Below, piece after piece: positions 1 through 64,000 of a stretch of 64,000 bases of DNA. The stretch comes from Ahaetulla prasina (taxonomy: Eukaryota; Chordata; Lepidosauria; Squamata; Colubridae): positions 8,240,314-8,304,313 of the forward strand of contig NC_080548.1 of NCBI RefSeq assembly GCF_028640845.1, given 5' to 3'. Below the pieces are notes generated by a model that saw only the letters and a list, made by a program, of their open reading frames with translations, made no database searches and was not told the origin of the DNA. The translations under genes and the position numbers were made by a program. The stretch's first letter is position 1. The number at the start of each line of letters is the position of its first letter.

Positions 1-330
1 AAGCATGCAAAATTGGAACACATATACAAAGTGGTGAAACTTCTGTTGTGAGGCTGAAGTTCTGTTTTCATCAGTCTGATGTTAGTCATTACCCTCAACC
101 AAAGATGAGGCTGGAGCCCCATTTTTCCTTCAAACCAATTTAGAAAATCAGCTACATACATACATGTGGGGGGCAGGAATTATTTCAGAATTTTAGACTT
201 CCTAACACACTGCTGTTTACTGAACCATGTGCTTTAATGGCCAAAAAAGTAATGGAGGGGAAAGAAAAAGATTGGCACAGGATATAATGAGAATAGGGAA
301 TTTCAAATCATACAGTCTAAGGATAGGAAA

Positions 331-897
331 GGACCTCTGAGAATAGAATAGAATAGAATAGAATTTTATTGGCCAAGTGTGATTGGACACACAAGGAATT
401 TGTCTTGGTGCATATGCTCTCAGTGTACATAAAAGAAAAGATACGTTCATCAAGATACAACATTTACAACACAATTGATAATCAATATATCAATATAAAT
501 CATAAGGATTGCCAGCAACAAGTTATAGTCATACAGTCATAAGTGGAAAGAGATTGGTGATGGGAACTATGAAACGATTAATAGTAGTGCAGATTCAGTA
601 AATAGTCTGACAGTGTTGAGGGAATTACTTGTTTAGCAGAGTGATGGCCTTCGGGAAAAAACTGTTCTTGTGTCTAGTTGTTCTGGTGTGCAGTGCTCTA
701 TAGCGTCGTTTTGAGGGTAGGAGTTGAAACAGTTTATGTCCAGGATGCGAGGGATCTGCAAATATTTTCACGGCCCTCTTCTTGATTCGTGCAGTATACA
801 GGTCCTCAATGGAAGGCAAGTTGGTAGCAATTATTTTTTCTGCAGTTCTAATTATCCTCTGAAGTCTGTGTTTTTCTTGTTGGGTTGCAGAACCAAA
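331..897 (-). mobile_element. AATAG-tailed LINE, 5'-truncated 3' end
   Basis: Read on the minus strand, 900-625 is open for 91 codons and encodes the C-terminal tail of a LINE reverse transcriptase polyprotein; blocks such as LPSIEDLYTARIKKRA and DPSHPGHKLFQLLPS are typical of the CR1/L2/Rex1 group. A 3' UTR follows, containing TCCAATCACACTTGGCCAATAA (on its own strand), and ends in (AATAG)n at 341-364. The sequence is almost the same as the copy at 23262-23943, so both are young. From memory, snake genomes carry a CR1/L3 family called Snake1 whose tail seeds AATAG microsatellites; this fits, but the family name is an inference. Confidence 0.8.
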
Positions 898-1039
898 CAT
901 CTAACATATCTAATATAGAGATCATCTAACATAGCATGGACAACAAAAGCCTTTCTGTAATCAATGAAGTAGACATTGATTTATTTTTGGAATTATTCTT
1001 CTTTTTCAATTATACAGCATACATCATCACTTGTTGTTT

Positions 1040-1160
1040 GTATATACACTGAGAGTTTATGTACCAGAGACAAATTCCTTGTGTGTCCAATCACACTTGG
1101 CCAATAAAGAATTCCATTCCATTCTGTTCCATTCCATTCCATTCTATCTTGTTCCTCAGC
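1040..1160 (+). mobile_element. AATAG-tailed LINE, 3' UTR fragment
   Basis: This is a short tail-only piece of the same LINE family as 331-897, in the opposite orientation. It keeps the block around TTGTGTGTCCAATCACACTT and then runs into a degenerate ATTCC/ATTCT repeat at 1105-1150. No coding part remains. Confidence 0.75.
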
Positions 1161-1419
1161 CTTTTTTGAAACCACCTTGAACATCTTCCTTTCCAAGTTG
1201 GACTCTAATTTGCATTGGCTGACCTAAGCATTAGTTAGTTAGCAGGTGAAAGTAATGGTATTGCACAATAATTCAAACCCTCTATTAAGCCTCTTTTCTT
1301 TGCTACTGGTGTTTGACACCTGTTTGCTCCTGTGTCTTTCATTTTCTCCCAGAATGCCAGGATTATTTATTCTCTGACACAGAACTGGAAGTAAGTAAAC
1401 TTGGTGCAATTATATACTG

Positions 1420-1607
1420 TGTAATGTATTACTGTAAGTTTTGGCGGGAGTTTTAGGCGGGAAATATCTCGTTCCTGATTGGTTGCAGCCTCAGGCTGAA
1501 GTGTATATAAGGAGAGGTTTTTCTCCAGAGAGTTGCTGGGTCACACTATATTAAAGAGCTGTTGTCACTAACCTGGTCTCCTGCCTCGTCAATACCCGAA
1601 CATAACA
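1420..1607 (+). repeat. 5' LTR of element A
   Basis: A 188-bp LTR with TG...CA ends. It holds an inverted CCAAT box (ATTGG at 1478-1482), a TATA box (TATATAA at 1504-1510) and a possible poly(A) signal ATTAAA at 1550-1555, which gives a compact U3-R-U5 layout. It matches 5812-5999 base for base as far as can be read. Confidence 0.95.
1478..1510 (+). promoter_or_regulatory. LTR promoter elements (ATTGG and TATATAA)
   Basis: An inverted CCAAT box lies about 26 bp upstream of a strong TATA box in the 5' LTR. Transcription of the element would be expected to start about 25-30 bp after the TATA box, near 1535. This is inferred from motif spacing alone. Confidence 0.6.
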
Positions 1608-1608
1608 T

Positions 1609-1626
1609 TGGCGACGAAGGTGGGAT
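1609..1626 (+). other. Primer binding site of element A
   Basis: The 18 bases starting TGGCGACGAAGG lie one base after the 5' LTR and begin with TGG, the complement of a tRNA CCA end. The complement resembles the T arm and acceptor of an arginine-type tRNA, but the tRNA cannot be assigned with certainty. Confidence 0.65.
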
Positions 1627-1701
1627 TTTGAGGCAGAGCACCAGAACAGAGCTGAACTCACTACGAGAATCAAACCCAGCAAGGTGATAGCGAATGCAGC
1701 G

Positions 1702-2610
1702 ATGACCGGCTACACGCCACCCACTCCGTTTGACCCTGCCCAGGAAACATGGGGAATATATATGACCCGTTTCGAAAGTTTCCTGGAGGCAAACGAGTTA
1801 CAGGGAGTCTCCGACAACCGCAAACGGGCTTACTTCATAAGCCACTGTGGGTCCGCAGTCATCGCCGTCGCAGAAGCCCTGGCGGAGCCAACACCGCTAC
1901 ACTCCGTGTCGTGGCAGACCCTTCAGACCCTCCTGAAGAATCACGCACCGCCCCGTCCAAATACGCTCGAGGGTACGAGTTTGGGGAGGCAAGGCAACAA
2001 GAAGGCGAGTCTATCAGCGACTACATGGCAGCCCTGAGACAAGCCTCCAAGCATTGCGAGTACCGCGATCTGGACGAAGAGCTGCTGGAACAACTTATAC
2101 GGGGGGTCAGAGACATCCGTTTGAGGAGACGGTTGCTAGCCAAGAGCAACCTGACATTGGCAAACGCTCTGGACGAAGCCAGAGCCCATGAGATGTCCAA
2201 CCATGCAGCAGACACCTTGCAAAAGCGACTCACGCCGATGGCGGGCGCAAAGCCGAGCACAGTCCACCACGAAGAAACCTATCGTGAGTCAACCAGCGAA
2301 GAGGAGGAAGAAGTCCACTACACCGGAAAATCGACAAGGAAGACCCGGAGGAATGCGGAAGCTGTGGGGCGACATCAGCGCCAAAGATGTAAGTTCAGGG
2401 ACGCCATTTGCCGGCGGTGTGAGAGAAAGGGGCACCTGGCCCAAGTCTGCCGAGCACCCCAACCTTCCCGCCGAAAATTCAAATCGGCCAATCAGAGCGG
2501 CTCTGAGTCAGAGATGCAAACCCCACATTCCCGCCGAAATTTCAAACCAGCCAATCAGAGCGCGAGATCAGCAAGGCGACCCGCGACACAGGAAAGAAAG
2601 AGCGAAGTCA
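1702..2610 (+). pseudogene. gag of element A, frameshifted
   Basis: The first ATG after the primer site is at 1702. The reading frame runs about 265 nt, then continues in another frame from about 1965, so at least one frameshift breaks the gene. The second part encodes a helical capsid-like segment (QQEGESISDYMAALRQ region, near 2000-2040) followed by a charged linker. One zinc knuckle of the form C-x2-C-x4-H-x4-C (CRRCERKGHLAQVC, near 2415-2455) is intact and would bind genomic RNA. The region after the knuckle contains a tandemly repeated segment with CGCCGAAATTTCAAA-like units at about 2465-2560. Confidence 0.85.
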
Positions 2611-2616
2611 AACCGA

Positions 2617-2960
2617 ATGACTGTTACCATAGACCACGCAACTACCCGCATCGAAGAAAAGATCTTCACTAACCCAACAATTGAAGGCGTACCGTGCCGG
2701 CTGGAAGTAGACACAGGATCCGCCATCACAATCATGTCCTGGGACACTTTTGTGAAAGCCTTGCCGACATCGCAAAGCGCAAGCTACAGAAACAACGGCC
2801 CGGGTGCAGGATTACCAGGGCAACCGCATCCCTGTTCGAGGGACAACGACCGTCGAGGTCAAGCACGGAACATACGAAAAGACCCTGCCCATCACGTTAG
2901 TCGAGGAACCTTGCCAAGTTTGCTGGGGCTAGACTGGTTCCGGGCGTTGGGAATGGGGTG
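2617..2960 (+). pseudogene. Aspartic protease of element A, frameshifted
   Basis: The retropepsin active site is visible as EVDTGSAITIMSW near 2703-2740, in frame with 2617-2780. After the active-site loop the homologous reading moves to other frames. The C-terminal LGLDWF motif near 2920-2940 is in the original frame. The domain would cut the Gag-Pol polyprotein but cannot be made intact from this sequence. Confidence 0.8.
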
Positions 2961-3059
2961 ACTGGCGTCCACCGAGCGGATGCAACCTGCAAACGCCTAA
3001 TGGAGGAATTCGCAGACGATTCGAGGACCGTTTAGGCAAGTATAAGGGACCCCTATATC

Positions 3060-3830
3060 CTTCAATTTAGACCCCAAATAGCTCCCATTAGGTTAAAGGC
3101 AAGGAGGGTTCCTTTTGCACTCAAACCTAAAATCGACAAAGAGTTAGATAAATTAGTCAGCCAGGGATACTAGTGCCAGTTGACCATGCCAAATGGGAGA
3201 CGCCAATCGTCACCCTATGAAACCAGACGGGTCCATAAGAATTTGTGCCGATTACAAGGCTACCTTGAACAAAGCATTGCAAAAGAGCGCCTACCCAGTT
3301 CCAGTAGTGCAACACTTATTGCACTCACTAGGGCACGGACAAGTTTTCGCCAAATTAGACTTGGCACAAGCTTACCAACAGCTACCCGTAGATGCTAGCA
3401 CAGCGGAAGCCCAGACCATTGTAACGCACCGGGGTGCCTTTAAGTGCACCCGGTTACAGTTTGGGGTGAGTGTGGCCCCGGGGCTATTCCAAAATTTGAT
3501 GGAGCGACTCCTACAAGGGTTACCGGGAGTCGTGCCCTATTTCGATGATGTGTTGGTATCAGGGGAAGATTTAAGAGAACTGGGGAAGCGATTAAGGAAA
3601 GTTTTGGCCATTTTTAGGACGGCAGGATTAAAAGTTAAAGCAAGCAAGTGTCAGATAGGGGTCGAATCTGTGAATTTCTGGGTTATAGAATAGACAAAAA
3701 GGATTCACCCCACTGAGAGCAAAGTCAAGGCGATAAAGAGAGCCCCAGCACCCAAAAACAAGACAGAACTCCAGGCTTTCCTGGGTCTGGTAAACTTTAC
3801 GCCGTGTTTTTAAAAGACAAGGCAACCGTT
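3060..3830 (+). pseudogene. Reverse transcriptase of element A, frameshifted
   Basis: The open stretch 3193-3693 (166 codons) contains the RT palm: AKLDLAQAYQQLPV carries the first catalytic Asp and YFDDVLVSG the Y-x-D-D box, both intact. The fingers lie upstream of about 3190 in another frame; one C appears lost in a CCCC run near 3212. The thumb downstream of 3693 is broken by further indels, and part of the connection domain near 3795 is missing. The Y-F-D-D box is common in Ty3/gypsy elements. Most breaks are single-base changes in homopolymers. Confidence 0.85.
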
Positions 3831-3959
3831 GCTGAACCGCTGCATAAATTGCTTGGAAAAACACAGTTTGGTCGTGGGGAAGTCAGAGAATAGGGCATTT
3901 GAGGCAGTAAAAGTTTGCTATCAAGCGATAGCCTGTTAATACAATACAACAACAGGCTG

Positions 3960-4340
3960 CCGTTAGTATTGGTTTGTGATCGTCCCCTATGGAGTAGGAG
4001 CTGTACTTAGCCACAGACTCCCAAACGGCACAGAAGCCCCTATAGCGTTCTACTCACGAACGATGTCCCGGCTGAGAGAAATTACAGCCAGCTAGATAGG
4101 GAGGCTCTAATAGTGTCAGGGTGAAAAATTTCACGAATACGTTTTGGGAGACTTTGACATTATCACTGACCACAGACCACTATTGGGCTTACTGGCTGGC
4201 GACCGCCCAACGCCAGTGGCACTATCACCCGCTGACCAGATGGACTATCTTTTGGCCGCCTACTCTACAAACTACAGCATCGACCGGAAAAGAGCTGGGG
4301 CATGCGGACGCACTGAGCAGATGCCCATTACCCGGGAAAT
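3960..4340 (+). pseudogene. RNase H of element A, frameshifted
   Basis: Fragments of a gypsy-type RNase H are spread over frames. The start near 3965 reads LVCD followed by a frame change. FDIITDHRPLLGLL at about 4151-4192 carries a late catalytic Asp, and GHADALSR-like sequence lies at about 4297-4322. Gaps and shifts mean no single frame covers the domain. Confidence 0.75.
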
Positions 4341-4559
4341 CGAGGACCCTACTCCGGCACCCCGTTCTACTAATTGACTCTTGGGACTCTGGGCCAGTCA
4401 CATCGCAGGAAGTGGCTCGGGCCTCCTACCGGACGTTGTCTTAAGAACTGTAATCGGTTGGGTTCAAAGGGATGGCCGCTACCGGGCGACCGTTTAGAGA
4501 ATTTGTAAAGAAAAGAGGGGAATTGTCTGTGCAAGGGGGGTGCCTGCTCTGGGGGGATA

Positions 4560-5493
4560 GGGTGGTAGTTCCAGAGAAGGTGAGGAAAAAAGTCCTGGAA
4601 CTACTGCATGAGGGTCACCCAGGAATTGTAAGGATGAAGGGCTAGCCAGGAGCTATGTCTGGTGGCCCCTAATGGACAGGAAATCGGTGACAGGGTTGGC
4701 CGATGCCAGGTATGTCAGGAATCCAGACCACTACCACCCACGGCCCCAGTGTTGGAGTGGGAGAAACCCCAAGGCCCTTGGTCCCGCATACACATTGATT
4801 TTGCCGCCCTTCCACGGCCAAACATTTCTAATTGTGGTGGATGCATTCTCCAAATGGCTGGAGATCATCCTAATGAAATCCACAACCGCGGGAGCTGTCA
4901 TCTCAGCACTAAAACACCTTTTCGCCACGCACGGGCTACCGGACACCCTCGTGTCCGATAACGGCCCACAGTTCACTGCAGCATTATTTGAAGGGTACCT
5001 GGCTGAAGAGGGCATCCGACATGCCCTCTCAGCGCCGTTCCACCCTGCGCTGAACGGCCCTGCTGAACGCTTTGTTCGAGTGCAAAGAAGCGCTATCACG
5101 AAGCAGCCCGGAGACTGGCAGGCACAAATCGACGCATTCCTAACCGTCCAACACAGGACCCCCTGTGTGGCCACCGGCCGCAGCCCAGCCGAGCTATTAA
5201 TGGGGCGGAAGCTAAGGTGCCCGCTAGACCGGCTACACCCGAACTACGTGCAGGACGGGTTCAAAACAAAACCAGATAGACTCCGGGAATTAAACATAGG
5301 AGACTCAGTGTGGGCCCATAATTATAGCGACGGCCCAAACTGGAAGAGGGGGATAGTCATAGACAAAACGGGCCCCAAATCGTATCTAGTGGAAATAGAC
5401 GATGGCAGAGTTTGGAGGCGCCACATAGATCAATTAAGAAACAGATTGAGCGATAAGGCAGAATTAGGCGAGACAGCCCTGACTATGATTTAA
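4560..5493 (+). pseudogene. Integrase of element A, catalytic core open
   Basis: An HHCC zinc region is spread over two frames at 4600-4720 (LLHEGHPG and CQVCQESRP). From 4672 an open frame of 273 codons covers the rest. The DDE core is intact: VVDAFSKW (first Asp), VSDNGPQF (second Asp) and NGPAERF (Glu). Near its end lies a GPKSYLVEI block like the GPY/F module. This is the best preserved gene of element A. The frame ends at a TAA at 5491-5493, just after the homologous reading has shifted frame. Confidence 0.9.
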
Positions 5494-5771
5494 TTAACCC
5501 CACAGCTGACTGGAGCCGAGAACAAACAGAAAGCATAGAACCAAACAGAGACTTATCTGAGCCAGGCGAGGTCCAGCGACACCCTCAGGCCCCTCGAGAG
5601 GACAGCAGGTCCGAGCCGGCGAATAATCCAGGGCCGGGTGGCCGGGAGGAGGAGCTCAGAGGAACGAAAAGTCCCTCCGGCAAGCTCGACTCAACTCCAG
5701 AAAGTGAACTGCGCAGGTCCGGGAGAGTCAGGAGACGCCCCACGTACCTGCAGGACTACGTAGAAAAGTAA
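5481..5771 (+). pseudogene. C-terminal Pol tail of element A
   Basis: In the frame next to the integrase frame, 5481-5771 is open without a stop up to TAA at 5769-5771. It encodes an acidic then basic low-complexity tail ending LRRSGRVRRRPTYLQDYV, a kind of ending often seen on gypsy Pol proteins. A one-base frameshift separates it from the integrase ORF. Confidence 0.7.
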
Positions 5772-5798
5772 TATGCAAATATTGGCAAAGTGCCTTCT

Positions 5799-5811
5799 GG
5801 GAGGGAAGGAG
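5799..5811 (+). other. Polypurine tract of element A
   Basis: Thirteen purines (GGGAGGGAAGGAG) lie directly before the 3' LTR, where plus-strand DNA synthesis is primed. Confidence 0.85.
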
Positions 5812-5999
5812 TGTAATGTATTACTGTAAGTTTTGGCGGGAGTTTTAGGCGGGAAATATCTCGTTCCTGATTGGTTGCAGCCTCAGGCTGAAGTGTATAT
5901 AAGGAGAGGTTTTTCTCCAGAGAGTTGCTGGGTCACACTATATTAAAGAGCTGTTGTCACTAACCTGGTCTCCTGCCTCGTCAATACCCGAACATAACA
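5812..5999 (+). repeat. 3' LTR of element A
   Basis: Same 188-bp sequence as 1420-1607, with the TATA box at 5896-5902. It is followed by the TACTG target duplication at 6000-6004. Confidence 0.95.
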
Positions 6000-6004
6000 T
6001 ACTG

Positions 6005-6871
<867 letters not shown>

Positions 6872-7289
6872 TTACCCTTGTATCTTGCGATACAAGTACA
6901 GACTTACAATATAAAAGAAACAAAAATTTAAATCCAATCGTGATTTTTATGCAGATCTAATTTCTGCCGCCAGATTAGTGCTCCATCAAGTGAAATTGCC
7001 TCCCCACTTCAAAGGCACAGAAATTAAACTGTTTATACTTCTCTGTCACCACAGATAATTAGAATGCTGCCCTGCTATCTTGTCATATCAGCAAAGGACA
7101 TTCTGGAAAGCAATGATGGTTGGCAACAGCAAAGGGAGAAATAAAAGCATGTGTATTGCTTCTCAAAATGTCCACAGTGATCTCTTTTCTTTTCAAATCT
7201 ATCTAAAATGGATGGTATGGTATATTCTGCTCAGATGAACTATGGGCTTTTGTAGCAAAGCTTTGCCATTAGTGTGTGTGAGTGTGAAT

Positions 7290-7545
7290 GTGTGGGTGTG
7301 AGTGGGTGGGTGGTGTGCCTTTGAGTCAGCCTTGACTGCTGGCGATTGCCTGCAGAAATGCCTGCCATTCTTTTGGCAAGATTTTATTATGGTTTGTCAT
7401 TGCCTGCTTCCTAGGGCTGCGAAAGAGTGTCTGGCCAAGAATCATCCAGCTGAGTTGGGCCTAAGGCAGGATAGAACTCAGGATCTCCTGGTATCTAGCT
7501 TGTTGTTTTTACCACTATGTCAAAATGGCTCTCTATTCAATTAAC
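7290..7545 (-). mobile_element. tRNA-derived SINE, old copy
   Basis: Read on the minus strand, it begins like a squamate tRNA SINE (GAGAGCCATTTTGACATAGTGG), continues through a region with CCTAGGAAGCAGGCAATG, and ends near TCAAGGCTGACTCAAAGG. The same arrangement, diverged, is at 17285-17500 and 34785-34985 (minus) and 29495-29705 (plus). A GTGTG-rich run precedes it at 7270-7290. Confidence 0.65.
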
Positions 7546-7964
7546 ATTAGAAATATTAGATACCTTAACTTTAGTAGTGTTAGACACTTTAACTTTAAAA
7601 GAGATGCCAGAAAAATGTTAATGGTGTTTCCATAATTTATACTTCCTACTTTAATTTTCAATAGCAGTTATCCATCCTTTCTACAAGGTTTATCTAAGAA
7701 AGGAATTTGCCATTTTTTCTAGGACTTAAAAACAGTCAATAACTCAGAAAACTGGAGAGCAAACAATTCTGTAAGTCTGTTCTTATTTTATCACCATCTT
7801 AGTAAATATTTAAAAGAATTGAATCTAATTAATCACCACAGCCCACTATTTTCCTGCAAAAGATACTAAATCCATAGACAATTCTGTTTAGATGTGCATA
7901 AATATGGATGCCATATAACAAGAACAACAGAAAAAACCATTACACAAATAAAGAAATACTTTTG

Positions 7965-8150
7965 TCTATGTAGATTCTCAGTCATCCGGGTCATGATTGT
8001 CCCAAAGATGTTTTTTTAATAGGCAACTGCCCTTTGTTTTTCCTTGAAAATGTTCAGAACTGAAGAAGCTTCTTACATGAGAAATAAAATGTTTTCAAGG
8101 AAATCAAAGTCCAGTTGTCTTGAAAAAGCATCTTTGGGACAATCTACAAT
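7965..8150 (+). mobile_element. Degenerate Penelope-like 3' terminal segment
   Basis: The segment has facing arms: GATTGTCCCAAAGATG at 7996-8011 and CATCTTTGGGACAATC at 8129-8144. Between them is CTGAAGAAGCTTCTTACAT (8060-8078), a decayed form of a CTGAAGA-stem-GAAAC motif that I associate with the 3' ends of Penelope-like elements. No coding part is present. The assignment rests on the motif and is uncertain. Confidence 0.45.
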
Positions 8151-9079
8151 TTTAAAATACTTAAAACTTCTACAGTAGTCAAAGTCTACAGGGTGTGTGT
8201 GTGGGGGGAAGGATTATCACCACAGTGTTGTCAGCTTTCAAATCAAGAAATGGCTTCTGTAGTAAAGAATCCTTATTACTTTTTCAAGAAGCATGTTCAA
8301 TTCTGACCTACATCTAAACCATTATAAACATTTACATGTATAATGTGGGAAGAAATTCAGGCCACGAATGCCAGAATGAAGAGCTCACAAGCAGCATTGC
8401 TTTTAAAGATGGTTATTCTGAGAACAGAGAACGTCTCTTTCTTGAACAAGTGTGCAAATGAAAAACAATCTAATAAAATCTTATCAGAGAGCCCATAAAA
8501 ACTCAGCCAAACATTTGTCATGGATCAATTTGGGAGCTCTGAAATGGCAGTGGGAATTTCTAAGCACTGTACAGTATTAACTCCCTATTTATGAATCCAA
8601 TTAAATAAGAAACTCTTCTATTAACATATGTGATACTATTCTTTTTCAAAAATTAAATTTCAGGGAATAATTGGAGATGGGAGTTAACAATAAAAGGAAA
8701 ATGTCTTGGACAAATCATTATGGATTCTATCAGAAACAAATGTTTACCTAATATTCACAGACATCCTTGAAAAGGGAGATATATGAGAGCAAAATTAATG
8801 GCCTTAACTAGAGCAGTTGAAACAACATTAACATGATAAGAGCTATTATAGAATCCAATTACTTTTAACCAAAGTCCATTTCAGACATTTTATTAGAGAC
8901 AGTGTCACATTAGTTATCTGCTATTTGCCTTCTGAGAACAGTTCTATTTTATAAGAATAGAATTAAAAAGTAGGTGTTTGCAAAGATGATAATTGATGGA
9001 AAGAAATGTCCTATATTCTCCTTTTGAATAGAATGTAATAATTCTATTGCTATTATTGTTACTATTGTAAGCATCATGA
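8151..9079. other. Intron, nothing recognised
   Basis: A/T-rich sequence without repeats, open frames or splice-flanked segments that I can recognise. The same holds for 6720-7269 and 7560-7964. Confidence 0.5.
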
Positions 9080-9205
9080 CGGTCTTTGTTAGATTTATAT
9101 CCTGTGAATTTTTCAGGACCACAAGGCAGTTAAATAGAGCTCTACCACCCTTTTATTTCACAACACTCCTGTGAGGGAAGCTGAGAGGAATGGGCCCAAA
9201 TGGAA
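9080..9205 (-). mobile_element. SINE relic
   Basis: On the minus strand the segment keeps the CTCACAGGAGTGTTGTGAAAT block that matches the squamate tRNA SINE motif (CTCACAGGGTTGTTGTG). Both ends are too decayed to place. Confidence 0.45.
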
Positions 9206-9422
9206 ATGAAATGAAATAATTTTGTTGCAGTCCTTAACCAGTTACAAGGAAATGAGCATTCAAATACACAAAAAGCTAAATTAATAGTATCAAGATAATT
9301 AGGAAAGGTAGTTACAGATGAAGAATTTTGGCTAAAAGACAATGTTAAACTATGCTAAGGGGTTTGGTCAGGCTACACATATGCAATAGAGGAGAAAAGA
9401 ATTTAAAATTAACAATCTAGAT

Positions 9423-9667
9423 CAGAGGTCTCCAACCTGGGCAACTTTCAGCCTGGTGGACTTCAACTCCCAGAATTAATGGGTGAGCATAAGAGCACCA
9501 GCGTGCCTACAGTTCCGGTCCTAATGTTCCCTTTGGTTGTATTCATTTTGTGTGGTTATTTCATGCTTATACTTATATATATTTTTGTTTGACAAAATAA
9601 ATAAATAAATTCCCCAGCCAGCTTTGAAGTCCACCAGGCTGAAAGTTGCCCAGGTTGGAGACCTCTG
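9423..9667. mobile_element. hAT-like MITE split by a LINE tail, 8-bp TSD
   Basis: Arms of about 45 bp face each other: CAGAGGTCTCCAACCTGGGC from 9423 and its inverse ending at 9667. Perfect 8-bp duplications ATCTAGAT flank the element (9415-9422 and 9668-9675), as hAT transposases make. A 3' LINE fragment (9482-9611) was later inserted into the centre. Confidence 0.9.
9482..9611 (+). mobile_element. LINE 3' end with (AAAT)n tail, nested
   Basis: The block AAGAGCACCAGCGTGCCTAC followed by an AT-rich UTR and GACAAAATAAATAAATAAAT is the 3' end of the LINE family also seen at 10800-10990, 19297-20395 and 37686-37800. It lies in the middle of the MITE at 9423-9667. Confidence 0.75.
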
Positions 9668-9754
9668 ATCTAGATAATACAAACATTGAAACAGTAATAT
9701 AAAATATAAATACAGAACATACACATGTAGGTTGGTACATACGTAATTAGGTAG

Positions 9755-9755
<1 letters not shown>

Positions 9756-9834
<79 letters not shown>
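9756..9834. repeat. (GATA)n microsatellite
   Basis: About 19.7 uninterrupted copies of GATA. Confidence 0.99.
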
Positions 9835-9944
9835 CATATGCATACTGATAAATAAAACGATCAATTTACCCAGTCAATTTTCACCAATGAGGCATCATTT
9901 AAGACCTGGGCCTCTACAAGGATGTCTAATACCAGTTATTGAGC

Positions 9945-10065
9945 GAACCGGTAGCGGTGGCGGCCCACCCACCCAGACACTTCTGCATATGTGCAGAAGC
10001 ATTGCGAGCGTGAGCACCCACAAGCGAACCAATTGCGCCAGGTTTTGGAACCTGTCCCTGATCTG
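9945..10065. mobile_element. Possible decayed hAT-like MITE
   Basis: The region is CpG-rich and contains GAACCGGTAGCGGTGGCGG and GAACCACTATACC, similar to the ends and interiors of the hAT-like elements elsewhere in the window. Target duplications could not be found, so limits are approximate. Confidence 0.35.
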
Positions 10066-10079
10066 AACCACTATACCAT

Positions 10080-10650
10080 ACTGGATAGCTGGCTCACTCT
10101 CTATTTCTCATGTCTCCTTATTTAGCCATTCATGATGGCTAGATTAGCATGAAAGGAACTAATGAATGGATAGCAATGAAACATTAAATACCAAGACATG
10201 CACTCTACACATATATATAACCTTCAGCCCTTTTCCTCACCTCACCTTTTGCTAAGGGATATTTTACTGCTCTTGGTTTGTGTGATCGTTGTTTCAACTA
10301 CATTAAAATAAGGAAATTTCCAAAATTTCAGAGTCTAGCCAGTGTTCCTTGATTTGCTAACCTATCAAAATATTCACCTGGGTTTTGCTTCCTGGTGTGA
10401 AAACAGTCATCCTAGGACAGAAGAATTTGTATCTGGCTTGATTGGAACTGTCCAAGGTACTGTTTTCATCCTCATTCTGAGGGCTGCTACCTTCACTCAG
10501 AATATATTCAGCTGATTTCCTCAACTTTGGTTAAGCTCGATGAGATGCTAGCACAAAACAGATGCAGATCATAAATGTATTAAGGGATTTTTGATACACG
10601 CCTAGGCATACCAGAAACAAACTCTACACTCAGGTTCATAAACACAGAAA
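10080..10650. other. Intron, nothing recognised
   Basis: Unique-looking A/T-rich sequence. 11831-12384 and 12720-13237 are similar. Confidence 0.5.
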
Positions 10651-10674
10651 TTATACAATGTCAGCAGAGAGGAG

Positions 10675-10775
<101 letters not shown>

Positions 10776-10799
10776 TAATTATGATGAATCATAAGATTC

Positions 10800-10990
10800 A
10801 TCATAATCATAAGAGAGGCGTGCATAAGAGCACAAACGTGCCTACCATTCCTGTCCTATTATTCCCTTTCATTATCTAATTAATATAGTTATTACATACT
10901 TATGTTTATATATATGCTTATATATTATATACTTGTTACATGTCAATGCTTATATATACTGTTATGACAAAATAAATAAATAAATAAAAA
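10800..10990 (+). mobile_element. LINE 3' UTR with (AAAT)n tail
   Basis: Same 3' end family as 9482-9611: TAAGAGCACAAACGTGCCTA, an AT-rich stretch with TATATATGCTTATATA, then GACAAAATAAATAAATAAAT. Confidence 0.75.
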
Positions 10991-11084
10991 ATAAATGTTA
11001 GTCACTTGCTATCTATGAGTGCATTGCATGTAGATATAAACTTTGTATGGACAAATATTATTGAAATGTGGGACTCAATTATAC

Positions 11085-11713
11085 AGATTTAGATTAGATT
11101 AGATTAGATTTATTTGATTTCTATACCACCCTTCTCCCGAAGGACTCGGGGCGGTTTACAGCCAACATAAAACAATATTATCAATATTATCAATAAAATT
11201 AAAAACAATTTTAAAAATCTGATTCAATTTGGCTAACCCCATTAAAATTAGTAATAAAACAATAATAAAACCCCAATTAAAAATCATATTACATTACGCC
11301 AGACCTGCGCGGTGAAACAAAAAGGTCTTGAGATCGCGTCAGAAGGTCCGGAGGTTGGGGAGTAAGCGTAACCTCAGAGGCAGTTCATTCCAGAGGGTAG
11401 GTGCCCCCACAGAGAAGGCTCTCCCCCTGGGGGTCACCAGCTGACATTGTTTGGCTGACGGCACCCTGAGGAGACCCTCTCTGTGGGAGCGCACAGGTTG
11501 ATGGGAGGCTATTGGTGGCAGCAGGCGGTCCCGTAAATAGCCTGGTCCTATGCCATGGAGCGCTTTAAAGGTGGTAACCAACACCTTGAATTGCAGCCGG
11601 AAACCACCAGCAACCAGTGCAGCTTGCGCAGGAGAGGTGTTATATGGGAGCTTCGAGTAGCTCCCTCTATTACCCGTGCAGCCGCATTCTGGACCAGTTG
11701 GAGTCTCCAAAAT
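11085..11713 (-). mobile_element. L2-like LINE (copy F), 5'-truncated
   Basis: The 3' tail is an AGATT/TTTA-rich run at 11090-11118. The hairpin CCACCCTTCTCCCGAAGGAC...GGGGCGG follows, then the C-terminal coding end on the minus strand (11710-11339, 123 codons), where blocks such as VRSHREGLLRVPSAKQC and GRAFSVGAPTLWNELP are intact. The N-terminal part of this short ORF departs from the other copies, so frameshifts are present. Only the last 0.6 kb of the LINE remains. Confidence 0.85.
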
Positions 11714-11788
11714 ACAGTATGTTAAAAATTAGCATGACAGTTCTATAAATGTATTAGAAATATACTGTATATGTACTTGAATAATTAT

Positions 11789-11830
11789 GTGTGTGTATGT
11801 GTGTATGTATGTTTGTATGTATGTATGTAT
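11789..11830. repeat. (GTAT)n/(GT)n microsatellite
   Basis: Imperfect GTGT/GTAT run. Confidence 0.9.
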
Positions 11831-12384
11831 TCAAAAAAAAAGGAAGAGTTAGGTTATGGTAACCAGCAATCCCTACAAATAATCCCACATACCTATTCCA
11901 CTTTTCATTTTATGGTAGTTTAATCATGTGGATCTGATGAAACAAACTGCAGATCACAGCAGCTTATGGCTTTTAATAAAGTTTGATCATCCCAAAAGAT
12001 GATACCAGACTCTTTCTGAACGTCAGTTAAAATAATGTACTGACTGTGGCTTAAAGGATTCAGATTCAGTGTAGTCAAGAGAGTAAATCCATCTAAGGAC
12101 AGATAGGAGAGAAGGATCAGGCAGTGACAGACACAACAAAAAGGTGTATTGAAAGATAACAATTACTTTTTTCCTCTACAAATTTGCCTTCTATAGTGCT
12201 CAAATAATTGTTATATGCCCAACTGATAAGAAAGTACTTAATTACAAATAAGGATGTTTGGCATAGAAACAGCAATTTTGGTGAAACATCAAGGGATGAA
12301 CAATTCCATTCAAAGTTGTAAAACATGCTCAGTAACATAATGGACATATCAATAAAAAATAAGAGGACTTGTTTTGGTCTGGCT

Positions 12385-12600
12385 AGAAAGTGGGAGACTA
12401 TGAGTTCAAGTCCCACATTATCCATGGAGGACAACTAGGTGATCTTGGGCCAGTCATTCTCTCTCAGCCCAATCCACCTCACAGGGCTGCTGTTGTGGAG
12501 AAAATTGGAGAAGGAAGATTTGTTGGATATGTTCTCCACCTGGAGTTATTTGTAAAAATAATAATAAAGGCAGGATACAAATACCTAAGATCAAGTAAAG
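12385..12600 (+). mobile_element. tRNA-derived SINE, old copy
   Basis: It has GAGTTCAAGTCCCAC (B-box region), then TGATCTTGGGCCAGTCATTC, CCACCTCACAGGGCTGCTGTTGTGG and an AATAATAATAAAGG tail. This is the common squamate tRNA SINE body in plus orientation. Confidence 0.65.
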
Positions 12601-13245
12601 TAAAGTTGAATACTAGGAATAGTGTGTGGTTTGCTATGATTTTTCTTGAACACTATATCAGCTGGTGTGGCTTTGGTAACAAGAAACACAACAGGAAAAT
12701 AAAAATTCTAATTTAGACTAAGGCCACCCAATATTTTGCTACTATAAAAAGTCAAAAAATCTGAAGTTAGATTTTTGACAGTAAAAGAGATGGGTTCAGG
12801 CATATTGAAATTGCAACTTCATCATGTGGTCTTATTGCTAAGAAAAGCCATGTAAAAATTGAGCCATTTGTAAACTTACATCATTCTGAGATTCTAAGAT
12901 TTTATTTTGATTTTGGCTCTTATCATTTTTAATGAATATGGTTAATGAGTGATAATCAGTTGCATATTATTCATTTTGACAAGCTAATGATGTGAGCAGA
13001 AAAGATATATAAAAATAAAGACAAAATCACCTTAAAGATGTTGAAGAAATTTGACCAGTGTGAAATCTGGTGCAAATTGAACTGATTTATACTTTTGAGA
13101 TCCATGTGTAGATTTGCACAGAACTAGATTTTGCATTTCTCTAATTTTTTTCATGTAGTTCAGTCCTTGGCTTACAAAAAAGGAAATGGATAAATCCTAT
13201 TTAAAAGTAAGCAAGTTGTAGAAATAAATTTCTAAATATATACAC

Positions 13246-13494
13246 CAGAGATAGTATTTAGCAGGTTCTGACCAGTTCTGAAGAACCGGTAGCAGAAATT
13301 TTGAGTAGTACGAAGAACCGGTAAATACTAACTCTGACTGGCCCCGCCCCCACCTATTCTCTGCCTCCCGAGTCCCAGCTGATTGGGAGGAAATGGGGAT
13401 TTTGCAGAATCCTTCCCCTGCCACGCCCACCAAACCATGTCCACCAAGCCATGCCCACAAAACCAGTAGTAAACATTTTTGAATCACACCACTG
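13246..13494. mobile_element. hAT-like MITE, 8-bp TSD
   Basis: The 249-bp element is flanked by perfect 8-bp repeats ATATACAC (13238-13245 and 13495-13502). It starts CAGAGATAG and ends CACACCACTG. The interior has several GAACCGGTA motifs and a CCACGCCCACC segment typical of this group in the window. Confidence 0.85.
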
Positions 13495-13592
13495 ATATAC
13501 ACACATGGAGAAACATTTTAATGAGTTTCTGTTTAAAATGTATTTCTGTGTCATGAACTAAAATATAAAAGACAGACATATAACTAAGTATA

Positions 13593-13596
<4 letters not shown>

Positions 13597-13643
<47 letters not shown>
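13597..13643. repeat. (CA)n microsatellite
   Basis: About 23 uninterrupted CA units. Confidence 0.99.
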
Positions 13644-13644
<1 letters not shown>

Positions 13645-13645
<1 letters not shown>

Positions 13646-15712
13646 CCACCATGTACCATTTCCTTTGTGATACAGTACATTCACAATAAAATTTTATTAG
13701 CTCCTGGATTAGCTGAGTGAAAATCCTATTTCAACATTCTGCTTCCCTAATTACTTCTGGTTGGTTGCCAATACTGTGGGTAGATTAAAAAATGTAATTT
13801 TTTTTCCAGATTTTGCATATTTGCAAATATGTTCCCTCTGAATATTTTGTTCCTTTCTTGTCTCATTACTTTGATTCCACACATGAGAAATTCATTTCTT
13901 CAACTCCCTACTTTTCCTCCTTTCTCTTTACTGCTTCCATTCATGTTTGCAGTCTTCCCATCCAACCATCACTTCAAGTTCAAATCAATGGACAGGCTTT
14001 GGACAAAGTCTCTTTCTCAGCTGAATCCATCTCACATGATTATTATAAGGGGGAAGCGGGAGAACTATCTTCAGTGTGGAATACTGGATGAGCTCCCGAA
14101 ACCGAGCTGACATTCAGCTTCCCCTTCAACTCCAATGATCAATGAGTGACTTTAGGCCAGTTCTTCTCCCTCAGCATAACCTCCTTGATGAGGTTCGTGT
14201 TACTGAAACCCTAGGGAAAGGACAGCACAATCAAGTTTTCCAGAAGAAGCACAGAAAAACACATGACTCTGAATAAAGAAATAATACATGGGGAAAAGGA
14301 CCAAAAGCGAGAGGCAGCTGAAAGGAGTGAAAATCACTCTGACTGATCTGTCACACCTCAAAAATAAATAAATAAAGATATCTGAGGCTTAATATTATAC
14401 CAACTTCATGTTGCTTCCGAGGAAAAAAAGAATTATCTTGGTGAAAAAAGCCTGCAAGTGTTATTCCACAGAGATGTTGCAAAGCTCATTAAATATGAAA
14501 ATTGCCTCACATAGACGGGGCAGAAGAGTCTTCTCCTGTGCGGTCAGGAATGTTTAACAATCCTTCACCATCCTTTTGTTAACCATATTCAATTCTTCTC
14601 TCCATTTAAACTTTTCTTTTGAACTTCCAATCTAATTATCTCAAGGGATGAAGAGTTGGCCCTTAATTTGAAAACATGTTATTTTAGGCAGCCCTCTTTA
14701 ATAAAACATAGGGAAGAATCTTCTCTTTGCCCACCCTTTTCTTATTTTACCAGCAGGATGAAAGAATTCCCAGTAGGGCTGGACCTCGGCAATGGAAACA
14801 AGTAATTAGGTCAAGTTGTTCTTCAAGATTAAAAGCCACAGGAGGAAGAAACGGGAATACTTCTCCAAATAAATCCATCTTGTTTCTAAACAGAGGCTGA
14901 TGAAACTAGAGCTCCAGTGATGCATGGCAGGGGTTCTCAAATATCAAACATATGTTCAGGTACAATATGCTTAACCAAAACCCAGGCAAACTAATAACTG
15001 GAATTGCACAATACACCGAGAACTTGGTTAGAGATTTGTTTTTACAAATTAGTTTGATGCCTGGACCCAGGTCATTTGGTTAACTGAATTTATGAATGCA
15101 GCCAATGAAGGATTATGATATAAAAATGTGGATTGCAATCCAGGTTGCAGCCCAACATATTTGTTTTTGGTTTAGGAACCAACAAACTCCAATGGTTTAC
15201 AAAAAGGCTACAGCTGTACAGGTGTTCTTGTTATTACTTTAAGTAGTAATAAACTCCTAGCCAATTAGCTTTCTCTGCATTGAACAAGAAAAAAAGGGGA
15301 TTAATGTCCCTCTCCCCGCTTCTTCAAGGCAGTGAGAAAAACTGTCTTCCTGCTACCCCAAAGGAATGAAGGTAGGGGCTGCTCTTTTTTAGAAGATGTC
15401 TGAAAAATGGAAGGTGGGCCATGGGGGATTTGTGTGTGCCCTTCATTGTCCAGTCTATGAACTGATGTAACTAATATTCCATGCAGTAGATGGATGCTAA
15501 ATTTTAATAAAAAATAAAACAACACAAAATAGACTTTAGTGGAAATGCACATGGACATTCAGGTTTATTTTTATAAACAAAAACTCACAAACTGAATGTC
15601 CAAGGAAAGCAATTTCTCAGCTGCTCCAATTCAAATAGCTACCATTGACTTAAAAGTCATTATGTGATAATTTATGACAGCTGAGCAAAAGAACAGAAAC
15701 TTTTAAGGTAAC
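13645..15712. other. Intron, mostly nothing recognised
   Basis: Apart from the SINE relic at 14125-14220, no feature is seen. The overlapping open frames at 13813-14110 show no domain. Confidence 0.5.
14125..14220 (+). mobile_element. SINE relic
   Basis: GAGTGACTTTAGGCCAGTTC followed by CTCCCTCAGCATAACCTCC matches the middle of the squamate tRNA SINE. The ends are lost. Confidence 0.45.
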
Positions 15713-15720
15713 CACCTGGG

Positions 15721-15857
15721 CAGTGGTGGGGTTCAGCCAGTTCGCCCCACTTCGGGAGAACCGGTTGTTAACTTTCTGAGCAGTTTGGTGAACTGGTTGT
15801 TGGAAGAAATCATTAGGGCAGAGAACCGGTTGTTAAATTATTTGAATCCCACCACTG
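15721..15857. mobile_element. hAT-like MITE
   Basis: This 137-bp element has inverted ends CAGTGGTGGGGTTCA and TTTGAATCCCACCACTG. Its flanks CACCTGGG and CACCCAGG look like an 8-bp duplication with two changes. It is an inverted near-copy of 22277-22410, with ACCGGTTGTTAA motifs inside. Confidence 0.85.
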
Positions 15858-15865
15858 CACCCAGG

Positions 15866-16623
15866 TGTTCATAGAGAGGTCAGTCTCAGAAGGAACAATC
15901 TTCCAGATCTCACTGAAGATAACCTCCAATAAAATCACTGAGCACAATTTTGGGTTACATTCCTTGGAAATATGCAACATGTTATGCAAACTAATAAGAA
16001 TCACCTGGGGTTGTCATCTTTAATCACCATCATCCATTCTCATATTACATTTGCAGGCTAAACAATTCTTATGGAAACAAAGGACCACAGTGACATGCTT
16101 AATTCACTTCAAACAAAATAATAGGAAATAGAAAACCCACAAGTTATTTGAGTTTATCTCTGAGTGCAACATTAATCCTCAACCACCCAAAAAATCAAAA
16201 CGAACTGATCCCTCCTAGCCAAATGTTAGTATTTGCATTTCAGCAATACAGCCTTTCCCTGCATTTTTGCATTTTCAAAGCTGGAATATGAAACCTAAGA
16301 CTATCAGTGCATTTAATTCCTTAAATGATGATTTTTGCTAAAACTGGCCACAATTAATGTCCTGAAACTATTATTGTTTTGAGCCATCAATAATAATTGC
16401 AAGCCAATTTATATCATCATCATCATCATCCCTAATGACAAGATGGAGAATAAGTGGTCAACGCTTTTGCAACAATAGTAGATCCTGAGATGCAGTAGAA
16501 CAATGGAAGGGAGCAGTGGAAAACCCCCGGGCAAGCTGAATGTCAACTTGAAAACTGAAAACTGAAACTAATAATTATCTCTGGGTGAGACATTTAATCA
16601 TATATATATATAAATCATATATA
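15866..16623. other. Intron, nothing recognised
   Basis: Contains a short ATC run at 16414-16430 only. 17500-18200 and 18365-19296 are likewise without recognised features. Confidence 0.5.
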
Positions 16624-17000
16624 AGTAGTCCTTGACTTATGTCTAGTCTTTAAACTATTGTTCAAAGTTACAACAGCTTTGGAAAAAGTGACCTGTACTC
16701 AAATTTATGACCATCACACCACCATTGATCGCAATCTGAGTGCTTTGCAACTAGCTCACATTTATGATAAGTTGTACCATCCTACTGTTACATGATCACA
16801 ATTTGCAACTTTTTTTTTTTGCTAATTTAAAAAAAAGGGCAAAAAATGAGCATTGGAGAAACTAGGTTCACTTAGCAACCATGGATTTACTTAACAATTG
16901 CCATAACAATTGTAAAATTGGACCCAACACATCTTATGACTACAATAACGTATGATGGACTTGGATGCCAATTGTGTTTGTAAGTTGAGCATTGCCTGTA
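16624..17000. mobile_element. TIR MITE of the GTAGTCCTTGACTTA family
   Basis: It starts AAGTAGTCCTTGACTTATG and contains TTATGACCATCAC and TTAGCAACCATGG segments shared with 49054-49472 and 51204-51507. Its right end is worn. The superfamily is not clear from the target site. Confidence 0.6.
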
Positions 17001-17222
17001 ATCAAGCAATATATTTGCCCACAGAGCTTAAATTTTACTTTTCTGCTCTGAAATATGAACTTATGTAAACTGTATGCATAAAGAAACTGCAAGTGGAAGC
17101 ACAGATATATCAAATGAAGATTATTATTATTTTTTTGTCTTGGAAGAGGTAAGGATCAGTGCTGGGGAAAGATTAATTTAGCCTGCTAATCCTAAATGGC
17201 CACATGTGTTAGAATGCATTAA

Positions 17223-17282
17223 AGGTAGTTCTCAACTTATATTCACAACTGGGACCAGAACATCCATTGCTAGGTGATGCAG
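17223..17282. mobile_element. Fragment of the GTAGTCCTTGAC family
   Basis: GGTAGTTCTCAACTTATATTC is a left-end remnant of the MITE family described at 16624-17000. Confidence 0.45.
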
Positions 17283-17284
17283 CA

Positions 17285-17500
17285 ATGGATGTTGCTGAGT
17301 TGCACCTGATTTATGACCTTAGCCTTCCTAACTGCTGGTAACTGCCTGGACAAGTCATGGTTTTCTAGGAACTTTTCTGAAAATGGTTTGCCATTTCTTA
17401 GGACTGAGAGAGAGTGGCCCAAAATTATCCATTTGGATATGTGCCTAAGGCAGGTCTAAAACTTCTGATTTCTATCCTGGTGCTTTTAACCACATGCTTT
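17285..17500 (-). mobile_element. tRNA-derived SINE, old copy
   Basis: In plus order it shows AACTGCTGGTAACTGCCTGG, CCATTTCTTAGGACTGAGAG and GTGCTTTTAACCACATGC, matching the minus orientation of the family at 7290-7545. Confidence 0.6.
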
Positions 17501-18208
17501 TTATTTTCTGCCCATGGCTATGATCACTATCCTGAAGTTATCTATGCTTTTAAAGATGCAAGTCACAACTTGAACAAATTTTAATCATTAAAAGGGAGTT
17601 AGAAGCATTTTAAATAAAGAAAAATTCAATTGATCTTTGTCCCATTTTTTGTTCTTATTGATGTCTAAAGATTGAAAAAAGAAACAGTCCTACATGGGTT
17701 GAAGGAGAGGATTTCATAGCTAGTGATTCAAAAGACAAGTTAATCTCAGAAAATGGGCTTTGCTTCTTTAAAAGCATAGTGTTTTGTCCTTGTTTGAAGC
17801 TTTGGAAATGAATCTAATAAGCATATTTTCTGCATTCTGCCTTCCCAGTGACAGTGGTGGCGATCTGCGGCTCTCCAACCGTAGCTCAAATAGAGTGCTC
17901 AGCAAATCATACACTGACAATGCTAAATGGTATGGGAGGAAAGGGTTGAAACCTGGTGGTTTTTTGTATTTAGTTATTTTGACTTTCTTCAAACTGAAAC
18001 TAAATATGGTACCAGGGAAGTGATGAAAGAATGAAAGGCTACTTGCTATAAACAAAACCAGCAAGAATCATTTGCAAAATAATCTAGAAGAATAACACCT
18101 CCTCTGCTATTTATTACAGAAGTCTGCCCCCTTTTTTCCCCCAATTGTACCTGTGACTCTGAGAAAAGATGGGGCTGCTTTAATAAGTTGACTCATCTGA
18201 CTCAGTAA

Positions 18209-18356
18209 CAGTGGTGGGTTGCCCCCGGTTCAGACCGGTTCACAAGAACCGGTAGTAAAACTGGCAGGTGGCTCCACCCACTGACCCAGATGTCATCAGG
18301 AAGCGCGTGGAGTCCTGTTGCGAACCGGTAGTAAAATTAAGTAGAACCCAACCCTG
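18209..18356. mobile_element. hAT-like MITE, 8-bp TSD
   Basis: The 148-bp element has perfect flanking repeats CTCAGTAA (18201-18208 and 18357-18364). Its ends are CAGTGGTGGGTTGC and AGAACCCAACCCTG. The interior has ACCGGTTCACAAGAACCGGT, an internal palindrome. Confidence 0.92.
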
Positions 18357-19296
18357 CTCAGTAATGTTAACACAACTCTTTAAGCAGCCATATCTTTTTC
18401 AGGTATACAAGAAAGGCTGAAAAAAGGCTGATTGTTTTAATAAAGAAAGGGATATGCTGTGCTTGTGTGAGCCTGAAAGCTCTTTTTTCAATTTTTCTCA
18501 AAGCACGCACACCCCTAAAATTATGCAAATTGAAAAAAGTACAGCTTGACATCTTACTAACCTATTGAAATTCTAATTGTTAATAGTCATTTTCTCTCTC
18601 TACTTTGTATCAAAACATATAGGAAGAATAGGCCTGCCAATTTTCTTTCAAATCTTTAGCTTCCAAATATTTTCAGTCATTTTAATTCCACCTAATGTTC
18701 AGGCATTTTGTACTATTGCACAATAATCATTTCAGCAGCAACAAAATTAGCTTTCTGTTCTATTATTACTAAAAACACAGTCTCTTTTTCTTTCCAGTAT
18801 ATTTGCACATAGCTTTACAGTTATTGCAGCCTACTTCATCATTTTTCATTTTGATCCCTCCAGAGAACTGCTTCAAAATGCAGCTGCCTGCTTTGGAATT
18901 TCTATCCAAACCTACTCATAATGCCACTCTTTGGGAAATAAACAACAAGCCAAAATTCAGCAGCTTCTTCCAAAATTCAAGCAGTAACAATAATTATCAG
19001 ATGTTTTTCCATCACCTTGTATGTCAGCCTAAATCCCATCCTGGCTACCTTTGGTTGGTACTTGGCAGAAAAGGATGGTGTGCCAGGAAGTCAGAAGAAA
19101 AGATGGGATGGGAGCAAAACTAAAAATTCAATCCTAGCACTTATGCTTTTAAAATCAGAAATAGTAATATAGCGTGAACTGGAAAAGTATGTTTTGCAAA
19201 CTAACCCTATTGGGGTTTATTCAGCAAATAAGCTACAGAAGACCAAGGTAGGGAACCAGTGCATAGACTTATTTGCTAGAGACGCCCTGAGAAACT

Positions 19297-20395
19297 ATTT
19301 TTTTTTATTTATTTATTTTTGTCAAGCATGTATTAGATAACAGATATAAGTATAAACATGATTATGAATACATGAAATGGATACAAATAAAAAAGATTGT
19401 CAGACCTGGAAGCCATATTTTATCTTTGTGCCTTCGGGTTCCAGGCCTACCACAATCCTACTGTGGGAAGTTGGGAGTGGGGGATAGCACAGAGTGAAGT
19501 AGATTATAGCCATAATAAAATTCTTTGTAGAAAGTCAAGGCCAAGAGGCCCTGTAGCTGTGTCAAGAAGGAGAGGAGGATATATTCTATTCCAGACTGGA
19601 TATGATTGGAGACGTGGTGGACATGCGGGTGATGTGGGCAAGGTCTTGAACTTTCTTTTGGGTGAGAAAAAACCCGGAAGCTCTCAGATTCAGGTTTTCC
19701 CAGATGTGCCAATATGACCTCTCTAATAAAAGTTAACTTTGAGGAACTTCAAGTCTCAGAGTTTGATTTCGTTGTGGGTGTTACTTGGAATCCTGACAGG
19801 GATATTAGGACAGGGATGGTAGGCACGCTGGTGCACTTATGCATGCCTCTTACAGACCTCTTAGGAATGGGGTGAAGTCAACAGTAGACAGTCTAAGGTT
19901 AAAATTTGGGGGGTTTGGGGAAGAAACCACAGAGTCAGGTAGTGCATTCCAGGCATTGACCACTTTGTTTCTGAAGTCGTATTTTCTGCAATCGAGTTTG
20001 GAGTGGTTTACCTTAAGTTTGTATCTATTGTGTGCTTGTGTATCATTGTGGTTGAAGCTGAAGTAGTCATTGGCAGGTAGGACATTGTAGAAGATAATTT
20101 TATGTGCTACCCTTAGGTCAGACCGAAGGCGGCATAGTTCTAAATTGTCTAAGCCCAAAATTTCAAGTCTAGTGGCATAAGCACTTGCAAGCAGAGGAGT
20201 GGAGGACTCTTCTTGTGAAATATCTCTGGACTTGCTCAATTGTATTAATGTCTGATATGCAGTGCAGGTTCCTGACAGATGAGCTGTATTCGAGAATTGG
20301 TCTAGCAAATGTATTGTATCCTCTAGTTAGCAATACAATATTACCAGAGAAGAAGCTATGCAAGATTAGGTTAACAACTCTTAATGCTTTTTAAT
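19297..20395 (-). mobile_element. CR1/jockey-group LINE 3' end, split by a solo LTR
   Basis: The A/T-rich 3' tail lies at 19297-19397 and the UTR and coding end at 19799-20395, with the LTR 19398-19798 between them. On the minus strand two overlapping frames encode the RT C-terminus: RPILEYSSSVRN (before 20308) and RLRSDLRVAHKIIFY, then VVNAWNALPDSVV. A frameshift separates them near 20250. The 3' UTR shares GTGCCTACC(A/G)T-type sequence with 9482-9611 and 10800-10990. Confidence 0.75.
19398..19798 (+). repeat. Solo LTR of the element B family
   Basis: The 401-bp sequence starts TGTCAGACCTGGAAGCC and ends TCCTGACA. It aligns along its length with the LTR at 44095-44508 in inverse orientation, including the GTGGGAAGTTGGGAG and CCCAGATGTGCCAAT blocks. 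The flanks AAGAT and GGGAT may be a decayed 5-bp duplication. No internal sequence follows, so it is a solo LTR formed by recombination between LTRs. Confidence 0.85.
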
Positions 20396-22268
20396 GTTGT
20401 TATAGTGGGCTCTGGATTGGAAGTTTTAAAGCATGGGGTATCCCTTGATTCTTTAAATAGCTCTTAATGTAGTTCTTGGTTGAGTGTTACTATGTCTCAG
20501 GAACCATCTCAGAAATTGTCAGATGAGATCATAATCTTGCATAAGCCAATTTTGGAAATGCTTAACTTGCTAAGGATAATGTAAAATGTTTAATTATAAT
20601 TAGCAGCTGTTCAAAGCCTAGCTTCAATGGGAATATTCATTAGATATTTCCATATGTATCTAAACTACCCCTCCCTCCTCACTTTTGTGCACGTTTTCCA
20701 TAGGCAAACATTCTCTCTCTCCCTCTCTCTCACATGCCTCTACAGGCACATGAACATACCAAGTTTAAGTTTAATGAGGCATCATTCCTTTGGATTGCTG
20801 AAAGGCTTCAGAAGCTGAAAAGAAAACCAAGAGGTTAATAGCTAAGATGCTTGAGGTTCTGCTCATGGGACACCCTTGGAAGAGCAAAGCTTTAGATGTT
20901 TAAATTTAAAAGAAACAGCCCAAGTGATGCTATGCCTTTTGCTCTTGAGTGGAGAGAACACCATTGCAAGCTGGTTCTCTTGTGTAAAGCAAATGCCCTT
21001 GCAAAAACAAATTCAAACTCACTTGTTACATGGAAGAATGGAAACAGGGTCATCTGAACTGCCTTACCCTTCGCAAAATGTTGACTGTGTTGATGTGTGA
21101 AGTAAAATGCTGGCATGATGGGGAGTATACAAGTTTGATAATTAAAGATGTATGCTAGCTATATAAATAAGTAAATAATGTACCAAGACAATAAAGTGCT
21201 GCAATAGGACAAAATAAAAATTCAGGATCAGTAAGTTTTAGAGGTACATATAGTTCTTTATTTCAGTGTCTCTCTTCAAACAGTGAAAGCGTTCTGTTCT
21301 CAATGTGGTGTCTTGGGGTTTTCTGTATTAGGTAAAGAAAGCCTCTACAAACAGGGAATTTAAAGTTTACATTTTATCATTCTTTGTTTATCAAGGTTGT
21401 AACAAAGCTACAATTTTTTTACTATCCCCAAAACTCCAAGTTTATAGAAAGGCAAATATAGATAAGAAATCACTGAGCTTCAACCCTAAATGTGTGCACG
21501 CACACAAAAAGTCTAGAATGGTTTAGCAATGGATTGTTCTCCAGCAGTACCTGATATTGTTGAACTATTCCAATTACAAAGATTCAGTGTCAAACACAAC
21601 CTTAGCCTAAAATCTCCTTCCTGAAACTAAACTGAAATGAAAATTGTATGGTTAATTTTTATATATCTTTGCCGCTACTTGATTTGTCTCATGCTTTTGT
21701 TACTTCTATTTCTTTATCCTTTTAAACTATCTAGCCTGATGAATACTTCTGGAAACCTCACACAATTGCACACCATTTTGCCAAAGTTTTGGTCTGTGTG
21801 AATTTAGCAAAGCTGGCTCTCTAGATTAGCCACAGTGCTACTGAGTTATGTCTACTTTGTGGCTTCGTACAATTTCCAAATTGGTATCAGGAACCATTTG
21901 CATCATAGTGATAAGTCCATTCCCTTAGTTATTTCTAGCCCAATTCCAGGATGTTGCAAGAACGGAGATGAGCTTTTTATGACTTCAGGCAGGTAAAGGG
22001 AAGAAAGAATTAAGTTGCCCTCCAAGGTCATCTTTACCAGGCTTTCACTAAATGGGCCTTCCCTGAGGATTCATAAAATTGAAAAACCTGTTTGTCATAT
22101 ATTAAAACACTGAAATGAGGTAGATCAAATATTATTAAACTTCTGAGCAAAAATTATTAGAAGTAGGACATCCAGCTCCAATTTTAATATAACCTCAAAT
22201 GGTGGCTGGAAAGAAGAAGAGGGATAGAGAAAGGGATAGGCAACAAACAATATTAAAGAAGACTAAAT
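20396..22268. other. Intron, nothing recognised
   Basis: A/T-rich; only a short CTCTCTC-rich run near 20708-20730. Confidence 0.5.
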
Positions 22269-22276
22269 GTTTTATC

Positions 22277-22410
22277 CAGTGGTGGGATTCAAGTAATTTA
22301 ACAACCGGTTCTCTGCCCTAATGATTTCTTCCAACAACCAGTTTGCCAAACTGCTCAGAAAGTTAACTGGTTCTCCCGAAGTGGTGCGAACTGGCTGAAT
22401 CCCACCACTG
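22277..22410. mobile_element. hAT-like MITE, 8-bp TSD
   Basis: The 134-bp element starts CAGTGGTGGGATTCAAG and ends TGAATCCCACCACTG, with perfect flanking repeats GTTTTATC (22269-22276 and 22411-22418). It is the inverse of 15721-15857. Confidence 0.95.
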
Positions 22411-22532
22411 GTTTTATCCCAGCATGCCACTGGAATCCAATCCTGCAAGGAAAATAAAGATTGAAGTGCATTTTTATCTACACCTATTTACCTTTCTCTT
22501 AGCTCTATTTTTAAGAAACTGTTCTCATAAAC

Positions 22533-22825
22533 CGGAGATGGTGAACCTATGGCACACGTGCCGGAAGTGGCATGCAGAGCTATCTTTCCACGCACGCCAG
22601 CCGTTGCCCGTTGTTCTTCCGGGTTCTGCCGCTGGTCTTTGTGTGCACAGGACTGCCAAAAACCGGAACAGTAGCTCCCTGGCATGCATGTGCACACTGG
22701 AAACCAGAAGCTCAGCTTCCTGGAGTGTGCATGCACACGGGTGGGAACTGCTCTTCCGGTTTCTGGCACTCCCCCGGGTGCGCTCCCATTTTGGCACTCG
22801 GTGCCGAAAAGGTTTGCCAACACTG
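22533..22825. mobile_element. hAT-like MITE with GGTGAACCTATGGCAC end
   Basis: The 293-bp CpG-rich element runs from GATGGTGAACCTATGGCAC to CGGTGCCGAAAAGGTTTGCC. Flanks TCATAAAC and CCATAAAC (22525-22532, 22826-22833) form an 8-bp duplication with one change. The interior contains facing copies of TGCATGTGCACAC and GTGTGCATGCACAC. Several overlapping open frames here reflect its base composition and are not genes. Confidence 0.8.
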
Positions 22826-23261
22826 CCATAAACACTGATTTCATTTGTTTCCCTGGAGAGCTGGAGCAAGAAGATATGAGAGGAGACACCTTGTCTTAGG
22901 ACCTATAACATCTGAGGTCCTCTTCCCTTGACTCCAGAGTACTTTTTTAGACAAAGTTTTTGAAAGCAGTTTGATGTAATTGATTGAATAAACCAAAGCA
23001 AACCACAATTGGCTCCGTTTATTGAAAATGCTAACCCATTTGCCATGGATGGGATAGCTGTGGCCATAGGCGTCTGGTATGAAGTGCATGAATTTCCTTA
23101 TTGAGTCACAATGTTACAATGTGCAAACTCCCCATGGTTCCCCACCAGATCAACTATGATGCCTCAGCAACAACAGCCAACTTAGCAAATAGAATAGGCT
23201 TCTGATAGCAATATTTACCACCACCTGGAGAGTTAGAATGTTCCAGTCCTGTCTTAAATTC

Positions 23262-23943
23262 AGTTAAACTCAAACTGCCCAAGGAGCTGCTGATCCAGTT
23301 CTACAGAGGAATTATTGAGTCTGTCATTTGCACCTCTATAACTGTCTGGTTCAGTTCTGCAACCCAACAAGAAAAACACAGACTTCAGAGGATAATTAGA
23401 ACTGCAGAAAAAATAATTACTACCAACCTGCCTTCCATTGAGGACCTGTATACTGCACGAATCAAGAAGAGGGCCGTGAAAATATTTGCAGATCCCTCGC
23501 ATCCTGGACATAAACTGTTTCAACTCCTACCCTCAAAACGACGCTATAGAGCACTGCACACCAGAACAACTAGACACAAGAACAGTTTTTCCCCGAAGGC
23601 CATCACTCTGCTAAACAAATAATTCCCTCAACACTGTCAGACTATTTACTGAATCTGCACTACTATTAATCTTCTCATAGTTCCCATCACCAATCTCTTT
23701 CCACTTATGACTGTATGACTATAACTTGTTGCTGGCAAAGCTTATGATTTATATTGATATATTGACCATCAATTGTGTTGTAAATGTTGTACCTTGATGA
23801 ACGTATCTTTTCTTTTATGTACACTGAGAGCATATGCACCAAGACAAATTCCTTGTGTGTCCAATCACACTTGGCCAATAAAAATTCTATTCTATTCTAT
23901 TCTATTCTATTCTATTCTATTCTATTCTATTCTATTCTATTCT
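23262..23943 (+). mobile_element. AATAG-tailed LINE, 5'-truncated
   Basis: From about 23264 to the TAA at 23620-23622 one frame is open and encodes the RT C-terminus: FYRGIIESVICTSITVWFSS, then the same tail as at 625-900 with one visible residue change. The 3' UTR follows and ends in about 12 copies of ATTCT (23884-23943). Confidence 0.85.
23884..23943. repeat. (ATTCT)n microsatellite at a LINE tail
   Basis: Twelve ATTCT units run on from the LINE 3' UTR, so the array was probably seeded by the LINE tail. Confidence 0.95.
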
Positions 23944-24575
23944 AAACAAAATGCTAGCATTAGTAGAAGATATGGTAAAAAGCTAAAAGCAAACAAGCCA
24001 AAGAGTAGTTTAAAGTGATGTATGAAACCGGTCATTGTCAAACCAGTTCTAATTATGACTGGTGCTCTTAAGGCAGAACACCTCAAAGTGTGTTTATAAA
24101 TTATAGATTCCAATAGCAGAACTCAAATTCAGCTCTTTTAGCACCTTTTAACCATTCCCTCTTCTCCCCCAAGGAGCAGTTTATTTATTTATGTTTTGGA
24201 TTTATGTGCTGCCCATCTCATCCAGATTGTCCAGTAAAAAGACAAGCTTGATGCCATCTATGTGTTGCTAACCATTGTCATTTAAGTGTGCGTGTGGTGG
24301 AGGGAGGCACGGGTGGGGGGGGGAGAGAGAAAGCTATGCTGACATGAATTAAGAGAATAGAAACTATTACGGAATACTTAATGTATTTCAAGGTCTTTTT
24401 ATCCTGAATTACCAAGAAAATGACTAGCAACAACTGCAAATCAAAAATTGTAGTGATCTGTATAGCACAGTCCTCTTTTTCTCAACCTCATTTTTTATTC
24501 TTTATAAGCATGTTGAGGAAACCAATATTTACAGAACCATTTGATGATACTTGCAATACAATTCTGTTTCATAAG

Positions 24576-24580
<5 letters not shown>

Positions 24581-24625
<45 letters not shown>
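24581..24625. repeat. (CA)n microsatellite
   Basis: About 22 uninterrupted CA units. Confidence 0.99.
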
Positions 24626-24627
<2 letters not shown>

Positions 24628-26084
24628 CAGTGTCAGCAAAATTAGCCTGCCTTGGACAAAGAGGGATCCAGTGGAAGAGAATACAGTATCTGTGCCTCAG
24701 AGTTAACTATGGAGTTCCTGGTTGGTTGGTTGTTTGCAGACCTTCCATTACCTGATTAGGTAGCATCATCAGTACTAATGAGTGTAGGGTTTGTTAGGAA
24801 TGCTAATGATATTACCTCGTTGGGTAGCAAAACTTCTACAAGCAAACAACCAAGGTTAGAGAGCATCAAAAATCCCACAAAGTAGGATATTTGTGAAGAT
24901 GGAAAGATAAAGTAATTATGATTATATGATGAGGTTTCTCTTCATGGTAATTTCCACAACAGCTATAGAGAAGTAACACATAGTTTAATTGTTAGGATCT
25001 ATTTTATGATCTTGTAGGTTCTTTTTAGCTGGGCTAAACTCTTCTTTAATATCACATTTTTCCCCCAGACATATTGTCAGAGTTTAAGCCCAGTCAAATA
25101 ATTACGAGTCTTTTCACTACATGAGATGTATACTACACAGGTGTTATCCCCAAAAGCAGAATAAGTCCAAGCTTCTTAGAGTCACATTGGAAAGATTGTA
25201 AACATATACAGTTACTTAACTACCAAGAAAGAAATACCAGTAAGCTATAAAAGGAACTGTTTACCTCAAATATCCCCTTTACTTTCAAGAATACTTCTGG
25301 ACCTTGCATATTTCTCAAGGGTAGTGCTGGAACATAAATTTAACAGGTAACTTCAACACAGTAATGAGCCCACCTAGTCACCATAAATACAGGTATTCTG
25401 AGATGGAGAACAAAGGCTAGAAAAAGTGCCGGGAGCAACTTCAGTAAACTTGCCTTCTGCTAAGTGAGTGTTCTGTGACTTGCCATGTCAGCCACAATAG
25501 AGATGTGTATACAATACCATAACATATATTAAACTGAGATTATATGCAAGGTCAAAACATTTCATGAAAAATTAATAAGCCTTTTGTTATATTCTGATAC
25601 TCCTGCAAAGTCTTAGGTTTGGTATGTGACTTCCATCACAATGAGGTGTTATGACTTATTCAATAAACCAAGTTTAAGACAAATGATAGCTTACTGAAAA
25701 ATTCCGCACGAGCAGAGGTATTGTTAGCTGAAGGAAGGATCTCAGAATGGCACTTCTAAAAGTGTTTTGTTGCTGTCAATTTCCCTCTGTTCAATATGTA
25801 AACAGGTCCCCTAGTCTCACATCTAGAAATCCATAGAGTTGAAAAGTGGCTAAAATATGATTTCCCCAGAATAGCTGAAAATGATTGTTTGATGGATCTG
25901 TGTTAGCCCTACTGTTTACTGTCATTAATAATTCTCTATTGCTCCCCAACAGTGTCTTGATTCAATTACTCTCCCATTATATAAGAAAGGTCATAATAAA
26001 AATCCCGCTTTCTCCCAAGTAGCTGATTGTTAATAAGCAGCAAATTCTGTTTTTATATATCATAAACTTTCAGATTGGATGCAT
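24626..26084. other. Intron, nothing recognised
   Basis: No repeat family recognised. At 26252-26904 the block TTTTTATTATGGTCATAAACCAGC (26550-26573) may be an old LINE 3' tail. 28410-29170 is also blank apart from short CA and T runs. Confidence 0.4.
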
Positions 26085-26251
26085 TCAGAAAATATCTTGA
26101 CCCTCAAACAGGCTTTAGATTAGGATATTCCACCATGGATCAGTGCGGTTTGCACCATTTAGCTGAAAACCACTCGAGCGCTACCAAAGATGCTCTTCAT
26201 GTTGCTTTTATTGATTTAAGGGCAGCCTTCAATTCCTCAAGAGAGTTCTAA
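26085..26251 (+). pseudogene. LINE reverse transcriptase fragment
   Basis: A short frame ending at TAA 26249-26251 reads QTGFRLGYSTMDQC, then HHLAENHSS, then HVAFIDLRAAFNSS. This matches the RT finger and palm start (GFR-G-ST-DQ and AF-DL-AAFDS); the catalytic Asp of AAFDS is changed to Asn. No other part of the LINE was found next to it. Confidence 0.6.
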
Positions 26252-26920
26252 GTTCTATCAGTCATTGGCATCTTCTTTATTGATAATTTCGTTAGTTCAA
26301 AATACTGCAGTGCAGAATAGAGACAATTACAATGGTAATTTAAACTACCTCCATCTTTATCTCAGAGGAGTCCTGGCCCTTCATTATTGTGACTCTTTCT
26401 AAGCCATCAAAGTAAGATTTTTGTATTAGTGTGATAATTGTAAAGGATTCAGTAATTTGTTAATATTAAATGCCAGGTTCATTTAAAACAAAATACTTGT
26501 TAAGTAAAAATGGTTTGGGTCATCCATCAAATCAATCAAATTTTTATTATGGTCATAAACCAGCATGGCTTGGATCATTTATTCAAAGCATGTAATTTTA
26601 AAGATTTAAAGACTGCACTCATGCATTCAGTCAGGTAAAACTTAGATTAAGCTACACGTTTGAAAACACACATCATTTCCACTGATCTTCAACAACAGAA
26701 TGTTTGTACAATATAAGATATTTTAGACAATGTACTTTTGTGCTCAAGCAAAAACCTTCAACTAGGGACTCATTAAATTATGAATAAATAACCACCAGAA
26801 TCACCACTAGTCATTGTAAATATTTGGCTTAAGTCTATCTTGACCTGTCCCCTGATCTTTCTCTTGAATACGTTGCATTCATCTTTTCTTGGAGAACTCA
26901 AGCGGGCTTTGTAAATAGTG

Positions 26921-28045
26921 CACCACCCAGCACAGATCAACTCCATAGCCAAGACACTCATCTCCAGAACAAAACGCTTAGCTGACGAACAACACCTAAA
27001 AACTGAACTACACATTCTTAATAACATACTAACATCCAATGGATTCCAAAGAAACAAGATTACCAAACTAATCCATAAAGAAACCCCCACTTAAATCCAA
27101 GACAGCGAACAAGAAAATGGCAAAGCCATCCTCCCATATATAAAAGGCACCAGAGACAGAATCAGCAAGATTCTCCACAAACACAACATCAAGACAGCAT
27201 TCTGCACAAACCAAAAAATATCCACCATCCTAACAAACCCCAAAGACAAAATTGAGTTAGAAAATCAAGGAGTATATGAAATCCCATGCACCGCCTGCAG
27301 TACCACATACATCGGCCAAACCAACAGAAGAATAAGTGCACGCATTGAAGGACATAAGAACTCAGTCAGAAAAAAGGAACCAACTTCTTCCCTGGTCCAA
27401 CACCTTAAAGCCACAGGACATAAAATTGACTTTAAAAATACCAGAACTATCGCCAAAACTGAACACTTTAACAACAGTATAATCAGAGAAGCCATCGAGA
27501 TAGAAAAACGCCCACACAGCATGCATAAATGAGATAATACCTCGCGCCTACCAGCCATTTGGAAACCCGCCCTTATCGACAAACAAGTCCCTAACATGAA
27601 GAATAACGCAAGATCCACACTCACGAGTGCCACACAGCATGTCACCACCATACATCCACGTGGAAAGCAGACTCAAACCCACACCGATAATGAAGCACGA
27701 CCACGGACCAGAAGCCAGACTGCAGCTGCATCATTAGCCATTTCAAACGCCTCCAATCCATACATGCAGCAGACTGACACCCACCATGAAGATGTAGCAC
27801 GACCACAAACGCGAAGCCAAACAACAGCAATGCAGCTCACCAACTCAAATCCCCCTGCAACTCAGACAAACCTGAGCACAACCAAGCCCCCCACCACCCA
27901 AACAGAACACACCCCCAGCAAATCAGAGCACAGCCAACCCTACCATCCAATCAGAGTACAGCCAAACCCCCAACCAATCAGAACACACCTCCACCCAATC
28001 AGAACACAGCCAAGCTCCCAACCAATCAGTTCAAACTCCCACTAG
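26921..28045 (+). pseudogene. Penelope-like GIY-YIG endonuclease and tail (two stops)
   Basis: HHPAQINSIAKTLISRTKR begins the RT-endonuclease linker. PYIKGTRDRISKILHKHNIK and the GIY-YIG core follow: GVYEIPC at about 27269-27289 and YIGQTNRRISAR from 27308. The signature Gly-Val-Tyr, Tyr-Ile-Gly and the Arg of helix 1 are present. The cysteine pair CTAC between the two motifs fits the Cys-rich spacer of these endonucleases. The TGA at 27530 looks like a CGA to TGA change, since the frame stays open to 28045. The tail after 27640 has two copies of an ARP-TRSQT unit and repeated CCAATCAGA-type units at 27948-28028. Confidence 0.8.
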
Positions 28046-28112
28046 CAGTTAAAAGGAAGAAACAGCTGCGACCACATATTGCTCCTAGAAGCACGAAGCT
28101 GTGGACACCAGC

Positions 28113-28142
28113 CTGAAGATGACGAATGAGACTTCGTCGAAA
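28113..28142 (+). ncRNA. Hammerhead-like RNA motif of the Penelope element
   Basis: CTGAAGA (28113-28119) fits the CUGANGA core. One unpaired T follows, then a perfect 6-bp stem GACGAA/TTCGTC (28121-28126, 28133-28138) with loop TGAGAC, then GAAA (28139-28142). Hammerhead motifs are known from Penelope-like elements. The extra base in stem II and the lack of a clear NUH cleavage site mean activity is doubtful. Confidence 0.4.
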
Positions 28143-28324
28143 CGTTGCCAAGACACTTCCAATTTTACGTGGGATAAAACCCAAATAACCAAAGACCTAC
28201 ATACAAACACCCGCGAAAACCTCAGAAAATATATATATATACACACAATATAATCATAAATGAATCCCAGATGCTGACCACCTGAATTTTAATTATGTTA
28301 CTGCAATGGTTGTAAGTACAATGA

Positions 28325-28402
28325 CTAATTGTAAATAACCTTTTTCAGTTTCATCATAACTTTGAACGGTTGTTAAATGAGTGGTCATAAGTCAAGAACT
28401 AC
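28325..28402. mobile_element. Right-end fragment of the GTAGTCCTTGAC family
   Basis: It reads AACTTTGAACGGTTGTTAAA then GGTCATAAGTCAAGAACTAC, matching the right end of the MITE family at 51204-51507. Confidence 0.55.
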
Positions 28403-29177
28403 CTTTACACTGCTCCGAAACATGATTGCAAGTGCATGCTCAAAACAAGGACAAAGTAAGACAAAGTAAGATTAGGGCATTTCCATATCCTAAGACATAT
28501 CATGGCAACTCTCAAAGAAACTATTTTGAGCATCAGTGAGTAAACAAATGCTGAAGTTATATACATCATAAGATTTCAGGCAATCTCAGAAAATTTAATT
28601 AAATACATGGGTTTTTAACTTGTTATATATAGGGTAGTTATAATCTGTCTGACATGTAACTGGCTCCTGTATAGCCCCTAGGTCTTCTCTTACCTGTCCC
28701 CCCTGCCCTCACCATCTTGTCCCAATTCACACTATATCAGTCTAGCTACCTATATATTGATGAAATGAAGTGCAATTTATGAAAGCATCTGCCTTTTAAC
28801 ATTTTTTTAGTTGGAAAAAGTACTATCAGATTCTTTTTGCTTTTTTGCTCTCCAAAAAATAATTACTAGCTGCTTTGCTTTACACCAAAATGAAACTTTT
28901 TTTTTTTTTACTATTACCTTGCTTGCTCAAAAATGGAGAGAAAAAGTTCAGGTCTAAATTTAATATGACCACTTCCTTGGAAAACACATTGCTAGATATA
29001 TAGAATTTATCAAGAACTTTCAAATACTTCTGCTCTTTTTCCCCTGTAGAGAAAAACAAAGGACAAAACACACACACACAAATACAAGATTGATACAGAC
29101 AACCATAGCACTTTCATAACTTGTCCAGCTCTCACCAACAACAGCTCATTACCTGGTATTATCATAATTGTTATTAA

Positions 29178-29450
29178 TTGGGCCTCTGGTGGCTCAACAG
29201 GCTAATGCAGTCTGTTATTAACAGCAGCTGCTTGCAATTACTGCAGGTTCAAGTCCCACCAGGCCCAAGGTTGACTCAGCCTTCCATCCTTTATAAGGTA
29301 GGTAAAATGAGGACCCAGATTGTTGGGGGCAATAAGTTGACTTTGTATATAATATATAAATGGATGAAGACTATTGCTTGACATAGTGTAAGCCGCCCTG
29401 AGTCTTCGGAGAAGGGCGGGATATAAATGCAAATAAAATTAAAAATTAAA
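29178..29450 (+). mobile_element. tRNA-derived SINE with L2-like tail
   Basis: It starts with the tRNA-like head GGGCCTCTGGTGGCTCAACA; the B box region is GGTTCAAGTCC. It continues through a body with GTTGGGGGCAATAAGTTG and ends in GCCGCCCTGAGTCTTCGGAG followed by an A/T tail. Near-identical copies are at 32521-32804 and 61581-61853 (minus). Confidence 0.9.
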
Positions 29451-29494
29451 AAATTAAATTAAGTTTATATTCCACCTGACTACAGAGACTCTCG

Positions 29495-29705
29495 AGAGCC
29501 AGTTTTATGTAGTAGTTAAGGCATCAGGACAGAAATTGTTAGTTCTGACTTAGATACAAAGCCTGTTGGGTGATCTTGAGTCAGTCCACTTTCTCTTAGC
29601 TGTAGGAAGGAGACAATGGCAAGCGACTTCTGAAAAATCTTGCCAAAGAAACTGCAGGGACCTGTTCAGGCAGTCTCTAAGAATCAGACATGACTGAATG
29701 TAGGA
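29495..29705 (+). mobile_element. tRNA-derived SINE, old copy
   Basis: GAGAGCCAGTTTTATGTAGT, TGGGTGATCTTGAGTCAGTC, AGGAGACAATGGCAAGCGAC and CAGACATGACTGAATG lie in the order of the SINE family at 7290-7545, here in plus orientation. Confidence 0.7.
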
Positions 29706-29854
29706 AAAATATCTGTGACTCTGAGTGATATAGAAATTATTTTAAACATTAAAACAAAAAAAAAGATAAAGCTGGCAGAATAACAAGTTGAAAACAAAGA
29801 AAATAATCTGAACCAGTCATGTTTTTTCAAATGCCTGGGAGAAGAACTAGATCT

Positions 29855-30170
29855 TCAGACTCCCTTGAGACACCAGCAGCGTAAGGATCATCTCGATCTT
29901 GAGGAACCTCATTCCCGAGGGCAGGTGCTGCTCCAGAGAAGGCACAGATTCAAGATAGAGGACATTGTTTAATAGAACAAACTTGGAGAGCACCAACCCT
30001 GCCAGATCAGATTGGCTGGACAGATGCTGTGGGAGACAGGCAGTCCCTCAAGTAACCAGGCCCTATGCCATGTAGGGATTGAGAGATAGCAACCAGAACT
30101 TGAATCTCACCCAGAAGCAAACTGGGAGCTCATGCAGCTTGCAAAGTATTACATGAGCATACCAAGGCAT
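29855..30170 (-). mobile_element. Old L2-like LINE relic
   Basis: Short matches to the younger L2-like copies remain in order: CATTCCCGAGGGCAGGTGCT, CAGTCCCTCAAGTAACCAGGCCCTATGCCATG, then AGCAACCAGAAC. No open frame survives. Confidence 0.55.
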
Positions 30171-30975
30171 GTTCATCACTGCTTGTGTTATGTTTCTTAC
30201 ACAAAAGAGACTTTCATGCTAATCTTGCAGTTGCAAAGCCAGCCAAGTTGAGAAGGCAATAGAAAGTTCCCCAAAGGAACAAATGTGTTGAGCAATCAAA
30301 ATCTGAAGCAAAGTCAAATGCCAGTGATTTTCCTATAATGAGGATTCTGCTCTCCTGGACTAAATCCGACATGGTCCCACAGACAATATATATATTTTTT
30401 TTTAAAAAAAATAGATTGTCCCAAATGTGAGACTGACAAATTTACCCATATCATTTAAACCTTGTGAAAATTGCAACCATGTTCTTATAGGACTGCCTTA
30501 ACAGCCTTCCTGGGTGAGGTGAACCAAGAGAAATATCTGAGGAGCCAAGCTGTTTGGCTGAACCAAACATGCTAAGCCACCAACTGGCTGTCCATATTTG
30601 TCTTGGACCCCAAAACTCTAACCTAACCCACATGTTCTTTCACCGTGTCCTCAAGAATTTCACCATTTGTGGTTTAAAAACCAAAAATAGGTCTACTCTG
30701 GAATGATCTGATGTAGAAAAACAGGTCTAATTGACAATAAGTTGCAGCTGTGGGAATGATGTTGACTTCTGAAGGTCATCATTCAGTGTGCTACTTTATA
30801 TTTTGATTCATGTTTCACTACCCAGATGCATTTATGTGTTTTATTTTGCCTAATATGCATTGCTTTTTTAAAAACATTGTTGCTAAAATAATGCAGATCA
30901 TATATTATTTTAATGAATAATGCATTTTGGTGCAGACATTTGCTGTTGCTAGTATTACTGTCGCTGTTATTACTA
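30171..30975. other. Intron, nothing recognised
   Basis: Blank apart from short A and T runs. 31151-31820 and 32064-32518 are the same. Confidence 0.5.
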
Positions 30976-30979
30976 TTAT

Positions 30980-31150
30980 TAGAGCCAGTTTACTGTAGTG
31001 ATGAAAGTGCAGGAGACTTAATTCTAGGCCTCTTTTAGGCATGAAAGTCAGCTGGGTGGACTTTGGATCAGTCCCTCTCTCAGCCCAACCCACCACACAG
31101 GGTTGCTGTTGTGAGGAACAGAGCAGGCAGTACTATTAGATATGTTTGTC
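30980..31150 (+). mobile_element. tRNA-derived SINE, old copy
   Basis: AGAGCCAGTTTACTGTAGTG, CTGGGTGGACTTTGGATCAG and CACACAGGGTTGCTGTTGTG follow the order of the family at 12385-12600. Confidence 0.65.
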
Positions 31151-31828
31151 ATACCAGACTTAACAATTGTTGATAAGAAGACAAAAAGGTCTGGATAGTG
31201 GATAGGAGAGTACCTGGAGACAGCAGAAGAGAAGAGAAAAAACTGAAGAAAATCACAAAATAGAAATAGAAAACCCGCAAATAGAAGTTGAACAACTATG
31301 GCAAAAGAAAGCAAAGACAGTACCAATAGCAATATATGCCTTAGGTGCAATCCCAATACATCTGGAACACTACTTTAACACCACCAGCATTTACAAAATC
31401 ACCATATTTAAATTGCAAAAGGCAGTTCAGTTTTACATGGAACAGCCGACATCCTGCGATGCTACCTTTAACATTAAATAACATCTGTCTATCCGAGGTC
31501 CTTGGAAAAAACTCAATAGATGGACAAAAATGCCAAATCTGGTCTTAACATCTGGCTGACTATGCAGCCAACCATAACAATTGTACACAATTGACCCAAT
31601 ATTGGAGAAAAGGGAATCAGTGAACCACTTACTGAAGGCCAGAAAGAATTCTGGTTATCCTTACTGTAATTAATCATGCCATCTATAATCATAGTGAAAG
31701 CTCAGTCACTCATATACTACCCTTGTAATATTCAGATCCTCATGAACAATACGTCAGATTTCTTTCTTATAGAAACCAACTGTTCCTGCATAACTCCCCC
31801 TCTTTTTTAATTCACTCATCTATTAAAA

Positions 31829-31912
31829 CAGGGGTCCTCAAACTTTGCTGGGTGGAGAATTCTGGGAGTTGAAGTCCACAAGTCTTAAAGCTGCCAAGTT
31901 TGAAGACCTCTA
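31829..31912. mobile_element. Short hAT-like MITE, 8-bp TSD
   Basis: The 84-bp element starts CAGGGGTCCTCAAACTT and ends AAGTTTGAAGACCTCTA, with perfect flanking repeats TATTAAAA (31821-31828, 31913-31920). Confidence 0.9.
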
Positions 31913-32008
31913 TATTAAAAGAAAGAAAATGGTATGTTGATTGATTTATAACCTGCTTTTGTCTGCTCTGGCAAGCACTGAAGGCAAATAACAAATTTAG
32001 AAACAGAA

Positions 32009-32063
32009 GAGAGGGAGGGAGGGAGGGAGGGAGGGAGAGAAAGAGAGAGAGAGAGAGAGAGAG
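32009..32063. repeat. (GGGA)n(GA)n low-complexity run
   Basis: GGGA units change into GA units; the run is purine only. Confidence 0.97.
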
Positions 32064-32520
32064 CTGTGTATCCAAATTAAAATTAACAATAAAATAAGTA
32101 TGAAAAGCATTCTCGCAATTAACAAGCTGGACCTGATGAAAAAGGTTTCCTAAGCAACAAACAATAGTGATCAAAGGCCAGGGATCAAAGCTGATCAGGG
32201 ATCAAAGCTGAAGGTCCCTCTCTTTTGCATACCTGTGTAATGAGCAGAAGGAATGACCTTGAGGAGCAGGACACAATGCTGCAACCAGGGGGAAGGCCAG
32301 ATAAAAGAAATCCGACTTTGGGCAGAAATGTAATTTGATGAAGTGTTTTAGTGGATCTACAAGATCTACTTTTAGATCTCATGACGGAAAAGGGAGGGAG
32401 AGGGGAAGCACATTTGGATTTGCAAAATTCAATTACCATAACTTATAATAAAGGTAGTATTAGTTCACACATCCTTCCATCTCATCTCTTGAATAGCATG
32501 TGAGTCTATCTGTCTATCTT

Positions 32521-32804
32521 ATTTTATTTATTTATTTATTTTTATTTTATTTGCATTTATATCCCACCCTTCTCTGAAGACTCAGGGCGGCTTACACTAT
32601 GTCAAGCAATAGTCTTCATCCATTTGTATATTATATACAAAGTCAACTTATTGCCCCCAACAATCTGGGTCCTCATTTTACCTACCTTATAAAGGATGGA
32701 AGGCTGAGTCAACCTTGGGCCTGGTGGGACTTGAACCTGCAGTAATTGCAGGCAGCTGTGTTAATAACAGACTGTTTTAGCAGTCTGAGCCACCAGAGGC
32801 CATG
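32521..32804 (-). mobile_element. tRNA-derived SINE with L2-like tail
   Basis: Minus-strand copy of the SINE at 29178-29450; the tail lies at 32521-32560 and the tRNA-like head ends near 32803. Confidence 0.9.
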
Positions 32805-32943
32805 GATGTCATGGGGATGGATAGCTGTTTGCATTGATGGCAGTGTGGCCGTCTCTGAAGGCCACCTGCTGGGAGAATGGTGGGTCTCCTGCTGCAGTTG
32901 TTTCAGCCACTGTGGGAAAGGATGGCTGAATTAGACAGGAGAG

Positions 32944-33420
32944 CAGTGGTGAAATCTGAACCGGTTTACTACCAGTTAGCTGGCTGCGCATGCGTGTTGC
33001 GCGTGGATACAAGGTGCCCGCACATGTGCAGTGCATGCCAAAAGGAGGCATGGGGTAAGTAGAACAGTAGAACGGGGGGGGGGGGAGTGGGATCAGCTGT
33101 GGCACGCAATCTTTTTTCCCCCTACTTTTAAAAGCATAGGTTGTAAAAAAAATAGGCCGAATAGGTTGTAAAAAAATGCTTTTAAAAGTAAAAAAAAAAG
33201 GCTCTGACGATCATGCGGCTCAGTTGTGATCGTCAGAGCCTCTTTTTTTTACCTTTTACAAGTATTTTTTAAAAGAAGCAGCAAGTGGGCAAGCAGGCAA
33301 CCCGGCAATTGGGTGGGCATAGGCACGGGCAGGGATTTTTGTTACTGGTTGTCCTAACTATCCGTTGCCATCACTACCAGATTGGCCGACCCAGTCCGAA
33401 TCGGGAGCATTTCACCCCTG
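32944..33420. mobile_element. hAT-like element with internal hairpin
   Basis: The 477-bp element starts CAGTGGTGAAATCTGAACCG and ends GAGCATTTCACCCCTG. Flanks CAGGAGAG and CAGTAGAG (32936-32943, 33421-33428) form an 8-bp duplication with one change. Inside, GGCTCTGACGATCA (33201-33214) faces TGATCGTCAGAGCC, a 14-bp stem, bordered by facing A/T-rich arms. A similar interior is in 56442-57591. Confidence 0.85.
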
Positions 33421-33554
33421 CAGTAGAGGGATCTGATTTAGCAGGGTGTTGCTTACATCTTTCTTTCTTTTTCTCCCCTCTTTATAAACAAAGAGCAACC
33501 AACAGATTTTTTTAAAAAAATATTTCTGCTTTTAACCAATCCTAATTCAACTGG

Positions 33555-33914
33555 GAATTAGGGACATGGTGGCTCAGGGGCTAGGACGTTGAGCTTGTTA
33601 ATCGAAAGGTCAGCAGCTCAGCGGTTCGAACCCCTAATGCTGCCGTGTAATGGGGTGAGCTCCTGTTACTTGTCCCAGCTTCTGTCAACCTAGCAGTTTC
33701 GAAAGCACGTAAAAATGCAAATAGAAAAAATAGGGACCACATTTGGTGGGAAGGTAACAGCGTTCCGTGTGCCTTTGGTGTTGAGTCATGCCGGCCACAT
33801 GACCACGGAGACGTCTTCAGACAGCGCTGGCTCTTCGGCTTTGAAATGGAGATGAGCACTGCCCCCTAGAGCCGGGAATGACTAGCACATTGTGCGAGGG
33901 AAACCTTTACCTTT
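33555..33914 (+). mobile_element. Sauria-type SINE (tRNA head, BovB-like tail), 11-bp TSD
   Basis: It begins with the tRNA-like head GGTGGCTCAGGGGCTAGGAC and B-box GGTTCGAACCC, then CACATGACCACGGAGACGTC, and ends GGGAAACCTTTACC, a BovB/RTE-type tail. Flanking repeats AATTCAACTGG (33544-33554 and 33915-33925) are perfect. Confidence 0.93.
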
Positions 33915-34784
33915 AATTCAACTGGATAAAAGAGAATTTACTTTTGAACTTTATTTCAAAGGAGAAATGTTTTTTTAAAAAAAAAAAACATGATCATGGG
34001 TGTACTTATTTAGTGCTAAGACGGCCAAGGGGCACGTGTGAATATCCATCTCTATGTATAATTTCTCTGGTCTTTGAAGTATCTCTTTCTACTCACACTT
34101 CCATTCAACCTCAAGGCAAGAGGTGACAGACAGTACGTCTTTTCCAGTATCTCTTCTACTTCTCTTGCTCATCAGGAATTACAGGAAAATTTCTCCTTTT
34201 TCAAGAGAAATTGTCTACCCAACTCCTCTGCCCATGAGGGCGGGGGGGGGGGGATTTTGAATGGTTTTAATTTACATGCTGATGAACAACTGATAGTATC
34301 AACAACAGTACCAGTCATAAAAGAACAAGGCACTTTTCATGAACTCTCCACTGAATACTTTAACCTCCATACCACACATAAATACTAGGTTTGAGCAGAA
34401 TGAATGAGTTGTCCAGCTTGGGACAAGATATTTGCTATTTTTCACAGCAGGATAGGTTTCCATATTTTTTTTTTCCTGGACCAAAAGCATCATAGGAGTT
34501 TTGAGCAGTGCCCTAAGGCTGAATTTGAAAATGTTGGCAAGGCAAAAGCTGTAATTAATTTCATTTCATTTGCATTTAAATTTAATTAAGATTAATCCAC
34601 ATGAATATACTTAGTTTGATTACTCCCTTCTGTTTATTAATGTCCCCGTCTGTCATTGTACATTTGATGAAAACTCTCGGAGGGGATTTGATGGCTCCTT
34701 GAGAGTTACCTATTGCCTTTGGGCCTCAGGAAGTAGGTCTTTATTTATAAGGATTTTCTGCTGTGATGCACTACTTTTTGTTTG

Positions 34785-34985
34785 CTTTTTGGAGGGTGCC
34801 TTTGAGTAAATTTTGACTGCTAGCAAAGTGGCAATTTTTCAGAAGTGACTTGCCCTTGCCTTCTTCCTAGGCCTAAGAGAGAGTGACCAGCCCAGGGCTG
34901 CCCAGCTGGTTTTGGCTGAAGGAAGGATTAGAACTCCTGGGCTCCCAGTTTCTATGTTGGTGCCTTGTCTGTTACACCAAAATGG
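34785..34985 (-). mobile_element. tRNA-derived SINE, old copy
   Basis: In plus order it has GGTGCCTTTGAGTAAATTTT, TTGCCTTCTTCCTAGGCCTA and GTTACACCAAAATGGATCTC, the inverse of the family at 29495-29705. Confidence 0.65.
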
Positions 34986-35198
34986 ATCTCAATGTACAAA
35001 TTAGGAAAATATATTTATGAAATTCTGAAATGATGAGTCGGGGCAACTACTGCATTTACTAAATTAGAAGATGCATCCCCCTCCTCCTCCAATTAACTCA
35101 TTCCTATGAATTGAGGGAAGGACTCCAATAAGCTATCAAAACTGATATACAATAGGGACCACAAAGGTCTGCAGACAACTGCTGCTGGAGAATATAAA

Positions 35199-35633
35199 CA
35201 GGGGTGGGCTGCTGGGGGTTCACAGGGGTTTGGGAGAACCTCTACTAAGATTCTGTGCAATTTGGAGAACCTCAAATCCCACTCCTGGCTGGCCACGCCC
35301 ACCCCACCTCACCTCTCCCAGGAGTCCCCATGCAGCCCGTTTTGAATGCAGGTAAGTGCAGGGCACATGCAGAGGCTCAGGAAAGGCAAAAAACAGGCCT
35401 ACCGGAAGTTCGGGAAGGCCAGAAATGTTTCCAGCCTGGAAAGGGTCTCCGGAGCCTGGGGAAGCCATTTTCACCCTCCCGGAGGCTCAAAGAAAACCTC
35501 TAAAGCCCGGGGAGGGCAAAAACGCACCCCCCCCCATGGTGCAGGAGGCCGACTAAGCCACGCCCACCATGGCCATGCCCACCCAGCAACCGGGCAAAGA
35601 ACCCCTTGCTAAAATTTTTGATGCCCACCTCTG
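35199..35633. mobile_element. hAT-like element, 8-bp TSD
   Basis: The 435-bp element starts CAGGGGTGGGCTGC and ends GATGCCCACCTCTG. Flanks AATATAAA and AATGTAAA (35191-35198, 35634-35641) differ at one base. The interior (GGAAGTTCGGGAAGGCCAG, CCACGCCCACCATGGCCATG) is shared with 63279-63858. Overlapping open frames here are composition effects. Confidence 0.88.
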
Positions 35634-35768
35634 AATGTAAAAGTTTCTGAAGGTCAACCCTTGCTCTCTGGAAGAGATGCTCACCAGGTGAATTTTAATC
35701 CTTGTTATAAGATCTAAATCAAGCTCCTCTCCTCTCAACCCCTTACCAAAAAGCATAACCTACCTACC

Positions 35769-35795
35769 TTTTTTCCTTCCTTCCTTCCTTCCTTT
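35769..35795. repeat. (TTCC)n microsatellite
   Basis: Five to six TTCC units. Confidence 0.9.
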
Positions 35796-35799
35796 TGTG

Positions 35800-37680
35800 T
35801 TAAGCATAGCAATTAACACACTTTTTGAGTTAGCCTGTCTTACATGATTATCCAGCCCTGCTGAAAATGGGCATTGCCTATTCTCAAAGTTCTGTCCTTC
35901 TCATTTTGTAAATGTCTTCGTCTGCAGTTTGCTTGGCAACAAAATCCTTGCTTGGCTCTAATCTTCTTCAAACTGCTGGGCAACTCAGTCCCACAGATTT
36001 GCCAAATAGTCCTGGCCTCCATTTCTCTGACAAGACTCCATTTGTGCAGTTATAATGCTTGGGTTTCTAGTGCCAAGGCGTTATTGTCCTAATGACAGCA
36101 CTGCCAGCCTGTGGCTGGAACAAGCCTAACAGTTATTCTTCAGCCACTTGTGAGTCATCATAACAATGATGGTCAAACTGTCCTCAGCTGAAATCCTGGT
36201 CAGCAATTCCAGATCAAGGAACCTTGCACATAAAACATACAATCTCTCTAGAGATAATATTGGTTGCCACTTGTTGCATCACCTTATAATTACCTTGTAC
36301 CTTGTAATTACCAACTCCTAGGCACAATAACATCAGTTCACTGTTAAGCAACCTTACCCTCAATTTGAGTTTTTTAATTAGCAAGGAGAGAGGCTGGTTA
36401 CCGAATTTATACATCTCCTGAGCTTCTCACATGACACTTAATCATAAACCAACTAATATTATGGGTTGAATGGTCCTTTTATCGTGGGAGAAAGGTCACA
36501 TTCTTGTGTGCTTTGCCTTGAGCACAGAATTAAACCTTCCAAGAACTTTCATTCTCCTGCACCATTTTGCCACCCTTCATCTTGTCTGCCAGAGGGCTGA
36601 ATGCCTCATGAACAGATGACCCTGGGCAATTCTCTTTAATCATAGCATGGAGGCGAGATCACATACACTGCAATAATGTATTCTGCATTACCTAAGAGTA
36701 ATAAGCAATAAGTAAGAGTAATCAGAGTATGCACTTACTAATAATTAGAAACCGAGAAAAGTTAAATATGCAGAATGAGAAGAAAAGGCAAAGCAAATGT
36801 GCATGCAAATGTAGAGGGGTATTGCTGGATGTATAGAACCTTGTGGATTCTAACAGAGATTGATTCATTTAATCCCATTATAAACTGTCCCAATCTTCCA
36901 AATCTAAACAGAGTACAAAGCAATAAGAAACAAATAAAAGCAAAAACAGAAGCATGAAAGAAAACTGGATAGTGCTCAAAAAAAAAAAATATTGTTAAAA
37001 GGAAGAGGATTTTTTTTAAGGCAGCTTTTCTGAATGAGTCATCAAGACAGAGAAAAACAAAAAAGAAATGTTTGTAGTTGTGGTTGTTTGGTCCACATTT
37101 GTTTGGAACAGCCACTGGGAGAACCATAATGGGATAACAGCAGCCCCTGGTCCATTAAGCCATACAAAAATATTGAGCCCCATTTGAAGTCCTGTATTCA
37201 TGCTTGGACTTGCATATTGTACTAAGTCATTAACCAAATAAAATGCAACAGTTGGGTCCATACCATACACTAAGCCAAAATCTGACAAATTATGGGGTGA
37301 CTTAGATTTAGACAGGCAATCCAATGTACTGCAGAATATCATTAAAAAGGATGGCTGATGGAAAAAAGATAGTGGGAGTCAATGTTCAACGACGTTCAAA
37401 ATGCTGCAATTACCAACTCTCTTTTAGACAGACATCTATGAATCTAGGCAAGTTGCACGTTTACCGCGGTCCACATATCACAGTAATGCATACAGTACAT
37501 TATGGTTTAGATTAACCCTAAATCAAACAAACTACAAATTAGCTGGTATAAATCGGGCCAATACTGAAGGGGTGACTCCCAAGAGAAAAGGTAAGGAATT
37601 GCAAACTCATTTCTACAAATAAATCAAATTCTGGAGTAACAACTGACAGCCCTTTACAAGATCCACCTGAATATACATAT
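35800..37680. other. Intron, nothing recognised
   Basis: Unique-looking sequence; frames at 35840-36092 and 36762-37127 show no domain. 33930-34784 is similar, with A and G homopolymer runs at 33977 and 34241. Confidence 0.5.
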
Positions 37681-37685
37681 CCATA

Positions 37686-37800
37686 TACAAATTTATTTAT
37701 TTATTTTTATTTATTTTGTCACACATATATAAGCATAAGCAGTAACTATATAATATAAAAGCATATATATATATAAGCATAAGCATGCAATAACTATATT
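37686..37800 (-). mobile_element. LINE 3' tail fragment
   Basis: (TTTA)n followed by TTTTGTCACACATATATAAG and repeated TATATAAGCATAAGC matches, in inverse, the 3' ends at 9482-9611 and 10800-10990. Confidence 0.65.
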
Positions 37801-37946
37801 AATATACATACATATAAATTTGTAGCAAGTCAGAGTTTTCCACTCCTTAAAAATATTGTCCCCCAAATTAAAACCCAAAGTAATGTAGTATGCAGAACCA
37901 TGCAACACTGCTTTGTTTCTACTATAGTTATGTAAAGAAGGTGGAC

Positions 37947-38078
37947 ACCTTCCAAATAACACCCCCAATGAAATCAAACATCAAGGCTTGCAATTCCTCA
38001 AAGCTAACTTTTATTAGAAATGTCACATTGGCACATCTGGGAAAACCTGAATCTGAGAGCTTCCGGGTTTTCCCTGGA
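37947..38078 (-). repeat. Truncated 3' LTR of element B
   Basis: Only the last third of an LTR is present: AAATAACACCCCCAATGAAA through TTGGCACATCTGGGAAAACC in plus order, matching 44100-44230. At about 38078 it joins integrase coding DNA directly, so the pol end, polypurine tract and U3 were deleted. Confidence 0.85.
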
Positions 38079-38079
38079 A

Positions 38080-38249
38080 AACCTTAAGCTGGACCCAATT
38101 GCCTGTTTGAGAAAACTGCAATGAAATACAGGATGTATTTTCCCCGATATGTGGGGGAGGCTTAGCTGCACTGTCACAGGATTGATTATTTTTACTATAG
38201 GGAAAGGACCTAGGAACTTCGGTCCTAACTTTCTGCTCGGCTGCCTCAA
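38080..38249 (-). pseudogene. Integrase C-terminal end of element B
   Basis: The minus frame has RKLGPKFLGPFPIV and PHISGKIHPVFHCSFLK, the GPY/F-type C-terminal module that precedes the chromodomain in chromoviruses. The frame then runs into LTR sequence at the deletion joint; no chromodomain remains. Confidence 0.85.
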
Positions 38250-38311
38250 TTATATGTATTTGGTGGAAAGGAAAACTTTAACCCCCACTTGAAAGGGGGG
38301 TTGCAGCGAGC

Positions 38312-38563
38312 GGTGTTTTATTTATTTATTTATTTATTTAAATTTTTATACCGCCCTTCTCCCGAAGGACTCAGGGCGGTGTACAGCCAAAAATAAAAAC
38401 AGCAAGTATACAAAGTTAAAATATCAATTTAAAATACCTATTCCATAATGGCCGAATTAAAACCGTCAGATTGACCTAACCTAAAATACCCCATATAAAA
38501 TGCAAAGGATTAAAACTTTAAAATTTAGAATTTAAAAAAATCAGTCCAATCCCGCCTGCCTGT
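38312..38563 (-). mobile_element. L2-like LINE (copy E), short 3' end inside element B
   Basis: A (TTTA)n tail at 38318-38342, then CCGCCCTTCTCCCGAAGGAC and a UTR almost the same as that of copy D at 39573. It is cut off after the last few coding residues, near 38563, inside integrase DNA of element B. Confidence 0.9.
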
Positions 38564-38564
38564 T

Positions 38565-39560
38565 TTTCATATTCTGCCGCTGCTGCAGAGAGGGCTTTTT
38601 TTGGTATTTTCCACCCCTTTTTTAACAACTCCATCCATCCTGCCAGTGACATGGATGTGGGGGTTTCTCTCAGCAGTTCGGGCATGGGCACAAATTCCAT
38701 GCCGCTGGTGACTTGGAAAAAGGTGAGTCCTGTGTACAGCGTTGTTATATGCCACTTCTGCAAACGGCAATAGTTCTGCCCAGTTCTTCTGTTGCATCTG
38801 CATAGCATCTGAGGTATAGTTCGACCATCATACGTTCAGCAGCCCCATTCGTGCTCATATGGAAAGCCAAACTGAGCCCCTGGGTAGACCCAATGGACCT
38901 CAGGAACTCTCTCCAGAACTTGGCAGTGAATTGGACTCCTCTATCTTGAGATTATGCAGTGGGGAGCCCCATGTAGTCAATAGATGTGTTTGATGAAGAG
39001 TTTGGCTAGCTTCTTTGCGGAGGGTAGTTCAGAGCAAGCAGTGAAATGGGCTTGTTTGGAAAACAGATCGATGATGGTCCATATCATGGTGCTCCCCCCA
39101 CTCTCTGGGAGTTCTACTAAGTCCATTGTGATCTCCTCCCAGGGTCTGCTAGGGTTTGCCACTTGTTGCAGAAGTCCTGGCAGCTTGCCGGGTCTGTTCT
39201 TCATCCCTGTGCAGGTGGCACAACTCTTAACGTAGTCTTCCACCTCCACTTTCATTTTTGGCCACCAGAATTGTCTTCTGGCAAGGTGCAAAGTTTTCAG
39301 GAATATGAAGTGACCAGCTCAGTTGGAGTCGTGGCTATGTTGGACCATCTCGAGTCTTAGGCTGGCTGGGATATACAGTTTGGATCCTTTCCATGCCAGT
39401 TCCTCCCTCATGGTGAGGACACCTTGGCTGTCGTTGAGCCAAGGGTCTGTGGGCAGCTCTGCTTTTAATTTTGCTGCCCATCCCTCATGGCTGAGGTCAG
39501 GTGGTCGCCTGGTCCAGCTCCTGGTGGTGACTTGGGCAGCCAACTGGGAGGGGGGATTAT
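38565..39560 (-). pseudogene. Integrase of element B, broken
   Basis: Pieces in order on the minus strand: HHCC region (QHSHDSN near 39325, CATCTGMKNRPG near 39215), core start (MDLVELPESGG and TIIDLFSKQAHF, first Asp, near 39090-39050) and STNGAAERMMVEL near 38850-38810 with the catalytic Glu. The second Asp region near 38940 is disrupted and frameshifts separate the parts. Confidence 0.8.
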
Positions 39561-39572
39561 GGTGTGGACCAC

Positions 39573-40483
39573 ATTTATTTATTTATTTATTTATTTATTA
39601 AACTTTTATACCACCCTTCTCCCGAAGGACTCAGGGCGGTGTACAGCCAAGATAAAAAACAATAAGTATACAAAGTTAAAAATCAATTTAAAATACCTAT
39701 TCAATAGTGGCCGAATTAAAACCGTCAAATTGACCAACCTAAAATACCCCATATAAAATTACAGAAAATTTAAAAATTTAAAATTTAAAATTTAGAAATT
39801 TAAAAAATCTAAAAAATCAGTCCAGTCCCGCTTGGATGAATAAATAAGTTTTTAATTCCCGACGAAAGGTCCGAAGGTCAGATATTTGGCGCAAACCGGG
39901 GGGAAGGTCGTTCCAGAGAGTAGGAGCTCCAACAGAGAAGGCCCTTCCCCTGGGGGCCGCCAGCCGGCATTGCTTGGCGGACGGCACCCTGAGAAGACCC
40001 TCTCTGTGAGAGCGTACGGGTCGATGGGAGGCATAAGGTAACAGCAGGCGGTCCCGTAAGTACCCGGGCCCTAAGCCATGGAGCGCTTTAAAGGTGGTAA
40101 CCAGAACCTTGAAGCGCACCCGAAAGACCACAGGTAGCCAGTGCAGACTGCGCAGGAGTGGTGTTACCCGGGAGCAACGTGGTGCTCCCTCAATCACCCG
40201 CGCAGCTGCATTCTGGACTAGCTGAAGTCTCCGGGTGCACCTCAGGGGTAGCCCCATGTAGAGAGCATTGCAATAATCCAGGCGAGAAGTGACGAGAGCA
40301 TGAGTGACCGTGCATAAGGCATCCCGGTCCAGAAAGGGGCGCAACTGGCGAACCAGGCGAACCTGGTAAAAAGCTCTCCTGGAGACGGCCGCCACATGGT
40401 CTTCAAACGACAGCCGTCCATCCAGGAGAACGCCCAAGTTGCGCACCCCTTCCGTCGGGGCCAATGACTCACCCCCAACATCC
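39573..40483 (-). mobile_element. L2-like LINE (copy D) inserted in element B
   Basis: The tail (ATTT)n lies at 39573-39600, followed by the CCACCCTTCTCCCGAAGGAC hairpin. The RT C-terminal end is open on the minus strand from about 40480 to 39817. The conserved blocks RNLGVLLDGRLSFEDH, LDYCNALYMGLP and LHWLPVVFRVRFKVLVTTFK are intact. The insertion separates the RNase H end (DALSRKPQF) from the integrase of element B; the ORF reading through the joint is a chance fusion. Confidence 0.92.
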
Positions 40484-40510
40484 TCCCAGCGGCTGTCAAA
40501 TTGAGGTTTT

Positions 40511-41070
40511 CTAGAGAGCGCATCCGCCAGCATGTTTTTTTCCTGCCAGTATGTACTTCAGCTCAAATTTGAAGTGCCTGAAGTATTGAGCCCAGCAGAC
40601 TTGTTTGGGGAACAATTTCCTGGGGGTCTTTAGGGCCTCTAGGTTTTTGTGGTCAGTCCAGACCTCAAAAAGTACTTTTCCACCCTCCAGGAAGTGTCCC
40701 CAGGAGAGCAATGCCCATCGAACAGCATACCCTCTTTTTCCCAGATAGCCCATCATCTCTCTGGGTCATTGACTTTTTTGGACACATAAGCGCATGGCAG
40801 CAATTGACCCTTGGAGTCCCTCTGTAGGAGCACGGTGGCAACGGCCACATCACTGGCATTGGCTTGGATGATGAACTGCCGCTCCAGGACTGGATGCTGC
40901 AAGATCGACTCTTTTGCGAAAAGTCCCTTTAGGTCCTCAAATGCCCTTTGGCACTCCATAGTCCAGGCAATAGGCTGCAACAGCATTGGCTTCACTGTTG
41001 GGGACCCCATTTTCAACAGTTCAGTTAGGGGTAGAGCCACCTCAGCGAACACTGGAATGAACTGCCTATA
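40511..41070 (-). pseudogene. RNase H of element B
   Basis: Two overlapping minus frames: 41052-40753 with AFEDLKGLFAKESIL, then IIQANASDVAV, and 40756-40511 with VWTDHKNLEAL, ending at DALSRKPQF-like sequence. The usual first catalytic Asp (Q-x-D-A-S) reads Asn here, which would stop activity. Confidence 0.85.
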
Positions 41071-41162
41071 GAAGTTGGCAAAGCCCAGGAAGCTTTGAAG
41101 CTGTCTTCAGGTGTGTGGGGGTTGCCAGTCTAAAATGGCCCGAACTTTGCCAGGATCCATTT

Positions 41163-41989
41163 CTATGCCTTCATTGAAATTCGGTAGCCTAAGTAGTCCA
41201 GCGAAGTTTTGTGAAACTCACACTTTGACAGCTTTGCGTAGAGTTTGGCAGTGAGCAGTTTCTTCAGCCCTTGTCGGATGAGTTTTACGTGTTCTTCCAA
41301 CGTTTCGCTGAATATAAGAATGTCAGCCAAGTAGACCACAACCCCCTTGTATAGATGATCATGCAGAATCTCGTTAATGAACTGCATCACCTTGAACTGG
41401 AAGCAGCCAAGCAGGCAGTTGAATGCAGTCTTCCACTCATCCCCCTCCCTAATCCTTATGAGGTAGTAGGCTTCTCGTAAATCCAGCTTGGTGAACACCT
41501 TGCCTCTCGACAGGTGGTTGAGCATGTCCTTCATAAGGGGGAGGGGGAGGTGTTCTCCATACATACAGCATTGATTCCATGAAAATCTGCACAGAGTCTC
41601 ATCCCACCGTCCTTTTTTTCTTTGAAAAGCACCAGGGCTGCTACTTTGGACTTGGCAGGCTCTATGAACCCCCATGCCAGATTTGCATCTATGTACTTTC
41701 TCAACTTCCCCATCTCGGCTGGTGTCATTGAGTACATTTTCAGCTTGGGTAGTTTCACCCCCGGCTCGAATTCTATCACACCGTTAGTTGGGCAATGGGG
41801 TGGGGAGAAGTTGCAGTCTTCCTCACTGAACCCCCCCCCCCCAAGTCCTGGTATTCCTTTGCCATTTGCTGGCTGCCAGGTGGGACATCCTGGGCTAGGG
41901 CAGCTGGCTCTGGAGGGTTTTGTCCTTTTGGGGTCATGATCTCTGGGGTGGGGTATCCACACCTCACTGGTGGCAATGGGCCAGTCCAA
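41163..41989 (-). pseudogene. Reverse transcriptase of element B, dead
   Basis: The minus strand encodes MRLCADFHGINAV, then TKLDLREAYYLIRI with the first catalytic Asp, then VVYLADILIFSETLEEH. The expected Y-L-D-D box reads Y-L-A-D, and about a dozen residues before it (the G-LTNAP-FQ region) are missing. Frames change near 41530-41590. Confidence 0.88.
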
Positions 41990-42370
41990 TGACTATCTTT
42001 CTGTGGGTGCCATCCCAGGAAATTGTGGGTCCCCATTTGTCGACCCAGGAGAGACCTAGGATTACAGGGTCTGTCATTTTGGGGGCGACTATGAACTGGA
42101 GGAGCTCTTTGTGGCACCTCAGTTCTAATCTGACGAGCTCCATGAGTCGGGTGGCCGGGGCCCTGCCAATTAGTGAGCCATCCACTTGTTCAAAGTTGAT
42201 GGGCTGGTGTAGGGGATGCGTGCATATGCCTAGTTGCTCGACTATGTGGGGGCTTCACGTGCAGCCAGTGTCTATGACTGCCTCCACTTCCCCATGGGTC
42301 TCTGTCTCTGGGGCCATTAGGGTAATCTTAAGGCCAAAGGGACGGACAGCTCCACTCACCATTGGGTTGT
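41960..42370 (-). pseudogene. Protease of element B
   Basis: VEAVIDTGCT near 42285-42255 carries the D-T-G active site. The following frame (42185-41964) has LILGLSWVD-type sequence (VILGLSWVDKWGP), the conserved C-terminal end of retropepsins. A stop separates them just after the active site. Confidence 0.8.
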
Positions 42371-42429
42371 CTTTGCCACTGATTTCCCCTGGAGATGGGG
42401 GGAGATTCTTTGGCTGGGCTCTTTTCTGA

Positions 42430-44060
42430 TTCTGCGGGTTAAACAGGGCTCTCTGTTGTTGGCTTAGTGCTCTGTCCCCTGTCCAGCGGCTTCCGTGGGG
42501 TTCTCTTTGGTCCAGCCCATGCAAGGGGTTTCTCTTGGGGCATGGGTGCTGGCGCCAAGCATTTAGATGCCCCATGGACTTGTTGACCACACCAATAGCA
42601 CTTGATGGTCCCAGGTTTCGCAGGCAGTGGCTCCTTGGGCGTCTTTGGCAGCATGTGGCTGCTGAGGGGCCGTTTGGCCGGTTTCTCCACAATCGGCTTT
42701 TTTGGGGGGGTTGAGGTCCAAATTCAGCAGTACCGCGTTCTTGTACCATGCCTGTATTTGGTTTGGAGTCCCTCTTATGCTGCAGGCCTGCCGCAAGTCT
42801 GGATCCAATGCGTTTTTGAAAGTGTGGACCACCAGTCTCTCTGGCCAGTCTCTTAGCTTCCCAGTGAGTCTCCAAAATTCCCACACTAGCTCCTTAGCAG
42901 GCCTTCCAGCCTGCTTTAGCATGGTGATTTTGGACTCAGCTTCCTCTTGCTGGGTGATGTTGCTGAACCTCACTCTCATCAGCTGGAGGAACTCATCTGC
43001 ATTGTCTAGCTCTGGTGCCCCTTCATCGTGGAGTTTGGCTATCCACTTGGATGCCTCCCCCTCGTTCACGGCCTCTGTAATGGCTGAAATCAACTCCCAG
43101 TCAGAGGGGTACTGATTCCCATATTGATTGATGTGGGCACAGACACGGTTCAGGAAATACAACAGCTTCCCTGGGGTCCCATTGAAAGTCGCTTGGAAAG
43201 TGGGGGTGCCACAGCGGGCGCAGGCTGCTGGCTAGATCTTTGCTGTGGGAATTGCATCTGCGGCAGCATTCACTGGCACTACACCCATCCCTGGCTTGGG
43301 TAGTAAGACCACCCGGGAGGAATCTGGCTCACCAGTGGGAATCCCATTCTGTGCGATGGTTGTGGGCTTGGTAGGGTTCCATCCCCGGGTGGCTGGATGG
43401 GGACTCCAGAGCCTGCTTGGCTGGCCGGGAGGGCAGTCATCCCGGAGTGGTGGGGATCCACTGTTAGGCTGGCACACTGCATCAGGCTGGGTGTCGAATG
43501 ACTTGGAACTGAGTGGTAATGGGTGGCCATTCTGGTCTCTTGTGTTGCGGGCCCTTGTCTTGGGAAATTGAATGTCGGCTGTGCCAGAGTCCATCTTGTT
43601 GAACCAAAGTGCTACGGTGTCCCACTTACTCTGAGGCAGCTTAACTGCTCTGGAAGGCCATCCAGGGATTGGCTGTGCGATGGTGGAGGGAGTCCCCATT
43701 CTTTGGAACACTAGCAGCATGGTGATTGTGGCAATTCCCATTGTGGCTCCCACATCGCTCCTTGAATCAGGGTGTCCCCGCTGGCCTCACCCAGCGCAGC
43801 CAGGTCCTGCCACAAGCTCCACTTTGGTGGATGCTCTTTAGGTCGGGCATTCATCTGGTGGGCAGCGTTAGTGGCCTTTATTATTTCTTCCATCTCATGG
43901 GAGGGAGAGAAGAGGGTCCCAGTAACAGTTGCTGAGCCCGTGCCTGTTGCTCCCTCCATAGGTTTCTTCTCCTCCTCCATCTTTCCTGAGTCTTCACATT
44001 GCCCAGGATCAGGTCAGCGCTTGGGGCTCAGGACCCCAAACAGCTCCTCAAGGTTCAAGG
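42430..44060 (-). pseudogene. gag of element B
   Basis: The capsid-like part at 43162-42563 is open for nearly 200 codons and includes WIAKLHDEGAPELDN, FKNALDPDLRQACSIRGTP and IQAWYKNAVLLNLDLN; this pattern occurs in sushi-ichi Gag and in domesticated RTL/PEG10 proteins. A zinc knuckle CYWCGQQVHGASKC at about 42600-42559 has the C-x2-C-x4-H-x4-C form. N-terminal parts are in other frames up to about 43980, with at least two frameshifts. Confidence 0.85.
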
Positions 44061-44094
44061 AAGCAGTTTTACATTGAAGGGAGATTTGGGTTAA

Positions 44095-44508
44095 TGTCGG
44101 GGTTCCAAGTAACACCCCCAACGAAATCAAACTCCGAAGGTTGCGATTCCTCAAAGCTAACTTTTATTAGAGATGTCGTATTGGCACATCTGGGAAAACC
44201 CAAATGTGTGAGCTTCCAGGTGTTTCTCACCCAAAAGAAAGTTCAAGACCTTGCCCATTTCTTCTACATGTCCACCACTGCTCCAAACAGTTCCTTCATG
44301 TACAGAAGACAACTTCCACTTTCTTTTCAGCACAGCTGTCAGATACCATGGCCTTGAACTTGGCTTGGCTGGCCGGGAAGGTTTGCAACATTTTGTTATG
44401 GCTAATTCTACTTCACTCATACAATCCCCCCTCCCAACTTCCCATGGTAGGATTGTGGCAGACCTGGATTCTGAAGTCACCAAGGTAATATGGCTTCCAG
44501 GCCTGACA
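44095..44508 (-). repeat. 5' LTR of element B
   Basis: The 414-bp LTR reads TGTCAGGCCTGGAAGCC at its start (plus 44508) and ends ACCCCGACA at 44095. It is homologous to the solo LTR at 19398-19798 and, in its last third, to 37947-38078. Confidence 0.9.
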
Positions 44509-44513
44509 GACAC

Positions 44514-45101
44514 ATTTTAATTGTTCATGATCAATCCCCACAAAAATGGCAGGACAAAGAAACAATCTGAAGACAAAAAAGGCATCAAAGGGAAGAGAAC
44601 TGGACAAGTCAGAAATTAGTCAGTTTCTCCATGTGGCAGAAAACCTGAACAAAACTTCCCTCTCCAAGGAGTTCCCGTTAGCTTCTTAATGACTGGAAAA
44701 TGATACTTTCCTGCTGAATTTTTGGTAATTTGTGCCATTCCATGCATTTAGAAGGATTTGTGATTTTTGTTTTTCTCTTACTTTCAGCTTTTTCACATTT
44801 TATTTTTTCTTTTTTGTTAGTAGCTTTACAGGAAGCAGCCATAAGGACTGTGGCCTGAGGGCCATATAAAATATGAATTAAATCAATCAATCAAGAAAGG
44901 ACTTCAAAGTAACCTTTAAAGGACTAAAAACAGTGGCTGATTTGTGATAACCTGTTATGAATCATGAAACAAGCAAAGAATAGTGCAGTAATGCAGTGTC
45001 CCTAGTTCTTATTTAGTCTCAGCCATCAATTCAGTCAACTGTTTAAGCCATTGCAGTTGGGGAGAGCATTCACATTTTTATTTTTAGAAGCAAGCAAGCA
45101 A
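44514..45101. other. Intron, nothing recognised
   Basis: Blank flank of element B. 45194-45646 contains two diverged copies of ACATTAAAATG(T/C)ATGG(A/C)AAAGTAAGTTTGTA (45195 and 45297), a local duplication. Confidence 0.5.
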
Positions 45102-45193
45102 GGAGGGTGGGAGGAAAGGAGGGAGGGAGGGAGAGAGGGAAGAAAGAAAGGAAGGAAGGAAGGAAGGAAGGAAGGAAGGAAGGAAGGAAGGAA
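45102..45193. repeat. (GGAA)n microsatellite
   Basis: GGGA, AGAA and mostly GGAA units; purine only. Confidence 0.98.
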
Positions 45194-45864
45194 ACATTAA
45201 AATGTATGGAAAAGTAAGTTTGTAAAACTTATTTTTATATCACATTTTTATTTCTATATAGAAGGCAGGCTGGATGGATGGATTACTCTCAGTGAACATT
45301 AAAATGCATGGCAAAGTAAGTTTGTAGAACTTCTTATTCTAAAATCCATCCAATTTAATTTGTTTTATTCTAAAATCCATCCATCCATTTTAAACTTGTC
45401 AAAACTGAGAAGATTCTTTGCTTGATTGCCACCCACTTTAGTTCTCAGATAGCATGAATACCCAGAGGAAGAGAGGCATAAGAAGAGAACCATAGCAGGC
45501 ATGTAATTTCAGATGGGAAACGGTTCCTCCTGCACAGATATGGGAGGGATAGTGGCAAACAACCTCATATGGCTATTTATAATATGACTCAATTAATGTG
45601 TTTGCCGTGTTCTGAATTCTACAAATGTCCGTTGACACTAGTAATAATTTATTTATTTATTTATTTATTTATTATATTTGTATACCGCCCTTCTCCCGAA
45701 GGACTCAGGGCGGTTCACAGACAAAAAACAACAGAAAACATATAATAGATTAAAAACAGCTAAAGAATAGATAGTTGAATTCAATTGATGCTCTAACTTT
45801 TGAATACAAATTTAAAACCTCATTTAAACCCCTTTTTTAAAAATCCCAATTTAAAAAACTACAT

Positions 45865-47196
45865 TCAGGCTAGTCCTGCTCTTCGAAACAGCAACGTCTT
45901 CAGCTCGCGGCGGAAGGACTTGAGATCGGGGAGTTGACGAAGCCCCAGAGGGAGCTCGTTCCAGAGGGTAGGGGCCCCCACAGAGAAGGCCCTCCCCCTA
46001 GAGGTCGCCAGCCGACATTGTTTAGCTGACGGTATCCGGAGGAGTCCCTCTCTGTGAGAGCGCACTGGTCGGTGAGAGGCTAATGGTGGCAGTAGGCGGT
46101 CCCGTAAATATCCCGGCCCTAGGCCATGGAGCGTTTTAAAGGTGATGACAAGTACCTTAAAGTGAACCCGGAAGACCACTGGGAGCCAGTGCAGATTACG
46201 CAGGAGGGGTGTTACATGGGAGCCAAAAGGTGCTCCCTCTATCACCCGCGCAGCCGCATTCTGGACCAGTTGGAGTCTCCGGGCACACTTCAAGGGGAGC
46301 CCCATGTAGAGAGCATTACAGTAGTCCAGGCGGGATGTAACAAGGGCATGAGCGACCGTGCATAAGGAAGCCCGATCCAGAAAGGGGCGTAACTGGCGTA
46401 TCAGGCGAACCTGATGAAAGGCTCCCCTGGTGACAGCTATCGTATGATCTTCTAAAGACAGCCGTGCATCCAGGAGGACGCCCAGATTACGAGCCCTTTC
46501 CGTGGGGGCCAATAGTTCGCCCCCAATGGTCAGTGATGGAATTAGCTGACTGTACCGGGCCGCCGGCATCCACAGCCACTCGGTCTTGGTGGGATTGAGT
46601 CTGAGTCTGTTCCTCCCCATCCAGACCCGTACGGCCTCCAGGCACTGGGACATCACTTCAACAGCCTCGTTGGGGTGGTTAGGGGTGGAAATATAGAGCT
46701 GAGTATCATCAGCGATAGATGACAACTCACCCCAAGACCACGGATGATCTCACCCAGCGGCTTCATATAGATGTTGAACAGAAGAGGCGAGAGAACCGAC
46801 CCTTGCGGCACCCCACATAAGAGGCGCCTTGGGGTCGATCTCTGTCCCCCCGTCAACACCGTCTGCGACCGGTCGGAGAGGTAGGAGGAGAACCACCGAT
46901 GAACAGTGCCACTCACTGCAAGTCCTCGAGTCGGCGCAGCAGGATACCATGATCGATGGTATCAAAAGCCGCTGAGAGATCTAATAGGACCAAGACAGAG
47001 GAACAACCTCTGTCCCGAGCCCTCAAGAGATCATCAACCAGCGCGACCAAGGCTGTTTCCGTGCTGTGACCAGGCCGGAAACCGGACTGGAATGGATCAA
47101 GATAGACAGTTTCATCCAGGTACTGGGGCAACTGTCGTGCAACCACACTCGACAACCTTTGCCAAAAGCGAAGGTTGGAGACCGGACGATAATTTG
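45865..47196 (-). pseudogene. LINE copy A: RT palm, thumb and C-terminal domain
   Basis: Three minus frames in order: 47155-46913 ([19 protein letters not shown] and [15 protein letters not shown], first catalytic Asp), 46916-46653 (CGVPQGSVLSPLLFNIYMK), and 46725-45865 (IADDTQLYISTP, then the 240-residue C-terminal region ending FRRELKTLLFRRAGLA). The active-site Tyr of YADD reads Ile at a frame change, so the RT is broken. Confidence 0.88.
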
Positions 47197-48378
47197 CTAA
47201 ACTAGCTGGGTCAAGGAAGGCTTCTTGAGGAGGGCCTCACCACCGCCTCTTTCAAGGCGGCAGGAAAACACCTCCATCAAAGAAGCGCTCACGATTTTCT
47301 GAGTTAGCCTCGTGTCACCTCCGGTGGCCAATACCAACCAGGAGGGACACGGGTCCAATAAACATGTGGTCGCATTCAATCTCCCCATTAACCTGTCCAT
47401 GTCCTCAGGGATCACAGGATCAAACTCATCCCAGATAATAACATCAAGACCTGCCTCCCTCACCCCGTCCGGATCCACCCAGTCTGTGTCCAACCCTTCC
47501 CGAATCTGAGCGATTTTATCAAACAGATATTGTCCAAATTCCTCAGCTCGACCCTTTAAGGGATCTTCTACCGCTCCCTGATGGAGGAGCGAGCGGGTCA
47601 CCCTAAACAGGGCGGCTGGGCGATTATCTGCTGATGCAATGAGGTTGGAAAAATACTCCCGTTTTGCCAGCCTCATCGCCACAAGATAGGTCTGAATTTG
47701 AGACCTAACTAGTGTCCGGTCAGATTCGGATCGGCTGGCCCTCCAGATACTCTCTAGGCGTCTTTTCCGGCGCTTCATCTCCCTCAGCCCCTCGGAGTAC
47801 CAAGGGGCTAAACGAGATCGGCACCGGGTCAGAGGCCGCAAAGGCACAACTCGATCTAGAGCGCCAGCCGCCGCCCGATCCCAGGCGGCAACCAGAGCTC
47901 CAGCCGAGTTGTGGGCCAAATCCTCAGGGAATAGCCCAAGCTCCGTCTGGGACCTTTCAGGGTCCATCAGGCGCCTGGGGCGGGACCAGCGAGTCGGTCC
48001 CGTCCCCCGGCGGCGGGGATCGGCGGTTCGAAAGTCTAGCTGAAGGAGCGAATGATCTGACCATGACAAGGGTCTAATAACTAACTCCCCTAATTCCAGA
48101 TCATTCAACCACTGTCCAGAGACAAAAATCAAATCCAGAGTGTTTCCCCCGATGTGAGTGGGGTCGTTCACTAATTGGGTCAGGTTCAAGGCTGTCATGG
48201 AAGCCATGAACTCCCGAGCTGATGTGGATGCTATCCCCACCGACGGCAAATTGAAATCCCCCATGACCATAAGCCTGGGGATCTCCATTGCCGTCCCAGC
48301 GACCACATCCAACAGCTCAGGCAGGGAATCTGTCACGTAGCAAGGAGCTAGGTACGTGATCAGTACACCCACCTGCAC
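47197..48378 (-). pseudogene. LINE copy A: endonuclease end and RT start
   Basis: A 393-codon open frame. RLMVMGDFNLPSVG and DPTHIGGNTLDLIF, then LSWSDHSLLQLDF are the APE endonuclease blocks with the catalytic GDFN and SDH residues. The linker follows, then RT block 0/1 (GRLNATTCLLDPCPSWL). The frame ends near [11 protein letters not shown], where a frameshift interrupts the NYRPVS block. Confidence 0.88.
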
Positions 48379-48446
48379 CCCACAGCCCCACTTAACGAGG
48401 AGGGACTCACATCCGGTTATCTGTGGTACAGTGATCTCCCTCGGCT

Positions 48447-49053
48447 AAATTAATCAATGTTTTCTCTATGCATTATCCCATATCCCCATGACTCATTGCT
48501 GAGTATATGAATTAACATATCTTGTCAGAGAAAGAAAATGTGCAGTTTTAAGTTTTCCATATTTTGACAATTTGAACTCTGCCACTTCCCATACTGCAAA
48601 TATTTGGAAGGAAACTGATTGAAGGGTGAAAACTGAAAGGGATTTTCAATACTCCTCCAAAAAAAGCTAAGATATTTAGTGTCTGTGCAGGTCAGTGTGT
48701 ATAAATAATTATTTCTAGAATATGTGGGCCCATGTCAGAAGAGCAATTCAAGGAAGTAACTCAAGATTCCCAATCTTGGGGAAAAAAAGCCCTTGGACAT
48801 TTATTCTAAAATAAATAAAATACAAATTTCCCAAGCAGACAAATGAGCTAAGCAAATACACTGCAAGTAAATAAATAATAACAGTGGGTGGGGAAAAAAA
48901 ACAGGTGAAGGTGCCATTGTTTCTCTCTGTCTGCCTTCTGCTGTTGAAACATAAAGCTCAATCCACCTTACTTTTGTTATTAGGTGGGGACAATCATTTT
49001 AAAATCATAGTTCTCAAAAGTCATCAGCATTGTTCTGTTTTATTGTGAGATTA
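48447..49053. other. Intron, nothing recognised
   Basis: Blank. 49473-51203 and 54813-55734 are also without recognised features. Confidence 0.5.
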
Positions 49054-49472
49054 TAGGTAAGCCTTGATTTATGACCATAACTGACCCTGGAATTATGGTC
49101 ATAAGTCATGTTGGATGGGTGACCATCCACAATTTTATGAAACTTTTTGAGGTTCATTTTGGTCATTAAGGAAACACAGTAGGCGTTAAGAAAATGTGGT
49201 GATTGTTAAGTGAATCCATTGTCTGCAATGGGTGTTTTTTTCCAGAAACTGGAATATTAGTTTCCTGCAAAAAAAAAAAAAAAGTTGTAAATTGCAGTCA
49301 TGTGACCATGGGAGATGCAAATAGCCCTAAAGGTGGGCTGATTGTCAAGTGCCCAAAATGTGATCACGTGGTTTGGGGAGGGGGAGGTTACGGCAGCCCT
49401 TGGAATTTCTAATCCAGGTGGTAACAAAAATGCTAAATGACTGGTCGTAAATCATAAATCGAGGGCTACATG
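49054..49472. mobile_element. TIR MITE of the GTAGTCCTTGAC family, old copy
   Basis: It starts AGGTAAGCCTTGATTTATGA and ends CATAAATCGAGGGCTACATG, worn inverted ends. It contains GTCATGTGACCATGGGAGAT and GATCACGTG segments typical of this squamate MITE. Confidence 0.65.
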
Positions 49473-51203
49473 TACTGATTTATCAAAAACTACCAAAAAA
49501 AACCAATAAGACATTGAAAATATTCCCCAAAAGGATAGGCTGTCTGTAACCAGCAGTCTTTAGTACAAAGTTGGATTAAGACAAACCAGATGTTTAACAT
49601 GATAACAACATGCCTATAGAAGGTTTTTCAATTGACAAAGGTCAATGCAAAACAACTGAGGACAACCACTGCACATTTGTGACAATGGCCAAATCACAAA
49701 AAAAAAATCCAGTCATGCACCTGGTAGGAACTGATTGAGGTGCTCAAAAACATATATAGAAAAGTTTCAATCTGACCATACAACTGCATCTCTCCTAAAG
49801 GAAGCCAGCATTTATTACCATCCAGGATCTTCATCTTAAAGAATGAAACACAAACCAGTTGGGTTGGCACAGATACTAACCTACATTTTCTTTTCAAACA
49901 GTCCTTATTTAGTGTGATGAAATAATTTAATTTAGAACTTAATTTAAGAAGAAAATTTTAGTCAAAAAGATTGTGACTAAGATTCAATATTCTTGCATTG
50001 GTTTTGTGTCAAAGTGTCCAAGGCATATGATGTGTTTGTATGTCCGCCTTTCACTGGATAACCATTTTTTTCAGATTTTCAACTGCTCTTGGCTTCCATA
50101 CCTGGAACGTTAAACCCCATCGGAAGTTCTTTGGAAGGAATTCTTCCTATGAGGCTATTTCAGTACAATCCTAGCCTGAGAAAGTTATAAGGAATTTTGA
50201 CTTTCCCAAGGATAATTGCCCATCCAGGTGCTCTGCCTTAAAAAATGGTGGAGGAGCCAGAAGAAGAAGGAAAGACAATTTTACCTTATCCTTAGCCGCA
50301 GGCACCCCTATAATATGGATTGGACATCCAAGCTTTGATACATGCAACCTAATCAAAATTCTAATTAAAATAGCGAATGAGCCAAGATTTTCAATTCTGC
50401 AAATCACTAGAAGGTATACTGTGTTCCCAATCACCAAGCTCCTTCACGAGTTCCATGTCTAAGCAAATATTTGAATCCAGATGTCCAGCATCTACATCCA
50501 ATTCTTATCATCATATTGTCTCTGACTCTGGTCACTTTTATTTATAGAATCTTCTTTCTGACTAATCAAAAGCAAGCAAAGAGAAATTCTGTTGGGGGTG
50601 TTTGTGTTCCTGATGGCATCAAAATTACTTAACCTTTAAATTTAAAATCAAATATGAGGGTGAGGGCTAATACTCTCCTCCGTGTTGAAACTACAGAAAT
50701 TTATTACATTTTCATTTACTAAAAATATCATTAGTGAAAGCTTTTAAGCCCTATGAACCGTTCAAATTAATGAAAAGTCCACCCAAGTAAATTACTCTTC
50801 ACAGTTAGCTTAAACTGCTGTCACATACAATTAGGGCTTTTTAAAGGTTGCAATTATAGCATTCTTAAATTATGGGCTGTCACCTCTTGGAGCCTAACAG
50901 TTGAGTGTTTATGTTTTTTATTATCATCCCCAACAACAAACAGAATTTTAACATTTTCCATTTGTGTAGTGAGATATGATGAATACACTAATTTCCTTTT
51001 TTTGTCTCCAATTTCTCTTATTTTGCCTAACTTGGACATTAATTCCTACAAGTCAGAGGGACTGTCAGTTGGGTATTCACACTCTATAATTCACACTGCA
51101 TAGTGAACTTGGCCCAGCCATTCTTCACTGCAAACTAGGATAATTAACATTTCACCAGACAAGATAGTTAATCGCTCAATGCAGTTGGGAAATGAGGACA
51201 TAG

Positions 51204-51507
51204 AGGTAGTCCTTGACTTACAACTATTTGATTAGCAATCATTTGACATTACAACAGCACTGAAACAGAGACTTATGACTGGTTCTCATATTTATGACCA
51301 TTGCAACTTTTCCAAGATCATGTACAATAATCACAATTCATGGGCTTGGCCACTGGCATGTATTTATGATGGTTGCAGCATCCCAAGGTCATAGGATCAC
51401 CATTTACGACTTTACTTAACAAACCTGGCAAAAAAAGTTGTAAATGCAGACCTTGCTTAGCAATGGGAATTCTGATCCCAGTTGTGGTCATAAGTCAAGG
51501 ACTACCT
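51204..51507. mobile_element. TIR MITE of the GTAGTCCTTGAC family
   Basis: The inverted ends AGGTAGTCCTTGACTTA and TAAGTCAAGGACTACCT match over 17 bp, giving a 304-bp element. No long target duplication is visible. Confidence 0.8.
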
Positions 51508-51532
51508 GAACTGTATCAGTAGCATTTAGGAC

Positions 51533-51564
<32 letters not shown>

Positions 51565-51732
51565 GATTTTTATACCGCCCTTCTCCCGAAGGACTCAGGG
51601 CGGTGTACAGGCAGAATAAAACGAACAATACAAAATACAATTAAAACGGAATTTAAAAAACTTATTTAAATAGCCTGAAAATTTAAAAATTTACCATACA
51701 CTAAAAAAAAACCCTTTTAAAATTAATAAAAT

Positions 51733-52454
51733 TTAACATTTAAAATTCAATTTAAGCCAGCCCCGCACGATAAAAAGGTGTGTCTTCAGTTCGCGGCGGA
51801 AAGTCCGAAGGTCAGGTATTTGGCGTAAACCTGGGGGAAGCTCGTTCCAGAGTGTGGGAGCCCCCACAGAGAAGGCCCTTCCCCTGGGGGCCGCCAGCCG
51901 ACATTGTTTGGCGGACGGCACCCTGAGAAGTCCCTCTCTGTGAGAGCGTACGGGTCGGTGGGAGGCATAAGGTAACAGCAGGCGGTCCCGTAAGTACCCA
52001 GGCCCTAAGCCATGGAGCGCTTTAAAGGTCGTAACCAACACCTTAAAGTGCACTCGAAAGGCCACAGGTAGCCAGTGCAGTCTGCGCAGGATCGGTGTTA
52101 CATGGGAGCTACGCGTAGCTCCCTCTATCACCCGCGCAGCTGCATTCTGGACTAACTGAAGCCTCCGAGTGCACTTAAGGGGAGCCCCATGTAGAGAGCA
52201 TTACAATAATCCAAGCGAGAGGTAACGAGCGCATGAGTGACTGTGCACAAGGCATCCCGATCAAGGAAGGGGCGCAACTGCCGAACCAGGCGGACCTGGT
52301 GGAAGGCCCTCCTGGAGACGGCCGTCAAATGATCTTCAAACGACAGCCGATCATCCAGGAGGACACCCAAGTTGCGCACCCTATCCTTTGGGGTCAATAA
52401 CTCGCCTCCAACAGTCAACCGCGGCTGCAGTTGACTGAATCGGGATGCCGGCAT
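51733..52454 (-). pseudogene. LINE copy B: C-terminal region
   Basis: Two frames: 52454-52152 (VRNLGVLLDDRLSFEDHL and LDYCNALYMGLP) and 52131-51733 (LHWLPVAFRVHFKVLVTTFK through FRRELKTHLF). Together they equal the last 240 residues of copy A with one frameshift near 52150. Confidence 0.88.
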
Positions 52455-53412
52455 CCACAGCCACTGGGATTAAGGGATTAAGCTTGAGCCTGTTTCTCCC
52501 CATCCAGACCCGTACAGCTTCCAAACACCGGGACAGCACTTCAACAACTTCATTGGGGTGGCCTGGGGTGGAAAAGTACAGCTGGGTGTCATCAGTGTAC
52601 TGTTGGTATCTCACCCCGAAGCCACTGATGATCTCACCCAACGGCTTCATGTAGATGTTGAACAGCAGGGGTGAGAGAATCGACCCTTGCGGGACCCCAC
52701 AAGTGAGGCACCTCGCGGCCGACCTCTGCCCCCCTGTCAACACCGTCTGCGACCAGTCGGAGAGATAGGAGGAGAACCACCGATAAACGGTGCCTCCCAC
52801 TCCCAATCCCCCCAACCGGCGCAGCAAGATACCATGGTCGATGGTATCAAAAGCCGCTGAGAGGTCTAATAGGACCAGGGCAGAGGAGTACCCCCTGTCC
52901 CTGTCCCGCCAGAGATCATCCACCAATGCGACCAAAGCTGTCTCCGTGCTGTATCCGGGTCGAAAGCCGGACTGGAACGGGTCTAGATAGACGGCTTCAT
53001 CCAGGTATTGGGGTAGCTGTCGCGCCACAGCACTCTCTACAACCTTCGCAACGAAGCGAAGGTTGGAGACTGGACGATAATTACCTAAAATAGCTGGGTC
53101 CAGGGAGGGCTTCTTGAGGAGGGGTCTCACCACTGCCTCTTTCAAGGCGGCAGGGAAAACCCCTTCCAGCAAGGAAGCGTTGATAATCCTCTGGAGCCAG
53201 CCTCGTGTCACCTCCTGAGTGGCCAGTACCAGCCAGGAAGGACACGGGTCCAGTAAACATGTCGTGGCATGAAGCCTCCCCAACAACCTGTCCACGTCCT
53301 CGGGAGCCACAGGGTCAAACTCATCCCAAACCGGCTCAACAAGACGTGTCTCCTCTCCCTCGCTTGGATCATCCCAATTTCGGTCCAGACTGTCCCGGAG
53401 CTGAGCGATTAT
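52381..53412 (-). pseudogene. LINE copy B: RT domain, open
   Basis: The open frame extends to 53430, of which the part from 53412 is LINE. RT blocks are in one frame: [61 protein letters not shown] and YQQYTDDTQLYFSTPG. The Y-A-D-D box reads Y-T-D-D. After KLNP, loss of about 10 bp compared with copy A shifts the frame, and the C-terminal region continues in 52454-51733 frames. Confidence 0.88.
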
Positions 53413-53767
53413 TATTATGGGCATTTGCAACTCAAAACAAGATTTTTAGTGAGGATTTTAAAAGCAAAAAATGAAATGAAAGGGAGAACAAAGACTCCCA
53501 AGAGTGAAGAACAGGCTGAAGGTGTTTAAAAACAATTTAAATGGGAATATAAGAAAAATTATGGCTGGCTGCTGAGAATTCTGAAATATTGTTGCATATT
53601 CTGTACTTGTTTCAGCTATTCCTCATTTCTTGTCTTTAAGCACAAACTTAAAATCAGAGGCACACAACCAAAATAAGAAAAGAAAGAAACTAATTGATTG
53701 GGTGAAAAAAAGATGATATACAGATAGAAGATAACATAATGGGGCAAGTTATAAAATCAGAGATTTT

Positions 53768-53774
53768 ATTTTAT

Positions 53775-53823
<49 letters not shown>

Positions 53824-54812
53824 TAAATTTCTATACCACCATTCTCCCAAAGGACTCAGGGCGGTTTACAGCCAAAGTAAAAACAATTAGAACAAAAATT
53901 AAAACCAGATTAAAAGGAAAAGTTAAAGTTGGTTGAAGACTTAAAACCAATAAAAACCCCATTATTAAAACCCCATTAGGCCAGTTCTGCACGATGGAAC
54001 AGAAATGTTTTCAGCTTGCGTCGAAAGGACTGAAGATCAGGGAGTTGGCGGATACCTGATGGTAGCTCGTTCCAGAGGGTTGGTGCCCCCACAGAGAAGG
54101 CCCTCCCCCTGGGCGCCACCAGCCGACATTGACTGGCCGACGGCACCCTAAGGAGACTCTCCCTATGGGAGCGCACTGGTCGATGGGAGGTCGCCAGTAG
54201 GAGCAGGCGGTCCCGTAAGTAACCCGGTCCTATGCCATGGAGCACTTTAAAGGTGGTAACTAACACCTTGAATTGCACCCAAAAGACCACTGGAAGCCAG
54301 TGCAGCCTGCGCAGGAGAGGTGTTATATGGGAGCAACGAGTCACTCCCTCTATCACCCGCGTGGTGAACTGAACCAGTTGGAGCCTTCGGGTGCTCTTCA
54401 AGGGGAGCCCCATGAAGAGAGAATTGCAGTAGTCCAGACGGGAAGTGATGAGGGTGTGAGTGACTGTGCATAAGGAATCCCGGTGTAAGAAGGGACGCAA
54501 CTGGCGTATCAGGCGGACCTGATAAAAAGCTTCTCTGGTGACGGCCATCAAATGCTCTTTCAATGACAGCCGTGCATCCAGAAGGATGCCCAGATTGCGG
54601 ACCTTCTCTGTGGGGGCCAATGATTCGTCCCCCTCAGACAGCGATGGCCTCAGCTGATTATATCGGGACGCCAGCATCCACAGCCACTCGATCTTGGCGG
54701 GGTTGAGTTGGAGCCTGTTTTTCCCCATCCAGACCTGCACGGCCTCCAGACAACGGGACATCACTTCAACGGCTTCACTGGGGTGGTTAGGGGTGGAAAT
54801 GTACAGCTGCAT
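53768..54812 (-). mobile_element. L2-like LINE (copy C), 5'-truncated
   Basis: The tail region holds (GATT)n at 53780-53820. The minus frame 54812-53976 (278 codons) is open: it starts just after the ADD box (QLYISTPNHPSEAV), continues through LDYCNSLFMGLP and HWLPVVFWVQFKVLVTTFK and ends FRRKLKTFLFHRAELA. A short deletion near 54370 removes residues of the VQNAA-R block without shifting frame. Confidence 0.92.
53780..53820. repeat. (GATT)n microsatellite at LINE tail
   Basis: Ten GATT units lie between the LINE tail and the A/T-rich flank. Confidence 0.95.
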
Positions 54813-55734
54813 TTTATTAAATGATTATTAAATGATTATTAAATGATAGCCATATTTTTTTACAGAAATATCGAAGATTTGGAAAAGGGATAGGATGTTT
54901 TTGATGTATTCCTGTACATCCAGAAATATCCTCTGAATAGTCCCTCAAACCCTTATTTTTATTTTTTTCCTCCTATATAATGTGACTCTTGACAGCTGCC
55001 CTGGCAAGATAATTTTTCCCCTTCTCTCAATGCATATTATGAGTATAACTACACCCAAATAACGTTCGGCTAGGGGATTATGATTGGAAACCAAAATAAG
55101 GATAGACATTGTGACTTTTACTCTGAATGATTCTGGACTCTTGCTTCAAGCAAATTATCTCTTATTGCTCAAACTAGTACCATCTTCCTCACCTTGGACT
55201 CTCTTTAGTGGCATCCACAGAGCCAGGAGGTTGGGGTATGTCAAACCAGGCAAATGTGCATCACACTTGAAGTCCCATCCCATTTCTAATACATCAATGT
55301 TACATGTATTTACAAAGAGGGAGGGAAGGTTGCATGTTGCTATGACTACAGTCTTCAATCTCCCTCCCTTCTTAGCCACTGCTAGTACCCTTCATATTTG
55401 TGATCCTCTATGATCAAAATTCTTCAGCCAGCATGGCCTTTATGAAGAATTCTGGGAATTGTGCCCAGATTAGAGGGAGGAAATTGGTCAGAATTGACTA
55501 AAGACATAGATAATATATAGATATCTCATAAAAAAATGAGTGATAAGTGGTTTTTAATACATGTTAAGGTATGGAGGATATATGTTAGACCAAAACAAAA
55601 ACAAAAACCAAGAATGACATGAGCACTTACTTCTGAGTAGTTTCTTTATTGTTGTTCATCTACAAATAGAATCTTGCCAGAGTAAAGCAAATACCTTCTT
55701 ACATTTAGGCAGAAAAAAGTCAAAGGTATAAGTA

Positions 55735-56433
55735 TAGATTAGGAGAGACCTGGCTCAAAACCAGTAACTGTGAGAGGGACCTTGGAGTCCTAGTGGATGA
55801 TCACTTGAATATGAGCCAGCAGTGTGCAGCCACAGCCAAAAACAATACAATCTTGGGTTGTGTAAATAGAGACATAGAATCAAGATCACATAAAAGTATT
55901 AGTACCACTTTATAAAACTCTAGTAAGACCACAGCTGGAATACTGCAACCAATTTTGGTTATAAAAAAGATGTTGAGACTTTGGAAAAAGTTCAGAGAAG
56001 AGCAGCTAAGATGATCAAAGGCCTGGAGACTAAAACATATGAAGAACGGCTGCAGGATTTGAGTATGGCTAGTCTAGAGAAAAGAAGAATTAGGGGTGAC
56101 ATGATAGCAGTATTCCAGTATTTGAGGGGCTGCCACAAAGAAAAGGGGGTCAAATTATTCTCCAGGTCAACAGAGGGCAAGGCAAGAAACAATGGTTGGA
56201 AACTAATTAAAAGAGAGAAGCAACCTGGAATTAAGGAGAAACTTCCTAACAGTTAGGGCAACTAACCAGTGGAACAGCTTGCCTCTAGAAATCCTGGGCG
56301 CTCCATCACTGGATGTTTTTTAAAAAAGTCTAGACAGTAATTTATCTGAAAGAGTATAGGTTCTCCTGCTTGAGCAGGGGGCTGGACTAGAAGACCTCCA
56401 AGGTACCTTCCAGCTCATTCTATTCTATCCTAT
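55735..56433 (+). mobile_element. CR1 LINE, 3' end
   Basis: A plus-strand CR1 3' end. The frame 55981-56256 encodes VQRRAAKMIKGLETKTYEER, GDMIAVFQYLRGCHKEKGV and TEGKARNNGWKL, the conserved C-terminal blocks of amniote CR1. The 3' UTR has AGAAGACCTCCAAGGTACCT and ends ATTCTATTCTATCCTAT. The hAT-like element 56442-57591 starts 8 bp further on. Confidence 0.9.
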
Positions 56434-56441
56434 CGGCACAC

Positions 56442-57591
56442 CAGGGGTGAAATGCTCCCGGTTTGCACTGGCTCGCCCGATTAGGTAGCGATGGCAGCTG
56501 CTGGTTTGGAGGACCGGTAGCAAAAATCCCTGGCCCCGCCCCCTGCCACTGCTAAGCCACACCATCAGCAGAGTTTTTTTTTTTACTTTTAAAAGTTTTT
56601 CTTCAGCTGAAACATGCCTTTAAAAGTAAAAAAAAAACAAAAAACCCTCTGATGATCGCGGGGCTGAGCAGAGATCATCAGAACACTTTAAAAGTTTTTT
56701 TTAAAAAAAAAACCTCTTCAGCCAAAGGGGAAAAAAAGGAAAAGGGGGAGAGGTTAAAAAGCTCCTCTGGCCATCCCAGCTGAGTTCCTCATCACCAGAA
56801 CCTTAAAAAACATGTTTTCTACATGTTAAAAGAATTATTTTAAGAGGTTCTGGGCTGCTATGTGGGAACTTCAGCTGAGATTGTCAGAGGAGCTGACTTT
56901 AAAACTTTTTTTCCTCTGGCAATCCCAGAGGAGTTTCCTGATCCTAGCAGGCTTTTAAAATCACTTTTTAACAGCCCCCACTTATAAGAGCTCCCACCCA
57001 ATGCCCCCTCCTCACTTACCTATATTTACTGCATACTGCTCCTTTCAGGCTGGCAACACAATGCTTACTTCAGCTACTGATTACAGCCTACTTTGACTTC
57101 CCGCTTTGCTGAATGAGGAACTCTGGGAGTTGAAGTGCACAAACCTAAAGCTACTAAAGTTGGAGACCCCCTGATCTAAAAAAATAAATAAAAATAATAA
57201 AATAAAATATTTGTGCAGCTTTCTGAGATTTGGTGTGTTTTTGTAGTGTTTCACTCTAACTACATAAACACACAAAATCTCACAAAGTTGTATGTGGCAT
57301 TTTGTGTGTGTGTGTGTGTGAGTCAGTTGTGTTGTGTGTGTGTAAAGTGTGAAAGTGTGAGGTTCCTGCTTGTTGCAGGGGCCATTTTGGGTGAAATGCA
57401 GCTCCTTTTACATTGTGTGTGAGTCAGTTGTGTTGTGTTGTGTTGTGTGTGTATAAAGTGTGAAAGTTGGTTTTTAGTAATTCTTATTGTTTTGTATACT
57501 TTGTTAATTATTTTTATTATTTATTGTTATTGGCCACCAATTAAACCACGCCCACAGAACCGGTAGGGAAAATTTTTAGATTTCACCCCTG
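56442..57591. mobile_element. Large non-autonomous hAT-like element, 8-bp TSD
   Basis: The 1150-bp element starts CAGGGGTGAAATGCTCCC and ends TTTAGATTTCACCCCTG, with perfect flanking repeats CGGCACAC (56434-56441, 57592-57599). No transposase frame is present. Inside are paired CTCTGATGATC/GATCATCAGA arms near 56646 and 56672, runs of A/T, a short MITE-like piece at 57098-57176 (CTCTGGGAGTTGAAGTGCAC), and GT-rich repeats at 57303-57470. Confidence 0.9.
57303..57470. repeat. GT/TGTTG-rich duplicated segment
   Basis: Two copies of GTGTGAGTCAGTTGTGTTGTG, at about 57316 and 57417, each followed by GTGTATAAAGTGTGAAAG-like sequence, form a tandem duplication of about 100 bp inside the hAT-like element. 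Confidence 0.75.
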
Positions 57592-57599
57592 CGGCACAC

Positions 57600-58189
57600 C
57601 TATAAGATGTACTCTGAGAATTGCTAGGGAGGGTCTAACCTTAATATCTTCTTGCCACCAGACATTCCAAGCTCTGCTGTTTGTTTGCCCTCTGGAAAAG
57701 CAGCCCTCCCTCTATGATTCTGAACCGCATTCCACCACAATATATTCGCCAATAAAGCACGGCTGGTGTCCTGGGTGATTTGATATGCTCCTATTTGCAA
57801 TCATGATTCAGCATAAGTCAATAGGTCAGTATGCAAATTACTCAAATCAGTCCTTGTTCTCATTGGTTTACTTTGAAGTTGAGGACACAATCGTATTATC
57901 CCCTTACAGAATAATGGCATAACATTTGAATGTAGCTAGCCTGGAAAGCACATTTAGAAAGGAGGAGGGACACTTAACATCTGAAGGGTTTCCTCCAACA
58001 TGGCCATCTTCATGCGTTAACTCCCTTGTAGGCATGGTCCCGAAGAGCATGTCAAAACCACGGAGCGAAATCTCATCTTAAGCAGCGGTTACAGTCATCA
58101 CCAAAGAGCTGAAAGAACTTGAGTTCCCCAAGTGGCACTCAACACATTGGTGAAAACGATCTTAAGAAAAGCAAGAGAAAGATGAAACA
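57600..58189 (+). promoter_or_regulatory. Upstream region of the HMG-box ORF with short uORFs
   Basis: Between the hAT-like element and the ORF no repeat is recognised. An ATGGCC start at about 58000 opens a 6-codon uORF (ATG...TAA), and an ATG at 58183, 7 bp before the main start, opens a 10-codon uORF that overlaps it out of frame. There is no clear TATA box. Whether the region is transcribed cannot be told. Confidence 0.3.
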
Positions 58190-58633
58190 ATGGCCAAGGG
58201 CAACCGCTGCTTGAAAACATCGGCAAAATCAAAGAGGAGGAGAAAAGGTTTTGGAAAGAGAAGGAAACTACGAGGCCGAAAGCGACGGCCTCTCCCTGCT
58301 TTTTTCCTCTTCATGAAAGACAGACGATCAAAGCTTAAGTGTGACAATCCGAACTGGGACGTAATCCAAATGGCTAAAAGGCTGGGCACCATGTGGCACC
58401 AACAGCCTAATAATGATAAACAAAACTACAAGAGGAAGGCAGCTCAATTGTGGCAATTGTACAGTAGGTCCAAGGGCTGTAGAACGAAAAAGAAGAGGAA
58501 AAAAAGGAGGTTAGGCCGAAGAAGATGCCGAAATCCAAAGAACAGGAAGAGGAAGAGGAAAACTGTGAAGAAGAAAACCAGGAAATGCAAGTGTGATGAA
58601 CTCGAGAGAGTGTTAAAATCCCTCTTCTGCTAA
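58190..58633 (+). CDS. Single-exon, highly basic HMG-box protein (147 aa)
   Basis: The ATG at 58190 has a good context (ACAATGG). The protein has 31 Lys and 28 Arg among 147 residues, only 7 acidic residues, and 7 Cys. Residues 32-93 form one HMG box: PLPAFFLFMKDRRSKL, then NPNWDVIQMAKRLGTMW and DKQNYKRKAAQLWQLY, with Pro34, Phe38, Phe41, Trp69, Lys77 and Tyr80 at hallmark positions. The box looks most like box B of HMGB proteins, especially testis HMGB4 (NPNW-V-Q-AK--G-MW). Basic tails lie on both sides (3-33 and 95-134). Such a layout suggests DNA compaction in the nucleus, for example a sperm chromatin protein; this is inference. No intron is seen. It lies antisense inside the putative CSMD1 intron. 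A processed HMGB-type retrogene is the main alternative, but an intact ORF in so decayed a region argues for use. Confidence 0.7.
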   Translation: MAKGNRCLKTSAKSKRRRKGFGKRRKLRGRKRRPLPAFFLFMKDRRSKLKCDNPNWDVIQMAKRLGTMWHQQPNNDKQNYKRKAAQLWQLYSRSKGCRTKKKRKKRRLGRRRCRNPKNRKRKRKTVKKKTRKCKCDELERVLKSLFC

Positions 58634-61029
58634 GGCTCTGTGTATACTCATCTCCTTGATCAGTGCAGTTAACGCTTGAGTAAAAATAAGTGTCTGTCCC
58701 TAAGTGTGTACACAGCAGTGAAAAATTGTAAGTGCTCAAGATCACCCTAACTGGATGCAGCCCAGAAGAGGTGCTGTATTTACAGTTTCCTAGCTGTTCC
58801 TTTCTTGATATATTAGCTGAGCTCTATGTCATACAATGGGGGGGCTGTACGGTCGGGGGCTTAGTTTGATTTTGTTGCTATCTTCATAGCAATGGTGGTT
58901 ATTGTAGGGAATCCAGAAAAAAGATTATAGCTGGGCAGAAGTAAATTTCCTGATTATGCAAGGATGTAATATTCAGACTACGGTATAACGTTTCATCCTG
59001 AGAGGCAACTTTTACTTTGATTCTAATTCAACACTGCAGGCATTGTGTTCTATTGAACAAGCCATCTTTAACTTCAATGGCAGAATATGGGATACTCCTC
59101 CTTCTGGATACAAATAATAGTTCCAGGGTAACAACTTGTAGAATCCCTGCCATCCTTCAGTCTTCCATTCAGTATTGGGTGGGAAAATGCCAATCTCTCT
59201 CCTACACATGGGGCTAGATGGGTTTGGGGACTCTAGGTGTTTCCTGTTTCTTCTTTGATAGATATTGGAATGTTTTCTGTGTAGTTTTCTTCCTTATTCC
59301 TCAGGCTCAGTATTTTTCAACCTAAGAATGTCAATCTCCCGGAAGATTGGGAGGTCAGTGTTCCCATGGGAAAAATAACAGTAATTTTTCAAAGCTGCTG
59401 CCCAGAAGCACCTACAAAAACTGATGGTGACAATTTGCTCAATAGCCTCTATTTCTTTTATTTTAAAATGAAAATCTGATTTATTAGCAGTAAGAGTAAG
59501 GGAAAATTAGGGGGGCAGAAGGGCTGAAAATTCCCAAGCGCAAAATAACTAAGGTAGCTTAAAGAAGCCCTTAGTGACCACTTGCAACCCAAAAGCAAAA
59601 TTATCACAGAATTTTCTTTAAATTTCTTTAGATTTATTTGAGATAATTTGAGTGCTAAAGCAGAATGTATATGTATTTGTTCAATTGTTTATTACCTTAT
59701 CAATGTGTTAGAAATCTTGGTAATAGTTTCCTGATAAAGGAAGAACATGCAAACATTCTATGTTTTCAATATTTTGTAAACTCCTGTGCTCTTTCCAGAC
59801 TTTGAGAAGTCCATTATGTCTCCTGTAGTGAAGAGTTTGTGCTATGGATGGAGTAGAGTCAGGTCTTCTACAGCCACCTAGAACTGTGGCTTGTTGCCCC
59901 TGATCCTGTTATTTCTTTTGAGTGTATAATGTAACATTAATATGTTAAGTCTGGATGGTACCAAGCAAAGCAAACATTCACAGAACCTTGAACAAAGTCA
60001 TGTCCCTAAATTGCTGGAGCAGCAAAAAAAAAAAAAAAGTCAGTGGAATGATCCGCTCTGAGGATTGGGGAACTGGAGAGAATATTTTGGAATGCCTCTG
60101 CATTGAATAATTCTCTGCCTCCACTTGCATGCATATTTATGATTGAACCTCTGAGTCCAGTAAGTCATAATTTGATGTAAAAGTGGGAATATCAGTTTCA
60201 TGGGAGAACCTGCATTCAATATTACATGAGGTTGATATTCTCATCGCTTCCCCTAAAAGAAGAAAAGAGTTGCACAAGAGAAAGGTCCAGGTCTCTGGCA
60301 GACATAGCACAAGTGGCCACGGAAGTGCAGAGCTCAGTAGACAGACAGGAGAGGGCAGTTCTGCAGCAGTTCTGTAAGGTCAGTTGAAGCCCAGCAGATC
60401 ACTGACTGACTGCTCTTCCTCCACACACACTGCAAGAAAAGGCTGGTGCTAGCAAAAGACGGAAGACGCTACTCTCAGCAGTGACACTAATTAGCCTGAG
60501 TTCAGCCAGCCTCATCAGGAGGCTGGCCAGGAGAAGGAGGCCTTATGACCTTGGCAAATGGTTTATGGACTTTCTTTGGACTGTTGAAATCAGGCTGTAG
60601 GGATGAATCTTTAAGGCTTCAGTGTTATGAAGTTTCAAAGAATCACGAAGACTTTACAATTACAGGGACATTTCTATTCCATTATACTATTCACTTTTTC
60701 TTTTTGAGATAGTTTGATTTTATGATTGTGGAGAGAAGAAAGTTGGGAATATTATGTTGTTGTTGTTGTTTTTAAAGAAAAGAATTGAATTTGTCAAGCT
60801 TCCAATCATACTGAAAGACCAGTGACAAAAAAGAGGAGAACATTTCAAATAAAGTAATCTAGAAGATTGGGAAATGCAATTAATTATCAGTATTCTACAA
60901 AGTAGAATGTAGATTTTTTTTTTCTGAGTTGAAACTACTGAGGATATAATGGAATCATGGAACCAATTATTTTGGAAATCCAGTCACAACCGAATGTGGT
61001 AGAGATGGGAAAAACGAGTTTGATAACAG
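58634..61029. other. No recognised gene; downstream of the HMG-box ORF
   Basis: AGTAAA at 58679-58684, 45 nt after the stop codon, could act as a weak poly(A) signal; the first AATAAA seen is far away at about 60848. An A15-16 run is at about 60026. Short frames such as 60183-60377 have no recognisable domain. The stretch is free of obvious recent transposons, unlike its surroundings. Confidence 0.4.
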
Positions 61030-61160
61030 TAGACCAATATTTCTCAACCTCAGCAATTTTAAGATGTATGGACTTCAACTCCCAGAATCCTCCGGTTCAC
61101 AGATGCTAGCTAGGGAATTCTGGGAATTGAAATACACACATCTTAAAATTGCTGAAACTG
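61030..61160. mobile_element. MITE with facing arms
   Basis: CAGCAATTTTAAGATGTATG (61051-61070) and ACTTCAACTCCCAGAAT (61073-61089) face ATTCTGGGAATTGAAAT and ACACATCTTAAAATTGCTG (to about 61156). The arms pair over about 40 bp. It belongs to the widespread reptile family containing the words TGGGAGTTGAAGTCCA. Confidence 0.7.
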
Positions 61161-61284
61161 ATGAAATATGTATTTCTGTAGCTCTTTGACCTCCATGAAA
61201 AACAAGCATTATTTTGCATCCAGTTTATAAACAATAGGCAAAGAGACTCGCAAATTTGAAAATACCACTAATACGAGCTATTTG

Positions 61285-61906
61285 AGGGACGCGGTGGCTC
61301 AGTGGCTAAGACGCTGAGCTTGTCAATCAAAAGGCTGACAGTTCAGCAGTTCAAATCCCTAGTGACACAAAATGAGGTGAGCTCCCGTTCCTTGTCCCAG
61401 CTTCTGCCAACCTAGCAGTTCAAAAGCATGTAAAAAATGCAAGTAGAAAAATAGGGACCACCTTTGGTGGGAAGGTAAGAGCATTTAGCATTTAGTCATG
61501 CTAGCCATATGACCACAGAGACGTCTTTGGACAGTGCTGGCTCTTCAGCTTTGAAATGGAGATGAGCACCACCTCCTAGAGTTTTTATTTTATTTTATTT
61601 TATTTGCATTTATATCCCGCCCTTCTCCGAAGACTCAGGGCGGCTTATACTATGTTAAGCAATAGTCTTCATCCATTTGTATATTATATACAAAGTCAAC
61701 TTATTGCCCCCAACAATCTGGGTCCTCATTTTACCTACCTTATAAAGGATGGAAGGCTGAGTCAACCTTGGGCCTGGTGGGACTTGAATCTGCAGTAATT
61801 GCAAGCAGCTGTGTTAATAACAGACTGTTTTAGCAGTCTGAGCCACCAGAGGTCCCAGAGTTGGGAACAATTAGCACATATGTGCAAGAGGAACCTTTAC
61901 CTTTAT
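61285..61906 (+). mobile_element. Sauria-type SINE, split by a second SINE, 10-bp TSD
   Basis: Same family as 33555-33914: head GGTGGCTCAGTGGCTAAGAC, middle GACCACAGAGACGTCTTTGG, tail GAGGAACCTTTACC. Perfect flanking repeats GAGCTATTTG (61275-61284 and 61907-61916). The minus-strand SINE 61581-61853 lies in the 3' part. Confidence 0.93.
61581..61853 (-). mobile_element. tRNA-derived SINE with L2-like tail, nested
   Basis: Minus-strand copy of the family at 29178-29450 and 32521-32804, with a (TTTTA)n tail at 61581-61605. Flanks TCCTAGAG and TCCCAGAG are a near-perfect duplication, so it entered the Sauria SINE after that SINE had inserted. Confidence 0.93.
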
Positions 61907-61916
61907 GAGCTATTTG

Positions 61917-62929
61917 GAATACATGCGCACCTGACATATCATTTAGTAAATAACAATTTCGTTAGTAACATAAACTTTTTAAGACAGAATAACTCGCTCT
62001 CATAGATAATGCCAAGAAATTTCTACAGATTGCACTGAAGATATTTGACATAAAGTCTGTACCATTTTGATCACCCACATCTAGATACAGAAGTCCCATT
62101 GTTAATGCATTGTTATGATTGACAGAAAAAAATCATCTCAAAAGATACGAAAACCCTGTGGTGCAGAACCTCACTGGATGACTAACGGATTCTCTTGGCC
62201 ACTGCTTTTCCGAAGTAGAGACCCTTATGTCAGGCAAACCGTAATTCCAAATGTCTTTCTGCTTTTAAACAAACTACCAATGCTTCATGTTTTATTTATT
62301 TACAGGCAGAGAGCCGGAACATTACCAGAAACACACATACAGTGCCACACACACACACACAGTTTGTCTTGATTTTAATTCTCTACTCGGATTATTTTGA
62401 ATTACATATTTGGGACAGAGAAGGATGTGGAGAAGACTCAGATCTCATTTTCTTTGCTCTTCATATCTAATATACATGGTTGAAATCAAAAAGTGAAATC
62501 AACCAATTGTTGGTTGGAGAACACTTGGGAATGGATGAAGAAAAACAAAGAAAGCAGAAGCTAGAACTAATGTTGGAAGGGAATCTCTAAAATAGTGGCC
62601 TTAAGAACAGATCTCCAGGTTGAGTGGTTGCCGGGGGAGTTCTTATTAATTTTAGCAAACTGCTCCATTTCAGAGAGGACTCAGACTTGGCCCCTGTCAA
62701 TCATACTCTAAACCTACCATGTAGCTTGTGTGAAGGCTGAATGGAAATTTTAATTGTTCCAGAATGTGGCAATGAAATTAATCTGGATTCAACATAATGG
62801 GCCACCATTCCTGGATAAGCTAGGCAGGAAACATGACCAGATGACCTAATTCTACTGTATTGGAAGGGTACATTAACAAACTCTTATATCTGAAAATACA
62901 AGTCTTCTACTATCTCCTTTATAACAACA
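61917..62929. other. Intron, nothing recognised
   Basis: Blank apart from a short CA run near 62343-62361. Confidence 0.5.
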
Positions 62930-63142
62930 ACACTTAGACTTGTATCCCATAGTGCTTTATAGCATTTGCTGGGCAGTTTACAATGTCAGCAAATTTCTCC
63001 AACAATCTAGGTTCCCATTTTACCAAGCTCAGAAGTATGGAAAGCTGGTCAACCTTGAGCGTCATCAGAATTGAACTCCAGCCTGTGTGAATAGTTTGTG
63101 TGCAATATTGCATTCTAACTACTGTGCCACCAGGGCTCCTAT
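62930..63142 (-). mobile_element. tRNA-derived SINE, old copy
   Basis: On the minus strand the head is GGAGCCCTGGTGGCACAGTA. The plus text holds CAACAATCTAGGTTCCCATTTTACC and TGGTCAACCTTGA, matching the body of the SINE at 61581-61853 but more diverged. Confidence 0.75.
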
Positions 63143-63278
63143 AGCCTGAGAAATTATGGAAGGTCCCTTCTGATTCTCTTTCTCTTTCTCCACCCATTAT
63201 GCAGCTGCAAGGTTTTCTGATAAATCCTTTGGTGTGATTTATTCACTCTGCTTGTTTTAGCATTAAAACAGCATTACA

Positions 63279-63858
63279 CAGGGGTGGGATTCAGCCAGTT
63301 CGAACCGGTTCAGGATAACCGGATATTAGTTTTAATCTGGTTCATCGAATCGGTAGTTGCAAGGACTGGCTGACCCTGCCCACCCTGCCCTGCCCATCCC
63401 TGGAGTCTTCACATGGCCTGTTTTGGATGCCAGGTAAGTGCAGCACAGTGCGGAGGCTCTGGGAGGGTGAAAAATGAGCCTACCAGAAGTTCCAGAAGTC
63501 TGGAAACGGGCCCATTTCTGGCCTCCAGAGGGCCTCCAGAGCCTGGGGGGAGGCCATTTTCATCCTCCCAGAGACTCAAGGAAAGCCTCTAGAGCCTGGG
63601 ACGGGGAAAAAAAGGGCCTACCCGAAGTAATGGAAGTGGGAAAACGAGCCCGTTTCCAGCCTCTGAAGGGCCTCTGGAGCCCAGGGAAAGCTGTTTTTGC
63701 CCTCCTGGAAGCTTGAGGAAAGCCTCCAGAGTTTGGGGAGGGTGAAAATGCCTCCCCACCATGATGCAGGAGGCTGAGTAGACCACGCCCACCATGGCCA
63801 CGCCCACCCAGCAACCAGGCAGAAAATTGGTTGCTAAAATTTTTGAATCCCATCCCTG
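63279..63858. mobile_element. hAT-like element, 8-bp TSD
   Basis: The 580-bp element starts CAGGGGTGGGATTCAGCC and ends TTTGAATCCCATCCCTG. Perfect flanking repeats GCATTACA (63271-63278, 63859-63866). The interior contains two tandem copies of a GCCTCCAGAGCCTGGGG-type unit about 150 bp apart, which the element at 35199-35633 has once. Open frames in it are composition effects. Confidence 0.93.
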
Positions 63859-64000
63859 GCATTACACAATGTATTGTAGTATGTTGACATTATATTCAGA
63901 CTGTCATTTTGTTATGAGAAGGCCTCCAGTTTCCCTAAACCATGACCTATAAGCTTCATGCCTTTCTTGGAAATGTACAGAACAGTACCTCCAACATTCA

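What the first reader, a model, noticed from the sequence alone, without database searches (positions are those of the whole stretch)
58190..58633. Intact single-exon, 40% Lys/Arg HMG-box gene nested antisense in a putative CSMD1 intron
In a window where almost every other coding stretch is a broken transposon, this 147-codon frame is intact, has a good start context and encodes one HMG box between long basic arms with seven cysteines. I know no standard vertebrate gene with this layout in a CSMD1 intron. Basic residues plus cysteines are features of sperm chromatin proteins, and the box resembles testis HMGB4. It could be a lineage-specific spermatid protein or an HMGB-derived retrogene under selection.
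Basis: partly seen in the sequence, partly recalled or inferred. Interest (0 to 1): 0.8.

Follow-up and report, generated by a model that had tools for sequence, protein, structure and literature searches.

The report
Snake one-box HMGB4-like gene
A small intact gene inside a large intron of the snake gene CSMD2 looks like the reptile counterpart of the mammalian testis gene HMGB4, cut down to one DNA-binding box with very basic arms, and it may help pack DNA in developing sperm.

Summary
In detail: an intact 147-codon frame with one HMG box (Pfam 4e-15), 40% Lys/Arg and 7 Cys. The host gene was misnamed: its exons are CSMD2, not CSMD1, and consecutive CSMD2 exons flank the frame in a ~125-kb intron, on the opposite strand. 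Mammalian HMGB4 also lies in a CSMD2 intron and has been called mammal-specific (PMC5036535). Relatives occur in snakes, lizards, turtles and birds. Two turtles and several birds have two boxes; the squamate relatives found keep only box B. The squamate start Met aligns with a Met/Leu late in box A, and a stop-ridden in-frame box A remnant lies directly upstream here. So this is an HMGB4 orthologue by descent that lost box A and has very basic arms. The most likely role, inferred from mammalian HMGB4/TP4 and composition, is spermatid chromatin condensation. Expression, codon-level selection and biochemistry could not be tested, and mouse Hmgb4 knockouts are fertile (PMC6735960). New variant of a known kind; moderate interest.

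The parts
58190..58633 (+). Intact single-frame CDS of the one-box HMGB4-like protein (147 aa, TAA stop)
58190..58279 (+). N-terminal basic arm, residues 1-30 (15 of 30 K/R)
   Evidence: no confident fold
58280..58471 (+). HMG box, residues 31-94; corresponds to box B of two-box relatives
   Evidence: (block pLDDT 90-95 for residues 41-90)
58472..58630 (+). C-terminal basic arm, residues 95-147 (29 of 53 K/R, 5 Cys), with a short Cys-ended tail that can be aligned in most full-length squamate and turtle relatives
58034..58189 (+). Decayed in-frame remnant of HMG box A, with three in-frame stops and a ~30-nt gap; begins with an ATG aligned with the two-box start codon of turtle P0013
58184..58193 (+). 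Start context of the current ATG (A at -3, G at +4)
58679..58684 (+). AGTAAA, possible weak poly(A) signal 46 nt after the stop; no AATAAA between the stop and 60500
   Evidence: function inferred
6607..6719 (-). CSMD2 exon (second half of the second CUB domain, domain name recalled), the next exon downstream of the intron that holds the ORF

Best explanation
The frame is the snake orthologue of HMGB4. It lies antisense in a ~125-kb intron of CSMD2. The ancestral sauropsid form had two HMG boxes. In squamates translation now starts at a codon corresponding to a residue late in box A, the rest of box A has decayed into DNA just upstream, box B has been kept, and the linker and tail are strongly Lys/Arg-rich with several cysteines, most so in snakes. 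Most likely mechanism (inferred): the protein is made in spermatids; the single box bends DNA in its minor groove while the two basic arms neutralise the backbone and bridge duplexes, helping the histone-to-protamine transition, with cysteines possibly cross-linking. Shown: intact frame, homology, CSMD2 location, one-box architecture, box A remnant. Inferred: expression site, DNA bending, condensation and cysteine cross-linking.
Against: No expression data. No relatives' DNA, so no dN/dS. The protein database shows only predicted frames, so broken copies in other species would be invisible. Gapped local alignment of the box A remnant beats codon shuffles clearly for 2 of 5 references (25 and 48 of 3000) but not for the other 3 (495, 520, 503 of 3000), and the anchored register and length were chosen after seeing it by eye. 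Of the eight squamate N-terminal parts tested against box A, seven are not clearly beyond shuffles (34 to 461 of 500, P0008 with 93). Two turtle entries (P0014 Caretta, P0017 Gopherus) also lack box A; P0014 begins at the same internal Met, which may be annotation or a real alternative start. Lizard-type proteins are only 28-34% K/R, close to the turtles' 26-29%, so the extreme basicness is mainly a snake trait. Mouse Hmgb4 knockout males are fertile (PMC6735960). Squamates may rely on protamines (recalled). The link of recalled human HMGB4 to the sauropsid rows is modest (84/76, long branch).
Confidence: 0.66

Rival explanations
1. It is an HMGB4 orthologue, but acts as a chromatin regulator (silencing or transcription in spermatocytes, or in brain) rather than as a packing protein; the basic arms only strengthen non-specific binding.
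For: Mammalian HMGB4 affects transcription and histone marks and is also found in neural cells (PMC5036535, passages); the box is well kept.
Against: Net charge +52 and 40% K/R exceed the six two-box relatives measured (23-29% K/R, net +28 to +40) and recalled human HMGB4 (25%).
Confidence: 0.21
2. It is a dispensable HMGB4 relic: box A is already lost and the rest is drifting, kept open by chance in this species.
For: Box A is gone, arms vary in length, mouse knockout is fertile, and a 147-codon ORF arises in 3 of 500 Markov sequences of the region.
Against: Open frames with the same layout in several snake and lizard proteins; box 57-60 of 64 identical between the window and the four snake-type proteins with a full box, and more conserved than arms in 12 of 15 comparisons, though only 2 of 5 within snake-type proteins; against turtle P0013 the box A remnant keeps 17 of 51 identities and box B 35 of 64 (p 0.025).
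Confidence: 0.09
3. A lineage-specific retrocopy of HMGB1, HMGB2 or HMGB3 that happened to land in a CSMD intron.
For: Single-exon frame related to HMGB box B.
Against: Box groups with turtle and bird HMGB4-type proteins, not with HMGB1/2-type rows; no close parent found in the genome (next best 40%); relatives with the same layout across squamates.
Confidence: 0.02

Closest known systems
HMGB4 of mammals
   Same: Located in a CSMD2 intron; HMG boxes without an acidic tail (PMC5036535, passages)
   Different: Mammalian form has two HMG boxes; this one has one, with long Lys/Arg-rich arms and 7 cysteines
Rat transition protein 4 (HMGB4L1)
   Same: HMGB4-derived; believed to be found exclusively in nuclei of elongating spermatids (PMC5036535, passages)
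   Different: X-linked derivative of rat HMGB4; this gene is at a CSMD2 locus and one-boxed
HMGB4-type proteins of turtles and birds (P0012, P0013, P0019, P0023, P0024; P0016 unnamed)
   Same: Closest box B sequences outside squamates; linker can be aligned
   Different: Two Pfam HMG boxes
HMG-box sperm nuclear basic proteins of insects
   Same: HMG-box proteins are named among sperm nuclear basic proteins (PMC13148410, start of abstract in the listing); the Drosophila examples are recalled
   Different: Independent origin; functional evidence exists there, not here
Single-box HMG proteins with acidic tails (Drosophila HMG-D)
   Same: One box (8r1x and 1hma in the PDB list)
   Different: Those carry an acidic regulatory tail (PMC4207994, start of abstract in the listing); here the tails are basic

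Membership tests
HMGB4 (by descent) | Lies in an intron of CSMD2 | tested here: met
   Consecutive CSMD2 exons flank it; mammalian location from PMC5036535. Whether it is the same intron was not tested
HMGB4 (by descent) | Phylogenetic grouping with HMGB4, not HMGB1-3 | tested here: met
   Groups with sauropsid rows, two of them named HMGB4 (99/96); link to recalled human HMGB4 modest (84/76); no HMGB3 row was in the tree
HMGB4 (by architecture) | Two HMG boxes | tested here: not met
   One box; box A only as a decayed remnant
HMGB4 (by architecture) | No acidic C-terminal tail | tested here: met
   C-arm 29 K/R against 3 D/E of 53
HMGB4 | Testis and spermatid expression | not testable with these tools
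   No transcript data at hand
Sperm nuclear basic protein / transition protein | Small, strongly basic, K/R-rich | tested here: met
   147 aa, 40% K/R, calculated pI 11.8
Sperm nuclear basic protein / transition protein | Deposited on spermatid DNA during histone removal | not testable with these tools
   Needs proteomics or imaging
Canonical HMGB1-3 | Two boxes plus acidic tail | tested here: not met

The most novel reading that the evidence does not exclude
Squamates turned a two-box HMGB chromatin factor into a new class of vertebrate sperm nuclear basic protein: one DNA-bending box between protamine-like arms, made by moving the start codon into box A. This would be a vertebrate parallel to the HMG-box sperm proteins of insects, with a second, independent box A loss in some passerine birds suggesting repeated selection for a one-box form.
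Probability: 0.4. Interest if true: 0.7.

Novelty: new variant of a known kind. Interest (0 to 1): 0.5.

Why it matters
HMGB4 has been called mammal-specific (PMC5036535), although two bird records already bear the name. If the reading holds, it is an amniote gene with a datable domain loss whose remnant is still legible beside it. That gives a clean case of a chromatin architect becoming a candidate sperm-packing protein, and a concrete target for asking how squamate sperm chromatin is built.

Tried and rejected
CSMD1 as host was rejected. A recent HMGB1/2 retrocopy was rejected. ORF length as proof of a gene was rejected: 3 of 500 Markov sequences of the region reach 147 codons. An unanchored box A test was equivocal (2 of 5 references clear, 3 not), so the claim rests on the anchored test, the genome search and the alignment. 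The structure model gave nothing on the arms: mean pLDDT 69.1, arm blocks 48-64. Promoter scans for sigma-70 were not run, being meaningless for a vertebrate. dN/dS was not possible: I had proteins but no DNA of relatives. Literature: HMGB4 with 'retrogene' gave 0 papers and with 'squamate' 0. HMGB4 with birds/reptiles at two of three terms was swamped (20 of 18,881 listed, all 20 with 0 HMGB4 occurrences). HMGB4 with 'chicken' listed 14, none of which by title or abstract start concerns avian HMGB4; their texts were not read. HMGB4 alone: 142 papers, 40 seen as a listing. Searches for TP4 (2 papers) and for reptile sperm proteins (10 of 14,583 listed) added nothing. So nothing stronger than 'not found in these searches of an open-licence library' is claimed about print.

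Full report

Host gene. The only CSMD exon found in the window, by a motif scan and by tblastn with three CSMD2 proteins, is 6607-6719(-), with AG and GT splice sites. Its peptide matched 82 of 82 scored candidates; 80 are named CSMD2, one CSMD1-like (Sphaerodactylus) and one hypothetical. Naja CSMD2 residues 266-302 match this exon at 100%, and residues 196-265 match the next exon at 100% at C10:8371794-8372003 on the same minus strand, about 125 kb away. A CSMD2 query of 2669 residues gave 23 matches: 15 colinear on C10 minus at 88-97%, one on C1 at 70%, one on C3 at 62%, and six on C2 at 33-44%. The ORF is therefore antisense inside a ~125-kb CSMD2 intron. PMC5036535 (passages seen) states that rat, mouse and human HMGB4 lie within an intron of CSMD2, and calls HMGB4 mammalian-specific with two boxes and no acidic tail.

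Relatives. A single-sequence search found 7 proteins at E<=1e-3 among 62 candidates, including Laticauda, Naja and Phrynocephalus. A profile search found 60 at E<=1e-6 among 7987 scored candidates: Varanus, turtles (Chelydra, Chelonoidis, Caretta, Gopherus) and many birds, two of them named HMGB4 (Nothoprocta P0024, Pseudopipra P0026); many of the weaker hits are HMGB1/2-type. Several entries have no named source; I call them snake-type or lizard-type from similarity only. In its own 1.77-Gb genome one full-length match was found; the next is 40% identical.

Tree. On box B (66 columns, 38 rows: the window, 36 of the 60 hits chosen by me, one recalled human row) the 28 rows taken as sauropsid form one group (99/96), the 11 squamate rows one group (92/89, drawn open), and the nine HMGB1/2-type rows lie apart; some of those labels are mine. 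The recalled human HMGB4 row sits on a long branch between the two sides; the branch cutting off the nine has 84/76. Few columns: 14 of 35 inner branches are open.

Loss of box A. Of ten relatives scanned, two boxes were found in P0012, P0013, P0016, P0019, P0023 and P0024 and one in P0026, P0007, P0009 and P0011. The turtle entries P0014 and P0017 also lack box A; P0014 begins at the same internal Met, perhaps by annotation. In the alignment the squamate start Met falls on the Met/Leu of the box A motif EEMAK/EELAR; P0007 and P0008 carry a few preceding residues in frame, which match box A beyond shuffles in P0007 (7 of 500) but not in P0008 (93 of 500). In this genome the in-frame codons upstream read as a decayed box A with three stops. 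The 24 codons directly upstream give 7-8 identities to box A of each of six references and the best score of 31 registers for 6 of 6; 4-131 of 20000 codon shuffles reach the score (register first seen by eye). A gapped, unanchored test was clear for 2 of 5 references and not for 3. Independently, the turtle protein P0012 searched against the whole genome hits this locus best (E 3.7e-17), and its alignment begins 26 codons before the ATG, inside box A, crossing one TGA and one TAA. The remnant begins with an ATG at 58034 aligned with the turtle start.

Constraint. The box is more conserved than the arms at p<0.05 in 12 of 15 pairwise comparisons (the first 15 of 29 relatives in the alignment); the three misses are all snake-type, P0002, P0003 and P0005, so within snake-type proteins it is 2 of 5 (not corrected, not independent). 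Against turtle P0013 the remnant keeps 17 of 51 identities and box B 35 of 64 (p 0.025; the remnant count comes from an optimised alignment). This is indirect: no DNA of relatives was available for dN/dS, and the protein database hides broken copies.

Composition. Of the proteins measured, snake-type P0001-P0003 are 35-41% K/R, lizard-type 28-34%, turtles P0012 and P0013 26-29%, birds P0019, P0023 and P0024 23-29%. The extreme basicness is thus mainly a snake trait, while the one-box layout is squamate-wide among the proteins found.

How it works (inferred). Mammalian HMGB4 is found in spermatids, and its relative rat TP4 is believed to be found exclusively in nuclei of elongating spermatids (PMC5036535); [quoted passage not shown] Adding basic arms to one DNA-binding box makes a spermatid DNA-condensing role the most likely one. 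Against an essential role, mouse Hmgb4 mutants had normal litters (PMC6735960). A regulatory role is the main rival.

Verdict. An HMGB4 orthologue by descent that fails the two-box architecture test: a one-box, very basic variant of a known kind.

Noticed in passing
P0026, P0018, P0031, P0035 (passerine birds): These HMGB4-type proteins also have little or no box A: one Pfam box in P0026 and an N-terminal part of only 59 residues in all four, with a partial match to box A in three (0-2 of 500 shuffles) and none in P0026 (116 of 500). This looks like an independent box A loss.
   Followed up: partly
window 1749-5493, 39817-43741, 45865-48288, 52152-54812: Broken retroelement frames: reverse transcriptase and integrase domains at 3.2-5.5 kb, reverse transcriptase domains at 41.2-41.7 and 52.4-53.4 kb, and repeated related frames sharing a motif like RLQLVQNAAARVIEG.
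   Followed up: no
P0124 (Sphaerodactylus townsendi): Named CSMD1-like in its record, but its exon sequence matches the CSMD2 set; probable naming error.
   Followed up: no
G000:C2:210930238-210933015: A long open frame (927 aa) with several matches to a CSMD2 query at 33-44% in one stretch: perhaps an intron-poor sushi-repeat gene.
   Followed up: no
P0004 (Naja naja), P0006 (Phrynocephalus): Database entries end early or differently at the C-arm, possibly annotation ends rather than real proteins.
   Followed up: no
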